From: Pseudomonadota bacterium
GTDB lineage: Bacteria; Pseudomonadota; Gammaproteobacteria; Burkholderiales; Burkholderiaceae_C
Length of the DNA: 64,000 bases
Reading direction: 5' to 3'
NCBI GenBank assembly: GCA_021816585.1
Contig: JAKAXL010000005.1
Location: forward strand, 1 to 64,000
In this document: in pieces, positions 1 to 64,000 of the stretch
Layout: each line of letters starts with the position of its first letter
Numbering within the stretch: position 1 is the stretch's first letter
Notes under the pieces: model-generated
Seen by the model: the letters and a program-made list of their open reading frames with translations, nothing else
The model's database searches: none
What the model was told of the DNA's origin: nothing
Position numbers and translations under genes: made by a program

Positions 1-46
1 ATTCGTAATGAGAAGGTCGAGGGTTCGATTCCTTTCACCGGCACCA
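1..46 (+). tRNA. tRNA-Thr (anticodon CGT), 3' portion only; truncated by window edge
   Basis: attCGTaat anticodon loop, GGTTCGATTCC T-arm, acceptor end CACCGGC-ACCA. Confidence 0.85.
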
Positions 47-61
47 GGAACATCAAGAACT

Positions 62-92
62 CAGGCCACCTCCGGGTGGCCTTCGTTTTTCC
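62..92 (+). terminator. Rho-independent terminator downstream of tRNA-Thr
   Basis: GGCCACCtccgGGTGGCC hairpin followed by ttcgttttt. Confidence 0.75.
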
Positions 93-435
93 CGGGGACA
101 CGCTTCGCGGTGAGGCCCTCGAGCCGCCCCTCGATGCGCAGCGCCGAGCGTCGCAGCAGGTCGCCGATGCGCCCGCTCTCGTCGGCGCCGGTGCCGGCGT
201 GTTCGCGCACCACGCCGAGGCTGCCGATCATTCGACCGTGCCTGGGCCCGCATGCTCAGCGAACGTGCCAGGCTCGACGGGCAGGACGGCGACGGCGTGG
301 ACCCGCAGGCGTTCAAGGGCTATTTCCAGCGCCATGCGCGATTCACGGCCGGGTTCGCCACACGCGATCCCGGGCCTCGCGACGCCCGGACTGCTGTCGC
401 CGCGCAAGGTACGCCACCGCCTGCGCGACTGCCTG

Positions 436-918
436 CTAGAAGCGCTGCTGCAACCCGACGATCAAGGTGTCCAGGTTCGCTCCGAGCCTGCCGCTCGCGC
501 CCGGCACCAGCTGGTATTCGACCCGCGCGCTGCTGGCAGGAGCGAGCGCATAGGACAGGCCGACCCCCAGCAACGGGGCCTCGCCGCTGCCATCGTAGCC
601 GGTGGGACTCTCGGTCCAGAACACCAGGCCGAACTGGCCGAGCAGGTGCAGGCGGCTGGCGATCGGGTGATGCACGATCGCACTGGCGCCGACAAGGGTC
701 GTCTCGTAGTGGGTCAACGACGCGTAGCTCAACTCGAGGCCGAGCACGGAATCGAGGCGATAGCCGGCGTCGAGGCCGAAATCGTAGGATCGGCCATGCC
801 CCGGGGCATTCGTGACGCCGATGTCGCCACCGACCGTGAACCCCGACTGGGCGTGCGCGGCGGCACCGAAAGGCGCAGCCGCGAGCAACACAATGAGCAG
901 GATCTGCTTGCTGGTCAT
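436..918 (-). CDS. outer membrane beta-barrel protein
   Basis: MTSKQILLIVLLAAAPFGAAAHAQSG signal peptide; alternating beta-strand pattern; terminal F (VGLQQRF). Confidence 0.75.
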   Translation of the reverse strand: MTSKQILLIVLLAAAPFGAAAHAQSGFTVGGDIGVTNAPGHGRSYDFGLDAGYRLDSVLGLELSYASLTHYETTLVGASAIVHHPIASRLHLLGQFGLVFWTESPTGYDGSGEAPLLGVGLSYALAPASSARVEYQLVPGASGRLGANLDTLIVGLQQRF

Positions 919-1212
919 GATGGGGTGCGGGCTCCGCAAGTCGAGCCGGGCGGGCTTTCCCCGGGGAAGGCCGGCGTGTGGCAACCGGGGGCCTTGGAGC
1001 CATGCGTGTCGCGGTCCGCCCGCCATGCCGCGACGTCGAAGGGCCCGTGCGATCGGTCCGGGGGCTGGTCGGGGATGATCCGGGATCGATCTGGAAAAAT
1101 CGATGCACGGATGCGTGATTTCACGTCGACCGAAGCATGAAGCCCGACGGCGGCCACCCCGGGAGAGCGGGGTGCGGCGCGGCGCACGGCGCATGCCTCG
1201 TGGCGCGGCGCG

Positions 1213-1239
1213 CAAAAAAAACCCGGCGCTAAGGCCGGG
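1213..1239 (-). terminator. Rho-independent terminator of the peroxidase operon
   Basis: On minus strand CCCGGC-CTTAGC-GCCGGG followed by T8, just after the stop at 1244. Confidence 0.8.
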
Positions 1240-1243
1240 TCAA

Positions 1244-2707
1244 TCATCGGGGAGCCGTGAATCCGGGCTCCAATCTAGGAGGCGAGTGTTGCTGGGTCGT
1301 TGCCGAGACGTTTCGATCGGCGACGCCCGCCCGCCCCCGGTGCCATCCGTCGTCGAGGGTCTTCAGGAAGGCGATGATGTCGCGCATGTCGCGCCGGCTC
1401 ATCGCCGGAGCCTGGCCGAGGTGCCGGTTGAACGGCGGGTCGGTGCGATCGACATTGGCGCGGTAGCGCGCAGGCAGGTCGTTGAACTTCTCGACATGCC
1501 CGTCGACCGTCGGGTAGATCTTCCACGGGCGCGTGTCGCGATAGTCGTAGAAGGCCAGCACCTGCGCGAGGTGGTGGTACACACCGTTGTGGAAGAAGGC
1601 ATGCCGCGTCGCCGCGTTGCGCAGCGTCGGCGTGAGGAACATGCCGCAGTAGCGGGTCTGTTTGGCCAGGTCCTTGCGGTAGGGGCCGCAGATGCCGAGG
1701 TCGAAGTAGCGCGGGTCGCGGTTCGCCGGGATCGCCGGGTTGCGCGGGACCCCGAGCGCCTCGTACTGCGTGTCGGTGAACAGCGGGGGCAGGCCGTCGG
1801 GGCTCGGCCGGTCGAGATGGCATGCCGCGCAGTCGCCCTTGCGCGGGTCGTTGAAGTCGATGTAGCCGCGCCGCTGGGCCGGCGTGAAGCGCGCCCTGCC
1901 CTGCAGCCAGGCGTCGAACTTGCTGTCGAAGGGGTGGAAGCTGGGGTCCTCGATCTGGTAGCGCGCCAGCGCGAACAGCGCCTCGCTGACCAGCAATCGG
2001 GGCTCGTGCAGCACCGCGGGGCCGAACAGCATCGCGAACTGCTTCGCGTAGGCCGCGTGCCGCAGCTTGCGTGCCACCGTGGCGACGCTGCCGCCGTCCA
2101 TTTCCAGCGGGTTGAACAGCGGCCCGTCGGCCTGCTGCTGCAGCGTGTCGACCCGTCCGTCCCAGAACAGCCCGCCCTGCGGCACCAGGTTGGCCCCGCT
2201 GGCCTGCGTGTCGTGCGCGGTCTTGCGCACGCGTGGGGCCCGGATGCCCAGCGCCACCAGCTGCTGCAGCGTGATGGTCTCGTTCTCCTCGTTGTCGGGG
2301 CCGATGCTGAAGTTCTGCTGCCGGTACAGATACTCCAGCGACGGCACGGCGCGCACGCCGGGCCGGTTCAGCGCGCCGCCGCCGAACTGCACCGACAGCG
2401 AGTTCGCCGGTGCGTAGGCATGGTGCGGGTCATGACACGACGCGCAGGACATGCGTCCCGACCCCGACAACGCGGGGTCGTGGAACAGCACGCGCCCGAG
2501 CCGGGCGACCGCGCTCAGAGGGTGCCGCGGCGGCAGCTTCAGACGTACCGGGTGCGGGTTCGCGCCGTCGGGCAGCACCAGCACGGCCGGCGCGGATGCC
2601 GCGCCGGCCGTGCCGGAAGGCGCGGCGACGGCGTGCGCGGCCGTCCACCCCGCGCACGCTGCCAGCGCGAGCAGCGCCGCCGCGACGGGCCACGCACGCC
2701 CGCGCAT
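1244..2707 (-). CDS. di-heme cytochrome c peroxidase / MauG family protein
   Basis: Signal peptide; two CxxCH motifs (CASCHDPHH, CAACHLDRP); typical LGRVLFHDPALSGSGRMSCASCH. Confidence 0.85.
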   Translation of the reverse strand: MRGRAWPVAAALLALAACAGWTAAHAVAAPSGTAGAASAPAVLVLPDGANPHPVRLKLPPRHPLSAVARLGRVLFHDPALSGSGRMSCASCHDPHHAYAPANSLSVQFGGGALNRPGVRAVPSLEYLYRQQNFSIGPDNEENETITLQQLVALGIRAPRVRKTAHDTQASGANLVPQGGLFWDGRVDTLQQQADGPLFNPLEMDGGSVATVARKLRHAAYAKQFAMLFGPAVLHEPRLLVSEALFALARYQIEDPSFHPFDSKFDAWLQGRARFTPAQRRGYIDFNDPRKGDCAACHLDRPSPDGLPPLFTDTQYEALGVPRNPAIPANRDPRYFDLGICGPYRKDLAKQTRYCGMFLTPTLRNAATRHAFFHNGVYHHLAQVLAFYDYRDTRPWKIYPTVDGHVEKFNDLPARYRANVDRTDPPFNRHLGQAPAMSRRDMRDIIAFLKTLDDGWHRGRAGVADRNVSATTQQHSPPRLEPGFTAPR

Positions 2708-4452
2708 CAGCTCGAGCTCGGCGAGTCGCTTCCCGCCGGCGCGCGGCGCAGCACCGTGCCCCGCGCCGGATCCAGGTACAGCCGGGGATCCAGGCGTTCG
2801 CCGTGCCTGCCGCGGTGTTCGGAATCGTGGTCGCGGTCGAAGCGGAACATGTTCATGATGCTGCCGCTGGTGGCGTCGAAGGAGCCGCCGCCCAGGCGTT
2901 CGCCGTGCAGCCAGTTGTCCTCGATGAAGCGCGTCACCGAGGCCAGCGAGATGGGGCGGTGGCTGACGTAGTCCGGCTTCGCCCACGGCGAGATGACCAG
3001 GAACGGGATGCGCGTGCCGGGGCCGCAGCGCCCGTTCACCGGCTGGCCCTTCAGACCGGGAAGCGGCGTGCCGCTGCCGCACACGCCGGGGCCGTCGAGC
3101 TGGTCCGCCTGCGCGTCGAAGGAGGGGTTGGTCGGGGTCGCGAAGGCGTGGTCGTACCAGCCGTCGGAGTCGTCGTAGGTGACGATCACCACCGTGCTCT
3201 TCCACTGCGGTTGCTGCTCGAGGAAGTTGACCACCTTGGTCACGAAGGCCTGCTCGTCCAGCGGATCGGAGTAGCCGGCGTGCGCGTCCTCGTAGGCCGG
3301 CGCCTTGAGGAAGCTGACGGCCGGGAAGTCGCCGGCCTTCACCGCGGCGAAGAAGTCGTTCATCCCGTACTCGTGGTTGGCCGGATCGTGGATGCGCGTG
3401 CCCGGTTCGTAGGTGTGGCCGATCGCGCGCACCGAAGACGGCCGCGCGTGGCTCGGGTTGGCCGTCGACGGGAAGTACTGGAACCAGTCGTGGTGCGGGA
3501 TGTAGTCGGTCTGCGTGCCGGTCACGCTGGACGTCGTGCTGCGCTTGCACCCGGTCGTGCCGTTGGCGTTGACCGTCTGCAGGTTGAAGCCGCCCATGAA
3601 GCCGCCCCAGGAGATGCCGCGCTGGTTCAGCAGGTCCCCGATGTTGCGCCCCTTCATCAGGACCTGGTCCTTCGGGTTGGAGCACACGTCGTAGGCGGGA
3701 TCGACGTCGCTGATCAGCGTGTAGCCGCCGACGCCGTCGTCGATGTAGTAGGACGCGGCGGCCAGCGTGAACGGCTTCTTGGTCGTCTTGACCAGCTCGA
3801 CGCCGTTGGTCTGGCCCGACACGACCTCGAGCGCGCCGGGAGTCGACGGGCCGTAGGTGTCGGTGTAGGCGTCGTCGCTCATCGCGAAGTGCTGTGCGTA
3901 GTTCCACAGCGCGGTCACGGTGTTGCCGTCGTAGTAGCCCATCACCTGGCCGGTGGTCCCGAAGGCGCCGACGGCGCCGTGGGTGGCGGTTCCGGTGTAG
4001 CGCGGGAAGGCGTCGGCCTTGCCGCCGTCGTAGGCCTGCTGCTCGGCCGTGTAGCCATGGTTCTGGTCGGCGGTGGCCGCCTGGCTGCGATCGAGGCGGA
4101 AGGGGTTGGTGCGACCGGCGCCGTTGACCGGATTGGTCGAGTTCGGGTTGTCGGTGAGCAGCGCGCCGCTCAGGCCGTTGACCCGCGGCGTGCCGGGCGC
4201 GGCGTGGAAGGCCGGTTCGCCGGGGGGATTGGCCGCATGCGGGTAGGTCGCGAAGTAGTGGTCGAAGGACACGTTCTCGTTGAACAGCACCACCACGTGC
4301 TTGATCGGCGTGGCGGTCGGGAACTCCCGCGCGGGCGCGGCGAGATCGTGGTCGGGCTGGTCGGACGGACCGGCCGTCGCGGTGCAGGCACCGGTGCCGG
4401 CCCCGATCGCTGCCGCGATCAGGGACGTGGCGAGCAAGGTCTTGCGCAACAT
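2707..4452 (-). CDS. phosphoesterase family protein (acid phosphatase AcpA / phospholipase C-like)
   Basis: IKHVVVLFNENVSFDHYFATYPHAANP motif, N-terminal signal peptide; stop overlaps the start of the downstream peroxidase (TGATG). Confidence 0.8.
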   Translation of the reverse strand: MLRKTLLATSLIAAAIGAGTGACTATAGPSDQPDHDLAAPAREFPTATPIKHVVVLFNENVSFDHYFATYPHAANPPGEPAFHAAPGTPRVNGLSGALLTDNPNSTNPVNGAGRTNPFRLDRSQAATADQNHGYTAEQQAYDGGKADAFPRYTGTATHGAVGAFGTTGQVMGYYDGNTVTALWNYAQHFAMSDDAYTDTYGPSTPGALEVVSGQTNGVELVKTTKKPFTLAAASYYIDDGVGGYTLISDVDPAYDVCSNPKDQVLMKGRNIGDLLNQRGISWGGFMGGFNLQTVNANGTTGCKRSTTSSVTGTQTDYIPHHDWFQYFPSTANPSHARPSSVRAIGHTYEPGTRIHDPANHEYGMNDFFAAVKAGDFPAVSFLKAPAYEDAHAGYSDPLDEQAFVTKVVNFLEQQPQWKSTVVIVTYDDSDGWYDHAFATPTNPSFDAQADQLDGPGVCGSGTPLPGLKGQPVNGRCGPGTRIPFLVISPWAKPDYVSHRPISLASVTRFIEDNWLHGERLGGGSFDATSGSIMNMFRFDRDHDSEHRGRHGERLDPRLYLDPARGTVLRRAPAGSDSPSSS

Positions 4453-4696
4453 GTGAAGGGCTCCCTGGAAACGATGACTGGCGGGGGTCCCGCGAGGCCT
4501 CGGCCGCGACGGGCCGGGCCGGCGGGGGCCTCGGCGCATTCTTCGCGTCGAGCATGCAAGCCGCGTGACAGCGCGGTCATCGTCTCGCATGGTTTCCTTT
4601 GTTGCATCCGGACTCATTTGCACCCCCGCGTGCAGGCGCGGCGCCCCGCGTGCGCGAGTTGCGCTAGATTGCTGCTGCAGACATCCGGATCTCCCC

Positions 4697-5650
4697 ATGA
4701 CTTCGAATCCTTCCCGCATCGCCGTGGTCGGCGCCGGCTCGGTCGGCAGCTTTTTCGGTGCGCTGCTGGCACGCGCAGGGCATCCGGTGACCCTGGTCGG
4801 CCGCGCCGCGCACGCGCAAGCCGTCGAACGCGACGGCCTGCAGTTGCACATGGGCGGCCAGGTCCACACGATACGCGTGCACGCCACCACCGAACTCGAC
4901 GCGGTGCGTGAAGCCTCGCTGGTGCTGGTCAGCGTGAAGTCGCGCGACACCGAGGCGCTGGCGCGCGCGATGGCGCCGCTGCTGGCGCCCGACGCGCTGG
5001 TGCTGAGCCTGCAGAACGGCGTCGAGAACCCGGCCACGCTGGCGGCGCAGTTGCGCCAGCCGGTGATCCCGGCCGCGGTCTATGTCGCCACCGCGATGCC
5101 CGCACCCGGCGTGGTGCGGCATTTCGGCCGGGGCGAACTGGTCATCGGGCCGGCCACCCCCGCGCAGGCCGCCGACCAGGCCCTGCGCCAGCGCCTGCAG
5201 CAGGTCGTCGAGCTGTTCGCCAGCGCCGGGGTCGCGGTGCGCGTGTCCGACGACGTGATGAACGAACTGTGGGCCAAGCTGCTGGTGAACTGCGCCTACA
5301 ACGCGATTTCCGCGATCACGCAGCAACCCTACGGCCGCATGGTCGAACTGGCGCCGATCCGCGACCTGCAACAGGCTGTCGTGGATGAAGTGCTGGCGGT
5401 GGCCGCGGCCGAGGGGCGCAGCCTCGACCCGCGGCAGGCGGCCGAGGCGGTGCAGCACATCGGCCGCAGCATGGCGGGCCAGGTGTCGTCGACGGCGCAG
5501 GACCTGGCCCGCGGGAAACCCACCGAGATCGACGACCTGAACGGCCTGATCGTGCGCCGCGCGGCGGCGCTGGGAATGACTGCGCCGGCCAACCTGAGCC
5601 TGTACGCATTGGTCAAGCTTGCCGAGTCGGCTCGCGCGGCCGCGAACTGA
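4697..5650 (+). CDS. 2-dehydropantoate 2-reductase family
   Basis: Rossmann GAGSVGSFFGALLARAGH, NGVENPATLA, NELWAKLLVNCAYN motifs. Confidence 0.85.
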   Translation: MTSNPSRIAVVGAGSVGSFFGALLARAGHPVTLVGRAAHAQAVERDGLQLHMGGQVHTIRVHATTELDAVREASLVLVSVKSRDTEALARAMAPLLAPDALVLSLQNGVENPATLAAQLRQPVIPAAVYVATAMPAPGVVRHFGRGELVIGPATPAQAADQALRQRLQQVVELFASAGVAVRVSDDVMNELWAKLLVNCAYNAISAITQQPYGRMVELAPIRDLQQAVVDEVLAVAAAEGRSLDPRQAAEAVQHIGRSMAGQVSSTAQDLARGKPTEIDDLNGLIVRRAAALGMTAPANLSLYALVKLAESARAAAN

Positions 5651-5701
5651 GCGGGCGTGGCGCCGCCGCGCCTGCCGCCCCGACTCCGAAGGACCCTGCC
5701 C

Positions 5702-6706
5702 ATGAAGATCTGCATCATCGGCGCCGGCGCCATCGGCGGCCTGCTCGGCGCCAGGCTCGCCGCCTGCGCGGGCTGCGACCCCGCGGTGATCGCACGCGGC
5801 GAAACCCTGCGCGCGCTGCGCCAGCACGGCTGGCGCGCCGAGACCGACGACGGCGTGTGGCAGGCGCCGGCGCGCGTGCATGCCGACGCCGCCGGACTGG
5901 GGCCGCAGGACCTGCTGATCCTGGCCGTCAAGGGACCCGCGCTCGAGCAGGTCGCCGGCGGCCTGGCGCCGCTGCTGGGCGAGCACACGATGGTGCTGCC
6001 GGCGATGAACGGCGTGCCGTGGTGGTTCTGCAGCGGCCGCCCCGGACTCGACGCGGCGCCGCTGCGCAGTGTCGACCCGCAGGGGACGATCGCCGCGGCC
6101 ATCGAACTGCGGCGCGTGCTCGGTTGCGTCGTGCACGCGACGACCTCGGTGTGCGCGCCCGGGGTGTCGCTGCAGCACGGGCGTGCGCGCCTGATCGTCG
6201 GCGAGCCCGGCGGCGGCCACAGCCAGCGCGCCGAGCGCGTGTGCGCGTTGCTGCAGCAGGCCGGCTTCGAGCTCACGCATTCCGACGATGTGCGGCGCGA
6301 CATCTGGTACAAGCTGTGGGGCAACCTGACCATGAACCCGGTGTCGGCGCTGACCGGCGCGACCATCGAGCAGATCCTCGACGACCCGCTGGTGCTGACC
6401 CTGTGCAACGACGCGATGCGCGAGGCCAGCCGCATCGGCGAGCGCCTGGGCTGCCCGATCGAGCAGACCCCCGAGCAGCGCAACCAGATCACGCGCCGGC
6501 TGGGCGCCTTCAAGACCTCGATGCTGCAGGACCTGGAAGCGTCGCGCACGCTGGAGCTCGACGCGATCGTCGGCGCGACCCGGGAACTGGGGCGGCGCGT
6601 CGGCGTGGCCACCCCGAACATCGACGCGCTGCTCGGACTGACGCGCCTGATGGCGCGGGTACGCGGCCTGTACCCCTGGCCGCCGCGGCCGGCGGCGAAC
6701 GCGTAG
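5702..6706 (+). CDS. 2-dehydropantoate 2-reductase family (second paralogue)
   Basis: MKICIIGAGAIGGLLGARLA; IWYKLWGNLTMNPVSALT. Confidence 0.85.
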   Translation: MKICIIGAGAIGGLLGARLAACAGCDPAVIARGETLRALRQHGWRAETDDGVWQAPARVHADAAGLGPQDLLILAVKGPALEQVAGGLAPLLGEHTMVLPAMNGVPWWFCSGRPGLDAAPLRSVDPQGTIAAAIELRRVLGCVVHATTSVCAPGVSLQHGRARLIVGEPGGGHSQRAERVCALLQQAGFELTHSDDVRRDIWYKLWGNLTMNPVSALTGATIEQILDDPLVLTLCNDAMREASRIGERLGCPIEQTPEQRNQITRRLGAFKTSMLQDLEASRTLELDAIVGATRELGRRVGVATPNIDALLGLTRLMARVRGLYPWPPRPAANA

Positions 6707-6733
6707 CGCGCCTGCGCCGCGGCCGCGCCGGGT

Positions 6734-7321
6734 TCAGCTGGCCGCCAGCAGGTGCTCGACCTCGGCGAAACTCTGGGGCTTGTCGCTGGCCTCGATGCGC
6801 ACGCCGAGCAGGCGCCCGATCTGGGTCGCCGAGAAAATGCCGCACACGCGTGCCGGGCGGCCCTGCTGCACCACCAGCGCGTGCTGGCGCCCGCTCTCGC
6901 GCAGGGTCTGCACGACATCGCCGATGCTGGCGTGCTGCACGTCGGCCCAGTCCAGCACCTGGATGCGTTCGCGCGGCACCATGATGCGGCTCACCGGCAG
7001 CTGGTCGCGCGCCACGCCGTCCTCCACCGCGACGCGGATCGGCTTCTCGCCGAGCAGGTCGCGCGCGGTGACGACGCCGAGCAGCTCGGTGGCGGCATCG
7101 GTGACCAGCAGCATGCGCACATGCGCGTGCACCATGCGCTGCTGCGCGGCCTCCAGCGTCGCATCCGGGTGGATGGCCACCGCGGCGACGCGCCGCAGGT
7201 CGGTCATCGCCAGCTCCGCCGGCTGATCGAGCGTGAGCGGCTCGGCAGCGGCGAATTCCGGGTCGCCGACGCGCGAATGAGGCGGCAGCAGGTTCAGGCG
7301 CAGTGTGCGATACGACGTCAT
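6734..7321 (-). CDS. CBS-domain protein
   Basis: Two CBS-like repeats (HPDATLEAAQQRMVHAHVRMLLVTDAATELLGVVTARDL; VRQHALVVQQGRPARVCGIFSATQIGR-type). Confidence 0.75.
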   Translation of the reverse strand: MTSYRTLRLNLLPPHSRVGDPEFAAAEPLTLDQPAELAMTDLRRVAAVAIHPDATLEAAQQRMVHAHVRMLLVTDAATELLGVVTARDLLGEKPIRVAVEDGVARDQLPVSRIMVPRERIQVLDWADVQHASIGDVVQTLRESGRQHALVVQQGRPARVCGIFSATQIGRLLGVRIEASDKPQSFAEVEHLLAAS

Positions 7322-7457
7322 GCGGGGATCCCTCGTTGGATGGTCGCGCGGCGGGCCGACTCGTGGCCGGATGCCGCGTGCGGATCACTGTAGGGCCGCG
7401 CCCGCCGACCCGTTGTAACCTTACCTGGCAAATGGGAAACGATTGTTGCACCTGCGG

Positions 7458-7475
7458 CCGCGGCGGCCGCCGCGG
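7458..7475. other. 18-bp perfect palindrome downstream of the FadR-type regulator
   Basis: CCGCGGCGGCCGCCGCGG. Confidence 0.7.
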
Positions 7476-7482
7476 CTACGTC

Positions 7483-8226
7483 TCAGCGCGCGGCGCTGCG
7501 CCGCCGGGTGCTCTCCAGGCGCAGCTGCTCGCGTTCGCGCTGCTCCATCGTGTCCCGCACGAAGCGCATGTGGCGCTGCGCGGCCTGCGCCGCCGCGCCG
7601 GCACGGCGCGCCTGCAGGTTCAGCCAGATCTCCCGATGCTGCTTGCGCAGTTGCTCCCAGTCGTCGGGGCGCGCATGCAGGAAGTGCAGGTTCTGCTGCA
7701 CGAGGTCGTGGATCAGGCGATGCAGGCTTGCGCTCAGGTGCGCCAGCAGCGCGTTGTGCGAGGCCTCGGCGATCGCCTGGTGGTAGTCCACGTCGGCCTC
7801 GGCGCAGGCCTGCAGGTCCTCGGCGGCGTAGGCCTGCTGCAGGCGCCCGTAGGCCTCGCCGACTCGCTGCAGGTCCAGTTCGTTGGCGCGCTGCGACGCC
7901 AGCTCGGCCGCCTGCCCCTCCAGCATGTGGCGCAACTCCAGCAGGTCCTGCTGCAGCCCCGGGTGGTGGCTGAGCATGTCCTTCCACGGGTCGACGAAGG
8001 CCGCCTGCAGGCGGTCGGTGACATAGGTCCCGCCGCCTTGCCGGCTGCGCACCAGCCCGCGCGCCGCGAGCTTGCGCAGCCCCTCGCGCAGCGACGGGCG
8101 CGACACGCCGAGCTGCGCCGCCAGCTCGCGCTCGGGCGGCAGCCGCTGCCCCGGGCGCAGCGAGCCCTCGAGCATGCGGCGCTCGATCTCGCTGGCCACC
8201 GAATCGGACAGGCGCTGGATCTGCAT
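7483..8226 (-). CDS. lldR: FadR/GntR-family transcriptional regulator (LldR-like)
   Basis: RLSDSVASEIERRMLEGSLRPGQRLPPERELAAQLGVSRPSLREGLRKL wHTH and FCD domain; divergent to lactate dehydrogenase. Confidence 0.8.
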   Translation of the reverse strand: MQIQRLSDSVASEIERRMLEGSLRPGQRLPPERELAAQLGVSRPSLREGLRKLAARGLVRSRQGGGTYVTDRLQAAFVDPWKDMLSHHPGLQQDLLELRHMLEGQAAELASQRANELDLQRVGEAYGRLQQAYAAEDLQACAEADVDYHQAIAEASHNALLAHLSASLHRLIHDLVQQNLHFLHARPDDWEQLRKQHREIWLNLQARRAGAAAQAAQRHMRFVRDTMEQREREQLRLESTRRRSAAR

Positions 8227-8260
8227 GCCTCGGAACCTTCCACGGGAAGTGCCTGGAAAT

Positions 8261-8271
8261 TGGTAAGACCA
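8261..8271. promoter_or_regulatory. candidate LldR/FadR-type operator 1
   Basis: TGGT-AAG-ACCA in the lldR-lldD intergenic region. Confidence 0.6.
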
Positions 8272-8326
8272 CCAGAGTGGTCCTTGCACAATCGACCGAA
8301 ACCGTCCATTTCAAGTCTATCAGGAA

Positions 8327-8339
8327 TTGGTCTGACCAA
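8327..8339. promoter_or_regulatory. candidate LldR/FadR-type operator 2
   Basis: TTGGTC-T-GACCAA perfect palindrome in the lldR-lldD intergenic region. Confidence 0.7.
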
Positions 8340-8437
8340 ATGACCTCTGCTACATTGATCGCAAGCGAGGCGTGGCGCCCCGCTGCCCAGTCCCCCCGCA
8401 GCGCGGACAGGCCTAGCCTGGCCGCCGGAGTTTGCCG

Positions 8438-9583
8438 ATGAGCGTGATCACCTGCGTCGAAGACCTGCGCCTGCTGGCGCGCAGGCGTGTGCCCCGGATG
8501 TTCTACGACTACGCCGATTCCGGCTCGTGGACCGAGACCACCTACCGCGCGAACGAGCAGGATTTCCAGCGCATCCAGCTGCGCCAGCGCGTCGCCGTGA
8601 ACGTCGAGACCCGCAGCCTGCGCACGCGCATGCTCGGCGAGGAGGTCGCGATGCCGGTGGCGCTGGCGCCGACCGGGCTGACCGGAATGCAGCATGCCGA
8701 CGGCGAGATCCTGGCCGCGCGCGCGGCGCAGGACTTCGGGGTTCCGTTCACGCTGTCGACCATGAGCATCTGCTCCATCGAGGACATCGCCGCCCACACC
8801 AGCGCGCCGTTCTGGTTCCAGCTGTACGTGATGCGCGACCGCGACTTCATCGAGCGCCTGATCGACCGCGCGAAGGCCGCCAACTGCTCGGCGCTGATGC
8901 TGACGCTGGACCTGCAGATCCTCGGCCAGCGCCACAAGGACCTGAAGAACGGGCTGACCGCGCCGCCGCGCCCGACGCTGCGCAACCTGCTCGACCTGGC
9001 CACCAAGCCGCGCTGGGTGATGGGCATCGCGCGTACGCGTCGGCGCAGCTTCGGCAACATCGTCGGCCACGCCCGCGGCGTCGACGACCTGAGCTCGCTG
9101 TCGTCGTGGACCAGCCAGCAGTTCGACCCCCGGCTGAACTGGAGCGACGTCGAATGGATCAAGCGCCGCTGGGGCGGCAAGCTGATCGTCAAGGGGGTCA
9201 TGGATGCCGAGGACGCGCGGCTGGCCGCCGACTGCGGCGCCGACGCGCTGGTGGTTTCCAACCACGGCGGGCGCCAGCTCGACGGCGCGCCGAGCTCGAT
9301 CGCCGCGCTGCCGGCGATCGTCGACGCCGTCGGCTCGCGCATGGAGGTCTGGATGGACGGCGGCATCCGCAGCGGCCAGGACGTGTTCAAGGCGCTCGCG
9401 CTGGGAGCGCGCGGCACGCTGATCGGGCGCGCCTTCCTCTACGGCCTCGGCGCCATGGGCGAGGCCGGGGTGACGCGCTGCCTGCAGCTGATCCGCAACG
9501 AACTCGACCTCACGATGGCTTTTTGCGGGCTGGACGACGTGTCGCGCATCGACCGCGGCACATTGATCGAATCCAGGCGCTGA
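8438..9583 (+). CDS. lldD: L-lactate dehydrogenase (FMN-dependent alpha-hydroxy acid dehydrogenase)
   Basis: MFYDYADSGSWTE, LAPTGLTGMQHADGE, VSNHGGRQLDGAPSS, MDGGIRSGQDV motifs. Confidence 0.9.
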   Translation: MSVITCVEDLRLLARRRVPRMFYDYADSGSWTETTYRANEQDFQRIQLRQRVAVNVETRSLRTRMLGEEVAMPVALAPTGLTGMQHADGEILAARAAQDFGVPFTLSTMSICSIEDIAAHTSAPFWFQLYVMRDRDFIERLIDRAKAANCSALMLTLDLQILGQRHKDLKNGLTAPPRPTLRNLLDLATKPRWVMGIARTRRRSFGNIVGHARGVDDLSSLSSWTSQQFDPRLNWSDVEWIKRRWGGKLIVKGVMDAEDARLAADCGADALVVSNHGGRQLDGAPSSIAALPAIVDAVGSRMEVWMDGGIRSGQDVFKALALGARGTLIGRAFLYGLGAMGEAGVTRCLQLIRNELDLTMAFCGLDDVSRIDRGTLIESRR

Positions 9584-9638
9584 AGCTGCGCGACGCGGGC
9601 CGCATGCGCGCGCGGCGCGCCCCGCCCCGGCACGGCCA

Positions 9639-9715
9639 CGCACAGGCCGCGCACAGGCCGCGCGCAGGCCGCGCGCAGGCCGCGCACAGGCCGCGCACAG
9701 GCCGCGCACAGGCCG
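9639..9715. repeat. tandem repeat, 7 copies of an 11-bp unit (CGCRCAGGCCG)
   Basis: cgcacaggccg x2, cgcgcaggccg x2, cgcacaggccg x3, contiguous without spacers. Confidence 0.9.
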
Positions 9716-9812
9716 CGACCCGATCGCTCCGCAGCGAGTTTGCCGGCGGTGGCGGCGCCTGCATACACTTGCGGGAACGTCGCCTCCCCGCTCCCGTCCC
9801 GCGCCTGCCGCC

Positions 9813-10304
9813 ATGTCCAGTTCCCCGCAGCCCACCGCGATCCAGGACCTCTATCCCGAGCACCTGGCCCATTGCTACGGCTGCGGCCGGCTGAACGAGC
9901 AGGGGCACCACATCCGCACCTTCGAGGAGGACGGACAGACGGTCTCGGAGTTCACGCCCGACGCCAGCCACGTCGCGGTGCCGGGTTTCGTGTACGGCGG
10001 CGTGATTGCATCGTTGATCGACTGTCATTCCACCGCGACTGCGGCAGCAGCGATGGCCGCGGCCAGCGGACAGCCGCTGGCGCGCGACACCGGCCGGCCG
10101 CCGCCGCGCTTCGTCACGGGTTCCCTGCACGTCGACTACCTGCGCCCGACCCCGCTGGGCGAGACCCTGGTGGTGCGCGGCAAGGCCCGCGAGATCAAGG
10201 GACGCAAGGTGGTGGTCGAGTCGACGGTCTACGCCGGCGGCGTGGCCACCGCGCGCGGCGAGGTGGTGGCGGTGCTGATGCCCGACAACTTCGGCCAGAC
10301 CTGA
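9813..10304 (+). CDS. PaaI-family hotdog thioesterase
   Basis: HCYGCGRLNEQGHH, VPGFVYGGVIASLIDCHSTATA hotdog signature. Confidence 0.75.
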   Translation: MSSSPQPTAIQDLYPEHLAHCYGCGRLNEQGHHIRTFEEDGQTVSEFTPDASHVAVPGFVYGGVIASLIDCHSTATAAAAMAAASGQPLARDTGRPPPRFVTGSLHVDYLRPTPLGETLVVRGKAREIKGRKVVVESTVYAGGVATARGEVVAVLMPDNFGQT

Positions 10305-10323
10305 CGTGTCCCCGGCCCGGCCC

Positions 10324-11889
10324 ATGAGCGCGCCCCCGCTCTCCCCGACACGCCCCGGGCCCCAGCCGTTCAATCGCTACGGGCTGCTGCGCCGCCCCGA
10401 CGACGAACACGCCTTCGTGCTCGGCAACTGGGCCGAACTGGCGCCGCGCGCCTGCGCCGTCGGACTGTGGGGCGGGCTGCTGTTCGCCGCCGGCACGCTG
10501 GCCGACCTGCTGCTGATGCGCCAGCCCACGCCGTGGGGGCCGCTGCTGCTGACCCGCCTGCTGGTGCTCGCGCTGGGCTTGCGCCTGGCCTGGGTGACGC
10601 GCCCCGGCGCCACCCCCGACGTGCAGGGCCTGCGCCTGTGGATGGCGCTGTTCCAGGTCGCCGTACTGCTCGGGCTGCGCGTGGTCGTGCAACTGCACGG
10701 GCAGGTCGCGTCGTACCAGGGCATCGCCGCGGTGCTCGCCTGCGTGGCGATCTACGCCTACGCGCCGATGCTGCGCCCGCCGCAGTTCTGGTTCATGCCG
10801 CTGTGGCTGGCGCTGGCCGTGCTGCAGCAGCTGGCGCTGCTGCACGCGGCGCCGGCCGAGGCGCTGCTGTTCCTGGTCCTGCTGGGCTGCGTCAACATCA
10901 TCGGCTGGAGCCTGGCCACGCACGCCAACCGCGTGCAGCGCAACGCCTGGCTCGACCGCCGCCGCCTGCAGGCGGAGTTTTCCGACCGCGTCGCCGCCGA
11001 GCAGAACCTGCGCCACCTGTTCGAGGCCAGCCCGGTGCCGCTGGTGCTCGCCGGCTGGCCGCACGGCCAGTTGCTGCATGTGAACCAGGCGGCGCTGGAC
11101 CTGCTGGATCCGCAACGCGCGCTGGCCGATCCGATGCTGGCGCAGGCGGCTGACTTCTATGCCGACCCGCAGACGGCGTCGACGCTGGGGCGCTCGCTGG
11201 CGCGGCACGACGCCATCGGCCCACTCGACCTGCGCATGAAGGACAGCGCGCGACGCGTGCTCGACGTCATGCTCAGCGCGCGCAGGCTGCGCTACGACGG
11301 GCGTCGCGCGGTGCTGGCCAGCCTGGTCGAGATCACCCACCGCAAGCGCCACGAGCACGAGTTGCGCCGTCTCGCGCACACCGACGCGCTGACCGGGCTG
11401 CACAACCGGCGAGGTTTCTTCGCGCGTGCCGAACGCATCAGCCGCGACCCCGCACTGGCCCCGCTGGCGCTGCTGGTGCTGGACGTCGATCACTTCAAGA
11501 GCATCAACGACCGCCACGGCCACGCCATCGGCGACCTCGTGCTGCAGCAACTGGCCGGACGCATGAGTTCGGTGCTGCGCGACGCCGACCTGCTGGCGCG
11601 CATCGGCGGCGAGGAGTTCGCGGCACTGCTTTGCGGCACCTCGTCGCAACAGGCCTGGGAACTGGCCGAACGCCTGCGCTGCGCGGTGTGCGAGCACGAG
11701 CTGCGCTGCCAGGGCCTGCGCTTGTCCTTGAGCGTGAGCGTGGGCGTGGCCCTGCTGGATGCCGGCGAGACCGACTGGGAGGCCGCGCTGGCGCGCGCCG
11801 ACGACGCCATGTACCGGGCGAAGCAGGCCGGGCGCAACCAGGTCTGTCCGCGCCCCGCCGCGGACGCAGCCGCCGACGCCGCAGCCTGA
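10324..11889 (+). CDS. diguanylate cyclase (membrane helices, PAS-like, GGDEF)
   Basis: DALTGLHNRRGF, LDVDHFKSINDRHGHAIGD, RIGGEEF. Confidence 0.85.
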   Translation: MSAPPLSPTRPGPQPFNRYGLLRRPDDEHAFVLGNWAELAPRACAVGLWGGLLFAAGTLADLLLMRQPTPWGPLLLTRLLVLALGLRLAWVTRPGATPDVQGLRLWMALFQVAVLLGLRVVVQLHGQVASYQGIAAVLACVAIYAYAPMLRPPQFWFMPLWLALAVLQQLALLHAAPAEALLFLVLLGCVNIIGWSLATHANRVQRNAWLDRRRLQAEFSDRVAAEQNLRHLFEASPVPLVLAGWPHGQLLHVNQAALDLLDPQRALADPMLAQAADFYADPQTASTLGRSLARHDAIGPLDLRMKDSARRVLDVMLSARRLRYDGRRAVLASLVEITHRKRHEHELRRLAHTDALTGLHNRRGFFARAERISRDPALAPLALLVLDVDHFKSINDRHGHAIGDLVLQQLAGRMSSVLRDADLLARIGGEEFAALLCGTSSQQAWELAERLRCAVCEHELRCQGLRLSLSVSVGVALLDAGETDWEAALARADDAMYRAKQAGRNQVCPRPAADAAADAAA

Positions 11890-11905
11890 GCCGGCGGCGC
11901 CGCGC

Positions 11906-12547
11906 TCAGCCGCCGGCTGCGTCCGCGGCCGGCGCCAGTGCGCCGACGAAACGCTCCACCGCCGGGCGCTGCCGCGGCTCGCGCAGGCGTGCGCGCGTTC
12001 CCACGGCGACGAAACACACCGCGCGCTCGAAGCCCTGCAGTCCGAAGCATTCGCGCAGCGCGCGGCTGTCCATTGCCAGGCCGCTGACCAGGCCGGCGCC
12101 GAAACCCTGCGCATGCGCCATCAGCAGCAGGTTCTGCAACGCGCAGCCCAGGCTGACCATGCGCTCGTGCGGGGTGATGTGCCCCTGCGCATCGCCGCCC
12201 TCGCGCACCACGGCCAGCGCCAGGAACGGTGCCCGCGAGGCCTTGTCGCGGGCACGCGCGCGCTCGTCGCCCCCCGCCGCGGGGTCGCGTTCGAGCAGCG
12301 CCTGCTCGAAGACCGCGGCCAGGCGCTCGCGCGCGTCGGCACCGACCAGCACGAAGCGCCACGGCAGGATCTGCCCGTGGTCGGGCGCGGTCGCGGCGGC
12401 CTCGAAGAGCTGGCGGCGCTGCGCGGCGTCGGGTCCCGGTTCGACGAGATGCCGGGGGCCGGTCTGCATGCGCCGGCGCATCTGCGCCAGCAACCGCGAG
12501 GGATCGCAGGACTCGACGCCGGGGGGCGGGAAGTCGGGGGAGGTCAT
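11906..12547 (-). CDS. nitroreductase family protein
   Basis: APDHGQILPWRFVLVGADARERLA; LGCALQNLLLMAHAQGFGAGLVSG. Confidence 0.75.
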   Translation of the reverse strand: MTSPDFPPPGVESCDPSRLLAQMRRRMQTGPRHLVEPGPDAAQRRQLFEAAATAPDHGQILPWRFVLVGADARERLAAVFEQALLERDPAAGGDERARARDKASRAPFLALAVVREGGDAQGHITPHERMVSLGCALQNLLLMAHAQGFGAGLVSGLAMDSRALRECFGLQGFERAVCFVAVGTRARLREPRQRPAVERFVGALAPAADAAGG

Positions 12548-12639
12548 GGAGCGTGCGCTCGCGCGCGGCGGACGGCGGCTGCCGGTTCTTGGGTCAAGCT
12601 TAGCCGCAAGCCGGAAGTCCTGAATCGGCATCGGAAATG

Positions 12640-12651
12640 CCATTAAAATGG
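12640..12651. promoter_or_regulatory. candidate operator upstream of Rrf2-type regulator
   Basis: CCATT-AA-AATGG dyad. Confidence 0.35.
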
Positions 12652-12710
12652 GGAGTATCGGCGTCGCGCCCCGCGCGGCGCCGGCCACCCTGCCCCGCCG
12701 GACCCCGCCG

Positions 12711-13163
12711 ATGAAACTCACCGCCTTTGCAGATTTCGGATTGCGCACGCTGCTGCTGCTCGCCGCCGGACGGCGCTCCAGCTGGTCCAGCGCCGAACTC
12801 GCCGAACGACTGCAGGTCTCGCGAGACCACCTGGTCAAGGTCATCCAGCGCCTGGCCGCCGGAGGCTACGTGCAGACCACGCGCGGGGCCGGCGGCGGTG
12901 TGTCGCTGGCACAGGATCCGCAGTCCATCCGCCTCGGCCAGGTGCTGGCGTGGATGGAGCAGGAGCAGGCGCTGGTCGAATGCTTCCGCGACGACGGCGG
13001 CTCCTGCCGGCTCAACCCGATGTGCCATCTGCGCGGGCGCCTGTCGGCGGCCGAGAAGGCCTTCTACGCCGAACTCGACCGCAGCACGCTGGCCGACTGC
13101 CTCAACCCCGCGCTGCGCGCCTTCGCGCGCGCCGAGCCCGGCAGCGTGCGCCTGCCGGCCTGA
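12711..13163 (+). CDS. Rrf2-family transcriptional regulator (NsrR-like)
   Basis: MKLTAFADFGLRTLLLLAAG...VSRDHLVKVIQRLAAGGYVQTTRGAGGGVSLAQ; cysteines in ECFRDDGGSCRLNPMCHLRG. Confidence 0.8.
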   Translation: MKLTAFADFGLRTLLLLAAGRRSSWSSAELAERLQVSRDHLVKVIQRLAAGGYVQTTRGAGGGVSLAQDPQSIRLGQVLAWMEQEQALVECFRDDGGSCRLNPMCHLRGRLSAAEKAFYAELDRSTLADCLNPALRAFARAEPGSVRLPA

Positions 13164-13189
13164 GGCGCGCACCGCCGGCCGGCCGCAGG

Positions 13190-13888
13190 CTAGGCGGATT
13201 CGTACTCGGGGAACAGCAGGTTGTTCTCCAGGTGGATGTGCTGCACCAGGTCGTCGGCGAACTTCGCCACGCCGGCGTACAGCGCGCGCCACGAATTGCA
13301 GGCCTGCTCCGGAAGCTCGCCGTCGCGCGTGATGTCGCGCAGCTGCTGCAGCAGTTGCGCGTGCTCGACATGCTCGTCGCGCATGCGCGAGATCGGCGCG
13401 TTCAGCGGCGTGCCGCGCGGCATGCGCTGCATCATCGGGAACAGGATCTGCTCTTCCTTGGCCATGTGCTCCGACAGCTCGCGCAGCACGCGCTCGAGCA
13501 GCTCGCCCAGCCCGGCCGGGACCTGCGGATGGTCGTGGTGCACGCGCTCCACCTTGCGCGCCAGCAGCGCCAGCTCGGGAAGCTCGGCACGGTGCGTGTC
13601 GTGGAAACGCTCGCGGATGTACTGGGTCAGCTCGGCCGGGTCGCTCGGCGCATCGCAGGCCTGCGGCGCGAGCTCGGCGATCTGTTGCTCGAGCTGCTGC
13701 AGCTCGAGCCCGCGTTCGGCGGCGGCCTCGCGCAGCGTGCGCGCACCGCCGCAGCAGTAGTCCAGGCGCAGCTGGCGCAGCAGGCCCAGGGCCTGCGGAT
13801 GGCTGCGCGCGAGCTCGCCCAGTGCGAGCCCGCCCAGATCGCCGGGCACGGCGGCAGCCGGCTGCGCGGCATCGACGACATCATGCAT
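13190..13888 (-). CDS. iron-sulfur cluster repair di-iron protein (RIC / YtfE / ScdA family)
   Basis: N-terminal LRLDYCCGG ScdA motif, hemerythrin-like HxxH pattern, HIHLENNLLFPEYE C-terminus. Confidence 0.85.
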   Translation of the reverse strand: MHDVVDAAQPAAAVPGDLGGLALGELARSHPQALGLLRQLRLDYCCGGARTLREAAAERGLELQQLEQQIAELAPQACDAPSDPAELTQYIRERFHDTHRAELPELALLARKVERVHHDHPQVPAGLGELLERVLRELSEHMAKEEQILFPMMQRMPRGTPLNAPISRMRDEHVEHAQLLQQLRDITRDGELPEQACNSWRALYAGVAKFADDLVQHIHLENNLLFPEYESA

Positions 13889-13913
13889 GATCGACTCCTG
13901 TTCGAATCGGGTT

Positions 13914-13927
13914 TGAATAGGTATTCA
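13914..13927. promoter_or_regulatory. candidate operator upstream of RIC gene
   Basis: TGAATA-GG-TATTCA palindrome. Confidence 0.4.
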
Positions 13928-13945
13928 GCGTACTCTAATTCCCCG

Positions 13946-13972
13946 AAAAGAGGAATCTCTTTTACCTCTTTT
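13946..13972. promoter_or_regulatory. inverted repeat between RIC gene and divergent helicase
   Basis: AAAAGAGG-N11-CCTCTTTT perfect 8-bp arms, AT-rich context. Confidence 0.4.
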
Positions 13973-14046
13973 GGCGCGTCGCGCCACCGCGGCGCCGGAA
14001 CTCGGGTGCTGTATGCTTGAACAGTTCCTCGATCCCCCGTGCCCGC

Positions 14047-16128
14047 ATGTCCGCCGTCGTCGATTCCGTGCAATGCTGCAGTGAACTGTTCGGGCTCAAC
14101 CCCGAACAGCGCGAGGCTGTCGCGCACGGCCGCGGCGAGGCGCGCGCGCCGGCGCTGCTGCTGATCGCGGGCGCCGGATCCGGCAAGACCACGACCCTGG
14201 CCGCGCGCGTGGCGCGCCTGGTGCTCGACGGCGCGGACCCGCAGCGCATCGTGCTGCTGAGCTTCTCGCGCCGCGCCGCGCAGGACCTGCAGCGTCGCGT
14301 CGGCGCCGCGCTGGCGCAGGCGCTCGGCCTGCCGCCGGCGCAGCCGGCGCCGGCGCTGGCGTGGGCCGGCACCTTCCATTCGGTGGGCGCCCGGCTGCTG
14401 CGCGAATACGCGCGCCACATCGGGCTGGCCAGCGACTTCAGCGTGCTCGACCGCGGCGACTCCGAGGACCTGCTGGGCCTGCAGCGCCAAGCGCTGGGCT
14501 TCGGCGAGCGCCGGCAGCGCTTTCCGCTGAAATCCACCTGCCTGGCCATCCATTCGCGCTGCATCAACAGCGGCGATGCGCTGGGCGAGGTGCTGCGCGA
14601 GCACTTCCCGTGGTGCGCGGCCCACGCCTCCGAGCTGCGCCTGCTGTTCCAGGCCTACACCGCGGAAAAGCTGCGCCAGCACCTGCTGGACTTCGACGAC
14701 CTGCTGCTGTGGTGGTCGCAGATGATGTCCGAGCCGCTGCTGGCGCCGCGCATCGGCAGCCGCTTCGACCACGTGCTGGTCGACGAGTACCAGGACACCA
14801 ACCGGCTGCAGGCGGCCATCGTGCGCGGACTCAGGCCCGACGGCGCCGGAGTCACCGCGGTCGGCGACGACGCGCAGGCGATCTATTCCTTCCGCGCCGC
14901 CGAGGTGCGCAACATCCTGGACTTCCCCGCGCAATACCCGAACCCGGCGCGGGTGCTGGGGCTGACGCGCAACTATCGCAGCACGCAGCCGATCCTCGAC
15001 GCCGCCAACGCGCTGATGACGCAGGCCGGCGAGGGCTACGCCAAGCGCCTGTGGACCGATCGCGCCTCGCGCCACCTGCCGCGTCTGGTGCACGTCGCCG
15101 ACGAGGCCGCGCAGGCCGACCGGGTGGCCGGGCAGGTGCTGGCACTGCGCGAGCGCGGCCTCGCGCTGCGTCAGCAGGCGGTGCTGTTTCGCGCCTCGCA
15201 GCACAGCGCGGTGCTGGAGCTGGAGCTGCAGCGCCGGCGCATCCCCTTCGTCAAGTTCGGCGGGCTGCGCTTCATCGACACCGCGCACGTGAAGGACGTG
15301 CTGGCGCTGCTGCGCTGGAGCTCCAACCCGCGCCACCGCCTGGCCGCCTTCCGCGTCGCGCAGCTGGTCCCCGGAATCGGGCCCGCGCACACGCGCCGGC
15401 TGCTCGCCGAGCTGCAGTCCGCGGCCGAGCCGGCGCAGGCGCTGCGCGAGTTCCGCGCGCCGCCCGCCGCGCGCGAGGACTGGGACGAACTGCTGCGCCT
15501 GTGGCAGCGCCTGCACGCGCAGCCGGCGTGGCCGGGGCCCGTCGAGCTCGCCTGCGCGTGGTACGAGACCCAGCTGCCGCGCCTGCACGACGACGCCGCG
15601 GCGCGCGCCGCCGACCTGCGCCAGTTGTGCCGCATCGCGGGCTCCTACGCCGACGCGCAGCGCTTCATCACCGAGCTGACCCTGGATCCGCCCGAACTCG
15701 GCAGCGACCTCGCCGGGCCGGCGCTGCGCGACGACGACTACCTGATCCTGTCGACCATGCACTCGGCCAAGGGCCAGGAATGGAAGGCCGTGTACCTGCT
15801 CAACGCGGTCGACGGCTGCATTCCCTCCGACCTGGCCTGCGACAACCCGCGCCAGCTCGACGAGGAGCGCCGCCTGCTGTACGTGGCGATGACGCGCGCG
15901 CGCGAGCACCTCGAGGTGCTGGTGCCGCAGCGCTTTTACGTCACGCAGCAGGCCGCGCGCGGCGACGTGCACCTGCACGCGCTGCCCAGCCGCTTTCTCG
16001 ATGCCTCGGTGCGCGCGCTGATGCACGAATCGACGCCGAGCGCGCAGCCCGAGCCGCCTGCGCCCGCCGACCACGGGCCGGCCGCGGCGCCGACGCTGGC
16101 CGATCGCGTCGCGGCGCGCTGGGACTGA
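14047..16128 (+). CDS. UvrD/Rep-family ATP-dependent DNA helicase
   Basis: LNPEQREAV, AGAGSGKTTTLAARVARL, DEYQDTN, GDDAQAIYSFRAAEV, TMHSAKGQEWKAVYL motifs. Confidence 0.9.
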   Translation: MSAVVDSVQCCSELFGLNPEQREAVAHGRGEARAPALLLIAGAGSGKTTTLAARVARLVLDGADPQRIVLLSFSRRAAQDLQRRVGAALAQALGLPPAQPAPALAWAGTFHSVGARLLREYARHIGLASDFSVLDRGDSEDLLGLQRQALGFGERRQRFPLKSTCLAIHSRCINSGDALGEVLREHFPWCAAHASELRLLFQAYTAEKLRQHLLDFDDLLLWWSQMMSEPLLAPRIGSRFDHVLVDEYQDTNRLQAAIVRGLRPDGAGVTAVGDDAQAIYSFRAAEVRNILDFPAQYPNPARVLGLTRNYRSTQPILDAANALMTQAGEGYAKRLWTDRASRHLPRLVHVADEAAQADRVAGQVLALRERGLALRQQAVLFRASQHSAVLELELQRRRIPFVKFGGLRFIDTAHVKDVLALLRWSSNPRHRLAAFRVAQLVPGIGPAHTRRLLAELQSAAEPAQALREFRAPPAAREDWDELLRLWQRLHAQPAWPGPVELACAWYETQLPRLHDDAAARAADLRQLCRIAGSYADAQRFITELTLDPPELGSDLAGPALRDDDYLILSTMHSAKGQEWKAVYLLNAVDGCIPSDLACDNPRQLDEERRLLYVAMTRAREHLEVLVPQRFYVTQQAARGDVHLHALPSRFLDASVRALMHESTPSAQPEPPAPADHGPAAAPTLADRVAARWD

Positions 16129-16144
16129 GGGCCCGCCCGGCGCC

Positions 16145-17317
16145 CTACTGGTTGAGCTGGCGCATCGCGCGGCCGAGGCCGTCGAGGGTCATCGGGTACA
16201 TGCGTCCGCCGAACACGTCGCGCACGATCTGGATCGACGGGTGGTAGTTCCACAGCTCGGAGGGGCTGGGGTTGAGCCACGCCGCGCGGCGCCAGGTCTG
16301 CAGCAGGCGCTGCAGCCAGGCCGCGCCGGGCTCGCGGTTGTCGAATTCCAGCGCCCCGCCGGGCTGCATGATCTCGTACGGGCTCATGGTGGCGTCGCCG
16401 ACCACCACCAGCTTGTAGTCGTCGCCGTACTTGTGCAGCAGGTCCAGCGTGTCGATGCGCTCGGAGTGCCGCCGGCGGTTGTCCTTCCAGACGTGGTCGT
16501 AGATGCAGTTGTGGAAGTAGAAATGCTCGAGGTGCTTGAACTCGCTGCGCGCGGCCGAGAACAATTCCTCGCAGACCCGGATGTGGTCGTCCATCGAGCC
16601 GCCGACATCGAGGAACAGCAGCACCTTGACGCGGTTGTGGCGCTGCGCGCGCATGTGCAGCTGCAGCCAGCCGGCGTTGCGCGCGGTGCCGCGGATGGTG
16701 TCTTCGAGGTCGAGCTCGTCGGGCGCGCCCTCGCGCGCGAAGCGCCGCAGGCGGCGCAGCGCGACCTTGATGTTGCGGGTGCCCAGCTCGACGTGGTCGT
16801 CCAGGTTGCTGAACTCGCGCTGCTCCCACACCTTCACCGCGCTGCGGTTGCCGGCCGAGGGCCCGCCGATGCGCACGCCCTCCGGGTGGTAGCCGCCATG
16901 CCCGAAGGGACTGCTGCCTCCGGTTCCGATCCAGTGGCTGCCGCCGGCGTGGCGACCCTTTTGTTGCTCCAGGCGCTTGCGCAGTTCCTCCATCAGGCGG
17001 TCCCAGCCCAGCTTTTCCAGGCGCGCCTTCTGCTCGGGCGACAAGTGCCGGCGCATCGACTCGCGCAACCAGTCCTCGGGAAGCTCGGCCTGCATTCCCG
17101 GCAGCTGCCGCACGCCGCGGAAATAGCTGGCGAAGGCGAGGTCGAACCTGTCGTAGTGCGACTCGTCCTTCACCAGCGCGCAACGCGACAACGCATGGAA
17201 TTCGTCGATCGACGGCCCGATGACGCGTGCGCGCAGCGCCTCCAGCAGGCTCAGGTACTCGCGCGTCGACACCGCCAGCCCGTTCTCGCGCAGGTGCAGG
17301 AAGAAGTCGATCAGCAT
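16145..17317 (-). CDS. VWA domain-containing CoxE-like protein
   Basis: VLLFLDVGGSMDDHIRVCEELFSA; adjacent MoxR ATPase. Confidence 0.8.
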   Translation of the reverse strand: MLIDFFLHLRENGLAVSTREYLSLLEALRARVIGPSIDEFHALSRCALVKDESHYDRFDLAFASYFRGVRQLPGMQAELPEDWLRESMRRHLSPEQKARLEKLGWDRLMEELRKRLEQQKGRHAGGSHWIGTGGSSPFGHGGYHPEGVRIGGPSAGNRSAVKVWEQREFSNLDDHVELGTRNIKVALRRLRRFAREGAPDELDLEDTIRGTARNAGWLQLHMRAQRHNRVKVLLFLDVGGSMDDHIRVCEELFSAARSEFKHLEHFYFHNCIYDHVWKDNRRRHSERIDTLDLLHKYGDDYKLVVVGDATMSPYEIMQPGGALEFDNREPGAAWLQRLLQTWRRAAWLNPSPSELWNYHPSIQIVRDVFGGRMYPMTLDGLGRAMRQLNQ

Positions 17318-17354
17318 GGCTTGGTGCGTCGCGCGGCCTTCGCGGCCGGACGGC

Positions 17355-18203
17355 CTAGCGATTGTGGCGCGCCATGAACACCAGGCGCTCGAACAGGTGC
17401 ACGTCCTGCTCGTTCTTCAGCAGCGCGCCGTGCATCGGCGGCACCACCACCTTGTGGTCGTCGCTGCGCAGCGCCTCGGGTCCGATGTCCTCGGCCAGCA
17501 GCAGCTTGAGCCAGTCGATCAGCTCCGAGGTCGACGGCTTCTTCTTCAGCCCCGGCACGTCGCGCAGGCCGAAGAACACCTCCAGCGCCTCGCTCAGCAG
17601 TTCCTTGCGCAACTCGGGGAAGTGCACGTCGACGATGCGGGACATGGTCTCGCGGTCGGGAAAGCGGATGTAGTGGAAGAAGCAGCGCCGCAGGAAGGCG
17701 TCGGGCAGTTCCTTCTCGTTGTTCGAGGTGATGAACACCAGCGGGCGGTGGCGTGCGCGCACCGTCTCGCGGGTCTCGTAGCAGTGGAACTCCATGCGGT
17801 CGAGTTCGCGCAGCAGGTCGTTGGGGAACTCGATGTCGGCCTTGTCGATCTCGTCGATCAGCACCACGCAGGGGCCGTCCATCTCGAAGGCCTGCCACAG
17901 CACGCCCTTGACGATGTAGTTGCCGATGTCGTGGACCTTCGCGTCGCCGAGCTGCGAGTCGCGCAGGCGCGACACCGCGTCGTACTCGTACAGCCCCTGC
18001 TGGGCCTTGGTCGTCGACTTCACGTGCCACTGCAGCAGCGGCAGCCCGAGCGCGCCCGCGACCTCCTCGGCCAGCATGGTCTTGCCGGTCCCCGGCTCGC
18101 CCTTGACGAGCAGCGGGCGCTGCAGCGTGATGGCCGCGTTGACGGCGATCTTCAGCTCGGGCGTCGCCACGTAGCCGGAACTGCCTTCGAAGCGCAAGCT
18201 CAT
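17355..18203 (-). CDS. MoxR-family AAA ATPase (CoxD-like)
   Basis: LLVKGEPGTGKTMLAEEVA, VVLIDEIDKADIEFPNDLLRELDRMEF, FITSNNEKELPDAFLRRCFF. Confidence 0.9.
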   Translation of the reverse strand: MSLRFEGSSGYVATPELKIAVNAAITLQRPLLVKGEPGTGKTMLAEEVAGALGLPLLQWHVKSTTKAQQGLYEYDAVSRLRDSQLGDAKVHDIGNYIVKGVLWQAFEMDGPCVVLIDEIDKADIEFPNDLLRELDRMEFHCYETRETVRARHRPLVFITSNNEKELPDAFLRRCFFHYIRFPDRETMSRIVDVHFPELRKELLSEALEVFFGLRDVPGLKKKPSTSELIDWLKLLLAEDIGPEALRSDDHKVVVPPMHGALLKNEQDVHLFERLVFMARHNR

Positions 18204-18294
18204 GCGTCCATCTCCTGGAATCGAATCCGGGCAGCCCGCGGGCCGCCGCGTGCATCGGGGCGGGCCGGACGGGACACGGCCCCGGTGGCGACGA

Positions 18295-18927
18295 TCAAAG
18301 CGGCCGTTCCCACGCCAGGCGCGCGCCGAAGCCCAGGAACACCAGCCCGGTACAGCGGTCCAGCGCACGCATCACCCGTTCGCGAGCCAGCCAGCGCCCG
18401 ATCGGCGCGGTGGCGGCGATCAGCACGCCGAACCACGCCAGCGTCAGCAGCACATGCACGCAGGCCAGCAGGAACAGGAAACCCGCCGGCCACACGCCAT
18501 GCGGCACGAACTGCGGCAGGAAGCTGACGTAGAACACCCCCACCTTCGGGTTCAGCAGGTTGGTCAGCAGGCCGCGCAGCCCGCTCGCGCGCAGCCCCTG
18601 CGCGCCCATCGCCGCACCCGGCTGAGGCCACTCGCGACGCGGGCGCAGCAGCATGCGCAGCCCGAGCCAGCACAGGTAGGCCGCACCGGCCAGTTGCAGC
18701 ACCCGGTAGGCCAGCGCCGACTCCGCCAGCAGCGCGGCCAGCCCGGCGGCGGCCAGCAGGCCCCAGCCCAAGCAGCCCAGCGCCACACCCAGCGCCGCCG
18801 CGGCGCCGCGGCGCCTGCCTCCGGCGGCCGCGCTGCGCAGCACCAGCGCGGTGTCCACGCCTGGCGTGATGGTCAGCAGCAGTGCCGCGGCGGTGAAGGC
18901 GAGCAGGGACGAAACGACGGAATGCAT
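18295..18927 (-). CDS. LysE family translocator
   Basis: LTITPGVDTALVLRSA; LLTNLLNPKVGVFYVSFLPQFV. Confidence 0.85.
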   Translation of the reverse strand: MHSVVSSLLAFTAAALLLTITPGVDTALVLRSAAAGGRRRGAAAALGVALGCLGWGLLAAAGLAALLAESALAYRVLQLAGAAYLCWLGLRMLLRPRREWPQPGAAMGAQGLRASGLRGLLTNLLNPKVGVFYVSFLPQFVPHGVWPAGFLFLLACVHVLLTLAWFGVLIAATAPIGRWLARERVMRALDRCTGLVFLGFGARLAWERPL

Positions 18928-19027
18928 GGTCTCGAAGCCACGAGGTGGTTGCGGGAGATCCCGGTGGATGCGGCCATCGTATCGCGCGGCGGCCCGCCGC
19001 GCTCACCCGCCGGCCTCGCTCCGGCCG

Positions 19028-22000
19028 TCAGTGAAAGTCGCGCACCTCGAGCTGCAGCCGACCGAGCAGCGGCGTCAGGTCGAACAGCCGCTCGGCCAGC
19101 AGGCTGCCCACGCTGCCGTCGCTTTGCCAGCGCCCGGCCACCGCCAGCAGCCGGGCGTGCAGCAGCACCTGGCGCTGGCGCTCGCGCAGGCTTTTCCAGC
19201 AGATCACCTGCACCACCCCGGTCTCGTCCTCCAGCGACACGAAGGTGGTGCCGCGCGCGGTCTCCGGCTGCTGGCGCAGCGTGACCAGGCCGCAGGCGCG
19301 CGCCCGGCTGCCGTCGGCCAGCCGGGCCAGCTGCGAGGCCTGCAGCCAGCGCGGGTGCAGGCGCCCGCGCAGCAGCTCCAGCGGATGCCGGCGCAGGCTC
19401 AGTCCGATCGCCGCGTAGTCGAACACCACGTCCTCGCCCTCGGACGGTGGCGCCAGCGGCAGCTGCGGCTCGCGCGGCGCCGCCGTGCGCAGCAGCGGCG
19501 GCAGCGCATGCACCGCGGCGGCCTGCCAGACCTGCTGGCGGCGGTTGCCGGCCAGCCCGCGCAGCGCGTCGGCGGCGGCCAGCAGGCGCATGTCGGCGCC
19601 GCCCAGCGCGGCACGCAGCGCCAGCTCCTCGACGTCGGCGAAGGCGCCGGCGGCGCGCGCCGCCTCGATGCGCCGTGCGGCCTCGCGGCCGAGTCCGCGC
19701 ACCAGGCGCAAGCCCAGGCGCACCGCGCCGTCCTCCAGCGCGCAGTCCCAGGCGCCGGCCTGCACGTCCGGCGGCAGCACGCGCACTCCGTGGCGCCGCG
19801 CGTCCTGCACCAGTTGCGACGGCGTGTAGAACCCCATCGGCTGGCTGTTGAGCATCGCCAGCAGGAATTCGGCCGGATGGTGGCGCTTGATCCACGCGCT
19901 GGCGTACACCAAGAGCGCGAACGACGCGGCATGGCTCTCCGGGAAGCCGTATTCGGAAAAGCCCTGCACCTGGGCGAAGATCTGCTCGGCGAACGCGGGG
20001 TCGTAGCCGCGCTCGACCATGCCGCCGACGAGGCGCTCGCGCCACACCTGCAGCGAGCCCTTGCGGCGCCACGCCGCCATCGCGCGGCGCAGCCCGTCGG
20101 CCTGGCCGGCGCTGAAACCGGCGGCCAGCATGCTGATCTGCATCACCTGCTCCTGGAACACCGGGACCCCCAGCGTGCGCTCGAGCGCGCGGCGCAGCTG
20201 CGGCCCCGGATAGTGCACCGGCTCCAGGCCCTGACGCCGGCGCAGGTACGGATGCACCATGCCGCCCTGGATCGGCCCCGGGCGCACGATCGCCACCTCC
20301 ACCACCAGGTCGTAGAAGCAGCGCGGACGCAGCCGCGGCAGCATGCTCTGCTGCGCCCGCGACTCCACCTGGAACACCCCCACCGAATCGGCCGCGCACA
20401 GCATGTCGTAGGTGGCAGGGTCCTCCGCCGGGATGTCCTGCATCGCGAAGCCGGCGCCGCGCGTGCGCGAGATGGCCTGCAGCGACTTGCGCAGCGCCGT
20501 CAGCATGCCCAGCGCCAGCACGTCCACCTTGAGCATGCCCATCGCGTCGAGGTCGTCCTTGTCCCATTCGATCACGGTGCGCCCGGGCATCGCCGCGTTC
20601 TCGATCGGCACCAGTTCGTGCAGCGCATCGCCGGTGAGCACGAAGCCGCCGGTGTGCTGCGACAGGTGGCGCGGGAATCCCAGCAACTGGCGCACCAGCG
20701 CCATCCACTGCCGCACGCGCAGCTCGGCGGGGTCCAGCCCGACCTCGCGCAAGCGCTCGGCGGCGATCTCGCGCCCGTCCCACCAGTGCACGTTGCGCGC
20801 CAGGCGCTCGACCACCTCGGGCTCGAAGCCCAGCGCCTTGCCGACGTCGCGGATCGCGCTGCGCGCGCGGTAGCCGACCACGCTGGCGGTCAGCGCGGCG
20901 CGCTCGCGCCCGTACCTGGCGTACAGGTACTGGATCACCTCCTCGCGGCGCTCGTGCTCGAAATCGATGTCGATGTCCGGCGGCTCGTTGCGCTCGCGGC
21001 TGATGAAGCGCTCGAACAGCACCTGCATGCGCGAGGGGTCGACCTCGGTCACCCCCAGGCACCAGCACACCACGCTGTTGGCCGCCGAGCCGCGCCCCTG
21101 GCACAGGATGCCGCGTGCGCGCGCGAAGGAGACGATGTCGTCGACGGTGAGGAAGTAATGCGCGTAGCCGAGCTCGCGGATCAGCGCCAGCTCGTGCTCG
21201 ATGAGCTCGCGCATGGCCGCGTCGGGGCCGTCGCGCCAGCGCCGCCACGCCCCCTCGTGCACGCGACGGCGCAGGTAGGTGTCGGCGTCCAGTCCCTGCG
21301 GGACCACCTCGCGCGGGTAGTTGTAGCGCAGCTCGTCGAGCGAGAACTGGCATTGCCGGGCGAGCCAGGCGCTGCGCTCCAGCAGCTCGCGCGGGTAGCG
21401 CCGCAGCAGCTGGCGCGCGTGCAGCAGCGCGCGCTCGGCGTTGGGCTGCAGCTGCAGGCCGCACTGCGCCAGCGGGCGCCCGAGGCGGATCGCGCACAGC
21501 GTGTCGTGCAGCGGCTGGCGCGACGGCAGGTGCATCTGCACGTCGGGGCAGGCCACCAGGCCGACCCCCGTATCGCGCGACAAGGCCTGCAGGCGCTGCA
21601 GCCAGCGCGGGTCGTCGAGGTCGCGGTGCAGCTCCACCCCCAGCCACAGCGACTCACCCAGGCGCTCGCGCATCGCGTCCAGCCATTCGCGCAAGGCCGT
21701 GTCGTCGGCGCGGCGCGGCAGGCACAGCACGCCCAGGCTGTCGCCGGCAGGCCGCGACGGCAGATCCTGCAGGCGCAGCCGGTAGCGCCCCTTGGGCGAT
21801 GCCCGGCGCAGCTGCGTGATGAAGCGGCACAGCGCGGCGTAGTCGGCGCGGCGGCGCGCCAGCAGCACCAGCACGGCGTCGTGGCGCGCATCCAGGTTCA
21901 CGCGGAACTGGCTTCCCACCAGCAGCTTCAGCCCCGCCTCGCGCGCCGCCACGTGCGCACGCACGACCCCGGCGAGCGAGCATTCGTCGGTCAGCGCCAG

Positions 22001-22180
22001 CGCCGCGTGGCCCAGCTCGCGCGCACGCAGCACCAGCTCCTCCGGATGGCTGGCACCGCGCAGGAAGCTGAAGTTCGACAGGCAGCGCAGCGCCGCGAAA
22101 GCGACGGCGGGAGGCGACGCGGGGTCCGCCGCGGACTCCGCCGGCGCATCGGTCGGCGCATCGGTCGGCGAATCCGTCAT
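19028..22180 (-). CDS. dnaE2: error-prone DNA polymerase DnaE2 (ImuC)
   Basis: PHP domain (LRCLSNFSFLRGASHPEELV), GRGSAANSVVCWCLGVTEVDP, DIDIDFEHERREEVIQYLYARYGRERAALTA. Confidence 0.92.
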   Translation of the reverse strand: MTDSPTDAPTDAPAESAADPASPPAVAFAALRCLSNFSFLRGASHPEELVLRARELGHAALALTDECSLAGVVRAHVAAREAGLKLLVGSQFRVNLDARHDAVLVLLARRRADYAALCRFITQLRRASPKGRYRLRLQDLPSRPAGDSLGVLCLPRRADDTALREWLDAMRERLGESLWLGVELHRDLDDPRWLQRLQALSRDTGVGLVACPDVQMHLPSRQPLHDTLCAIRLGRPLAQCGLQLQPNAERALLHARQLLRRYPRELLERSAWLARQCQFSLDELRYNYPREVVPQGLDADTYLRRRVHEGAWRRWRDGPDAAMRELIEHELALIRELGYAHYFLTVDDIVSFARARGILCQGRGSAANSVVCWCLGVTEVDPSRMQVLFERFISRERNEPPDIDIDFEHERREEVIQYLYARYGRERAALTASVVGYRARSAIRDVGKALGFEPEVVERLARNVHWWDGREIAAERLREVGLDPAELRVRQWMALVRQLLGFPRHLSQHTGGFVLTGDALHELVPIENAAMPGRTVIEWDKDDLDAMGMLKVDVLALGMLTALRKSLQAISRTRGAGFAMQDIPAEDPATYDMLCAADSVGVFQVESRAQQSMLPRLRPRCFYDLVVEVAIVRPGPIQGGMVHPYLRRRQGLEPVHYPGPQLRRALERTLGVPVFQEQVMQISMLAAGFSAGQADGLRRAMAAWRRKGSLQVWRERLVGGMVERGYDPAFAEQIFAQVQGFSEYGFPESHAASFALLVYASAWIKRHHPAEFLLAMLNSQPMGFYTPSQLVQDARRHGVRVLPPDVQAGAWDCALEDGAVRLGLRLVRGLGREAARRIEAARAAGAFADVEELALRAALGGADMRLLAAADALRGLAGNRRQQVWQAAAVHALPPLLRTAAPREPQLPLAPPSEGEDVVFDYAAIGLSLRRHPLELLRGRLHPRWLQASQLARLADGSRARACGLVTLRQQPETARGTTFVSLEDETGVVQVICWKSLRERQRQVLLHARLLAVAGRWQSDGSVGSLLAERLFDLTPLLGRLQLEVRDFH

Positions 22181-23514
22181 GCGAACCGTCCGTGCAGGAA
22201 CCACGCCGCGCCCGCTTCGCGACCGCGGCGACGGAACACCCACAGCAGCCCGCAGGCGGGATGCGCCGCCACCCAGTAGTCGCGCGCCACGCGGCGGCTG
22301 CCGCCGCCGGCCTCGACGTCCCACCAGCCGCCCTCGATGCGCTGCGGCCCCAGCAGCAACTGCAATTCGCCATGCCACAACGGACGCCCGTCGCGGCTGG
22401 CCAGCGGCAAGGGCTCGGGCAGCAGGAAAGCCGGTCGCGGCCCGGCGGCTCCGGGTTCGGGCAAGGGCCCGGCGGGCACCGGCAGGCCGAAGGCCCGCCA
22501 GGCCTGCGCCCATTCCGGGCGGTGCTCGGGCAGCACCACGCCCTGCAGCACCCGGTCCGCGCCCAGGCGCGCGGCCACGCGCTGCAGCGCCAGCACCAGT
22601 TCGCCCGCCACGGCGGCATCGTCGCCGGCGCCACCGGCTGCCGCCGCCGCGGCCGGCAGCAGTCCGGCGCTGCGCGCGGGCAGCGGCTGCATGTCCAGCA
22701 ATTCCAGGCGCAGCTCCAGCACCGGTGCCTGCAGGCGCACGTGCCCCAGGTGTTCGCCGAGCAGGCGCGCGATCTGCTCGGCGCTGCGCAGCGGCAGCGC
22801 ACTGCGCAGCGGCAGCTGCCCGTCGGCGGCGTGCGCCGCCGAGGTGTCGAGGCGCCATTCCAGGCGCAGCGCGGTGGCGCCGGCGTGGCGCGCCGCCAGC
22901 CAGCCCTCGAGCTGCAGCAGCAGCCGGCGCGCGCCGAACAGCAGCGCCGCGGCGTCGTCCACGCGCGCCGGCAGCTCCAGCCGCGCCTGGAAACGCTCGG
23001 GCAGCGAGAACCAGGCGTGGCTCTCGGCGGCGTCGCCATAGGCCTGGTCGAGCTGCCGCAGCAGTCGCGTGCCGCAGCGCCGCGCCAGTCCGTCGCGCGG
23101 CAGGCGCCGCAGCTGCGCCAGGCTGCGACAACCCAGGCGCTGCAGCACCGCCTCGTGTTCCAGCGCCGCGTCCAGCACCCGCGGCGGCAACGCGTCGAGC
23201 GCTCGCGCCAGTTCGCGCGGCGGGGTCGGCGACACGCCGGCACGCGCCAGCGCCAGCGCACCCTGCGCGGTGGCGGCCCAGGCCAGCGCATGCGCCCCCA
23301 GCTCGACGGCCTGCGGGTGCATGCGGCGCTGCAGCGCGCGCAGTCCGCCGAACAGGCGCAGGCTGCGTTCGACCTCGAGCAGCACCGCGTGCTCCAGCAG
23401 CACGACGCGCGGCGTGAACTGCAGGCCCCAGACGGCCAGCGCGCGCGCCGTCGCGCCCGCCTGCGGCTCCGCCGCTTCAGGCCAGGCGCAGGCCAGCAAT
23501 GCGACCCACAGCAT
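22177..23514 (-). CDS. imuB: ImuB, Y-family polymerase-like protein
   Basis: MLWVALLACAWPEA; position between imuA and dnaE2; Y-family-like fold residues. Confidence 0.85.
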   Translation of the reverse strand: MLWVALLACAWPEAAEPQAGATARALAVWGLQFTPRVVLLEHAVLLEVERSLRLFGGLRALQRRMHPQAVELGAHALAWAATAQGALALARAGVSPTPPRELARALDALPPRVLDAALEHEAVLQRLGCRSLAQLRRLPRDGLARRCGTRLLRQLDQAYGDAAESHAWFSLPERFQARLELPARVDDAAALLFGARRLLLQLEGWLAARHAGATALRLEWRLDTSAAHAADGQLPLRSALPLRSAEQIARLLGEHLGHVRLQAPVLELRLELLDMQPLPARSAGLLPAAAAAAGGAGDDAAVAGELVLALQRVAARLGADRVLQGVVLPEHRPEWAQAWRAFGLPVPAGPLPEPGAAGPRPAFLLPEPLPLASRDGRPLWHGELQLLLGPQRIEGGWWDVEAGGGSRRVARDYWVAAHPACGLLWVFRRRGREAGAAWFLHGRFA

Positions 23515-24220
23515 GGTCTGCTCCCGCCGGCGCGCCATCCCCCGCCGGCGGCCGCGCCGCCTCGGGCAGCGCCTGCCCGAGCCCGCCGGGAAGCGCCGGC
23601 AGGCTCAGCTCCGCGTCGTGGGCCGGGCCCCGGCGCTTGAACACCTGCACGCGCAGCTCCCACGGCGAACCGGGGCGGGCCTGCACGCGCAACGGTGCCG
23701 GCGAGGCCTCGGCGCGCGCCTGCTGCGGCCGCAGCGCGAACACCAGCGCGCGCGCGCCCTGGGTATCGGCGTGCAGCCGGCGCAGCGCGTCGGCACGGCA
23801 CGCCGGCAACCACACCAGCAGCGCTGCCGCGCCGCCCGCGCGCAGCACCTGGCGCGCCGCCCACAGGCTTTCGCCGGCATCGCGGCTGCGCACCCAGACC
23901 AGTTGCGCGGGGTCGATGCCCTGGCATTGCAGGCCGGGCAGATGGGGAAGCGCCGGCGGCCCCGCCAGCACCAGTTTCGCGCCGCCGCGCAACGCGCCGC
24001 GCAGCGCCGGCCCGAGCAGGCGCCATTCCAGCGAGGCAAGCTGCGGGAGCACGATCTCGTTGAGACTGCCGCAGGGCCAGCCGCCTCCGGGCAGTTCGGC
24101 ATCGAGGCGCTCCCAGCCGCTGCGCAGCACCGGCCCGGACGAGCTCGCCAGATCGGTCGCGCGCCAGACACTGGCGGCGAGCCGCGCGGGCAGCGGGCTG
24201 GAAGGAAGAGGGGCGGACAT
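23477..24220 (-). CDS. imuA: ImuA, RecA/SulA-like translesion synthesis accessory protein
   Basis: VLRSGWERLDAELPGGGWPCGSLNEIVLPQ; first gene of imuA-imuB-dnaE2. Confidence 0.85.
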   Translation of the reverse strand: MSAPLPSSPLPARLAASVWRATDLASSSGPVLRSGWERLDAELPGGGWPCGSLNEIVLPQLASLEWRLLGPALRGALRGGAKLVLAGPPALPHLPGLQCQGIDPAQLVWVRSRDAGESLWAARQVLRAGGAAALLVWLPACRADALRRLHADTQGARALVFALRPQQARAEASPAPLRVQARPGSPWELRVQVFKRRGPAHDAELSLPALPGGLGQALPEAARPPAGDGAPAGADHAVGRIAGLRLA

Positions 24221-24285
24221 CGGGCAGGCTCGCGGAAATCGCCGACACCGGAAAATCCGGGCGGGGAACGAAGCCTACCCAAAAA

Positions 24286-24301
24286 CTGTATAAAAATACA
24301 G
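24286..24301. promoter_or_regulatory. LexA (SOS) box upstream of imuA
   Basis: CTGT-ATAAAAAT-ACAG matches consensus CTGT-N8-ACAG. Confidence 0.9.
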
Positions 24302-24394
24302 TCCTTCAAAACCGCATCGACGCCCCTCCCGCCAAACCCCGGCAAGGGCCCGTGCGCCGTCCGGACCTGGGGCGCACGCCCCCTTCACGTCCCA

Positions 24395-24856
24395 TCACAA
24401 GGGGTAGGCGGTGCGCTTGACCACGGTGCGCAGCACGAACACGCTCTTGAGCCGCGCCACGTGCGGCAGGCGCGAGAGTTCGCGCTTGTGCACGCGCTCG
24501 TATTCCTGCGGGCCGGGCACCGCGACGCGCAGCAGGTAGTCGAAGTCCCCCGACATCAGCTGGCACTCCAGGATGTCCGGGCAGGCCGCGGCCGCCTGCT
24601 CGAAGGCGGCCAGCGCCTCCTCGCCCTGCGACTGCAGCGTGACCTCGACGAACACGGTGCTGGCGCGTCCCACCGCCGGCGGATCGAGAAGCGCGACGTA
24701 GCCGGCGATGATTCCGACCTTTTCCAGACGCTGCACGCGGCGCAGGCAGGCCGACGGGGAAAGCCCCACCCGCTCGGCCAGCTCGGTGTTGGGCATGCGC
24801 GCGTTTTCCTGCAACAAGGACAGGATGCTGCGGTCGAAGCGGTCCAGTTCGTTCAT
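24395..24856 (-). CDS. Lrp/AsnC family transcriptional regulator
   Basis: LDRFDRSILSLLQENARMPNTELAERVGLSPSACLRRVQRLEKVGIIAGYVALLD. Confidence 0.9.
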   Translation of the reverse strand: MNELDRFDRSILSLLQENARMPNTELAERVGLSPSACLRRVQRLEKVGIIAGYVALLDPPAVGRASTVFVEVTLQSQGEEALAAFEQAAAACPDILECQLMSGDFDYLLRVAVPGPQEYERVHKRELSRLPHVARLKSVFVLRTVVKRTAYPL

Positions 24857-25310
24857 GCCAGTAGCCTCCGTTCGTATGTCGGCAATTCTGCGCCGTGACT
24901 ACGCAAGAATTCGTTGACCCATTGCACAAACGAATGCTTGTTCAGCGTGATTTTGCAATTCCCTGTAGCGCCAAAACCTTGACAGCCGGCCTGCAATCGA
25001 CTTGCCATCGGCCTGCGAACGCAGGCCGACAAGGGCTGCGCATCCCCGTGAACGAGCGTTCGCCGGCGATGCCGGGCCGAACCCGTCGCCCAGGCGCGCA
25101 AGGGCATTGCACAACCCGACGGACTGGCGCGGGCGGCCGCTACAATGCCCGTTGGACATCGCCGCGCGAGTCCTTGCCGCGCCTGCGCACGGGCGGGCAA
25201 CTGCGCCGGCAGCCCGCAACGCGCGCCGCGCGATGCGACAGGGGCGGCACAGCCCCGCCCCGCCCGAAAGCCTTGCGCGGCGGCCCCCGCGGGGGCCGCG
25301 CAACCTTGCC

Positions 25311-27089
25311 GTGACCCCGATCCCAGACGAAGACCTCCGAGACCCCCTGCCGTCGCGCCGCGTGCTGCTGCTGCTGGGCGGACTGCTGGTCGTGCTGTGG
25401 CTGGGCGTGCTGGGGCTGCGCGACCTCGTCCCCACCGACGAGGGGCGCTACGCCGAGATCCCGCGCGAGATGGTGGCCAGCGGCGACTGGGTGACCCCGC
25501 GCCTGGACGGCTTCAAGTACTTCGAGAAACCCCCGCTGCAATACTGGGCCACCGCGGCGGCCTACGAGGTGTTCGGCGTCGGCCAGTGGCAGGCGCGGCT
25601 GTGGACCGGGCTCAGCGGACTGTTCGGGATCGCCCTCACGGCGCTGACGGGCTGCCTGTTGTGGGGGCGCCGCGTCGGGCTGTACGCCGGCGCGGTGCTG
25701 GCCAGTTGCGTGTACTGGCTGGCGATGGGCCACATCAACACGCTGGACATGGGGGTGTCGGCCTGCCTGGGCGGCAGCCTGCTGAGCTTCCTGCTGGCGC
25801 AGCGCGACCAGGCCACGGCACGCGCGCGGCGCGCGTGGATGCTCGCCTGCTGGGGCTTCATGGGGCTGTCGCTGCTGTCGAAGGGCCTGATCGGGCTGGC
25901 CTTTCCCGGCATGACCCTGGTGCTGTACACGCTGTGGAGCCGCGAGTGGAGCCTGTGGCGCCGGCTGCACATCCTGCCCGGGCTGGCGCTGCTGCTGCTC
26001 ATCGCGCTGCCCTGGCACCTGCTGGTGCAGTTGCGCAACCCCGAGTTCTTCCACTACTACTTCATCTACCAGCAGTTCGACCGCTTCGCCACGCCCGCGC
26101 TGTCGCGGCCGGGGCCGTGGTACTACTTCATTCCCATCGTGCTGCTGGGAATCATGCCCTGGCTGGGCGCGCTGTTCCCGGCGCTGGCGCGCAGCACCTC
26201 GCGCAGCCTGCGCGCGCACGGCGACGAAAGCCCCACGTCGCTGCGCGCGCGGCGCGTGCTGCTGGTGTGGGCCGGGTTCATCTTCGTGTTCTTCAGCGCC
26301 TCGCACTCCAAGCTGCCGTCGTACGTACTGCCGATGTTCCCGGCGCTGGCGCTGCTGCTGGGCGAGTACCTGGCGCGCCAGCGCGAACGCGCGCTGGCCT
26401 GGCAGTTCGCGCTGTGGGCGCTGATCAGCGTGGTCGCGGCCGCAGGCTTCACGCAGCTGTGGCGCGCCGGCAATTCCATCACGCCGGGCGCGCTGTACCA
26501 GCGCTACGGCTGGTGGCTGGAAATCACCGCGGCGCTGAGCCTGCTCGGTGCGCTGGCGGCATGGCGCTGGGAGCTGCGCGCACGCCGCGGCCTGGCGGTG
26601 CTGGCGCTGGCCTGCTGCAGCGTCGTCGGCCTGACGGTGGCCACGCAGGCCTTCCAGATCCTCGGGCGCACCGCGTCGACGCGCGACGTGGTGGCGGCGA
26701 TCCGGCCCTGGCTGCACCCGGACCAGCCCTTCTACGCCGTCGACACCTACGACCAGACGCTGCCGTTCTACCTGCGCCGCGAGGTCACGGTGGTGAAGTA
26801 CCGCGGCGAGCTGAACTTCGGCATCGAGCAGCAGCCCGCGGCGTGGATCCCGACGCTGCACGACTTCGCCGCGCGCTGGCGCGCGGCGAGGCTGCCGCTG
26901 GCCTTCATGTCGGCGGGCGAACTGGGCGCGCTGCGCGCGCTGCACCTGCCGCTGCTGGTCGTCGAGCGCACGCCGCGCTATGTCGTGGTGGCGCGGCCGG
27001 ACCAGAACTACGGCGCCGCGGCGCGACAGGCGCGCGCGCGCCTGCCCGCGGCGTGGAACCCGCCGACCCAGACGGAGAAACAACCATGA
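25311..27089 (+). CDS. arnT: 4-amino-4-deoxy-L-arabinose (Ara4N) transferase ArnT-like (GT83)
   Basis: LVPTDEGRYAEIPREMVASGDWVTPRLDGFKYFEKPPLQYWATAAAYEVFG; start codon uncertain (GTG 25311 or upstream ATG 25233). Confidence 0.85.
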   Translation: MTPIPDEDLRDPLPSRRVLLLLGGLLVVLWLGVLGLRDLVPTDEGRYAEIPREMVASGDWVTPRLDGFKYFEKPPLQYWATAAAYEVFGVGQWQARLWTGLSGLFGIALTALTGCLLWGRRVGLYAGAVLASCVYWLAMGHINTLDMGVSACLGGSLLSFLLAQRDQATARARRAWMLACWGFMGLSLLSKGLIGLAFPGMTLVLYTLWSREWSLWRRLHILPGLALLLLIALPWHLLVQLRNPEFFHYYFIYQQFDRFATPALSRPGPWYYFIPIVLLGIMPWLGALFPALARSTSRSLRAHGDESPTSLRARRVLLVWAGFIFVFFSASHSKLPSYVLPMFPALALLLGEYLARQRERALAWQFALWALISVVAAAGFTQLWRAGNSITPGALYQRYGWWLEITAALSLLGALAAWRWELRARRGLAVLALACCSVVGLTVATQAFQILGRTASTRDVVAAIRPWLHPDQPFYAVDTYDQTLPFYLRREVTVVKYRGELNFGIEQQPAAWIPTLHDFAARWRAARLPLAFMSAGELGALRALHLPLLVVERTPRYVVVARPDQNYGAAARQARARLPAAWNPPTQTEKQP

Positions 27090-27457
27090 GCCCCGTGGCC
27101 TTCGCGCTCGTGCTGACCGGCGTGCTGCTCAACGCCACCGCGCAACTGCTGATCAAGGCCGGGGCGCAGACCGCCGGGCACTTCACGTTCACCGCCGGGC
27201 ACATCCTGCGCGCCGGCTTGCACTTCGCGATGCAATGGCAGATCCTCGCGGGGCTGGCCTGCTACGCCATCTCGGTGGTGGTGTGGATCCTCGCGCTGAC
27301 CCGCGTGCAGGTGTCGATCGCCTACCCGATGCTGTCGCTGGGCTACGTGGTCACCGCGTTCGCCGCGTGGTGGCTGTTCGGCGAGGCCCTGAACCCGCAC
27401 AAGCTGCTGGGCATCGCGATCATCATCGTCGGCGTGGTGCTGCTGGCGCGCCCCTGA
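27086..27457 (+). CDS. small EamA/SMR-type transporter, ArnE/ArnF-like
   Basis: Four TM helices, ATGA overlap with arnT, inside arn operon. Confidence 0.75.
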   Translation: MSPVAFALVLTGVLLNATAQLLIKAGAQTAGHFTFTAGHILRAGLHFAMQWQILAGLACYAISVVVWILALTRVQVSIAYPMLSLGYVVTAFAAWWLFGEALNPHKLLGIAIIIVGVVLLARP

Positions 27458-27474
27458 ACCGAATCCCTGCTGCC

Positions 27475-28635
27475 ATGTCCGCTCCTTCCCAGCCCGACGC
27501 GGCGAGCGTCGAATTCCTGCCCTTCACGCGGCCCACGATCGACGAGGCGACCATCGCCGGAGTCGTCGAGGTGCTGCGCTCGGGCTGGATCACCACCGGT
27601 CCCTGGAACACCCGCTTCGAGCAGGCGCTGTCGGAATACTTCGGCGGGCGCACGGTGCGCGCCTTCAATTCCGGCACCGTGACCATGGAGATCGCGCTGC
27701 GCATGCTGGGCGTGGGCGAAGGCGACGAGGTCATCACGACCCCGCTGTCGTGGGTGGCCACGGCCAACGTCGTGCTGGCGGTCGGCGCGCGCCCGGTGTT
27801 CGTCGACATCGACCCCGCCACGCGCAATCTCGACGTCGCGCGCGTCGAGGCGGCAATCACGCCGCGCACCCGCGTGCTGCTGCCGGTGCATCTGGCCGGC
27901 CTGCCCTGCGAGCTGGACGCGCTGTACGAGATCGCTGCGCGCCGCGGCCTGCGCGTGCTGGAGGACGCCGCGCAGGCCATCGGCAGCACGTGGCGCGGAC
28001 GCCGCGTCGGCAGCTTCGGCGACTTCGCATCGTTCAGCTTCCACCCGAACAAGAACGCCACCAGCATCGAGGGCGGTTGCCTGGTGCTGCCCGAAGACGC
28101 CGACCCGGGCCTGGCCGAGCGCTACCGCCTGCAGGGGGTGCGGCGCTTCGGCGTCGACGGCATGGACGTCGACCTGGTGGGCGGCAAGGCCAACCTGACC
28201 GACGTCGCGGCGCGCGTGGGCTGGGGCCAGCTGCAGCGCGTGGAGGAGTTCAACACGCGCCGCCGCGAGCTCGCGGCGGACTACTTCGAGGCCTTCGACG
28301 CGCTGCGCCTGGGCGAGCGCGGGGTGCAGCTGCCGCCGCGCTCGCCGCAGGACTCGAACTGGCACATGTTCCAGATCGTGCTGCCGGCGCAGGCGCCGCG
28401 CGCGCAGGTCATGGAACGGCTGAAGGCGCGCGGCATCGGCAGCGGCGTGCACTACCCGCCGATCCACCTGTTCAGCCTGTACCGCAAGCTCGGCTTCGCA
28501 CCCGGCGACTTCCCGCACGCCGAGCGTGTCGGCGCGGCCATCCTGACCCTGCCGCTGTTCCCGGGCATGCGCGATGGCGACATCGATCGCGTGGCGCAGG
28601 CGCTGGACGCGGTGCTGCGAGAATTCGGGGTATGA
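27475..28635 (+). CDS. arnB: UDP-4-amino-4-deoxy-L-arabinose--oxoglutarate aminotransferase (DegT/DnrJ/EryC1)
   Basis: FLPFTRPTIDEATIAGVVEVLRSGWITTGP; FHPNKNATSIEGGCLV PLP-lysine region. Confidence 0.88.
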   Translation: MSAPSQPDAASVEFLPFTRPTIDEATIAGVVEVLRSGWITTGPWNTRFEQALSEYFGGRTVRAFNSGTVTMEIALRMLGVGEGDEVITTPLSWVATANVVLAVGARPVFVDIDPATRNLDVARVEAAITPRTRVLLPVHLAGLPCELDALYEIAARRGLRVLEDAAQAIGSTWRGRRVGSFGDFASFSFHPNKNATSIEGGCLVLPEDADPGLAERYRLQGVRRFGVDGMDVDLVGGKANLTDVAARVGWGQLQRVEEFNTRRRELAADYFEAFDALRLGERGVQLPPRSPQDSNWHMFQIVLPAQAPRAQVMERLKARGIGSGVHYPPIHLFSLYRKLGFAPGDFPHAERVGAAILTLPLFPGMRDGDIDRVAQALDAVLREFGV

Positions 28636-29609
28636 ACCAGCCTACACCTTCGCCGATCGCGCTGTCGGTGGTCGTGCCCGTCTACAACGAACAGGACGGG
28701 CTGGGGGCGCTGTTCGCCCGCCTGTACCCGGCGCTGGACGCGCTGGGCGAGACCTACGAGATCATTTTCATCAACGACGGCAGCCGCGACCGCTCGGCGG
28801 CGCTGCTGGCCGAGCAGCAACGCGCGCGCCCCGACGTGACACGGGTGATCCTGTTCAACGGCAACTACGGCCAGCACATGGCGATCCTGGCCGGTTTCGA
28901 GCATTGCCGCGGCGAGATCGTGGTCACGCTGGATGCCGACCTGCAGAACCCGCCGGAGGAGATCGCCCGGCTGGTGGCGAAGATGCGCGAAGGCTACGAC
29001 TACGTCGGCAGCATCCGGCGCCAGCGCCAGGACACCTGGTTCAGGCGCCACGCCAGCCGCTGGATGAACCGGCTGCGCGAGACCATCACCCACGTGCGCA
29101 TGACCGACCAGGGCTGCATGCTGCGCGCCTACGGCCGCCACGTGGTCGACACCATCAACCGCTGCGACGAGGTCAACACCTTCGTGCCGGCGCTGGCCTA
29201 CACCTTCTCGCTGAACCCGACCGAGATCGAGGTCGCCCACGAAGAGCGCGCCGCCGGGGAGTCCAAGTACTCGCTGTTCAAGCTGGTGCGCCTGAACTTC
29301 GACCTGGTCACCGGTTTCTCGCTGATCCCGCTGCAGTTCATGTCCTTCCTCGGCATCGCGCTGGCGCTGGCCTCCGGCGCGCTGTTCCTGCTGCTGATGA
29401 TCGACCGCCTGCTGTTCGGCTCGCAGGTGCAGGGGGTGTTCACGCTGTTCGCCATCACCTTCTGCCTGCTCGGCGTGCTGCTGTTCAGCATGGGCCTGCT
29501 GGGCGAGTACATCGGGCGCATCTACGAACAGGTGCGCGGGCGCCCGCGCTACGTCGTGCAGGCGCTGCTCGACGACACGCCCGCGGCCGGCACGGGACCC
29601 GCGCGATGA
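28632..29609 (+). CDS. arnC: undecaprenyl-phosphate Ara4FN transferase (GT2)
   Basis: LSVVVPVYNEQDGLGALFARL, DADLQNPPEEI, two C-terminal TM helices. Confidence 0.85.
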   Translation: MNQPTPSPIALSVVVPVYNEQDGLGALFARLYPALDALGETYEIIFINDGSRDRSAALLAEQQRARPDVTRVILFNGNYGQHMAILAGFEHCRGEIVVTLDADLQNPPEEIARLVAKMREGYDYVGSIRRQRQDTWFRRHASRWMNRLRETITHVRMTDQGCMLRAYGRHVVDTINRCDEVNTFVPALAYTFSLNPTEIEVAHEERAAGESKYSLFKLVRLNFDLVTGFSLIPLQFMSFLGIALALASGALFLLLMIDRLLFGSQVQGVFTLFAITFCLLGVLLFSMGLLGEYIGRIYEQVRGRPRYVVQALLDDTPAAGTGPAR

Positions 29610-30568
29610 ACCCGCCGCGCGCCGGCGCGCCGGCCGCCCTGCATGCGGTGGTGTTCGCCTACCACAACGTGGGCGCGCGCTGCCTGCGCGTGCTGCTGGC
29701 GGGCGGCATGCGCGTCGACCTGGTGGTCACGCACCCCGACGACCCCGACGAGAACCTGTGGTTCGAGCGTGTCGCCGACGTCGCGGCCGAACACGGCATC
29801 CCGGTGCTGCTGGTCGAGCAGCAGCTGTCCGACGACGAACTCGCGCGGGTCCGTGCGCTGCAGCCCGACTACGTGTTCTCCTTCTATTTCCGGCGCATGC
29901 TGCCGGCCGCGGTGCTGGAGTCGGCGCGCCTGGCGGCGCTGAACATGCACGGCTCGCTGCTGCCGCACTACCGCGGGCGCGCCCCGGTGAACTGGGCCGT
30001 GCTGCACGGCGAACGCGAGACCGGGGCGACGCTGCACCTGATGCAGGCCAAGCCCGACGCCGGCGACATCGTGGCGCAGCAGGCGGTGCCGATCCTGCCC
30101 GACGACACCGCGCGCGAGGTGTTCGACAAGGTCACGGTGGCGGCCGAGATCGCGCTGTGGCAGGTGCTGCCGCGCCTGCTCGAAGGCGAGGTGCCGCGGC
30201 GCCCCAACCGCCTCGAGCAGGGCAGCTACTTCGGCGGCCGCCGCCCCGAGGACGGACGCATCGACTGGACGCGGCCGGCAGCGCAGGTCTACAACCTGAT
30301 GCGTGCCGTCGCGCCGCCCTACCCCGGCGCCTTCTTCGAAGCCGGCGGTCGCCGCCTGCTGGTGGCGCGCGCCCGCATCGCCGCGTCCGCGCTGGCCGCC
30401 CGCCTGGACCCGCTGGCCGCCCCCGGCCCGCAGCTTTGCGGCAGTTTCCTGCTGGCGCGCTGCGGGGACGGCGGCGTGCTGCACCTGCAACAGGTCTGGG
30501 ACAGCGCGCAGCCCGGCCTGGCCCTCGATCCGCAACGTCTCGCACGACTCGTGCCTAGCTCATCATGA
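29606..30568 (+). CDS. UDP-Ara4N formyltransferase (stand-alone ArnA formyltransferase domain)
   Basis: LNMHGSLLPHYRGRAPVNWAVLHGERETGATLH formyltransferase signature. Confidence 0.85.
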   Translation: MNPPRAGAPAALHAVVFAYHNVGARCLRVLLAGGMRVDLVVTHPDDPDENLWFERVADVAAEHGIPVLLVEQQLSDDELARVRALQPDYVFSFYFRRMLPAAVLESARLAALNMHGSLLPHYRGRAPVNWAVLHGERETGATLHLMQAKPDAGDIVAQQAVPILPDDTAREVFDKVTVAAEIALWQVLPRLLEGEVPRRPNRLEQGSYFGGRRPEDGRIDWTRPAAQVYNLMRAVAPPYPGAFFEAGGRRLLVARARIAASALAARLDPLAAPGPQLCGSFLLARCGDGGVLHLQQVWDSAQPGLALDPQRLARLVPSSS

Positions 30569-31620
30569 AAAAGATCCTGATCCTCGGAGTCAACGGCTTC
30601 ATCGGCCATCACCTGTCCAAGCGCATCCTCGGCAGCACCGACTGGGAGGTGTACGGCATGGACATGAACACCGACCGCATCGAGGACCTGCTGGACAAGC
30701 CCCGGTTCCACTTTTTCGAGGGCGACATCACGATCAACAAGGAGTGGATCGAATACCACGTGCGCAAGTGCGACGTGATCCTGCCGCTGGTCGCGATCGC
30801 CACCCCGGCGACCTACGTGAAGGCGCCGCTGCGGGTGTTCGAGCTCGACTTCGAGGCCAACCTGCCGATCGTGCGCGCCGCCGTCAAGCACCGCAAGCGC
30901 CTGGTGTTCCCGTCCACCTCCGAGGTCTACGGCATGTGCCCGGACGGCGAGTTCGACCCCGAGTCCTCGCCGCTGGTGTACGGGCCGATCAACAAGCCGC
31001 GCTGGATCTACGCCTGCTCCAAGCAGCTGATGGACCGCGTGATCGCCGGCTACGGCCAGCAGGAAGGACTGGACTACACGCTGTTCCGCCCCTTCAACTG
31101 GATCGGCGCCGGGCTGGACACGATCTTCTCCGCGAAGGAGGGCAGCTCGCGCGTGGTCACCCAGTTCCTCGGCCACATCGTGCGCGGCGAGAACATCAGC
31201 CTGGTCGACGGCGGCCTGCAAAAGCGTGCCTTCACCGACATCGACGACGGCATCGACGCGCTGATGCGCATCATCGAGAACCCCGCCGGAGTGGCCAGCG
31301 GACACATCTACAACATCGGCAACCCGGCCAACAACCACTCGGTGCGCGACCTCGCCGAGCGCATGCTGCGCCTGGCAGCCGAGTTCCCCGAATACGCCGA
31401 CAGCGCGCGCCAGGTGGGCCTGGTGGAGACCTGCTCGGGGGCCTACTACGGCGCCGGCTACCAGGACGTGGCGAACCGCGTGCCGAAGATCGCCAACACC
31501 ATGCGCGACCTCGACTGGGCCCCGCGCACCGACATGGACACCGCGCTGCGCAAGATCTTCGAGGCCTACCGCGGACAGATCGCGCAGGCGCGCGCGCTGA
31601 TGGACGAGGGCGGAAACTGA
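30565..31620 (+). CDS. UDP-glucuronate decarboxylase (stand-alone ArnA dehydrogenase/decarboxylase domain)
   Basis: ILILGVNGFIGHHLSKRIL; FPSTSEVYGMC; RWIYACSKQLMDRVI. Confidence 0.88.
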   Translation: MKKILILGVNGFIGHHLSKRILGSTDWEVYGMDMNTDRIEDLLDKPRFHFFEGDITINKEWIEYHVRKCDVILPLVAIATPATYVKAPLRVFELDFEANLPIVRAAVKHRKRLVFPSTSEVYGMCPDGEFDPESSPLVYGPINKPRWIYACSKQLMDRVIAGYGQQEGLDYTLFRPFNWIGAGLDTIFSAKEGSSRVVTQFLGHIVRGENISLVDGGLQKRAFTDIDDGIDALMRIIENPAGVASGHIYNIGNPANNHSVRDLAERMLRLAAEFPEYADSARQVGLVETCSGAYYGAGYQDVANRVPKIANTMRDLDWAPRTDMDTALRKIFEAYRGQIAQARALMDEGGN

Positions 31621-31630
31621 CGAGCCGCCG

Positions 31631-32530
31631 ATGCCCCGCATCGCGCTGAAGGTCGACGTCGACACATTGCGCGGCACCCTCGAGGGGGTGCCGGCGCTGC
31701 TGCGCCAGCTCGCGCGCCACCGGTTGCGCGCGACCTTCCTGTTCAGCCTCGGCCCGGACCACACCGGGCGCGCCCTCAAGCGCATCTTCCGCCCCGGCTT
31801 CCTGGCCAAGGTGCGCCGCACCTCGGTGGGCAGCAACTACGGACTGAAGACCCTGCTGTACGGCACGCTGCTGCCCGGCCCCGACATCGGGCTGCGCGCC
31901 GCCGAGCCGATGCGCGCGACCTGGCGCGCCGGCCACGAGGTCGGCGTGCATACCTGGGACCACGTGCTGTGGCAGGACCATGTCGCGCGCCGCGACCGCG
32001 CGTGGACGCAGCGCCAGCTGCAGCTGGCGGTGCAGCGCTTCGGCGACGTGTTCGGGCGTCCTCCGGAAGTGCACGGGGCCGCCGGCTGGCAGATGAACGA
32101 ATCCGCCTACGAGCTGGAGCAGGAACTGGGCTTTCGCATCGCCTCCGACGGACGCGGCGACGCGCCCTTCCTGCCGCGCATCGGCGAGCGCGTGCTGCAG
32201 GTGCCGCAGCTGCCGACCACGCTGCCGACGCTGGACGAACTGATCGGGCTCGACGGCATCGACGCCGGCAACGTCGCTTCGCAGCTGCTGCGCCTGTCGC
32301 TGGACGGGCGCGACCATGTGTACACGCTGCACGCCGAACTCGAGGGAGGCCAGCTGGCGCCGGTGTTCGAGGCCCTGCTGCAGGGCTGGCAGGCCGCCGG
32401 CCTGCGCATCGGCACGCTGGGCCAGCAGGCCGCGGCGCTGGACAGGCAGGCGCTGCCGGTGCGCCGTGTCGGCATGGGCACGGTGCCCGGACGCAGCGGA
32501 ACCCTGGCGGTAGCTCTCGCCGACGCCTGA
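31631..32530 (+). CDS. arnD: 4-deoxy-4-formamido-L-arabinose-phosphoundecaprenol deformylase
   Basis: IALKVDVDTLRGTLEGVPALLRQL; EVGVHTWDHVLWQD polysaccharide deacetylase motif. Confidence 0.88.
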   Translation: MPRIALKVDVDTLRGTLEGVPALLRQLARHRLRATFLFSLGPDHTGRALKRIFRPGFLAKVRRTSVGSNYGLKTLLYGTLLPGPDIGLRAAEPMRATWRAGHEVGVHTWDHVLWQDHVARRDRAWTQRQLQLAVQRFGDVFGRPPEVHGAAGWQMNESAYELEQELGFRIASDGRGDAPFLPRIGERVLQVPQLPTTLPTLDELIGLDGIDAGNVASQLLRLSLDGRDHVYTLHAELEGGQLAPVFEALLQGWQAAGLRIGTLGQQAAALDRQALPVRRVGMGTVPGRSGTLAVALADA

Positions 32531-32542
32531 ATCCTGGGCGAA

Positions 32543-32580
32543 GGGCGGGCCGGAAGGTGTCCGGTCCGCCCTTTTTCCTT
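32543..32580 (+). terminator. Rho-independent terminator after arn operon
   Basis: GGGCGGGCCGGA-aggtg-TCCGGTCCGCCC then TTTTT. Confidence 0.8.
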
Positions 32581-32594
32581 GTTTTTTCCTCGGC

Positions 32595-34577
32595 TCAGTG
32601 GTTGCGGGCCAGCTGCTCGAGGATCGCCGGGTTCTCCAGCGTCGAGGTGTCCTGCGTGATCTGCTCGCCCTTGGCCAGCGTGCGCAGCAGACGACGCATG
32701 ATCTTGCCCGAACGCGTCTTCGGCAGGTTGTCGCCGAAGCGGATGTCCTTCGGCTTGGCGATCGGGCCGATCTCGCGCCCGACGTGGTTGCGCAGCTCAT
32801 TGGCGATCTGCACCCCCTCCTCGCCCGTGGGCACCGGTCGCTTGAGCACCACGAAGGCGCAGATCGCCTCGCCGGTCAGCTCGTCCGGACGCCCCACCAC
32901 CGCGGCCTCCGCCACCAGCGGGTGCGACACCAGCGCCGACTCGATCTCCATCGTGCCCATGCGGTGTCCGCTCACGTTGAGCACGTCGTCGATGCGTCCC
33001 GTGATCGTGAAGTACCCGGTGTTGGGGTCGCGGATCGAGCCGTCGCCGGCCAGGTAGTAGCCCTTGAGCTCATCCGGGTAGTAGCTCTTCTTGAAGCGCT
33101 CCGGGTCCCCCCAGATCGTGCGGATCATCGACGGCCACGGCTTCTTGATCACCAGGATGCCCCCGGTGCCCCACGGCAGGTCGTGCCCCGTCTCGTCCAC
33201 CACCTCCGCGAAAATCCCCGGCAGCGGCAGCGTGCACGAGCCCGGCACCATCGGCGTGGCCCCCGGCAGCGGGCTCATCATGTGCCCGCCCGTCTCCGTC
33301 TGCCACCACGTGTCCACCACCGGGCAGCGGCTGCCCCCGATGTTCTGGTAGTACCACTCCCACGCCGCCGGGTTGATCGGCTCGCCCACCGTGCCCAGAA
33401 TGCGCAGCGAGTCCAGCTTGTAGTTGCGCGGATGCGCCACCGGGTTCGCCTCCGCCGCCTTGATCAGCGAGCGGATCGCCGTCGGCGCCGTGTAGAAGAT
33501 CGTCACCTTGTGGTCCTGGATCATCTTCCAGAACCGCCCCGCGTCCGGGTAGGTCGGAACCCCCTCGAACACGATCTCCGTCGCCCCGCAGGCCAGCGGC
33601 CCGTAGGTGATGTAGGTGTGCCCGGTCACCCACCCGATGTCGGCCGTGCACCAGAACAGGTCGTCGGGGCGGATGTCGAAGGTCCACTGCATGGTCAGCT
33701 GCGCCCACAGCAGGTAGCCCGCCGTGGAGTGCTGCACCCCCTTGGGCTTGCCCGTCGAGCCCGACGTGTACAGCAGGAACAGCGGGTGCTCCGCCTCCAC
33801 CCACTCCGGCGCGCACTGCGCGCCTTGCGACTCCACCAGCTCGTGCAGCCAGAGGTCGCCGCGCGGATTGAACTCCACCGCGCCCCCGGTGCGCCGGTAC
33901 ACGACCACGTTGCGCACGCTGTCGCAGCCGCCCAGCGCCAGCGCCTCGTCGACGATCGACTTCAGCGGCAGCGACTTGCCCCCGCGGCGCTGCTCGTCGG
34001 CCGTGATCACCAGCACCGCCCCCGCATCGACGATGCGGTCGCGCAGCGACTGCGCCGAAAAACCTCCGAACACCACCGAGTGCGTCGCGCCGATGCGCGC
34101 GCAGGCCTGCATCGCCACCACCCCCTCGATCGACATGGGCATGTAGATCACCACCCGATCGCCCTTCTTCACCCCCAGGCTCTTGAGCCCGTTGGCCATC
34201 TTGCACGTGCGCTCCAGCAGCTCGCGGTAGCTCACCCGCGTCACCTTGCCGTCGTCCGCCTCGAACACGATCGCCGTGCGATCGCCACGCCCCGCCTCCA
34301 CGTGCCGGTCCAGGCAGTTGTACGAGACGTTGATCAGCCCGTCGGTGAACCACTTGTAGAACGGCGCCCCGCTGGCGTCCAGCGTGTGCGTGAACGGCTT
34401 GTGCCAGCTCAGGTTCTCGCGCGCCAGCCGCGCCCAGAACCCCTCGAAGTCCCGCTCGGCCTCGTCGACCAGCGCTCGGTACGCGTCCATCCCCGATATC
34501 CGCGCTCCCTGCACGGACTGCGCCGACGGGTAGTACGTCTTCAGGGTATGGGGCTCGGTGGCTTGTTGTTCGCTCAT
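32595..34577 (-). CDS. acs: acetyl-CoA synthetase
   Basis: [51 protein letters not shown]. Confidence 0.95.
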
Positions 34578-34870
34578 GGCTGTCTCCAGGTATTGGGCCG
34601 CTGCTGGGATCGACGCAGGCGTGCCGGGCCGGCGGGGCCTGTTCTCGGCCCGACTTTAGATTGTCGAGTCCCGATTGTGTACCGAGAGCTCTTACAGCGC
34701 CCTGACGTCGCGCATCACGACAGGCGCGCGACGCCCCGCCGGGCGAGGCGCCGCAGGATTTACACTTTGAATCATCCCCGGTCCCAAATCCCCTTCACCA
34801 TGTGTGGAATCGCGGCGATGCCGCGGCCCCGGCGATCCCGCCCCCCCTTCCCGACGACGACGACGCTCCC

Positions 34871-35515
34871 ATGAGCCAGGCCCCCGCCCCTTCGAATCCG
34901 ACCCGATCGATCCCGGTGATCGCACGCCTGCTGTTCCTCAGCCGCTGGCTGCAGCTGCCGCTGTACGTCGGGCTGATCGTCGCGCTGGGGGTGTACGTGG
35001 TGCACTTCTGGGCCGAGCTGATCGACCTCGTGCTGGCGGCCACCGGCAACGTCGAGGCCCTGCAGCACCTGCTGCAGGGAACTGCGATGCACGGCGTCGA
35101 GGCCGCCGGAGCGGCCGTGACGCGGCTCAACGAGACCACCATCATGCTGGTCGCGCTGAGCCTGATCGACGTGGTCATGATCGCCAACCTGCTGATCATG
35201 GTGATCGTCGGCGGCTACGAGACCTTCGTGTCGCGCACCTACCTGGAGGAGCATCCCGACCATCCGGAGTGGCTGTCGCATGTCAACGCCTCGGTGCTGA
35301 AGGTCAAGCTGGCGATGGCCATCATCGGCATCTCGTCGATCCACCTGCTGCGCACCTTCATCAACGCCGACGCCTACAGCGTGAAGGCGCTGGTGGCGCA
35401 GACCGCCATCCACCTCACCTTCCTGGTGTCGGCGCTGGCCGTGGCCTGGACCGACCGCGTGATGACCCGCACCATCATCCTGGGCCAGCAGGCGCACGCC
35501 GCGCAGGACGCGTGA
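34871..35515 (+). CDS. UPF0114 / YqhA family membrane protein
   Basis: ARLLFLSRWLQLPLYVGLIVAL; LLIMVIVGGYETFVS. Confidence 0.85.
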   Translation: MSQAPAPSNPTRSIPVIARLLFLSRWLQLPLYVGLIVALGVYVVHFWAELIDLVLAATGNVEALQHLLQGTAMHGVEAAGAAVTRLNETTIMLVALSLIDVVMIANLLIMVIVGGYETFVSRTYLEEHPDHPEWLSHVNASVLKVKLAMAIIGISSIHLLRTFINADAYSVKALVAQTAIHLTFLVSALAVAWTDRVMTRTIILGQQAHAAQDA

Positions 35516-35593
35516 AACCGCGCGCCGGGGGCCCGCGGACGACTTAAGATTGGGGGATACCCTGAAAAATCCCCCGCACCGGAGACCGCCCCC

Positions 35594-37123
35594 ATGGCAA
35601 GCACCGTGATCCACCAGGACGACCTGGTCGAATCGATCGCCGCCGCGCTGCAGTTCATCAGCTACTACCACCCGGCCGACTTCATCCGCCATCTGGCGAT
35701 GGCCTACGAGCGCGAGCAAAGCCCCGCCGCGCGCGACGCGATCGCGCAGATCCTCACCAACAGCCGGATGTGCGCCGAGGGCCATCGCCCGATCTGCCAG
35801 GACACCGGCATCGTCAACGTGTTCCTGCGCGTGGGCATGGACGTGCGCTTCGAGGGCCTGAGCGGGTCGCTGCAGGACGCCGTCGACGAAGGCGTGCGCC
35901 GCGGCTACGACAACGCCGACAACAAGCTGCGCGCCTCGGTGCTGGCCGACCCGCTGTTCGAGCGCAAGAACACCCGCGACAACACGCCGGCGGTGCTGCA
36001 CGTGGAACTGGTTCCCGGCAACACGGTCGACGTGCAGGTCGCCGCGAAGGGCGGCGGCTCGGAGGCGAAATCCAAGTTCGCGATGCTCAATCCGTCGGAC
36101 AGCGTGGTCGACTGGGTGCTGAAGACGGTGCCGACGATGGGCGCCGGCTGGTGCCCCCCCGGCATGCTGGGCATCGGCATCGGCGGCACCGCGGAAAAGG
36201 CCATGCTGATGGCCAAGCAGTCGCTGATGGACGACATCGACATGAGCGAACTGCTGAGCCGCGGCCCGCGCGACCGCTTCGAGGAACTGCGCATCGAGCT
36301 GTACGAGAAGGTCAACGCGCTGGGTATCGGTGCGCAGGGCCTGGGCGGCCTGACCACCGTGCTCGACGTGAAGATCCGCCACTGGCCCTGCCACGCCGCG
36401 AACCTGCCGATCGCGATGATCCCCAACTGCGCGGCGACCCGCCACGCCCATTTCGTGCTCGACGGCCAGGGCCCGGTGTACCTGGAGCCGCCCAGCCTCG
36501 ACCTGTGGCCGCAGGTGCACTGGACCCCCGACACGCAACGCAGCCGCCGCGTCGACCTGGACACGCTGACCGCGGAACAGGTCGCCGCCTTCAAGCCGGG
36601 CGAGACCCTGCTGCTGTCGGGCAAGCTGCTGACCGGGCGCGACGCCGCGCACGCGCGCATCAGCGCCATGCTGGCCAAGGGCGAGAAGCTGCCGGTGGAT
36701 TTCACCAACCGCGTGATCTACTACGTCGGCCCGGTGGACCCGGTGCGCGACGAGGCGGTCGGCCCGGCCGGCCCGACCACGTCGACCCGCATGGACAAGT
36801 TCACCGAGACCATGCTGGGCCAGACCGGCCTGCTGGCGATGGTGGGCAAGGCCGAGCGGGGTCCGGTGGCCATCGAGTCCATCCGCAGGCACCGAAGCGC
36901 CTACCTGATCGCGGTGGGCGGCGCCGCCTACCTGGTGTCGAAGGCGATCAAGAGCTCGCGCCTGCTGGCCTTCCCGGAGCTGGGCATGGAAGCGATCTAC
37001 GAGTTCGAGGTGCGCGACATGCCGGTGACCGTGGCGGTCGACTCGCAGGGCGAGTCGGTGCACAACAGCGGCCCGGCGCATTGGCAGGCGCACATCGGCA
37101 AGATCCCGGTGGCCACGGCCTGA
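35594..37123 (+). CDS. class I fumarate hydratase
   Basis: CQDTGIVNVFLRVGMDV, NTRDNTPAVLHVELVPG, GPTTSTRMDKFTETML. Confidence 0.92.
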   Translation: MASTVIHQDDLVESIAAALQFISYYHPADFIRHLAMAYEREQSPAARDAIAQILTNSRMCAEGHRPICQDTGIVNVFLRVGMDVRFEGLSGSLQDAVDEGVRRGYDNADNKLRASVLADPLFERKNTRDNTPAVLHVELVPGNTVDVQVAAKGGGSEAKSKFAMLNPSDSVVDWVLKTVPTMGAGWCPPGMLGIGIGGTAEKAMLMAKQSLMDDIDMSELLSRGPRDRFEELRIELYEKVNALGIGAQGLGGLTTVLDVKIRHWPCHAANLPIAMIPNCAATRHAHFVLDGQGPVYLEPPSLDLWPQVHWTPDTQRSRRVDLDTLTAEQVAAFKPGETLLLSGKLLTGRDAAHARISAMLAKGEKLPVDFTNRVIYYVGPVDPVRDEAVGPAGPTTSTRMDKFTETMLGQTGLLAMVGKAERGPVAIESIRRHRSAYLIAVGGAAYLVSKAIKSSRLLAFPELGMEAIYEFEVRDMPVTVAVDSQGESVHNSGPAHWQAHIGKIPVATA

Positions 37124-37151
37124 GCCGCCGGCCGCGCGCACCCGCGACGAC

Positions 37152-37994
37152 GTGAAGCCCGCCGCCACCCCCGACCTCGGATCGCCGGCGCCGTGCCTCG
37201 GCGTGTTCGATTCCGGGCTGGGCGGGCTCACCGTGCTGGCCGCGCTGCGCCGGCGCCTGCCGCGGGCGCGCCTGCTGTATGCCGCCGACTCCGCGTACGC
37301 GCCGTACGGCGAGCGCGACGCCGCCTACGTGATCGAGCGCTCGCGCGTGCTCACGCGCTTTCTCCTCGCCGAAGGCGCGCAGCTGCTGGTGGTGGCCTGC
37401 AACACCGCCACCGCGCTGGCCATCGCCGAGCTGCGCCGCGAATGGCCCGGCGTACCCTTCGTCGGGATCGAGCCGGCGATCAAGCCGGCGCTGGCCGCGC
37501 GCGGCCAGGCCGACGGTCCGGTCGGGGTGCTGGCCACGCCGGCCACGCTGGGCAGCGACAGGTTCCGCACGCTGCTGGCGCGCCACGGCGCCGACTCCCC
37601 GGTGCTGCTGCAGCCCTGCCCGGGGCTGGCCGAGGCCATCGAGACCCGCGGCCCGCAGGACCCCGCGACCCTGGATCTGCTGCGCGACCTGTGCGCACCG
37701 CTGAAGGCCGCCGGCTGCACCCGCGTGGTGCTGGGCTGCACCCATTACCCGCTGCTCGCCGAAGCCATCCTGCGGGTGTTCGGCGAGCCGGCACCGCAAC
37801 TGCTCGATCCGGCCGACGCAGTGGCCGCGCAGGCGGCGCGACTGGCCGGCGAGCTGCCGGGCTGCGCCGCCGCGGCGCCGCTGCGCGCATGGAGCAACGG
37901 CGACGCGCAGCTGCTGCGCCGCGTCGCCGCCGCCTGCGGCATCGCCATCGACACCGTGCTGCCGCTTCCCGAGGCCTCGCCAGTGTCGGCCTGA
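37152..37994 (+). CDS. murI: glutamate racemase
   Basis: GVFDSGLGGLTVLAALRRRLP, VVACNTATALAI, VLGCTHYPLL; alternative start GTG. Confidence 0.92.
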   Translation: MKPAATPDLGSPAPCLGVFDSGLGGLTVLAALRRRLPRARLLYAADSAYAPYGERDAAYVIERSRVLTRFLLAEGAQLLVVACNTATALAIAELRREWPGVPFVGIEPAIKPALAARGQADGPVGVLATPATLGSDRFRTLLARHGADSPVLLQPCPGLAEAIETRGPQDPATLDLLRDLCAPLKAAGCTRVVLGCTHYPLLAEAILRVFGEPAPQLLDPADAVAAQAARLAGELPGCAAAAPLRAWSNGDAQLLRRVAAACGIAIDTVLPLPEASPVSA

Positions 37995-38071
37995 GCCCGG
38001 CACGGCATCGGGCGCGGGCCGTCGCGGGGTTGCCGGGAGCAGGACCGGGACGGCGGGGTCCTGCGCATGGC

Positions 38072-38638
38072 TCAGAGTCGAAGGTAGCTTTCGACTTCCC
38101 GGCCGAACCATGAGGAGCGCTCGACCACTTCGAGCTTCGTGCCCGGGGGAAGGCGCGCCTGCTCGGCGCGGGCGACGCACAGGTGGACCGAATCCGACAT
38201 GCGGTTCGTTCGCTGCAGGTCGAGACCGTGGCAGGCCCCGCCCCGCCCATCGGTCTCGAAGTGCGAGACCACCCTGTAGACCCCCGAATGGTCCGTGCCG
38301 AACAGCGCGTTGCCGGCGGCCGCCACGAGGATCGAGCCGGCCATGACCGCGAGCACGGCATTGGCCAGCGCTCGCCACCAGGCCCCCAGCTCCGAGTACG
38401 GCTGGGGCGGCTTGTAGCGCGGCTTGTACCAGCAGCCCACGATCAGGGGCTGGATCCTCCAGGCCAGGAGCAGCGTCGCCAGCATGCCGACGACCAGCGC
38501 CGCATGCACATAGGAGGTGCTGGGGTTGAAGTTCCTGCCGCCGGCCAGCAGGGCGATCACGATCACCACCACCGCCCCGATCGGCATCAGCTGCATCGAA
38601 ACCGGAAGTCGCGGCTGCTGATCGAACGAAGACGACAT
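38072..38638 (-). CDS. hypothetical membrane protein
   Basis: Several predicted TM segments (MLATLLLAWRIQP, ALANAVLAVMAGSILVAAAGN). Confidence 0.55.
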   Translation of the reverse strand: MSSSFDQQPRLPVSMQLMPIGAVVVIVIALLAGGRNFNPSTSYVHAALVVGMLATLLLAWRIQPLIVGCWYKPRYKPPQPYSELGAWWRALANAVLAVMAGSILVAAAGNALFGTDHSGVYRVVSHFETDGRGGACHGLDLQRTNRMSDSVHLCVARAEQARLPPGTKLEVVERSSWFGREVESYLRL

Positions 38639-38966
38639 GATGCGATCTCCTGGCGGCCTGTCTGGACAGATCGGTCACCGGCCCGCGCCGGGCCGGGAAG
38701 CTCCGGAGCCACGCGGCGACGGAGCATCGACGCCATGCACGACCTGCACTGCCCGCAATTCTTGCAGCCCGGCCCGCCCTTTGTCCATGCCGCGCGCCGC
38801 CCGGCAGTGCATCGGACCGGCCTGTGCCGCGCAGGACTGCGCGGCATGCCCGTTAACATGCCCCCCGGGAGCAGCACTCCAGGAGCCTCGCCAGCGGCGC
38901 GCGGCGGCAGCGGCGATCGACCTGCGCTGGCTCGCGGATCCGGCCCGCCGCGCGCATGGCGTGGCC

Positions 38967-39311
38967 ATGGGCCTGGCCGATGCTCCACCAGAAGCTTCCC
39001 CGGGAAACGACGTGATCGCCCATTGGATGGCCAGCTTGCACACGGTCTGGGCCCGGCTGCCCTGGTGGAACTGGGCCCTGCAGATCGTGGGTCTCGTGAG
39101 TTCGTACGTGGGCGCCGAACTCAACGCACGCATGCGCGTGCAGGGCTTCCATGTCTGGCTGCTGGCCAACGTCGTGCTCTTCGTGGTCCACGTCAGCTCG
39201 GGCCTGTGGGCCCTGGCGCTGCTGGACATGGCCTATTTCCGCATCAACGTCAAAGGCATCCGGCACTGGAGGAGATCGCACCCCTCGCAGGGCGACGCGA
39301 CCACGGCCTGA
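38967..39311 (+). CDS. hypothetical small membrane protein
   Basis: ALQIVGLVSSYVGAELNARMRVQGFHVWLLANVVLFVVHVSSGLWALALLDMAYFRINVKGIRHWRR; start uncertain. Confidence 0.6.
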   Translation: MGLADAPPEASPGNDVIAHWMASLHTVWARLPWWNWALQIVGLVSSYVGAELNARMRVQGFHVWLLANVVLFVVHVSSGLWALALLDMAYFRINVKGIRHWRRSHPSQGDATTA

Positions 39312-39416
39312 CCGAGTGCGCAGGACCCGGCGCGGGACGTCGAGGATTTGCTACGCTGGATCCGATCCGAAGCGGGTCAGCGGACCCCACGGGAATTCGC
39401 GACCGGAGACCTCGCC

Positions 39417-39608
39417 ATGCGCCTGTTCATCGCCATCATCCTGCCCTGGCTGGCCTTCTTCACCATCGGCAGGCCCATCGCCGGAATCGTCTGCCTGATC
39501 CTGCAGCTGACCATCCTCGGCTGGATCCCGGCGGCCATCTGGGCGGTCTACGCGCTGGGCCAGTACAAGACCGACAAGAAGATCGAAGCCGCGCTGGGCC
39601 GGCGCTGA
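39417..39608 (+). CDS. YqaE/Pmp3 family membrane protein
   Basis: FIAIILPWLAFFTIGRPIAGIVCLILQLTILGWIPAAIWAVYAL. Confidence 0.8.
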   Translation: MRLFIAIILPWLAFFTIGRPIAGIVCLILQLTILGWIPAAIWAVYALGQYKTDKKIEAALGRR

Positions 39609-39682
39609 AGAGCAAACGCCGGCATGAAAATCGCCAAGTACTCAGCGATGCCCTATGCGGCGTACTCCCCGCGGTCTTTCGG

Positions 39683-40015
39683 CTAGTCGTTGCCAGCGGG
39701 GTTGACCACGCCCGCATCCACGCTGTTAGGCGTCGGCCCTGGTGTGCGCTGAAGTGCGATACCGCCAATTCCAAGGATCACGCCGGGTATCGGCGCAACC
39801 GAGCTCCCGGCGGGGGCCGGCGCCACAGGTCCGACGGCAATGGCTAGCTGGGGCCCGGCTTCGAAGTGGCCTTCGTGCAGGTTGAAGTGCTTTACGAGGA
39901 GAGTCGCCAGCGACTTCAAGTCGACCGTGAGCTGCTTTGGCCCCTCAGCCAAGCTAGTGGTGACTGGCTGCGTCGCCGCGCTTGGCCGGCGCCGTGAAGA
40001 CTTCGATGTAGCCAT
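39683..40015 (-). CDS. conserved-looking hypothetical protein overlapping the hicB 3' end
   Basis: LTVDLKSLATLLVKHFNLHEGHFEAGPQLAIAVGPVAPAP...GPTPNSVDAGVVNPAGND; 62-bp overlap with hicB in another frame. Confidence 0.6.
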   Translation of the reverse strand: MATSKSSRRRPSAATQPVTTSLAEGPKQLTVDLKSLATLLVKHFNLHEGHFEAGPQLAIAVGPVAPAPAGSSVAPIPGVILGIGGIALQRTPGPTPNSVDAGVVNPAGND

Positions 40016-40463
40016 CGATCAGTTCGAGCTCCTGGGAAGCAACGAGGTCGCGTTCGATAACGTTCACGCCGACCTCAACCGTATGGTGATGCTCGTGATG
40101 ATGCTTCACGCTGCGCCGATCCTCGAGGAAAGAATCCATCGCTCGACACATCCATTCATTGAGCGTCAGCCCTCTTCGGTGCGCGTCAAGGTTCGCCTCA
40201 CGATGGCGGTCAGACCCGACGCGCACATTGAACGTCCCTTTGCATGGAACGTCCGGCTGCTCACCCGCATCTGCGCATGCGTCCAGGTAGTCGTCTACGG
40301 CTTCGCGGAAGGCGGCCTCAATCGACTCGAACGTATCGCCGCTGTACCCGATCGTGTCCTTGATGTAGAGCAGCCGTCCTACCAGGACGCGTGACTCCAC
40401 ATCCGCCTCGACGGAGCCGATGTAGCCCTTGTACTCAAGGGTGCTTCTGGTGTGTGTCTTCAT
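39954..40463 (-). CDS. hicB: HicB-family antitoxin with C-terminal RHH-like segment
   Basis: LEYKGYIGSVEADVESRVLVGRLLYIKDTIGYSGDTFESIEAAFREAVDDYLDAC; FNVRVGSDRHREANLDAHRRGLTLNEWMCRAM. Confidence 0.85.
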   Translation of the reverse strand: MKTHTRSTLEYKGYIGSVEADVESRVLVGRLLYIKDTIGYSGDTFESIEAAFREAVDDYLDACADAGEQPDVPCKGTFNVRVGSDRHREANLDAHRRGLTLNEWMCRAMDSFLEDRRSVKHHHEHHHTVEVGVNVIERDLVASQELELIDGYIEVFTAPAKRGDAASHH

Positions 40464-40716
40464 TCTTCCCACTCGCCCGCGTCTTGCAATCCTTCGATCA
40501 GCAAGTCCCTCATGTAGGGAAGCAAGGTGTTGCGAGGATGAGGTTCATGGAGCCGAACTTTCTTGCTGTGCGTTGGTGCACGAACATACGTCCGGAACCT
40601 CTAGTATTGTTGCGCAATGTGAAATTGCAGACGCGCATGAGCGCGACCGTGTCGTCCCAACTGAAGTTGCCTGACTTCGTTTGAAGCTTGGCGATCAGCT
40701 TGTGCTTTTGCGACAC
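40460..40716 (-). pseudogene. hicA: HicA-family mRNA interferase, frameshifted (two-frame ORF)
   Basis: Frame 1 MSQKHKLIAKLQTKSGNFSWDDTVALMRVCNFTLRNNTRGSGRMFVHQRTARK, then -1 frame VRLHEPHPRNTLLPYMRDLLIEGLQDAGEWEE*; shift at AGAAAG (forward 40559-40561); stop overlaps hicB ATG. Confidence 0.75.
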
Positions 40717-40746
40717 GCTGGCAGTATCAATGAAAGCCCAAATCTT

Positions 40747-40766
40747 AGCAACTAGATCTAGTTGCT
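40747..40766. promoter_or_regulatory. 20-bp perfect palindrome upstream of hicA; candidate HicB operator
   Basis: AGCAACTAGATCTAGTTGCT; overlaps a plausible -35 (TTGCTA-N17-GATACT on minus strand). Confidence 0.6.
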
Positions 40767-40980
40767 CCTTGAGCAGCCACGCGACAGCCACATCGCAAGC
40801 AAGGGCAAGCTTGCGCCAGTCCGTCGGGGACACATGAAGAGGTGGCCCGGCAATACCGAACACGGCGATAAGTGGGTAGGCTGCTCCCCTGGGTGATGAA
40901 TTCGCCCGCGCCTGCACCGCGGTCGAACTGCGTAGCTGGATGCCAGCTAGATCAAAAATTCGCAACTTTTCCACTCTATC

Positions 40981-41757
40981 GTGAAGATCGCCACCTGGAA
41001 CGTCAATTCGCTGTCCGTGCGCCTGCCGCAACTGCTCGACTGGCTGCGCGAGCAGCAGCCCGAGATCGTCGTGCTGCAGGAGACCAAGCTGGTCGACGCG
41101 CGCTTCCCGCATGCCGAGCTGCTGGCCGCGGGCTGGCAGGCGCAGTGCTTCGGGCAGCCCACCTACAACGGCGTCGCGCTGCTGTCGCGCACCCCGGCGC
41201 AGGACGTGCAACGCAACCTGCCGCAGCTGCAGGACCCGCAGGCGCGGCTGATCGCCGCCACCGTCGAGGGGCTGCGGGTGGTCGGCGCCTACTTCCCGAA
41301 CGGGCAGGAGCCCGGCAGCGACAAGTTCGCCTACAAGATGGACTGGCTGCAGGCGCTGGAGACCTGGCTCGCGCAGCAGCTGGCCGCCTACCCGCGACTG
41401 GTGCTGCTGGGCGACTTCAACGTCGCGCCGGAGGACCGCGACGTGTATGACCCCGAGGCCTGGCGCGGCAAGATCCATTGCACCGACGAGGAACGCGGGC
41501 ATTTCCGCAAGCTGCTGGAGCTCGGACTGGTCGACGCCTTCCGGCTGTTCGAGCAGCCCGAGAAGAGCTGGAGCTGGTGGGACTACCGCAACCTGGCCTT
41601 TCGCCGCAACCAGGGCCTGCGCATCGACCACATCCTGGTCTGCGAGGCCTTGCGCGGCCGCGTGCGCGCCTGCGCGATCGACCGCGCGCCGCGCAAGAAC
41701 GAGCGCCCCAGCGACCACGCGCCGGTGTACGTCGAGCTCGACTGGCCGGCCGCCTGA
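40981..41757 (+). CDS. xth: exodeoxyribonuclease III
   Basis: KIATWNVNSLSVRLPQLLDWL, VVLQETKLVD, LGDFNVAPEDRDVYDP, SDHAPVYVELD; GTG start. Confidence 0.92.
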   Translation: MKIATWNVNSLSVRLPQLLDWLREQQPEIVVLQETKLVDARFPHAELLAAGWQAQCFGQPTYNGVALLSRTPAQDVQRNLPQLQDPQARLIAATVEGLRVVGAYFPNGQEPGSDKFAYKMDWLQALETWLAQQLAAYPRLVLLGDFNVAPEDRDVYDPEAWRGKIHCTDEERGHFRKLLELGLVDAFRLFEQPEKSWSWWDYRNLAFRRNQGLRIDHILVCEALRGRVRACAIDRAPRKNERPSDHAPVYVELDWPAA

Positions 41758-41775
41758 GCGGCGCGGCCCGCGGGC

Positions 41776-43284
<1,509 letters not shown>

Positions 43285-43321
43285 CGCAGGCCTCGCGATG
43301 CGCCGCGGCGCGGCGCGCGGC

Positions 43322-44425
43322 TCAGGCCAGCGGAAGCACGATGCGGAAGTCGGTGTGGCCGGGCTGGCTGTCGCATTCGATGGTCCCCTGATGCTGTTGG
43401 ATGAAGGTCTGGGCCAGGCTCAGCCCGAGGCCGGACCCCCCGTCCCGCCCCGAGACCAGCGGAAAGAACATCCGATCCTGGATGTGTTCCGGGACCCCGG
43501 GGCCGTTGTCCATCACATGCAAGACCAGTGCCAGCCGATGGCGCTGCTTGGCCACCGTCACCTGTCGCGCGATGCGCGTCTTGAACACGATGCGAGCGTC
43601 GCCCGCGGCGCGACGCTCGCCCAGCGCCAGCGCGGCGTTGTGCGCGATGTTCAGCACCGCCTGGATCAGCTGCTCGCGGTCGCCGCGCAGCTCGGGCAGG
43701 CTGGCGTCGTAGTCGCGCACCACGTCGAGGCCGCGCGGAAACTCGGCGAGGATCACCGAGCGCACGCGCTCGAGCACTTCGTGGATGTTCAGCTCGGCCA
43801 CCACGTGCGGCCGCCGGTGCGGGGCCAGCAGGCGGTCGACCAGCCCCTGCAGGCGGTCCGCCTCGTGGATGATCACGCGCGTGTACTCCCGCAGTTCGCG
43901 GCTGTCGAGCTCGTCCTGCAGCAGCTGCGCAGCACCGCGTATGCCGCCCAGCGGGTTCTTGATCTCGTGCGCGAGATTGCGGATCAGGTCCTTGCTCGCC
44001 TGCGCCTGGCGATGCCACTGCTCCTCGCGCTCCTGACGACTCTGCTGGCCCAGCTCGACCAGTTCGACGAGCAGCCTGGAATTCGTATCGGTGCGCGAGA
44101 CGATCACCTGCACCGGCATCGCGTCGGCGCCCGGGCGCGCAACCAGCGCGTCATCGAAGCGCTTGCTGGAGAACTCCTCCCCCAGCACCTGGCGCAGGGC
44201 CTCGCGCAGCGGGCCGTGACGAGTCAGCCAGTGTTCCAGCTCCTGCCCCAGCAGCTGGCGGCGCGACAGTCCCAGGCCGGCTTCGAGGGCGGCGTTCGCA
44301 TGCACCACGCGCCCGCCGGCATCGACCACGACGGCCATCGTCGCCAGCCAGTCCAGCGTCGCCGCGGACGACGCGTCGCCGGCTTCGGGCTCAGGCAGGC
44401 GCGACGGATCGTCGAAGACTTGCAC
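43322..44425 (-). CDS. ntrB: nitrogen regulation sensor kinase NtrB (GlnL)
   Basis: NLAHEIKNPLGGIRGAAQLLQDEL; DNGPGVPEHIQDRMFFPLVSGRDGGSGLGLSLAQTFIQQHQG. Confidence 0.92.
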   Translation of the reverse strand: MQVFDDPSRLPEPEAGDASSAATLDWLATMAVVVDAGGRVVHANAALEAGLGLSRRQLLGQELEHWLTRHGPLREALRQVLGEEFSSKRFDDALVARPGADAMPVQVIVSRTDTNSRLLVELVELGQQSRQEREEQWHRQAQASKDLIRNLAHEIKNPLGGIRGAAQLLQDELDSRELREYTRVIIHEADRLQGLVDRLLAPHRRPHVVAELNIHEVLERVRSVILAEFPRGLDVVRDYDASLPELRGDREQLIQAVLNIAHNAALALGERRAAGDARIVFKTRIARQVTVAKQRHRLALVLHVMDNGPGVPEHIQDRMFFPLVSGRDGGSGLGLSLAQTFIQQHQGTIECDSQPGHTDFRIVLPLA

Positions 44426-44494
44426 GGGCGGTCGCGGGCGATGCGAGACGACGCAGCGAAGGAGTGCCGCGCGTCACGCAGGGCACGCCGGGGC

Positions 44495-45001
44495 TCACTG
44501 CGAATAGCGCTGCAACTCGCGCTGCAGCGCGGCGATATTGGCCTGCGTGAGTTCGATCTGCTGCTTCATCGACTGCACGCGGTCGAGGTACTTCTGGTAG
44601 TTGCGTTCGTTGCCCAGGCGCTCCGGGTGGCCGCCGTTGTAGGCCTGCATCTGCTCGGCCAGCTTGGCCTGCTGGGTCTGCAGTTCGCCGAGCAGCAGCT
44701 GGCGGGCCTCGGCGTCGCGATCGCTTTGTGCGCCGGACGCGGCATGCCGCGGAGCCGACGCCCGGTTCGCCGCCCCGCCACCGGACGCAGCATGCGGCGT
44801 CACCGGGGACAGGACGCTGATGTTCGCGTTGTCCACGGGCTTGCAGTTCTTCTCCCGCACCACGCTGAGCATGTTGGTGTAGGAGTTGTCCGGGCATCGG
44901 TACACCCGGCTCATGTCGACGTCCTGCGCCGAGGCCGGCACCGCGATGCCCGCCGCCAGGCAACTCAGGACGAGCAGGCGGCCAACGAAGACTGTGCGCA
45001 T
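44495..45001 (-). CDS. DUF4124-like periplasmic protein
   Basis: Signal peptide; VYRCPDNSYTNMLS; C-terminal coiled coil. Confidence 0.6.
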   Translation of the reverse strand: MRTVFVGRLLVLSCLAAGIAVPASAQDVDMSRVYRCPDNSYTNMLSVVREKNCKPVDNANISVLSPVTPHAASGGGAANRASAPRHAASGAQSDRDAEARQLLLGELQTQQAKLAEQMQAYNGGHPERLGNERNYQKYLDRVQSMKQQIELTQANIAALQRELQRYSQ

Positions 45002-45078
45002 CGGATACCCTGGAAGTCGAGCCGGTCACCGGCGGGAAGCGCGGCCGCGGACGCGGTGGCGGCGCGCGCTTCAAGTGT

Positions 45079-45119
45079 AAAGGCAAACCGGCGCCGCAAT
45101 CTCGCGATTGCGGCGCCGG
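45079..45119 (-). terminator. candidate glnA terminator hairpin
   Basis: CCGGCGCCGCAATC-tcgc-GATTGCGGCGCCGG perfect 14-bp arms, followed on minus strand by TTTGCCTTT. Confidence 0.65.
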
Positions 45120-45178
45120 AGCTGCTGCATGCGGTGCGCCTGGCACGGCGGGCGCCCCGGCGCCCGCCGCGGCAGACA

Positions 45179-46594
45179 TCACAGCGAGTAGTACATGTCG
45201 AATTCCACCGGGTGCGTGGTCATGCGGAAACGCGTGACCTCCTCCATCTTCAGCGCGATGTAGGCATCGATGAAGTCGTTGCTGAACACGCCGCCGCGAG
45301 TCAGGAAGGCGCGGTCCTTGTCCAGGTATTCCAGCGCCTGGTCGAGGCTGGAACACACGGTGGGGATCTTCGCGTCTTCTTCCGGCGGCAGGTCGTACAG
45401 GTTCTTGCTCGCCGCTTCGCCCGGGTGGATCTTGTTCTCGACACCGTCGAGGCCGGCCATCAGCATCGCGCCGAAGGCCAGGTAGGGGTTGCAGGTCGGA
45501 TCGGGGAAGCGCACCTCGATGCGTCGCGCCTTGTCGCTGGGCACGTAGGGCACGCGGATCGACGCCGAGCGGTTGCGCGCCGAGTAGGCCAGCTTCACCG
45601 GGGCCTCGAAGCCCGGCACCAGGCGCTTGTAGCTGTTGGTGCCCGGATTGGTGATGGCGTTGAGCGCGCGCGCATGCTTGATGATGCCGCCGATGTAGTA
45701 CAGCGCGAACTCGGACAGACCGGCGTAGCCGTTGCCGGCGAACAGGTTCTTGCCGTCCTTCCACACCGACTGGTGCACGTGCATGCCCGAGCCGTTGTCG
45801 CCGACCACCGGCTTGGGCATGAAGGTCGCGGTCTTGCCGTAGCTGTGCGCGACGTTGTGCACCACGTACTTGAGCACCTGCGTCCAGTCGGCGCGCTGCA
45901 CCAGCGTGGAGAAACGGGTGCCGATCTCGCACTGGCCGGCGCCCGCCACCTCGTGGTGGTGCACCTCGACCGGCACGCCCATCTGTTCCAGGATCAGGCA
46001 CATCTCCGAGCGGATGTCCTGCAGGCTGTCGACCGGCGGGACCGGGAAATAGCCGCCCTTGACCGACGGACGGTGGCCCATGTTGCCGCCCTCGAGCTTG
46101 TCGCCGCTGGCCCACGAGGCCTCGTCGGAGTCGATCTTCACGAAGCAGCCGGACATGTCGACGTTCCAGCGCACCTGGTCGAAGATGAAGAATTCGGGTT
46201 CCGGGCCGAAGTACGCGGTGTCGCCGATCCCCGAGGCCTTCAGGAAGGCCTCGGCCTTCTTGGCGATCGAGCGCGGATCGCGGTCATAGGGCTTGCCGTC
46301 GCCCGGCTCCAGCACGTCGCACTGCAGCAGCAGCGTCGTCTCTTCCATGAACGGGTCGACATTCGCGGTCGCCGGGTCCGGCATCAGCAGCATGTCGGAG
46401 GCTTCGATGCCCTTCCATCCGGCGATCGACGAGCCGTCGAAGGCGTGGCCCTGGGTGAACTTGCTCTCGTCGAAGGCCGACACCGGCACCGTCACGTGTT
46501 GCTCCTTGCCGCGCGTGTCGGTGAAGCGGAAATCGACGAACTTGACGTCGTTTTCCTTCACCATGTTCAGTACGTCAGCAACCTGTTTGCTCAT
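45179..46594 (-). CDS. glnA: type I glutamine synthetase
   Basis: [38 protein letters not shown]; adenylylation region NLYDLPPEE. Confidence 0.96.
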
Positions 46595-46737
46595 GCAAGT
46601 TCTCCAAGGGGTGGTATGCGGGTTGTGTGGAGGCTGTCGTGGAGGCAGCGGCCCGTGGCGCATGCCCGGCCGAAGGCCGTGGGTGCGGTGTCGCACGCAT
46701 GCGCGCCGGAGCCCGGTGCGAGCCTGGTCGCAAATCT

Positions 46738-46753
46738 AGCAGAAACCATGCCA
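46738..46753 (-). promoter_or_regulatory. sigma54 promoter of glnA
   Basis: TGGCATGgtttCTGCT vs TGGCACG-N4-TTGCA, exact -24/-12 spacing. Confidence 0.75.
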
Positions 46754-46872
46754 CGCTCGACTGTTTTCGCGGCATGAGACAGGGCTTGCGGCGCAGGCCC
46801 GAGGCGTGCCGCGGCCCTTGCGCGCACGCATCCGGCGGGCCGCCGTCAGGCCGCACCGCGCGGGTGCTGAAT

Positions 46873-46887
46873 GCACCATTAGCGTGC
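46873..46887. promoter_or_regulatory. candidate NtrC enhancer site, promoter-proximal
   Basis: GCACC-ATTAG-CGTGC (9/10 vs GCACC-N5-GGTGC). Confidence 0.6.
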
Positions 46888-46890
46888 GTT

Positions 46891-47676
46891 TCAGATCGAA
46901 CGCACCGTTTCGGTGCGAACCTGGGCCCCGAGCTCGCCGACCCCCCGGCGCAGCGCCTCGAAGGCCGGCTCGACCCGCGCGGGATCGCCCTTGACCCCGA
47001 TCTCGATGTGGCGCCCCCAGCTCGGATCGTCGACGCTGGGCAGGCTGTACACCTTCACCTGGGCATGCTCGGCCTCGATGCGCTGCATCAGCGGCGTCAG
47101 CTCGGACTCCATGATGCCCTGCACGACCAGCCCGCGCTCCAGGTAGCCCGCCGGACGCTGCATCGGTCGCAGCCGCTCGTCGAGCACCCATTCGATCATC
47201 GGCCACGCCATCACCGGGAAGCCGGGCACGAAGTAATGCCGGCGAATCGAGAAACCCGGGATCTGGTTGTAGGGGTTCGGAATGATCTCGCTGCCCGCCG
47301 GGAACACGCCCATCTGCAGGCGCTGCAGGTTGGCCGGTGAATCGGGGTCGCCCATCGACGCGCTGGCGATGCGCTGGCGAATCAGCTCGGCCGCCTGGGG
47401 GTGCAGCTGCAGCGGCACCCCCAGCGCCTGCGCGCACGCGGCGCGCGTGTGGTCGTCGGGGGTGGCGCCGATGCCGCCGCAGCTCAGCACCACGTCGTCG
47501 TTGTCGAAACTGGCGCGCAGCGCCCGCTGCAGCACCTGCGGGTCGTCGCCGAGATACTGGACCCACTGCAGCTGCATGCCGCGCGCCGCGAGCAGCTGCT
47601 GGACCTTCGAGAAATGCTTGTCCTGCCGCTTGCCGGACAGGATTTCGTCACCGATGATGTACAGACCGAGGGCCAT
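46891..47676 (-). CDS. molybdopterin-binding domain protein (MoaB/CinA N-terminal-like)
   Basis: LYIIGDEILSGKRQDKHFSKVQQLLAARG; SCGGIGATPDDHTRAACAQALG. Confidence 0.85.
   Translation of the reverse strand: MALGLYIIGDEILSGKRQDKHFSKVQQLLAARGMQLQWVQYLGDDPQVLQRALRASFDNDDVVLSCGGIGATPDDHTRAACAQALGVPLQLHPQAAELIRQRIASASMGDPDSPANLQRLQMGVFPAGSEIIPNPYNQIPGFSIRRHYFVPGFPVMAWPMIEWVLDERLRPMQRPAGYLERGLVVQGIMESELTPLMQRIEAEHAQVKVYSLPSVDDPSWGRHIEIGVKGDPARVEPAFEALRRGVGELGAQVRTETVRSI
46902..46916. promoter_or_regulatory. candidate NtrC enhancer site, promoter-distal
   Basis: GCACC-GTTTC-GGTGC perfect core. Confidence 0.7.
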
Positions 47677-47787
47677 GGCGCGGGAGAGAGCGGGATGGAC
47701 GAGGGGGCGGTCCGGCGCCGGAAATCCGGCGCGGCCGCCATGGACAATGCAATGCCTTACATTGTTTCGCATTCCTGGGAAATCGCC

Positions 47788-49152
47788 ATGAACCAACGCG
47801 ACACGACTCCGAGCCCCGCCGAGCCGGACACCGCGGCAGCTTCGATGCAGGCGCTGTGGATGCCCTTCACCGCCAACCGGGCCTTCAAGCAGGCACCGCG
47901 CCTGCTGGTCGCGGCCCACGGCATGCACTACCGCAGCTCCGACGGCCGCGAAGTGCTCGACGGCACCTCCGGGCTGTGGTGCGTCAACGCCGGCCACGGG
48001 CGAGAGCCCATCGTGCGCGCGATCCAGCAGCAGGCCGCCCGCATGGACTACGCGCCGCCGTTCCAGCTCGGCCACCCGCTCGAATTCGAGGCCGCCGAGG
48101 CCCTCTCGGCGATCGCGCCGGGGCGCCTCAAACGCGTGTTCTTCACCAATTCGGGCTCCGAGAGCGTCGACACAGCATTGAAGATCGCGCTGGCCTACCA
48201 CCGCGCCCGCGGCCAGGGGCAGCGCAGCGTGTTCATCGGGCGCGAGCGCGGCTACCACGGCGTCGGTTTCGGCGGCATCTCGGTCGGCGGGATCCCGGGC
48301 AACCGCAAGATGTTCCACGGCGCGCTGCTGCCGCATGTCGACCATCTTCCGCACACCCACGACCTCGAGCACCAGGGCTTCTCGCGCGGGCAGCCCGAGT
48401 GGGGCGCCCATCTGGCCGACGAGCTCGAACGCCTGGTGCAGTTGCACGACGCGTCCAACATCGCCGCGGTGATCGTCGAGCCGGTGGCCGGCTCCGCCGG
48501 CGTGCTGGTGCCGCCGCGCGGCTACCTGCAGCGACTGCGCAGCCTGTGCGACCGCCATGGGCTGCTGCTGGTCTTCGACGAGGTGATCACCGGCTACGGG
48601 CGCCTGGGCGCGCCCTTCGCCGCACAGGCGCTGGGCGTGCTGCCCGACATCATGGTCACGGCGAAGGCGGTGAACAACGGCAGCGTGCCGCTGGGCGCGG
48701 TGTTCGTACGCGAGGACCTGGCCGATACCGTGCTCGACGCCGCCGCCGACGGCGCCATCGAGCTGCCGCACGGCTACACCTACTCCGGACACCCGCTGGC
48801 CACCGCGGCGACGCTGGCGACGCAGCGCCTGTACGCCGACGAGGGCCTGCTCGAGCGGGCGCGGCGAGACGGCCTCGACCTGCACTTCGAGCAGGCGCTG
48901 CACGCGCTGCGCGACTGCCCGAACGTGCGCGACATCCGCAATCTCGGGCTGATGGGCGCGGTGGAACTGCACCCGCGCAGCGACGCCGCGGGGCAGCGCG
49001 GCCACGAGGTCTTCCAGCGCTGCTTTGAACTCGGCGCGCTGGTGCGCTATACAGGGGATACGATCGCGCTGTCGCCGCCGCTGATCATCGAGCGGGCACA
49101 GATCGACCGGCTGGCCGACACCCTGCGCCAGGCGCTGCGCGAAACGCGCTGA
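47788..49152 (+). CDS. class III aminotransferase (omega-amino acid/beta-alanine--pyruvate type)
   Basis: LWMPFTANRAFKQAPRLL; LLLVFDEVITGYGRLGAPFA; TAKAVNNGSVPLGAV. Confidence 0.88.
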   Translation: MNQRDTTPSPAEPDTAAASMQALWMPFTANRAFKQAPRLLVAAHGMHYRSSDGREVLDGTSGLWCVNAGHGREPIVRAIQQQAARMDYAPPFQLGHPLEFEAAEALSAIAPGRLKRVFFTNSGSESVDTALKIALAYHRARGQGQRSVFIGRERGYHGVGFGGISVGGIPGNRKMFHGALLPHVDHLPHTHDLEHQGFSRGQPEWGAHLADELERLVQLHDASNIAAVIVEPVAGSAGVLVPPRGYLQRLRSLCDRHGLLLVFDEVITGYGRLGAPFAAQALGVLPDIMVTAKAVNNGSVPLGAVFVREDLADTVLDAAADGAIELPHGYTYSGHPLATAATLATQRLYADEGLLERARRDGLDLHFEQALHALRDCPNVRDIRNLGLMGAVELHPRSDAAGQRGHEVFQRCFELGALVRYTGDTIALSPPLIIERAQIDRLADTLRQALRETR

Positions 49153-49199
49153 GCCGCAGCGCCCGCGCGGCCGATTCCCAGCCCCACCAGGAGCCCGCG

Positions 49200-49709
49200 A
49201 TGCGACGACTCTATTTCCTGGTCCCGGATCACGCCACGGCGTCGGCGATCGTCGACGAACTGCTGCTGGCGAGGGTTCCGGAAAAGCACCTCCACGTGGT
49301 GGCGCGCGAGGGCACGCCTCTGGGCAACCTGCCGGAGGCCGGGCTGGCGCAGAAAAGCGACCTGATCCCGGCCATCGAACGCGGCCTCGGACTCGGCGGC
49401 GTGACCGGCACGCTGGCCGGGCTGGTGGTCATCGCGGTGCCCGGCGGCGCGGTGGTTTCGGCAGGTGCGCTGGTGCTGAGCCTGGCGCTGGCCGGATCGG
49501 CGGTCGGCGCCTGGGTCAGCAGCATGATCGGGGTCAGTGTCGGGAGTCCGCGGCTGCGCCCCTACGAGCAGGCGATCGACCAGGGACAACTGCTGATGAT
49601 GATCGACGTATCCCCGCATCGCGTGGCCGAGATCGAGACCATGGTCGAGCGCCTGCACCCCGAGGCCAGGCCCGAGGGCGTCGAGCCGCACATCCCGGCC
49701 TTTCCCTGA
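49200..49709 (+). CDS. DUF1269-like membrane protein
   Basis: Glycine-rich double TM region flanked by a conserved-looking N-terminal domain. Confidence 0.55.
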   Translation: MRRLYFLVPDHATASAIVDELLLARVPEKHLHVVAREGTPLGNLPEAGLAQKSDLIPAIERGLGLGGVTGTLAGLVVIAVPGGAVVSAGALVLSLALAGSAVGAWVSSMIGVSVGSPRLRPYEQAIDQGQLLMMIDVSPHRVAEIETMVERLHPEARPEGVEPHIPAFP

Positions 49710-49738
49710 GCCGCGCGCGGCGCCGGCCCGCGCACTGC

Positions 49739-52700
49739 TCAGCCGAAGCGGAAGGTGTAGAACAGATCCACCGCGTTGTCGCTGCCCGACTGCAGGCGCA
49801 GCGACAACCTCCGCGTGAACTCGTAGCGCACGTTGAACAGGTTGCCGGTGGCCGCCAGCCCGCGCTCCACGCTCACCGACAGGCGCGAGCTGATCTGCTT
49901 GCCCACCGTGAGCACGCTGTTCTGCAAGCCGCCCTGCCCGCTCAGCGACAGTTGATCCAGGCCCAGCGCGCCGGCCACGCGGCCGGTCAGCGAGGCGCCC
50001 TGGCCGCCCGCCAGCAAGGCTGCCGCGGCCGACTGCAGCAAGGCGCTCTGGTCGCTGCCGACGGTGCTCGGGTCCTGCCCCAGCACCAGCCACGACAGGA
50101 TCGCCCCGTCGGGCATCGGCGGCGTGGAGCTGAGCGCGACCTGCGGCTCGCGCAAGGTGCCGGTGATGTGCACGCCGACCTGCACCGGAAGGTTCTCGCG
50201 CTGCGCCGACAGGTTCAGCCCCGGGTTGTCGATCGGTCCGGAGAAGTTCACGCTGCTGCCCTCGACCAGGCTGAGCTGCTGGCCGTAGGCCGAATAACTG
50301 CCGCGCCGCACCATCACGCTGCCCTCGGCGCGCAGCGGCTGCCCGGCGTCGGCGCGCAGCAGCAGCGCGCCGCGCAGCGTGGCGTCCACGCCGCGGCCGC
50401 CGACATGGAAGTCCTGCCCGAGATCGATGCGTATACGCGCATGCACCGGCATCGCCTGCGAGGTCGGCGGCGCGGGGGCGCCACGGCCCTCGACCACGAC
50501 GTCGTCGGCCAGCTTCGGCGCATCGCCGCCGCTGAGTTCGATGTCGGCCTTGTCGACATGCAGGGTCGAGTCGATGGACAGCCCGCCGACGTCCGCGCGC
50601 ACGGCGGCCTGGCCGCTGAGCTGCACCTGCTGGCCCGGGCGGTCCAGGGCTCGCAGCTGCTGCAACTGCACGTCGATGCTGCCGCTGGGGCGCGCGCCCG
50701 CCAGCGCCAGACTTCCGCTGGCGCGCAGCTCGCCGCTGCCCGCGGCGTCGTGCATGCGCAGCGAGCGCAGCTGCAGCGTGTCGCCGTCGACGCCCAGGTC
50801 CAGGCTGCCCCCGCGCAGGTCCAGCCCGTAGCGCGGCAGGGCCAGCGCCAGTGCACTGCCATGCAGGCTGCCGCGCAGGCTCGGTGCGCGTGCGCTTCCG
50901 GCCAGCTCGAAGCGGCCTTGCAGCGAGCCGGCCACATGCGCTGCCTGCGGCAGCAGCACCGAGACCCAGGCCAGATCGGGCAGGCGCAGGCTCGCGCCGC
51001 CTTGCAGCGCCGCGTCGGGCGCCACGCCCCAGCCGCCGGCATCGTGCTGCAACGCGACTTGGGCGTGCGCCTGCAGTTCCCCCAGGTGCGCGCCGACGGC
51101 GTCGATCGCGGTGCTGCACGATCCGGCTGCAAGGTCCACCGTCCATTGCAGGCGCGACAGCCCGAGTCGCAGCGCAGGCCGGGTCGGCAACGTGATGTCC
51201 CCCGAGCTGCGCGCCACCCGCAGGTGCGCCAGCGGCTCGGGCCCGGTGCGCAGATCCCAGCGCGCGTCCAGACGCAGGTCCGAGTGCACGCCGTGCAGCC
51301 CGATGCCGGCCGCCCGCGCCCAGTAGGCGGGGTCGAGGGCGCTTGCCGAGCCGCGGCTCGACCAGCCGGCGGTGTCGCGCCGCAGGCTTTGCAGTTCGAC
51401 GTTTCCGCCTGCGCTGCGCAGCACGACGCCTTGCAGGTCGACGCCACCGTGGGCACCGAGGCGCAGCTGCGCCGGCGCGGCCAGCTCGAAGGCGTAGGGC
51501 CCGGCGTTGCGCAAGGCGTCGATGCGCCCGCTCCAGCCTCGGCTCGCCTGCCAGCCACCCTGCGCCCGCGCCTGCAGGCGCAGGCGCGGGGCGTCGTCCA
51601 GTCGCAGCTGCACCACCTGGTTGCGCAGCGTTCCGTGCACCTGCAGTTCGAGTGCGTGCAGGCGCTGGCTGCCGACGCGCAGATCCTGCGCCTGCAATTG
51701 CCCCTGCAGGGGGCCCTGCAGGCCGCGCTGCAGCGAGACCTCGGCCGACAGCCCGGCCACCTGCACCCCGCCCGGCGCGCGCAGCTCGTGCAGGCGCAGC
51801 GAGATCCGGCCCGACGGCGCCGCGAGGCTGCCGTGCAGCCGCGCATCGACCTGCGCGCTGCCCTGCCACGGCGCTCCGAGCTGGCGCAGCGCGCCCGCCT
51901 GCAGGTGCACGCGAAGCTGCTGGCCGGGAGCCCCGAAGCCCCCTTGCGCCTGCAGGCTGTTGTCTCCCAGGCGCAGGCGTGCCTGCAGATCCCGCACCGT
52001 GCCCGGGGCGATCCATCCGCTGGCGCGGCCGGCGAACACCTGCGCACGCCATCGGCTCGGCAGCACCTGCAGCGCGAAATGCGCACTGCGCGACGCGACT
52101 TCCCCGTGGGCCCGCAGGTCCAGGTTCAGGCTCGCCGCGGGCCAGTCGCCGAAACGCTGCGGGCGCAGGCCCCGCACCCGCAGCGAGGCCTCGAAGGCCT
52201 GGCCGGCCGAGGTATCCACGCTGCCGCGCGCGCTCAGCGTGGCGCCCTGCGCCTGCAGCTCGGCGCGCTGCAGCTCGATGCGCGTGCCCTCGCGCCTGGC
52301 CTGCACCTCGACATGCCAGCCCGGCTGCATCAGCGTGGCCTGCAGGGCCTGCGTCGCTGCGTCCGCCTGCACCTGCAGCGGACCGCTCAGGCGGGTCGGC
52401 AGCAGGCGCCCGTACAGCGCGTGCAGGTCCAGCGCGTGGGCCTGCAGCCGCAGCCGCGCGGCGCCGCCACCATGCCAGCTCGCGCTGCCGTCCAGCGTGG
52501 CGCCGCCGTCCAGCGTGACGTGCAGTGCATCGGCGCGCAACGCGCCGTCGCGCAGCGACACGTCGGCGTGCAGGCGATGCAGCGGCAGGCGCTTCGCGTC
52601 CAGGCTCCCCGGCAGCTCGTTGCGCAGGTCGAGGGTTCCCAGCAGCGCATCGCCGCCCGCCGAGCGCAGCTGCGCCAGCAGACGCAGACGCGCCTGCGGC

Positions 52701-53593
52701 CACGCGGGATCGAGCCGTCGCGGATCGAGTCCGTCGACTTCCACGTGCAGCGGACCCAGCCAGACGGGGTCGAAGGCCAGCAGCTCGGCCTGCACCGTGG
52801 CATGCGCATCCAGCGCCGCAGCCTGCGCGCGCAGTTGCACGCGCGCGAGCGTGCCGCCGGCCTTCGCTCGAAGCTGCACTTGCCGGCCCTGCAGGCGCAC
52901 GTCCGCGCCGACTTCCCCGTGCAAGGCGAAGGGAGCCTGCGTGGCGATGTGCGCGCTCAGCCGCAGCTGCCCCCAGGATCCGCTGCCCTGCAGCGCGGCA
53001 TGCCATTGGCGGGCATCGGCGCGCAGCGAGCCCTGCACGGTTCCGAGATCCAGCCAGCGCTCGTGTCCCGCGCGCAGCAGGCGCAGGCGCCCGATGCGCA
53101 GGCGGTCCAGGCGCAGCGGCAGGGGCGCAAGCAGCGAGCCCGGTGGTCGCGTCGCCGCGGCCGCGCCTTGCGGCGCCGCCGCGGCGACGCGCACGTCGAG
53201 TTCGTCGACGTCGAGCGCGAGAACATGCAGCGACGGACTCGCCGACCACAGCGCACGCGGACTCCAGCGCAGCAGCACGCGCTGCGCCTGCACGCTGTCG
53301 CGCGGGCCGCTCCACGCCAGGCGGCGCACGCGCAGCTCGCGCCACATGCTGCCCTGCACGCCCTGCAGCCGCAGCCCGCTGCGCGACTCGAACCAGGGCT
53401 GGCGCGCCAGCCAGGAGATGCCGGAGGCGCTGCCCAGCCACGCGACCGCCGCGCCCAGCAGGAACGCGCCGGCCAGCAGTCCCAGCAGCACGGCCGCGAA
53501 CCCGCGCAGCCACCGGCGGGGCGGCCGCGGCGCGGCGCGCGCATCCGGCGTGTCGGGTTGCGGGGCCGCAGGCGGTGGGGGCATCGCGGGCAT
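49739..53593 (-). CDS. tamB: translocation/assembly module TamB
   Basis: Single N-terminal TM; very long beta-rich body; C-terminal DUF490 (GSSVNFSGPIDNPGLNLSAQRENLPVQVGVHITGTLREPQVALSSTPPMPDGAILSWLVLGQ). Confidence 0.9.
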   Translation of the reverse strand: MPAMPPPPAAPQPDTPDARAAPRPPRRWLRGFAAVLLGLLAGAFLLGAAVAWLGSASGISWLARQPWFESRSGLRLQGVQGSMWRELRVRRLAWSGPRDSVQAQRVLLRWSPRALWSASPSLHVLALDVDELDVRVAAAAPQGAAAATRPPGSLLAPLPLRLDRLRIGRLRLLRAGHERWLDLGTVQGSLRADARQWHAALQGSGSWGQLRLSAHIATQAPFALHGEVGADVRLQGRQVQLRAKAGGTLARVQLRAQAAALDAHATVQAELLAFDPVWLGPLHVEVDGLDPRRLDPAWPQARLRLLAQLRSAGGDALLGTLDLRNELPGSLDAKRLPLHRLHADVSLRDGALRADALHVTLDGGATLDGSASWHGGGAARLRLQAHALDLHALYGRLLPTRLSGPLQVQADAATQALQATLMQPGWHVEVQARREGTRIELQRAELQAQGATLSARGSVDTSAGQAFEASLRVRGLRPQRFGDWPAASLNLDLRAHGEVASRSAHFALQVLPSRWRAQVFAGRASGWIAPGTVRDLQARLRLGDNSLQAQGGFGAPGQQLRVHLQAGALRQLGAPWQGSAQVDARLHGSLAAPSGRISLRLHELRAPGGVQVAGLSAEVSLQRGLQGPLQGQLQAQDLRVGSQRLHALELQVHGTLRNQVVQLRLDDAPRLRLQARAQGGWQASRGWSGRIDALRNAGPYAFELAAPAQLRLGAHGGVDLQGVVLRSAGGNVELQSLRRDTAGWSSRGSASALDPAYWARAAGIGLHGVHSDLRLDARWDLRTGPEPLAHLRVARSSGDITLPTRPALRLGLSRLQWTVDLAAGSCSTAIDAVGAHLGELQAHAQVALQHDAGGWGVAPDAALQGGASLRLPDLAWVSVLLPQAAHVAGSLQGRFELAGSARAPSLRGSLHGSALALALPRYGLDLRGGSLDLGVDGDTLQLRSLRMHDAAGSGELRASGSLALAGARPSGSIDVQLQQLRALDRPGQQVQLSGQAAVRADVGGLSIDSTLHVDKADIELSGGDAPKLADDVVVEGRGAPAPPTSQAMPVHARIRIDLGQDFHVGGRGVDATLRGALLLRADAGQPLRAEGSVMVRRGSYSAYGQQLSLVEGSSVNFSGPIDNPGLNLSAQRENLPVQVGVHITGTLREPQVALSSTPPMPDGAILSWLVLGQDPSTVGSDQSALLQSAAAALLAGGQGASLTGRVAGALGLDQLSLSGQGGLQNSVLTVGKQISSRLSVSVERGLAATGNLFNVRYEFTRRLSLRLQSGSDNAVDLFYTFRFG

Positions 53594-53596
53594 GGC

Positions 53597-55447
53597 TCAG
53601 AAACTGACCCCGGCGTTGAACTCCAGGCGTGTGGCGCCGGTGGCACGACCGTGCGCGATGTCCACGCTGATCAGCCCGGCAGGGCTGCGCCAGCGCACGC
53701 CGACGCCGTAGCCGACCACCGGGTGCAAGGCGCGAAAGCTGTCGGCCGCATCGCCGGCGTCGACGAACACCGCGGCGCCCCAGCGCGGCTCCACCCAGTG
53801 CACCCCCTCGATGCTGGCCGTCAGCAAGGCGCGCCCGCCCACCACCGCACCGTCCTGCGCGACGCCCAGGCTCTGGTAGGCGTAGCCGCGCACCGAACCG
53901 ACGCCGCCGGCGCGGAACAGCTCCTGCTGCGGGATGCCCTGCGCGGAGCGACTCAGCACGTCGCCGAGCTGCGCGCGCAGCACCAGCTGGTTGCGGCGAT
54001 TGAATTCGATGTACTGCAGCCCGTGCAGGTACAGGCGCACGAAGTCCTGGTCCGACAGCAGCGCCCTGGCGCCGGCGGCGACCTGCGCGCTCAGCAAGTT
54101 GCCACGCCGCGGATCGAGCGCGCTGTCCAGACGCCGCCGCGTCCACGCATAGCCGGGCATCAGGGCCATGCTCGAGCTGATGCCGTCGCCGCTGATCTGC
54201 TGTTGTTCGTTGATGAACTGCAAGGACTCCACGGCCTCCACCGCGCCGTCGATGCGCTGGCGCTGCACGCCCAGGGTCTGGCTGCGCGTGGTCAGGCCCT
54301 GGATGTTCGAGTGCTGCACCTGCGCGTCGAGGCTGTAGTCGGCGCCGTCGGCGCGGCGCGGAAGGCGCACCGTGGCGTCGAGCGACTGCTGCAAGGTCTC
54401 CAGGCGCAGCTTCGTGTCCAGTCGCAAGGCGCGGCCGAACAGATTCAGGTCGGCGTAGTCGAACTGGGTGCGCGCCCCGGTGTTGCTGCTGTAGCCGATG
54501 CCGACGCCGAACTGCTGCGCACGCTGCTCGAGCACGTCCACCGTCACCGGCAGTTCATCACCTCGCGCCTGCGCCAGCGGCGCCGCCACCGTGGCGTTGG
54601 CGAAGTAGCCGCTGTCCTGCAGCCGCGCCTGCAGCTGCAGCAGCCGGGCCTGCGAATAGGCGTCGCCGGGACTCCAGGGCACGAGGTTGCGCACCACCGA
54701 CGCCGGGTAGCGGTGCAATCCGTGGATGCTCAGCGGGCCGAAGCGGTAGTCGGGACCGGTGTCGAGACGCAGCGTCAGGCGTGCCCGGTGCGTCGCCGGG
54801 TCCACCTGCGCCCGGCTTTCGGCGATGCGCGCGGCGGCGTAGCGCAGCGTGTTCAGGCGCAGCAGCGCGTCGCCCTTCGCGGCCTGCCACTGCGCGCTGA
54901 CGAACACGCTGCCGACGGAAAGCCCCCAATTGCGCAGCAGCTCGGCGGCCAGCCCCGGCATCTCGCGACCGTCGGGTCCGCGCACGAGCAGGCGCACCGA
55001 GGCCACGCGCGTGGGCTCCCCCGGGCTGACCTTGAGCAGCACGCGCTGCGGCTGCTGCGAGGCGTCCAGGCTGGCTTGCACCCGCGGCGAGAAATAGCCC
55101 AGCGCCTCCAGCACGTTGCGCGCCTGCCGCGGCACCGCGTCGACGAGTTCGCGCAACTGCTGTTCGCGCAACCCCCGGAAGTGCTCCCACTGCTCGATGT
55201 CCAGCCCGCGCTGCAACGGCGCGCGCAAGGCCTCGGGCGAGTCGATCTGCACGACATAGCGAGGCGCCGATGCCGCGGACTTCGGCGCTGCCGCCGCAAC
55301 CGGCGCCGCGCTGGCCGCGCGCGCCACGCCCAGCCAGCTCAGGAGCAGCCACGACACGAGCAGCCACGCCGCTGCACGGCCCGGGCGCGCGCCGGCGCCG
55401 CGGGGGGGCGGGCCGGAAAAGGTTTGCAGCGGGGAATCGTTCGACAT
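53597..55447 (-). CDS. tamA: translocation/assembly module TamA (Omp85 family)
   Basis: POTRA-like N-terminus; GGVGSVRGYAYQSLG and C-terminal barrel ending NAGVSF; adjacent tamB. Confidence 0.9.
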   Translation of the reverse strand: MSNDSPLQTFSGPPPRGAGARPGRAAAWLLVSWLLLSWLGVARAASAAPVAAAAPKSAASAPRYVVQIDSPEALRAPLQRGLDIEQWEHFRGLREQQLRELVDAVPRQARNVLEALGYFSPRVQASLDASQQPQRVLLKVSPGEPTRVASVRLLVRGPDGREMPGLAAELLRNWGLSVGSVFVSAQWQAAKGDALLRLNTLRYAAARIAESRAQVDPATHRARLTLRLDTGPDYRFGPLSIHGLHRYPASVVRNLVPWSPGDAYSQARLLQLQARLQDSGYFANATVAAPLAQARGDELPVTVDVLEQRAQQFGVGIGYSSNTGARTQFDYADLNLFGRALRLDTKLRLETLQQSLDATVRLPRRADGADYSLDAQVQHSNIQGLTTRSQTLGVQRQRIDGAVEAVESLQFINEQQQISGDGISSSMALMPGYAWTRRRLDSALDPRRGNLLSAQVAAGARALLSDQDFVRLYLHGLQYIEFNRRNQLVLRAQLGDVLSRSAQGIPQQELFRAGGVGSVRGYAYQSLGVAQDGAVVGGRALLTASIEGVHWVEPRWGAAVFVDAGDAADSFRALHPVVGYGVGVRWRSPAGLISVDIAHGRATGATRLEFNAGVSF

Positions 55448-55625
55448 GGGCAGACGGTGTCCGTTCCGGCACCTGCGCGCACCGGCACGAACGCTGAGCG
55501 CCATTATGGCGGCTGCGCACCGGCCCCTGCACGACCGGGCCGTCCGCGACGTGGCCCGCGCGGGCCGCAGCGAGCCGGCCGCAGGCACAATGCACGCACA
55601 CCCCTGCGCCTGCCGCACGACCGCC

Positions 55626-56261
55626 ATGTACCTGCCGCCCCATTTCGCCGTCGAGGATCCCGTCGAGGTGCTCGAGCTGCTGCGTACCCACCCGCTGGCC
55701 ACGCTGGTCACGCACGACGCCGCAGGGCTGGACGCCAATCCGGTCGTGCTGCTTGCCGATGCGGGGCCGCAGGGCGGCCTGCAGCGCCTGCGCGGACATG
55801 TCGCGCGCGCCAACGACCTGTGGCGGCGCGCCGGCACGCAGGGTTGCGAGGTGCTGGTGCTGTTCCACGGGCCGCAGGCCTATGTCAGTCCGTCGGCGCA
55901 CCCGCGCAAGGCGCTCGACGGCAAGGTGGTGCCGACGTGGAACTATGTGGTCGTGCAGGTTGCCGGCACGCTGCGTGCGGTGGACGACGCGGCCTGGGTG
56001 CGTGGGCTGGTCGGGGAACTGACCGAGCTGCACGAGTCGGGTCGCGACGCGCCGTGGGCCTTGCGCGACGCGCCGCAGGACTACCTGCAGTCGATGGTGC
56101 GCGGCGTGGTCGGAATCGACATCGAGGTCACGCGCGTGCAGGCCAAGTTCAAGCTCAGCCAGAACCATCCGCGGCAGGCGCAGCTCGCGCTGGCGCAGGC
56201 CCTGCAACATGGCGACGAGGCCGCGCGCGACATCGCCGCGCGCATGCTGCGCGGCGATTGA
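55626..56261 (+). CDS. PaiB-type FMN-binding negative transcriptional regulator family
   Basis: MYLPPHFAVEDPVEVLELLRTHPLATLVT; VPTWNYVVVQVAG; KLSQNHP. Confidence 0.85.
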   Translation: MYLPPHFAVEDPVEVLELLRTHPLATLVTHDAAGLDANPVVLLADAGPQGGLQRLRGHVARANDLWRRAGTQGCEVLVLFHGPQAYVSPSAHPRKALDGKVVPTWNYVVVQVAGTLRAVDDAAWVRGLVGELTELHESGRDAPWALRDAPQDYLQSMVRGVVGIDIEVTRVQAKFKLSQNHPRQAQLALAQALQHGDEAARDIAARMLRGD

Positions 56262-56279
56262 AGCCGCGCACGCGCAGCC

Positions 56280-56504
56280 TCAGGCCAGCATCTGGCGGTG
56301 CAGGCGCAGCGCTTCCAGGACCACCGGATCGATGCCCTTGCCGTTGTCGCGGTCCAGGTAGCTCAACAGTTCGCGCCGCATGCGCGGGTCCCAGAAGCGC
56401 TTGACATGCAGCGCGATGCCCTCCAGGGCCTCGGTGCGGTCGGGCATGGCCTCGAAGAACTGGCCGATGCGGTTGACCATCGAGATCAGATGTTCGGTGT
56501 TCAT
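56280..56504 (-). CDS. fdsD: NAD-dependent formate dehydrogenase delta subunit
   Basis: MVNRIGQFFEAMPDRTEALEGIALHVKRFWDPRMRREL. Confidence 0.88.
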   Translation of the reverse strand: MNTEHLISMVNRIGQFFEAMPDRTEALEGIALHVKRFWDPRMRRELLSYLDRDNGKGIDPVVLEALRLHRQMLA

Positions 56505-57400
56505 GTAGGAATCAGGCTCCTGGATGGGCTCGGGGAAGCTTCGAGGGCGATGCGTTGCTCGCCGCTGTAGATCACCAGGTCGTCGCCCCGCGCCAGTCCG
56601 ACGAGGCTCATGCCGGCGTCGCGCGCGGTGCGCACGGCCAGCGCGGTGGGCGCCGAGACCGCCACGAACAGCGGCACCCGGGCCTGTGCGGCCTTCTGCA
56701 CCATCTCCACGCTGGCGCGGCTGGTCACGACCATGAAACCGCTGCCGGCGTCGGCGCCCGCGCGCGCCAGCGCACCGATCAGCTTGTCCAGCGCGTTGTG
56801 GCGTCCGACGTCCTCGCGCAGCAGCAGCAGCCGCCCCTCGGCGTCGCACCACCCCGCCGCGTGCACCGAACCGGTGAGCTCGTTCAGGGGCTGGCGCGCA
56901 CGCAGCGCACGCAAGGCGCGGGCGATCGCGCGCGACGCGACGGGCCGTGATCCCGCCTGCGGCGCAAGCGGCGGCACCGGACGCAGCGCCTGGTCGAGGC
57001 TGTCGGTGCCGCACAGGCCGCATCCGGTGCGCCCGGCCAGGCTGCGCCTGCGCTCGCGCAGGCCCTCGAAGCAGCGCGTGGCCACCTCCAGCTGCAGCGT
57101 GATGCCGCGCGGCTCGCGCAGCACCTCGCAGTCGTAGAGCTCGCCCGGCTCGGCGATGATGCCCTCGCTGAGGCTGAAGCCCAGCGCGAAGTCCTCCAGG
57201 TCCAGCGGCGTGGCCAGCATCACCGCGTGCGACACGCCGTTGTACTGCAGCGCCACCGGAACCTCCTCGGCCAGCCAGTCGTCGAGCGGCCGCGAGCGTG
57301 CGTCACGCCAGCGCAGCACGCGCAGCCGGACCGCGCCAGGCCCGTCCCCGGCGCGATCCGGTTGCGCGGGCGCGGCCGTGTCGCTGCGCAAGGCGGCCAT
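56501..57400 (-). CDS. fdhD: formate dehydrogenase accessory sulfurtransferase FdhD
   Basis: FALGFSLSEGIIAEPGELYDCEV; GCGLCGTDSLDQAL; REDVGRHNALDKLIGAL. Confidence 0.9.
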   Translation of the reverse strand: MAALRSDTAAPAQPDRAGDGPGAVRLRVLRWRDARSRPLDDWLAEEVPVALQYNGVSHAVMLATPLDLEDFALGFSLSEGIIAEPGELYDCEVLREPRGITLQLEVATRCFEGLRERRRSLAGRTGCGLCGTDSLDQALRPVPPLAPQAGSRPVASRAIARALRALRARQPLNELTGSVHAAGWCDAEGRLLLLREDVGRHNALDKLIGALARAGADAGSGFMVVTSRASVEMVQKAAQARVPLFVAVSAPTALAVRTARDAGMSLVGLARGDDLVIYSGEQRIALEASPSPSRSLIPT

Positions 57401-57407
57401 GGCGCGA

Positions 57408-60338
57408 TCAGCTGGACGTGGCCGTCACGCGCGCCTGCGCCGCCTTCGCCTCGCCCAGGGCGTGCGCGGCGCGGCGCTGCGCCAGCAGCTGCTCCTGCGT
57501 GCGGCTGAAGCGCGTGTATTCGCGCTGCCAGCTCGACGGCTGCGACACCGGCATCACCTGCACCGCCGTCACCTTGTACTCGGGGCAGTTGGTGGCCCAG
57601 TCCGAGCTGTCGGTGGTGATCACGTTGGCGCCCGACTCGGGGAAGTGGAAGGTGGTGTAGACCACGCCCGGTTGCATGCGCTCGCTGACCACCGCGCGCA
57701 TCACGGTCTCGCCGGCGCGGCTGCTGATGCCCACCCAGTCGCCGTCGCGGATCCCGCGGTCCTCGGCGTCGTGCGGATGGATCTCCAGGCGGTCCTCGTC
57801 GTGCCAGTGCCCGTTCGCGGTGCGCCGGGTCTGCGCTCCCACGTTGTACTGCGACAGGATGCGCCCGGTGGTGAGCAGCAGCGGATACTTCGGCGTGACC
57901 TTCTCGTCGCTGGGCACGTACTCGGTGATCAGGAAGCGCCCCTTGCCGCGCACGAAGGTGCCGACGTGCATGGTCGGGGTGCCCTCGGGCGCGGCCTCGT
58001 TGCACGGCCACTGCACGCTGCCCAGGCGATCGATGAGATCGAAGCTGACGCCCTGGAAGGTCGGGGTCAGCGCGGCGATCTCGTCCATGATCTCGCTCGG
58101 GTGGCCGTAGTTCATCGGGTAGCCCAGCGCGTTGGACAGCAGCTGCGTGGCCTCCCAGTCGGCATAGCGGCCCATCGGCGGCATCACCTGGCGCACGCGC
58201 GAGATGCGACGCTCGGCGTTCGTGAAGGTGCCGTCCTTCTCGAGGAACGACGAGCCCGGCAGGAACACGTGCGCGTACTTCGCGGTCTCGTTGAGGAAGA
58301 TGTCCTGGATGACGATGCACTCCATCGACGCCAGCGCCGCCGCGACATGCTGCGTGTCGGGGTCGGACTGCACGATGTCCTCGCCCTGGCAGTACAGGCC
58401 CTTGAACGACCCGTCGAGCGCGGCGTCCAGCATGTTCGGGATGCGCAGGCCCGGTTCGGGCTCGAGGTTCACGCCCCAGTACTGCTCGAACTGGCCGCGC
58501 ACCGTGCTGTCGGAGATGTGGCGGTAGCCCGGCAGCTCATGCGGGAAGGAGCCGATGTCGCACGAACCCTGCACGTTGTTCTGGCCGCGCAACGGGTTCA
58601 CGCCGACGCCCTCGCGCCCGACGTTGCCGGTGGCCATGGCCAGGTTGGCGATGCCCATCACGGCGGTCGATCCTTGCGCGTGCTCGGTCACCCCGAGGCC
58701 GTAGTAGATGGCCGCGTTGGGGCGGCGCGCGCCCAGCTTGCCCTCGGCATTGCCGGTGGCGAACATGCGGGCCGCGGCGCGCATGTCGGCGGCCGGCACG
58801 CCAGTGACGGCTTCCACCGCCTCCGGCGAATGCTCCGGACGCGCGACGAACTCGCGCCACTGCTCGAAGGCCTTGGGCTCGCAGCGTTCGGCGACGAAGG
58901 CCTCGTGCACCAGCCCTTCGGTCACCACGACATGCGCCAGCGCGTTGAGCACCGCGACGTTGGTCCCCGGGCGCAGCGGCAGGTGGTATTGCGCCTGCAC
59001 GTGCGGCGTGCGCACGAGGTCGATGCGCCGCGGGTCGACGACGATCAGCCTGGCCCCCTCGCGCAGGCGCTTCTTCATGCGCGAGGCGAACACCGGGTGG
59101 CCGTCGGTCGGGTTGGCGCCGATGACCATGATCACGTCGGACTTCTCCACCGACTTGAAGGTCTGCGTGCCGGCCGATTCGCCCAGCGTGTTCTTCAGGC
59201 CGTAGCCGGTGGGCGAGTGGCATACCCGCGCGCAGGTGTCGACGTTGTTGTTGCCGAAGGCGGCGCGCACCAGCTTTTGCACCAGGTAGCCTTCCTCGTT
59301 GGTGCAGCGCGACGACACGATGCCGCCGATCGAGCCGCGCCCGTGCTTGGCCTGGATGCGCTTGAACTCGGAAGCGGCGTAGGCGATGGCCTCCTCCCAG
59401 CTGACTTCCTGCCACGGATCGGCGATGCTCTTGCGGATCATCGGCGTGGTGATGCGGTCCTTGTGGGTGGCGTAGCCCCACGCGAAGCGCCCCTTCACGC
59501 AGCTGTGGCCCTCGTTGGCGGCGCCGTCCTTCCACGGCACCATGCGCACGACCTGGTTGCCCTTCATCTCGGCCTTGAAGCCGCAGCCGACGCCGCAGTA
59601 GGCGCAGGTCGTCGTCACGCTGTGCTCGGCCTGGCCGAGCTCGATCACCGTGTTCTCGATCAGGGTCGCGGTCGGGCAGGCCTGCACGCAGGCGCCGCAG
59701 CTCACGCACTCGGAGGCCAGGAAGCTCTCGTCCATGCCGGCGGCCACGCGCGACTCGAAGCCGCGACCGCTGATGGTCAGCGCGAAGGTGCCCTGGGTCT
59801 CCTCGCAGGCGCGTATGCAGCGGTTGCACACGATGCACTTCGCCGGGTCGTAGGTGAAGTACGGGTTCGACTGGTCCTTGGCGTCGGCCAGGTGGTTGGC
59901 GCCGGAGTAGCCGTAGCGCACGTTGCGCAACCCGGTGACCCCCGCCATGTCCTGCAGCTCGCAATTGCCGTTGGCGGCGCAGGTCAGGCAGTCCAGCGGG
60001 TGGTCGGAGATGTACAGCTCCATCACCCCCTTGCGCAGCTCCTGCAGCCTGGGCGACTGCGTGCGCACCTTCATGCCGGCCTCGGCCGGGGTGGTGCACG
60101 ACGCCGGGAAGCCCTTGCGCCCGTCGATCTCGACCAGGCACAGCCGGCACGAGCCGAAGGGCTCGAGGCTGTCCGTGGCGCACAGCTTGGGAACCATCAC
60201 GCCGGCCTCGGCCGCCGCGCGCATCAGCGACGTGCCCTCCGCCACCGTGATCTGCACGCCGTCGATCTCCAGCGTCACCTCGCGTTCGGCCTCACGCCGT
60301 GGGGTGCCCAGATCCGCTTGATTGAGTTGCTCGAGCAT
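57408..60338 (-). CDS. fdsA: NAD-dependent formate dehydrogenase alpha subunit (Mo/W-bis-PGD)
   Basis: N-terminal 2Fe-2S and 4Fe-4S clusters; CAYCGVGCGFKAEMKGNQVVRM; VCHSPTGYGLKNTLGESAGT with active-site Cys. Confidence 0.95.
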   Translation of the reverse strand: MLEQLNQADLGTPRREAEREVTLEIDGVQITVAEGTSLMRAAAEAGVMVPKLCATDSLEPFGSCRLCLVEIDGRKGFPASCTTPAEAGMKVRTQSPRLQELRKGVMELYISDHPLDCLTCAANGNCELQDMAGVTGLRNVRYGYSGANHLADAKDQSNPYFTYDPAKCIVCNRCIRACEETQGTFALTISGRGFESRVAAGMDESFLASECVSCGACVQACPTATLIENTVIELGQAEHSVTTTCAYCGVGCGFKAEMKGNQVVRMVPWKDGAANEGHSCVKGRFAWGYATHKDRITTPMIRKSIADPWQEVSWEEAIAYAASEFKRIQAKHGRGSIGGIVSSRCTNEEGYLVQKLVRAAFGNNNVDTCARVCHSPTGYGLKNTLGESAGTQTFKSVEKSDVIMVIGANPTDGHPVFASRMKKRLREGARLIVVDPRRIDLVRTPHVQAQYHLPLRPGTNVAVLNALAHVVVTEGLVHEAFVAERCEPKAFEQWREFVARPEHSPEAVEAVTGVPAADMRAAARMFATGNAEGKLGARRPNAAIYYGLGVTEHAQGSTAVMGIANLAMATGNVGREGVGVNPLRGQNNVQGSCDIGSFPHELPGYRHISDSTVRGQFEQYWGVNLEPEPGLRIPNMLDAALDGSFKGLYCQGEDIVQSDPDTQHVAAALASMECIVIQDIFLNETAKYAHVFLPGSSFLEKDGTFTNAERRISRVRQVMPPMGRYADWEATQLLSNALGYPMNYGHPSEIMDEIAALTPTFQGVSFDLIDRLGSVQWPCNEAAPEGTPTMHVGTFVRGKGRFLITEYVPSDEKVTPKYPLLLTTGRILSQYNVGAQTRRTANGHWHDEDRLEIHPHDAEDRGIRDGDWVGISSRAGETVMRAVVSERMQPGVVYTTFHFPESGANVITTDSSDWATNCPEYKVTAVQVMPVSQPSSWQREYTRFSRTQEQLLAQRRAAHALGEAKAAQARVTATSS

Positions 60339-60384
60339 GGCTAGTCTCCGTGTCCGTGGATGCAGGGGAATGCGCGGGTCGCCG

Positions 60385-61953
60385 TCAGGCGGCCGCCGCG
60401 TCCTTCGCATCGAGCCCGAAATCCCGGGGATAGTGGTTCAGCGCCGACAGCACCGGATAGGGCGTCATGCCGCCCATCGCGCACAGGCTGCCGTGCAGCA
60501 TGGTGTCGCACAGGTCGCGCAGCAGATGCACCTGCTGCGTGCGCTGCGCGGCGTCGGTCGCCGCGCCGATGCGGTCGATCACCTCGACTCCGCGCACCGA
60601 TCCGATGCGGCACGGGGTGCACTTGCCGCAGGACTCGATGGCGCAGAACTCCATCGCGTAGCGTGCCAGCGCGACCATGTCCGCGGTGTCGTCGTGCACG
60701 ACGATGCCGCCATGGCCGACCACCGCGCCCACCGCGGCGTAGGCCTCGTAGTCCAGCGGCAGATCCCATTGCGACTCGGGCATGTAGGTGCCCAGCGGGC
60801 CGCCGACCTGCACCGCCTTGATCGGGCGTCCGCTGGCGCTGCCGCCGCCGAAGTCGTGGAGCAGTTCGCGCAGGGTCACGCCGAAGGCCAGTTCGACCAG
60901 CCCGGGACGCTTCACGTTGCCGGCGAGCTGGATCGGCAGCGTGCCGCGCGAGCGCCCCATGCCGTAGTCGCGATAGAAGGCCGCGCCGCGCGCCAGGATC
61001 AGCGGCACCGAGGCGAAGCTGATCACGTTGTTGATCACCGTCGGCGCGCCGAACAGCCCGGCGATGGCCGGCAGCGGGGGCTTGGCGCGCACCACGCCGC
61101 GCTTGCCCTCCAGGCTTTCCAGCATCGCGGTTTCCTCGCCGCAGACGTAGGAGCCGGCGCCCAGGCGCGCCTCGAGCTCGAAGCCGCGCCCGGAGCCGAG
61201 GATGTCGGGGCCCAGAAAGCCGGCGTCGCGCGCCAGCCGGATCGCCTGCTGCATCGTCGCCATCGAATCCGGGTATTCGGAGCGGATGTAGACGAAGCCC
61301 CGGGTGGCGCCGGTGGCCAGCGCGGCGATGGTCATGCCCTCGATGAGCATGAAGGGATCCCCCTCCATGGTCATGCGGTCGGAGTAGGTGCCGGAATCGC
61401 CTTCGTCGGCGTTGCACACCACGTACTTCTGCGGCGCCGCGGTGTTCAGCACGGTGCGCCACTTGATGGCCGTGGGGAACGCCGCGCCGCCGCGCCCGCG
61501 CAGCCCCGACTCCATCACCTGCTCGACCACCTGCGCCGGCTGCAGCGCCAGCGCCGCGCGCAGCCCCGCCCAGCCCTCGTGCGCCTCGTAGTCGGCCAGC
61601 GACAAGGGGTCGGTCACGCCCATGCGGGCGAAGCACAGGCGCTGCTGGCGTGCCAGGTACTCGATCTTCTCGGTGGGACCGTGGCACAGCGCATGCGCGC
61701 CGCCGCTCAGCATCCCGGCATCGAGCAGCCCCGGCACGTCGCCGGGCCGCACCGGGCCGTAGGCGATGCGACCGCCCGCGGTGGCCACCTCCACCATCGG
61801 CTCCAGCCAGAACAGGCCGCGCGAGCCGTTGCGCACCAGCTTGAGCGCCAGGCCGCGGCGCTCGCATTCGGCGAGCAGGGTCTGCGCGACCGCGTCGGCG
61901 CCCAGCGCGCGTGCCGCCGAATCGCGGGGAACATAGACCGTCACGGAATTCAT
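60385..61953 (-). CDS. fdsB: NAD-dependent formate dehydrogenase beta subunit (NuoF-like)
   Basis: SGLRGRGGAAFPTAIKWRTV; GAGSYVCGEETAMLESLEGKRG; ESCGKCTPCRIGS. Confidence 0.93.
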   Translation of the reverse strand: MNSVTVYVPRDSAARALGADAVAQTLLAECERRGLALKLVRNGSRGLFWLEPMVEVATAGGRIAYGPVRPGDVPGLLDAGMLSGGAHALCHGPTEKIEYLARQQRLCFARMGVTDPLSLADYEAHEGWAGLRAALALQPAQVVEQVMESGLRGRGGAAFPTAIKWRTVLNTAAPQKYVVCNADEGDSGTYSDRMTMEGDPFMLIEGMTIAALATGATRGFVYIRSEYPDSMATMQQAIRLARDAGFLGPDILGSGRGFELEARLGAGSYVCGEETAMLESLEGKRGVVRAKPPLPAIAGLFGAPTVINNVISFASVPLILARGAAFYRDYGMGRSRGTLPIQLAGNVKRPGLVELAFGVTLRELLHDFGGGSASGRPIKAVQVGGPLGTYMPESQWDLPLDYEAYAAVGAVVGHGGIVVHDDTADMVALARYAMEFCAIESCGKCTPCRIGSVRGVEVIDRIGAATDAAQRTQQVHLLRDLCDTMLHGSLCAMGGMTPYPVLSALNHYPRDFGLDAKDAAAA

Positions 61954-62465
61954 CGCTGCCCGCCCTCCAGTCCGCTCAGCAAGGTGTCCAGTCGCGCCGG
62001 GTCGACGCGCGCATGCAGCGCGCCGTCCACCGTCAGCGCCGGCGACGCCGCGCACAGCCCCAGGCAGTACACCGGCTCGACCTGCAACTGCCCGTCGGCG
62101 CTGCGACAGCCGTGGCCGTTCGCGCCCCGTACGTCGCAGCCCGTGCGCTCGACGGCGCGGCGGTACAGCGCATCCGCCCCCATCGACTTGCACGATTCGG
62201 CCCGGCACACCTGCACCACGTGGCGCGCCGGGGCCTCGGTGCGGAAGTGGTGGTAGTAGCTGACGACCCCGTGCACCTCGGCGCGCGACAGGTTCAGTCC
62301 CCTGGCGATCTGCGGCAACACGTCGCCGGGGATGTAACCGAGGGTGTCCTGGATCTCGTGCAGGATCGGCAACAGCGGGCCGGGCTGGTCGGCCCAGCGC
62401 GCCAGTGCGCGGGCAACGACTTCGCCTGCGTCCGGGTGCTCTGCGCCTTGCGGGGTTTCGCGCAT
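61950..62465 (-). CDS. fdsG: NAD-dependent formate dehydrogenase gamma subunit (NuoE-like)
   Basis: LLPILHEIQDTLGYIPGDVLPQIA; VCRAESCKSMGA; YCLGLCAASPA. Confidence 0.93.
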   Translation of the reverse strand: MRETPQGAEHPDAGEVVARALARWADQPGPLLPILHEIQDTLGYIPGDVLPQIARGLNLSRAEVHGVVSYYHHFRTEAPARHVVQVCRAESCKSMGADALYRRAVERTGCDVRGANGHGCRSADGQLQVEPVYCLGLCAASPALTVDGALHARVDPARLDTLLSGLEGGQR

Positions 62466-62637
62466 GATGTCTCCGTGCGGTGAAGCGGGAACGATCGGGC
62501 GGGGAGCGCAGCGGTGATCGCCGCCGAATCCCCGCCAGCGTTTCTACTCAGTCCACTTTAGGATCCTCGAATGCGATGCGCAATATGCTTTGGCCGCCGC
62601 ACCCCATAAGCAACCGGACTCATAAGGCAAAACCCCT

Positions 62638-63792
62638 ATGTTTGAGGTCACGATCGAACCTCGCTGGTCGCTGCGCCTGGACAACGGAGAAGCGCTGTCC
62701 GAGCGCACCATCGCGTTGTTGTGCGCGGTGGCCGAGCACGGCAGCTTGTTGCGTGCGTGCGCCGCGGTGGGGGTGTCGTATCGCCACGCCTGGGCCCTGA
62801 TCCGCGACGGCGAGGCGCTGCTGGGAATGCCCTTGCTGCTGATGGAGCGCGGCAAGGGCTCGCGCCTGAGTCCGCTGTCGGAGCGCCTGGTATGGGCCGA
62901 TCGCCGCGTCGCCGCGCGGCTGTCGCCGACGCTGGATTCGCTGGCCTCCGAGCTCGAGGCCGAGATCGGGCGCGTGCAGCACGAGCATGAGCAGCCGCTG
63001 CGCATACGCGCCAGCCACGGCTTCGCGGTGGAGGCGCTGCACCACCGTCTCAACCGCGCCGGAGTGCTCAACGAGCTGCGCTACTGCAGCAGCGTCGACG
63101 CCGTGGCGTCGCTGGCGCTGGGCAATTGCGAACTGGCGGGCTTCCACATCCCCGGCGGCGAATTCGAGCGCGCCGCGCTCGATCACTACCGGCCGTGGCT
63201 GCAACCCGACTCGCAGCGCGCCATCGGGCTGGCCACGCGCCGCGTCGGGCTGATCGTGGCGCGCGGCGATCCGAAGAAGATCTACGGTATCGAGGACCTG
63301 GCGCGCGCCGAGCTGCGCTTCATCAACCGGCAGCCCGGATCGGGCACGCGCTTCCTGCTGGACCTGCTGCTGCGGCGCGCCGGCATCGAGCCGGCCCAGG
63401 TCAACGGCTACGAGCAATGCGAACTCACGCACGCCGCGGTGGCCGCCTACGTGGCCAGCGACATGGCCGACGTGGGGTTCGGCGTGGAAACCCCGGCGCG
63501 GCGCTTCAACCTCGATTTCGTGCCGATGCACACCGAGCGCTACTTCCTGCTGTGCCACGAACGCAAGCTGTCGGACCCGGCGCTGCGGCAGATGCTGCAG
63601 ACCCTGCGCGAAGCGGACTTCCGCGCCGAGGTCGACCGCCTGCCCGGGTACCAGGCCGACAACTGCGGACGCGTGTTCGAACTCGACGAGGCCTTCCCCG
63701 CGCTGCGCGTGCAGGCCTCGCCGGAAGCCTCCATGCAGCGCAGGCCGCGCCCGCGTGGCGGCCGGGTGCGGAACAACCCGCAAGGCACATAA
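62638..63792 (+). CDS. LysR/ModE-type regulator with PBP-like domain, FdsR-like
   Basis: ModE-like N-terminus (GEALSERTIALLCAVAEHGSLLRACAAVGVSYRHAWALI), C-terminal substrate-binding domain (RFINRQPGSGTRFLLDLLL); divergent from fds operon. Confidence 0.82.
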   Translation: MFEVTIEPRWSLRLDNGEALSERTIALLCAVAEHGSLLRACAAVGVSYRHAWALIRDGEALLGMPLLLMERGKGSRLSPLSERLVWADRRVAARLSPTLDSLASELEAEIGRVQHEHEQPLRIRASHGFAVEALHHRLNRAGVLNELRYCSSVDAVASLALGNCELAGFHIPGGEFERAALDHYRPWLQPDSQRAIGLATRRVGLIVARGDPKKIYGIEDLARAELRFINRQPGSGTRFLLDLLLRRAGIEPAQVNGYEQCELTHAAVAAYVASDMADVGFGVETPARRFNLDFVPMHTERYFLLCHERKLSDPALRQMLQTLREADFRAEVDRLPGYQADNCGRVFELDEAFPALRVQASPEASMQRRPRPRGGRVRNNPQGT

Positions 63793-64000
63793 CTTGTTTC
63801 TGTGGCAACATCCGGAAGCATCGACGACGTCGCGCCCCATGCAGCCGCGACGCGCAGCCAACGCTCGGGGAGGGCAGCAGCATGCAAAGCCGGTCGCCAT
63901 GGCTGCCGCTGATCGCGCGGCAGCTTCGTAGCCGCACGCACGGTTCGTGCGTGCCCGCATGAGCCGGGATCCACGGTGCTCTCGCGCAAGTACCGCTACC

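Follow-up and report, generated by a model that had tools for sequence, protein, structure and literature searches.

Within the window, the whole 64,000-nucleotide stretch of DNA analysed here, an AT-richer island of approximately 1.34 kb (positions 39637–40980) lies between a YqaE-like gene on its left (39417–39608, plus strand) and xth, a gene of the exonuclease III family, on its right (40981–41757, plus strand). The drop in G+C content that the initial annotation had placed at about 39640–40980, between these two flanks, is borne out by measurement: the island has 59.0% GC versus 71.3% across the remaining window, and none of 614 stretches of equal length is as GC-poor. The island carries three genes on the minus strand (39683–40716), in the order already proposed for them, hicA, hicB and orf3. 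Upstream of hicA, the AT-rich part at 40717–40980 holds no recognised gene and is presumably promoter and insertion remnant.

The island is a recent insertion in the window genome. In the closest congener (genome G1040, locus L069; xth 94% identical), yqaE is joined directly to xth, forming an empty site, and the insertion target is present as a single copy at the start of xth. In the window, the ends of the island form a repeat of approximately 11 bp of the xth start, with one mismatch between the copies. The left copy, ATGAAAATCGCC (39624–39635, plus strand), is a remnant of the xth start, and the right copy, GTGAAGATCGCC (40981–40992, plus strand), is located at xth itself, whose start codon after the insertion is GTG. 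The empty congener site and the doubled xth start indicate that the module came in by insertion of a 1.34-kb segment, with a short duplication of the target. No transposase or integrase was found inside the island, and a GTTAGGC motif at approximately 39726, considered as an integron attC site, was ruled out by eye, being part of the orf3 coding sequence. Besides the window genome, only 1 of 28 congeneric genomes searched has any orf3 relative, and that relative belongs to a different module. Plasmid and phage records searched with several different Orf3 queries gave no match, and hence no indication that orf3 is carried by plasmids or phages.

The toxin gene hicA (40460–40716, minus strand) lies directly upstream of hicB, as expected of a HicAB pair, and is collinear with intact HicA homologues, with a GTG start at 40716 and a single frame change near 40564. 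Its N-terminal frame, the only frame searched, matches phrog_8887 (‘toxin’, E = 4e-5), and intact homologues match PF07927 (E = 1.5e-9 and 3e-10). The HicA-like open reading frame of the initial annotation thus stands as to its family, although not as an uninterrupted frame, and the hint given there that hicA would need repair is borne out by the frame change. Given that intact hicA copies elsewhere have no such break, the window copy is either broken or affected by a contig error at this point; programmed frameshifting was rejected, because the break is absent from every other copy read. As sequenced, the window hicA is not an intact toxin gene, the module is therefore probably inert as a toxin, and this copy alone tells us nothing about function.

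The antitoxin gene hicB (39954–40463, minus strand; ATG at 40463, with a possible GTG at 40472, and stop at 39954–39956) shares an ATGA with hicA, formed by the stop of one and the start of the other, an overlap that had been noted previously and is present in the sequence. Its product meets the criterion for a HicB antitoxin domain (PF05534, E = 7e-12) and matches the HicB-like family phrog_9151 (E = 1e-35). Toxin and antitoxin thus belong to the families of two-gene HicAB systems (PF07927/PF05534) and keep the usual order and overlapping genes; the module differs from those systems by an extra HicB tail, a third gene and, in this copy, the frameshift in hicA. In the predicted model, the folded HicB core is followed by a C-terminal tail (residues 116–169, encoded at 39957–40118, minus strand) with a pLDDT of approximately 30, predicted to be disordered, which is His-rich and ends in HH. 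A second, more distant HicB-like match (E = 1.7e-5) is present in the same genome, on contig C83 at 3703–3924.

The third gene, orf3 (39683–40015, minus strand; ATG at 40015, stop at 39683–39685), encodes a protein of 110 amino acids and overlaps hicB by 62 bp in a different frame, in agreement with the overlap of about 62 bp reported initially. Homologues were found in about 25 genomes, and in close pairs (L016/L017 and L020–L022) dN/dS is 0.06–0.14, comparable to the values of hicA and hicB, and this holds as well for the part of orf3 that does not overlap hicB; the gene is real and under purifying selection. The AlphaFold2 model of Orf3 has a helix (residues 33–43) and strands at 50–64 and 76–91, in a core block with pLDDT of approximately 88–94 over most of its length, a pTM of 0.53 and a disordered N terminus. 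Conserved sequence comprises KHYGxHEG behind the helix, PGA in the second strand and VDAAxVNP at the end, which in most homologues is followed by a basic (K/R-rich) C-terminal tail that the window copy lacks. No match to Orf3 was found in Pfam, NCBIfam, PHROGs, PADLOC or PDB sequences, so the uncharacterised protein family to which the initial annotation had likened it is absent from the family libraries searched, and a Foldseek comparison of the model with PDB and viral models returned nothing below E = 0.6.

To what extent orf3 belongs with its neighbours can be judged from its homologues, which the initial annotation had suggested examining for nearby toxin–antitoxin (TA) genes. The 14 loci found by a species scan, with one genome for each of 85,462 species, belong to Beta- and Gammaproteobacteria, including one whose contig is binned as Anaerolineales, and all 13 loci with upstream sequence have the arrangement hicA–hicB–orf3. 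The pattern used was built from only four sequences, and the scan hence favours close relatives. In less biased searches of whole genomes from the phylum, clearly more than 1,000 different ones and mostly from the class, orf3 lies directly behind an antitoxin in 12 of the 14 genomes whose match was solid and could be resolved, adding, among others, the linked loci L012, L090, L091 and L092. Altogether, an antitoxin is found directly upstream of orf3 in 23 of the 26 loci with readable upstream sequence, although sampling, which was by profile, is incomplete. The absence of association with TA genes that the initial annotation had set as its refutation is thus strongly contradicted. One locus (L019) ends too early for linkage to be judged, and two weak genome matches were not counted, one inside an unrelated 496-residue frame (G168, E = 8e-4) and one in a 60-residue frame (G993, E = 4e-4).

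The remaining three relatives (L004, L033 and L034) stand alone, which implies either a function of the Orf3 family or relatives of it beyond TA modules. They are also what can be said for Orf3 being a mere passenger that lies behind TA genes by chance, a reading that we regard as most improbable: linkage in 23 of 26 loci, to several antitoxin families, largely refutes it, and the strong purifying selection on orf3 and the co-occurrence of the gene with an antitoxin tail speak against it too. Among the roles initially envisaged, those of third TA component, effector or passenger, linkage and selection favour the first. The initial annotation had not anticipated that an antitoxin tail accompanies orf3 or that further TA families share this partner.

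The 23 linked antitoxins comprise 19 HicBs of the main type, 1 divergent HicB, 1 HigA, 1 MqsA-like and 1 XRE-type protein, and hence at least three families. Locus L094 shows a HicB tail followed by orf3, and at L036 a second HicAB subfamily precedes orf3, with the protein in the HicA position recognised by eye only. In the genus of the window, locus L088 encodes a HigB toxin (HigB_toxin, PF09907, E = 4e-24) and a helix–turn–helix antitoxin, followed by an orf3 relative, and the kinship of HigA-linked with HicB-linked Orf3 is supported by an hhalign probability of 98%. The antitoxin of this HigB–HigA–orf3 arrangement (L088/L089, genome G1036) is 206 amino acids long, with an apparent C-terminal extension ending in YGWLSCAPRV. 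At L113, an MqsA-family antitoxin (TIGR03830, E = 5e-9, below the cut-off of that model) is accompanied by a DUF4258-like toxin (E = 8.5e-5, slightly short of the Pfam cut-off), and at L112 the protein encoded upstream of an XRE antitoxin is not recognised.

A feature common to the linked HicB antitoxins is the length of their C-terminal region. HicB relatives were found with the core domain as query, and those without orf3 comprise 29 related loci from a class-wide sample. Beyond the HicB core, orf3-linked antitoxins have 30–55 residues versus −10 to 21 in these relatives, and the ranges of full length are disjoint (139–169 versus 90–131 amino acids). An antitoxin extension that is absent from two-gene relatives is thus established for HicB; in the HigA, MqsA-like and XRE antitoxins it was judged by eye only. 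In the HicB tree, the orf3-linked members do not form one clade, and three changes are needed to explain their distribution, at least two of which are forced by well-supported branches; 13 of the 19 fall in one supported clade, so that the correlation with the tail rests on few independent events. The HicB of L028, from the contig binned as Anaerolineales (Chloroflexota), is placed inside a strongly supported clade with Methylococcaceae sequences, reflecting either transfer or misbinning.

The tail end possibly also co-varies with Orf3. Among the main-type HicBs, 15 of 18 complete tails terminate in His and the rest in Gln, regardless of whether the gene overlaps orf3, and at all 15 loci where HicB ends in His the partner Orf3 has His43. 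In the lineages without this residue (L036, L091/L092 and L088), the antitoxins end in Glu, Gln and Val, respectively. The association (Fisher P = 0.009, uncorrected for descent) hints at a possible contact between the tail end and Orf3, but no more than that.

Tailed antitoxins with a third gene are known from toxin–antitoxin–chaperone (TAC) systems, in which HigA, HicB or MqsA antitoxins come to depend, through an extension at their C terminus, on a co-encoded SecB-like chaperone (PMC5105189, PMC6377645). As in HigBA1–SecB of M. tuberculosis and HicAB–SecB of Methylomonas methanica (PMC5105189, PMC6377645), the order in the Orf3 modules is toxin, antitoxin and third gene, the last directly downstream; HigA, HicB and MqsA are antitoxin types of both, and both have an antitoxin C-terminal extension that two-gene relatives lack. 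Where they differ is in the third protein, which here belongs to a family of approximately 100 amino acids without detectable relation to SecB. A homologue of SecB as the third protein, which defines TAC, is hence not found in Orf3, and we propose the module to be TAC-like in its working rather than a TAC member by its defining protein. No third hicAB gene and no non-SecB TAC was found in the open-access literature, with most subscription papers and preprints outside the scope of that search.

An origin of Orf3 by strong reduction or divergence from SecB, which would make these modules ordinary TAC systems, is quite unlikely. Antitoxin families, gene order and the kind of antitoxin tail all agree with such an origin, and the sole segment aligned by hhalign pairs the first strand of Orf3 with a SecB strand. 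This hhalign match, obtained with SecBs of ten genomes from the class, mostly orf3 carriers, however has a probability of only 0.5%, PF02556 was detected at E ≤ 1 in none of 18 Orf3 members, and the 50 Foldseek matches listed for Orf3 do not include SecB. Furthermore, the Orf3 core spans approximately 75 residues, as opposed to approximately 140 for SecB, and the genomes have an ordinary secB at another place.

Conserved and under selection, orf3 is linked directly to several antitoxin families and co-occurs with HicB tails. By analogy with TAC, we think it probable, with some reserve, that Orf3 binds the antitoxin tail and stabilises the antitoxin, as part of a tripartite system that resembles TAC but does not use SecB. 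In such a system, HicA would be the toxin, by its family of the mRNA-cleaving type, and HicB the antitoxin and DNA binder, equipped with an extra, putatively disordered C-terminal tail. Orf3, a small dedicated partner, would recognise this tail and stabilise the antitoxin or aid its folding. Control of the toxin would then depend on Orf3 being free to bind, and the toxin would be released once Orf3 is titrated away or lost; the same Orf3 family has also entered HigA- and MqsA-type modules. Tail binding, stabilisation, toxin release on Orf3 titration and a phage or stress trigger are all inferred, with no binding, toxicity or rescue data. Against the TAC-like reading, nothing in the Orf3 sequence suggests a chaperone, and the protein is not detectably SecB; the three stand-alone relatives, the basic tail of many Orf3 copies and the few independent events behind the tail correlation also count against it.

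The basic C-terminal tail of many Orf3 copies would also suit a role with nucleic acids. Orf3 could on this basis be a co-repressor or nucleic-acid-binding regulator that binds the antitoxin tail or the operator and tunes transcription of the operon, leaving antitoxin stability unaffected. TA operons in which a third gene encodes a separate regulator are known, and the position of orf3 in the operon is conserved. We consider this role unlikely, although not to be dismissed: the window Orf3 has no basic tail, the partner antitoxins already bind DNA themselves (through RHH in HicB and HTH in HigA and MqsA), and the predicted core of Orf3 resembles no known fold, DNA-binding or other.

In CmdTAC (PMC11618068) and HigBAC (PMC11980606), phage proteins pull the chaperone away and the toxin is freed. 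These systems are tripartite like the Orf3 modules, with a third protein that stabilises the antitoxin and is able to sense phage proteins (PMC11618068, PMC11980606). Their families of toxin and chaperone are not those of the Orf3 modules, some of which adjoin defence genes. Such genes occur in 4 of 12 neighbourhoods checked, encoding DpdE (L015), HsdS (L020), HsdR (L022) and PD-T4-6 (L027), but there is no background rate for defence neighbours, and a phage role is therefore only suggested. The same neighbourhoods, together with the sensing of phage proteins by the SecB-type partners of CmdTAC and HigBAC (PMC11618068, PMC11980606), could point to Orf3 as an effector, as another toxin besides HicA or as a sensor through which phage infection sets the toxin free, contributing little to the stability of the antitoxin. 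This we hold to be distinctly unlikely, as Orf3 has no catalytic-looking motif or known fold, and a sensor role overlaps the antitoxin-stabiliser explanation rather than opposing it.

Taking the stabiliser reading further, Orf3 may be the first of a new class of non-SecB antitoxin addiction, a plug-in with a cognate tail that was taken up by HicB, HigA and MqsA-type antitoxins in parallel to SecB and serves as a safety catch that can be released and that may sense proteins of phages or others. We put this forward tentatively, as a possibility that we would not yet bet on. A metal-dependent latch, built from the Orf3 HxxxHE motif together with the His-rich tail, is speculation. If the broader proposal holds, third-party control of antitoxins arose repeatedly, with a second, apparently unrelated family acting on the same three antitoxin families, again tailed. 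The compact system of approximately 100 amino acids would make tail recognition and toxin release directly testable, and searches for TA and defence genes would gain an extra, unannotated family.

Two further arrangements were observed around individual modules. At L015, the gene of the DpdE homologue (317–3253, E = 8e-182) ends approximately 70 bp upstream of hicA, placing the TA module directly behind a Dpd defence gene. Just downstream of hicA–hicB–orf3 in genome G058 (L003, 800–1428), we recognised by eye a MazE/PemI-like and MazF/PemK-like pair, so that two TA modules adjoin.
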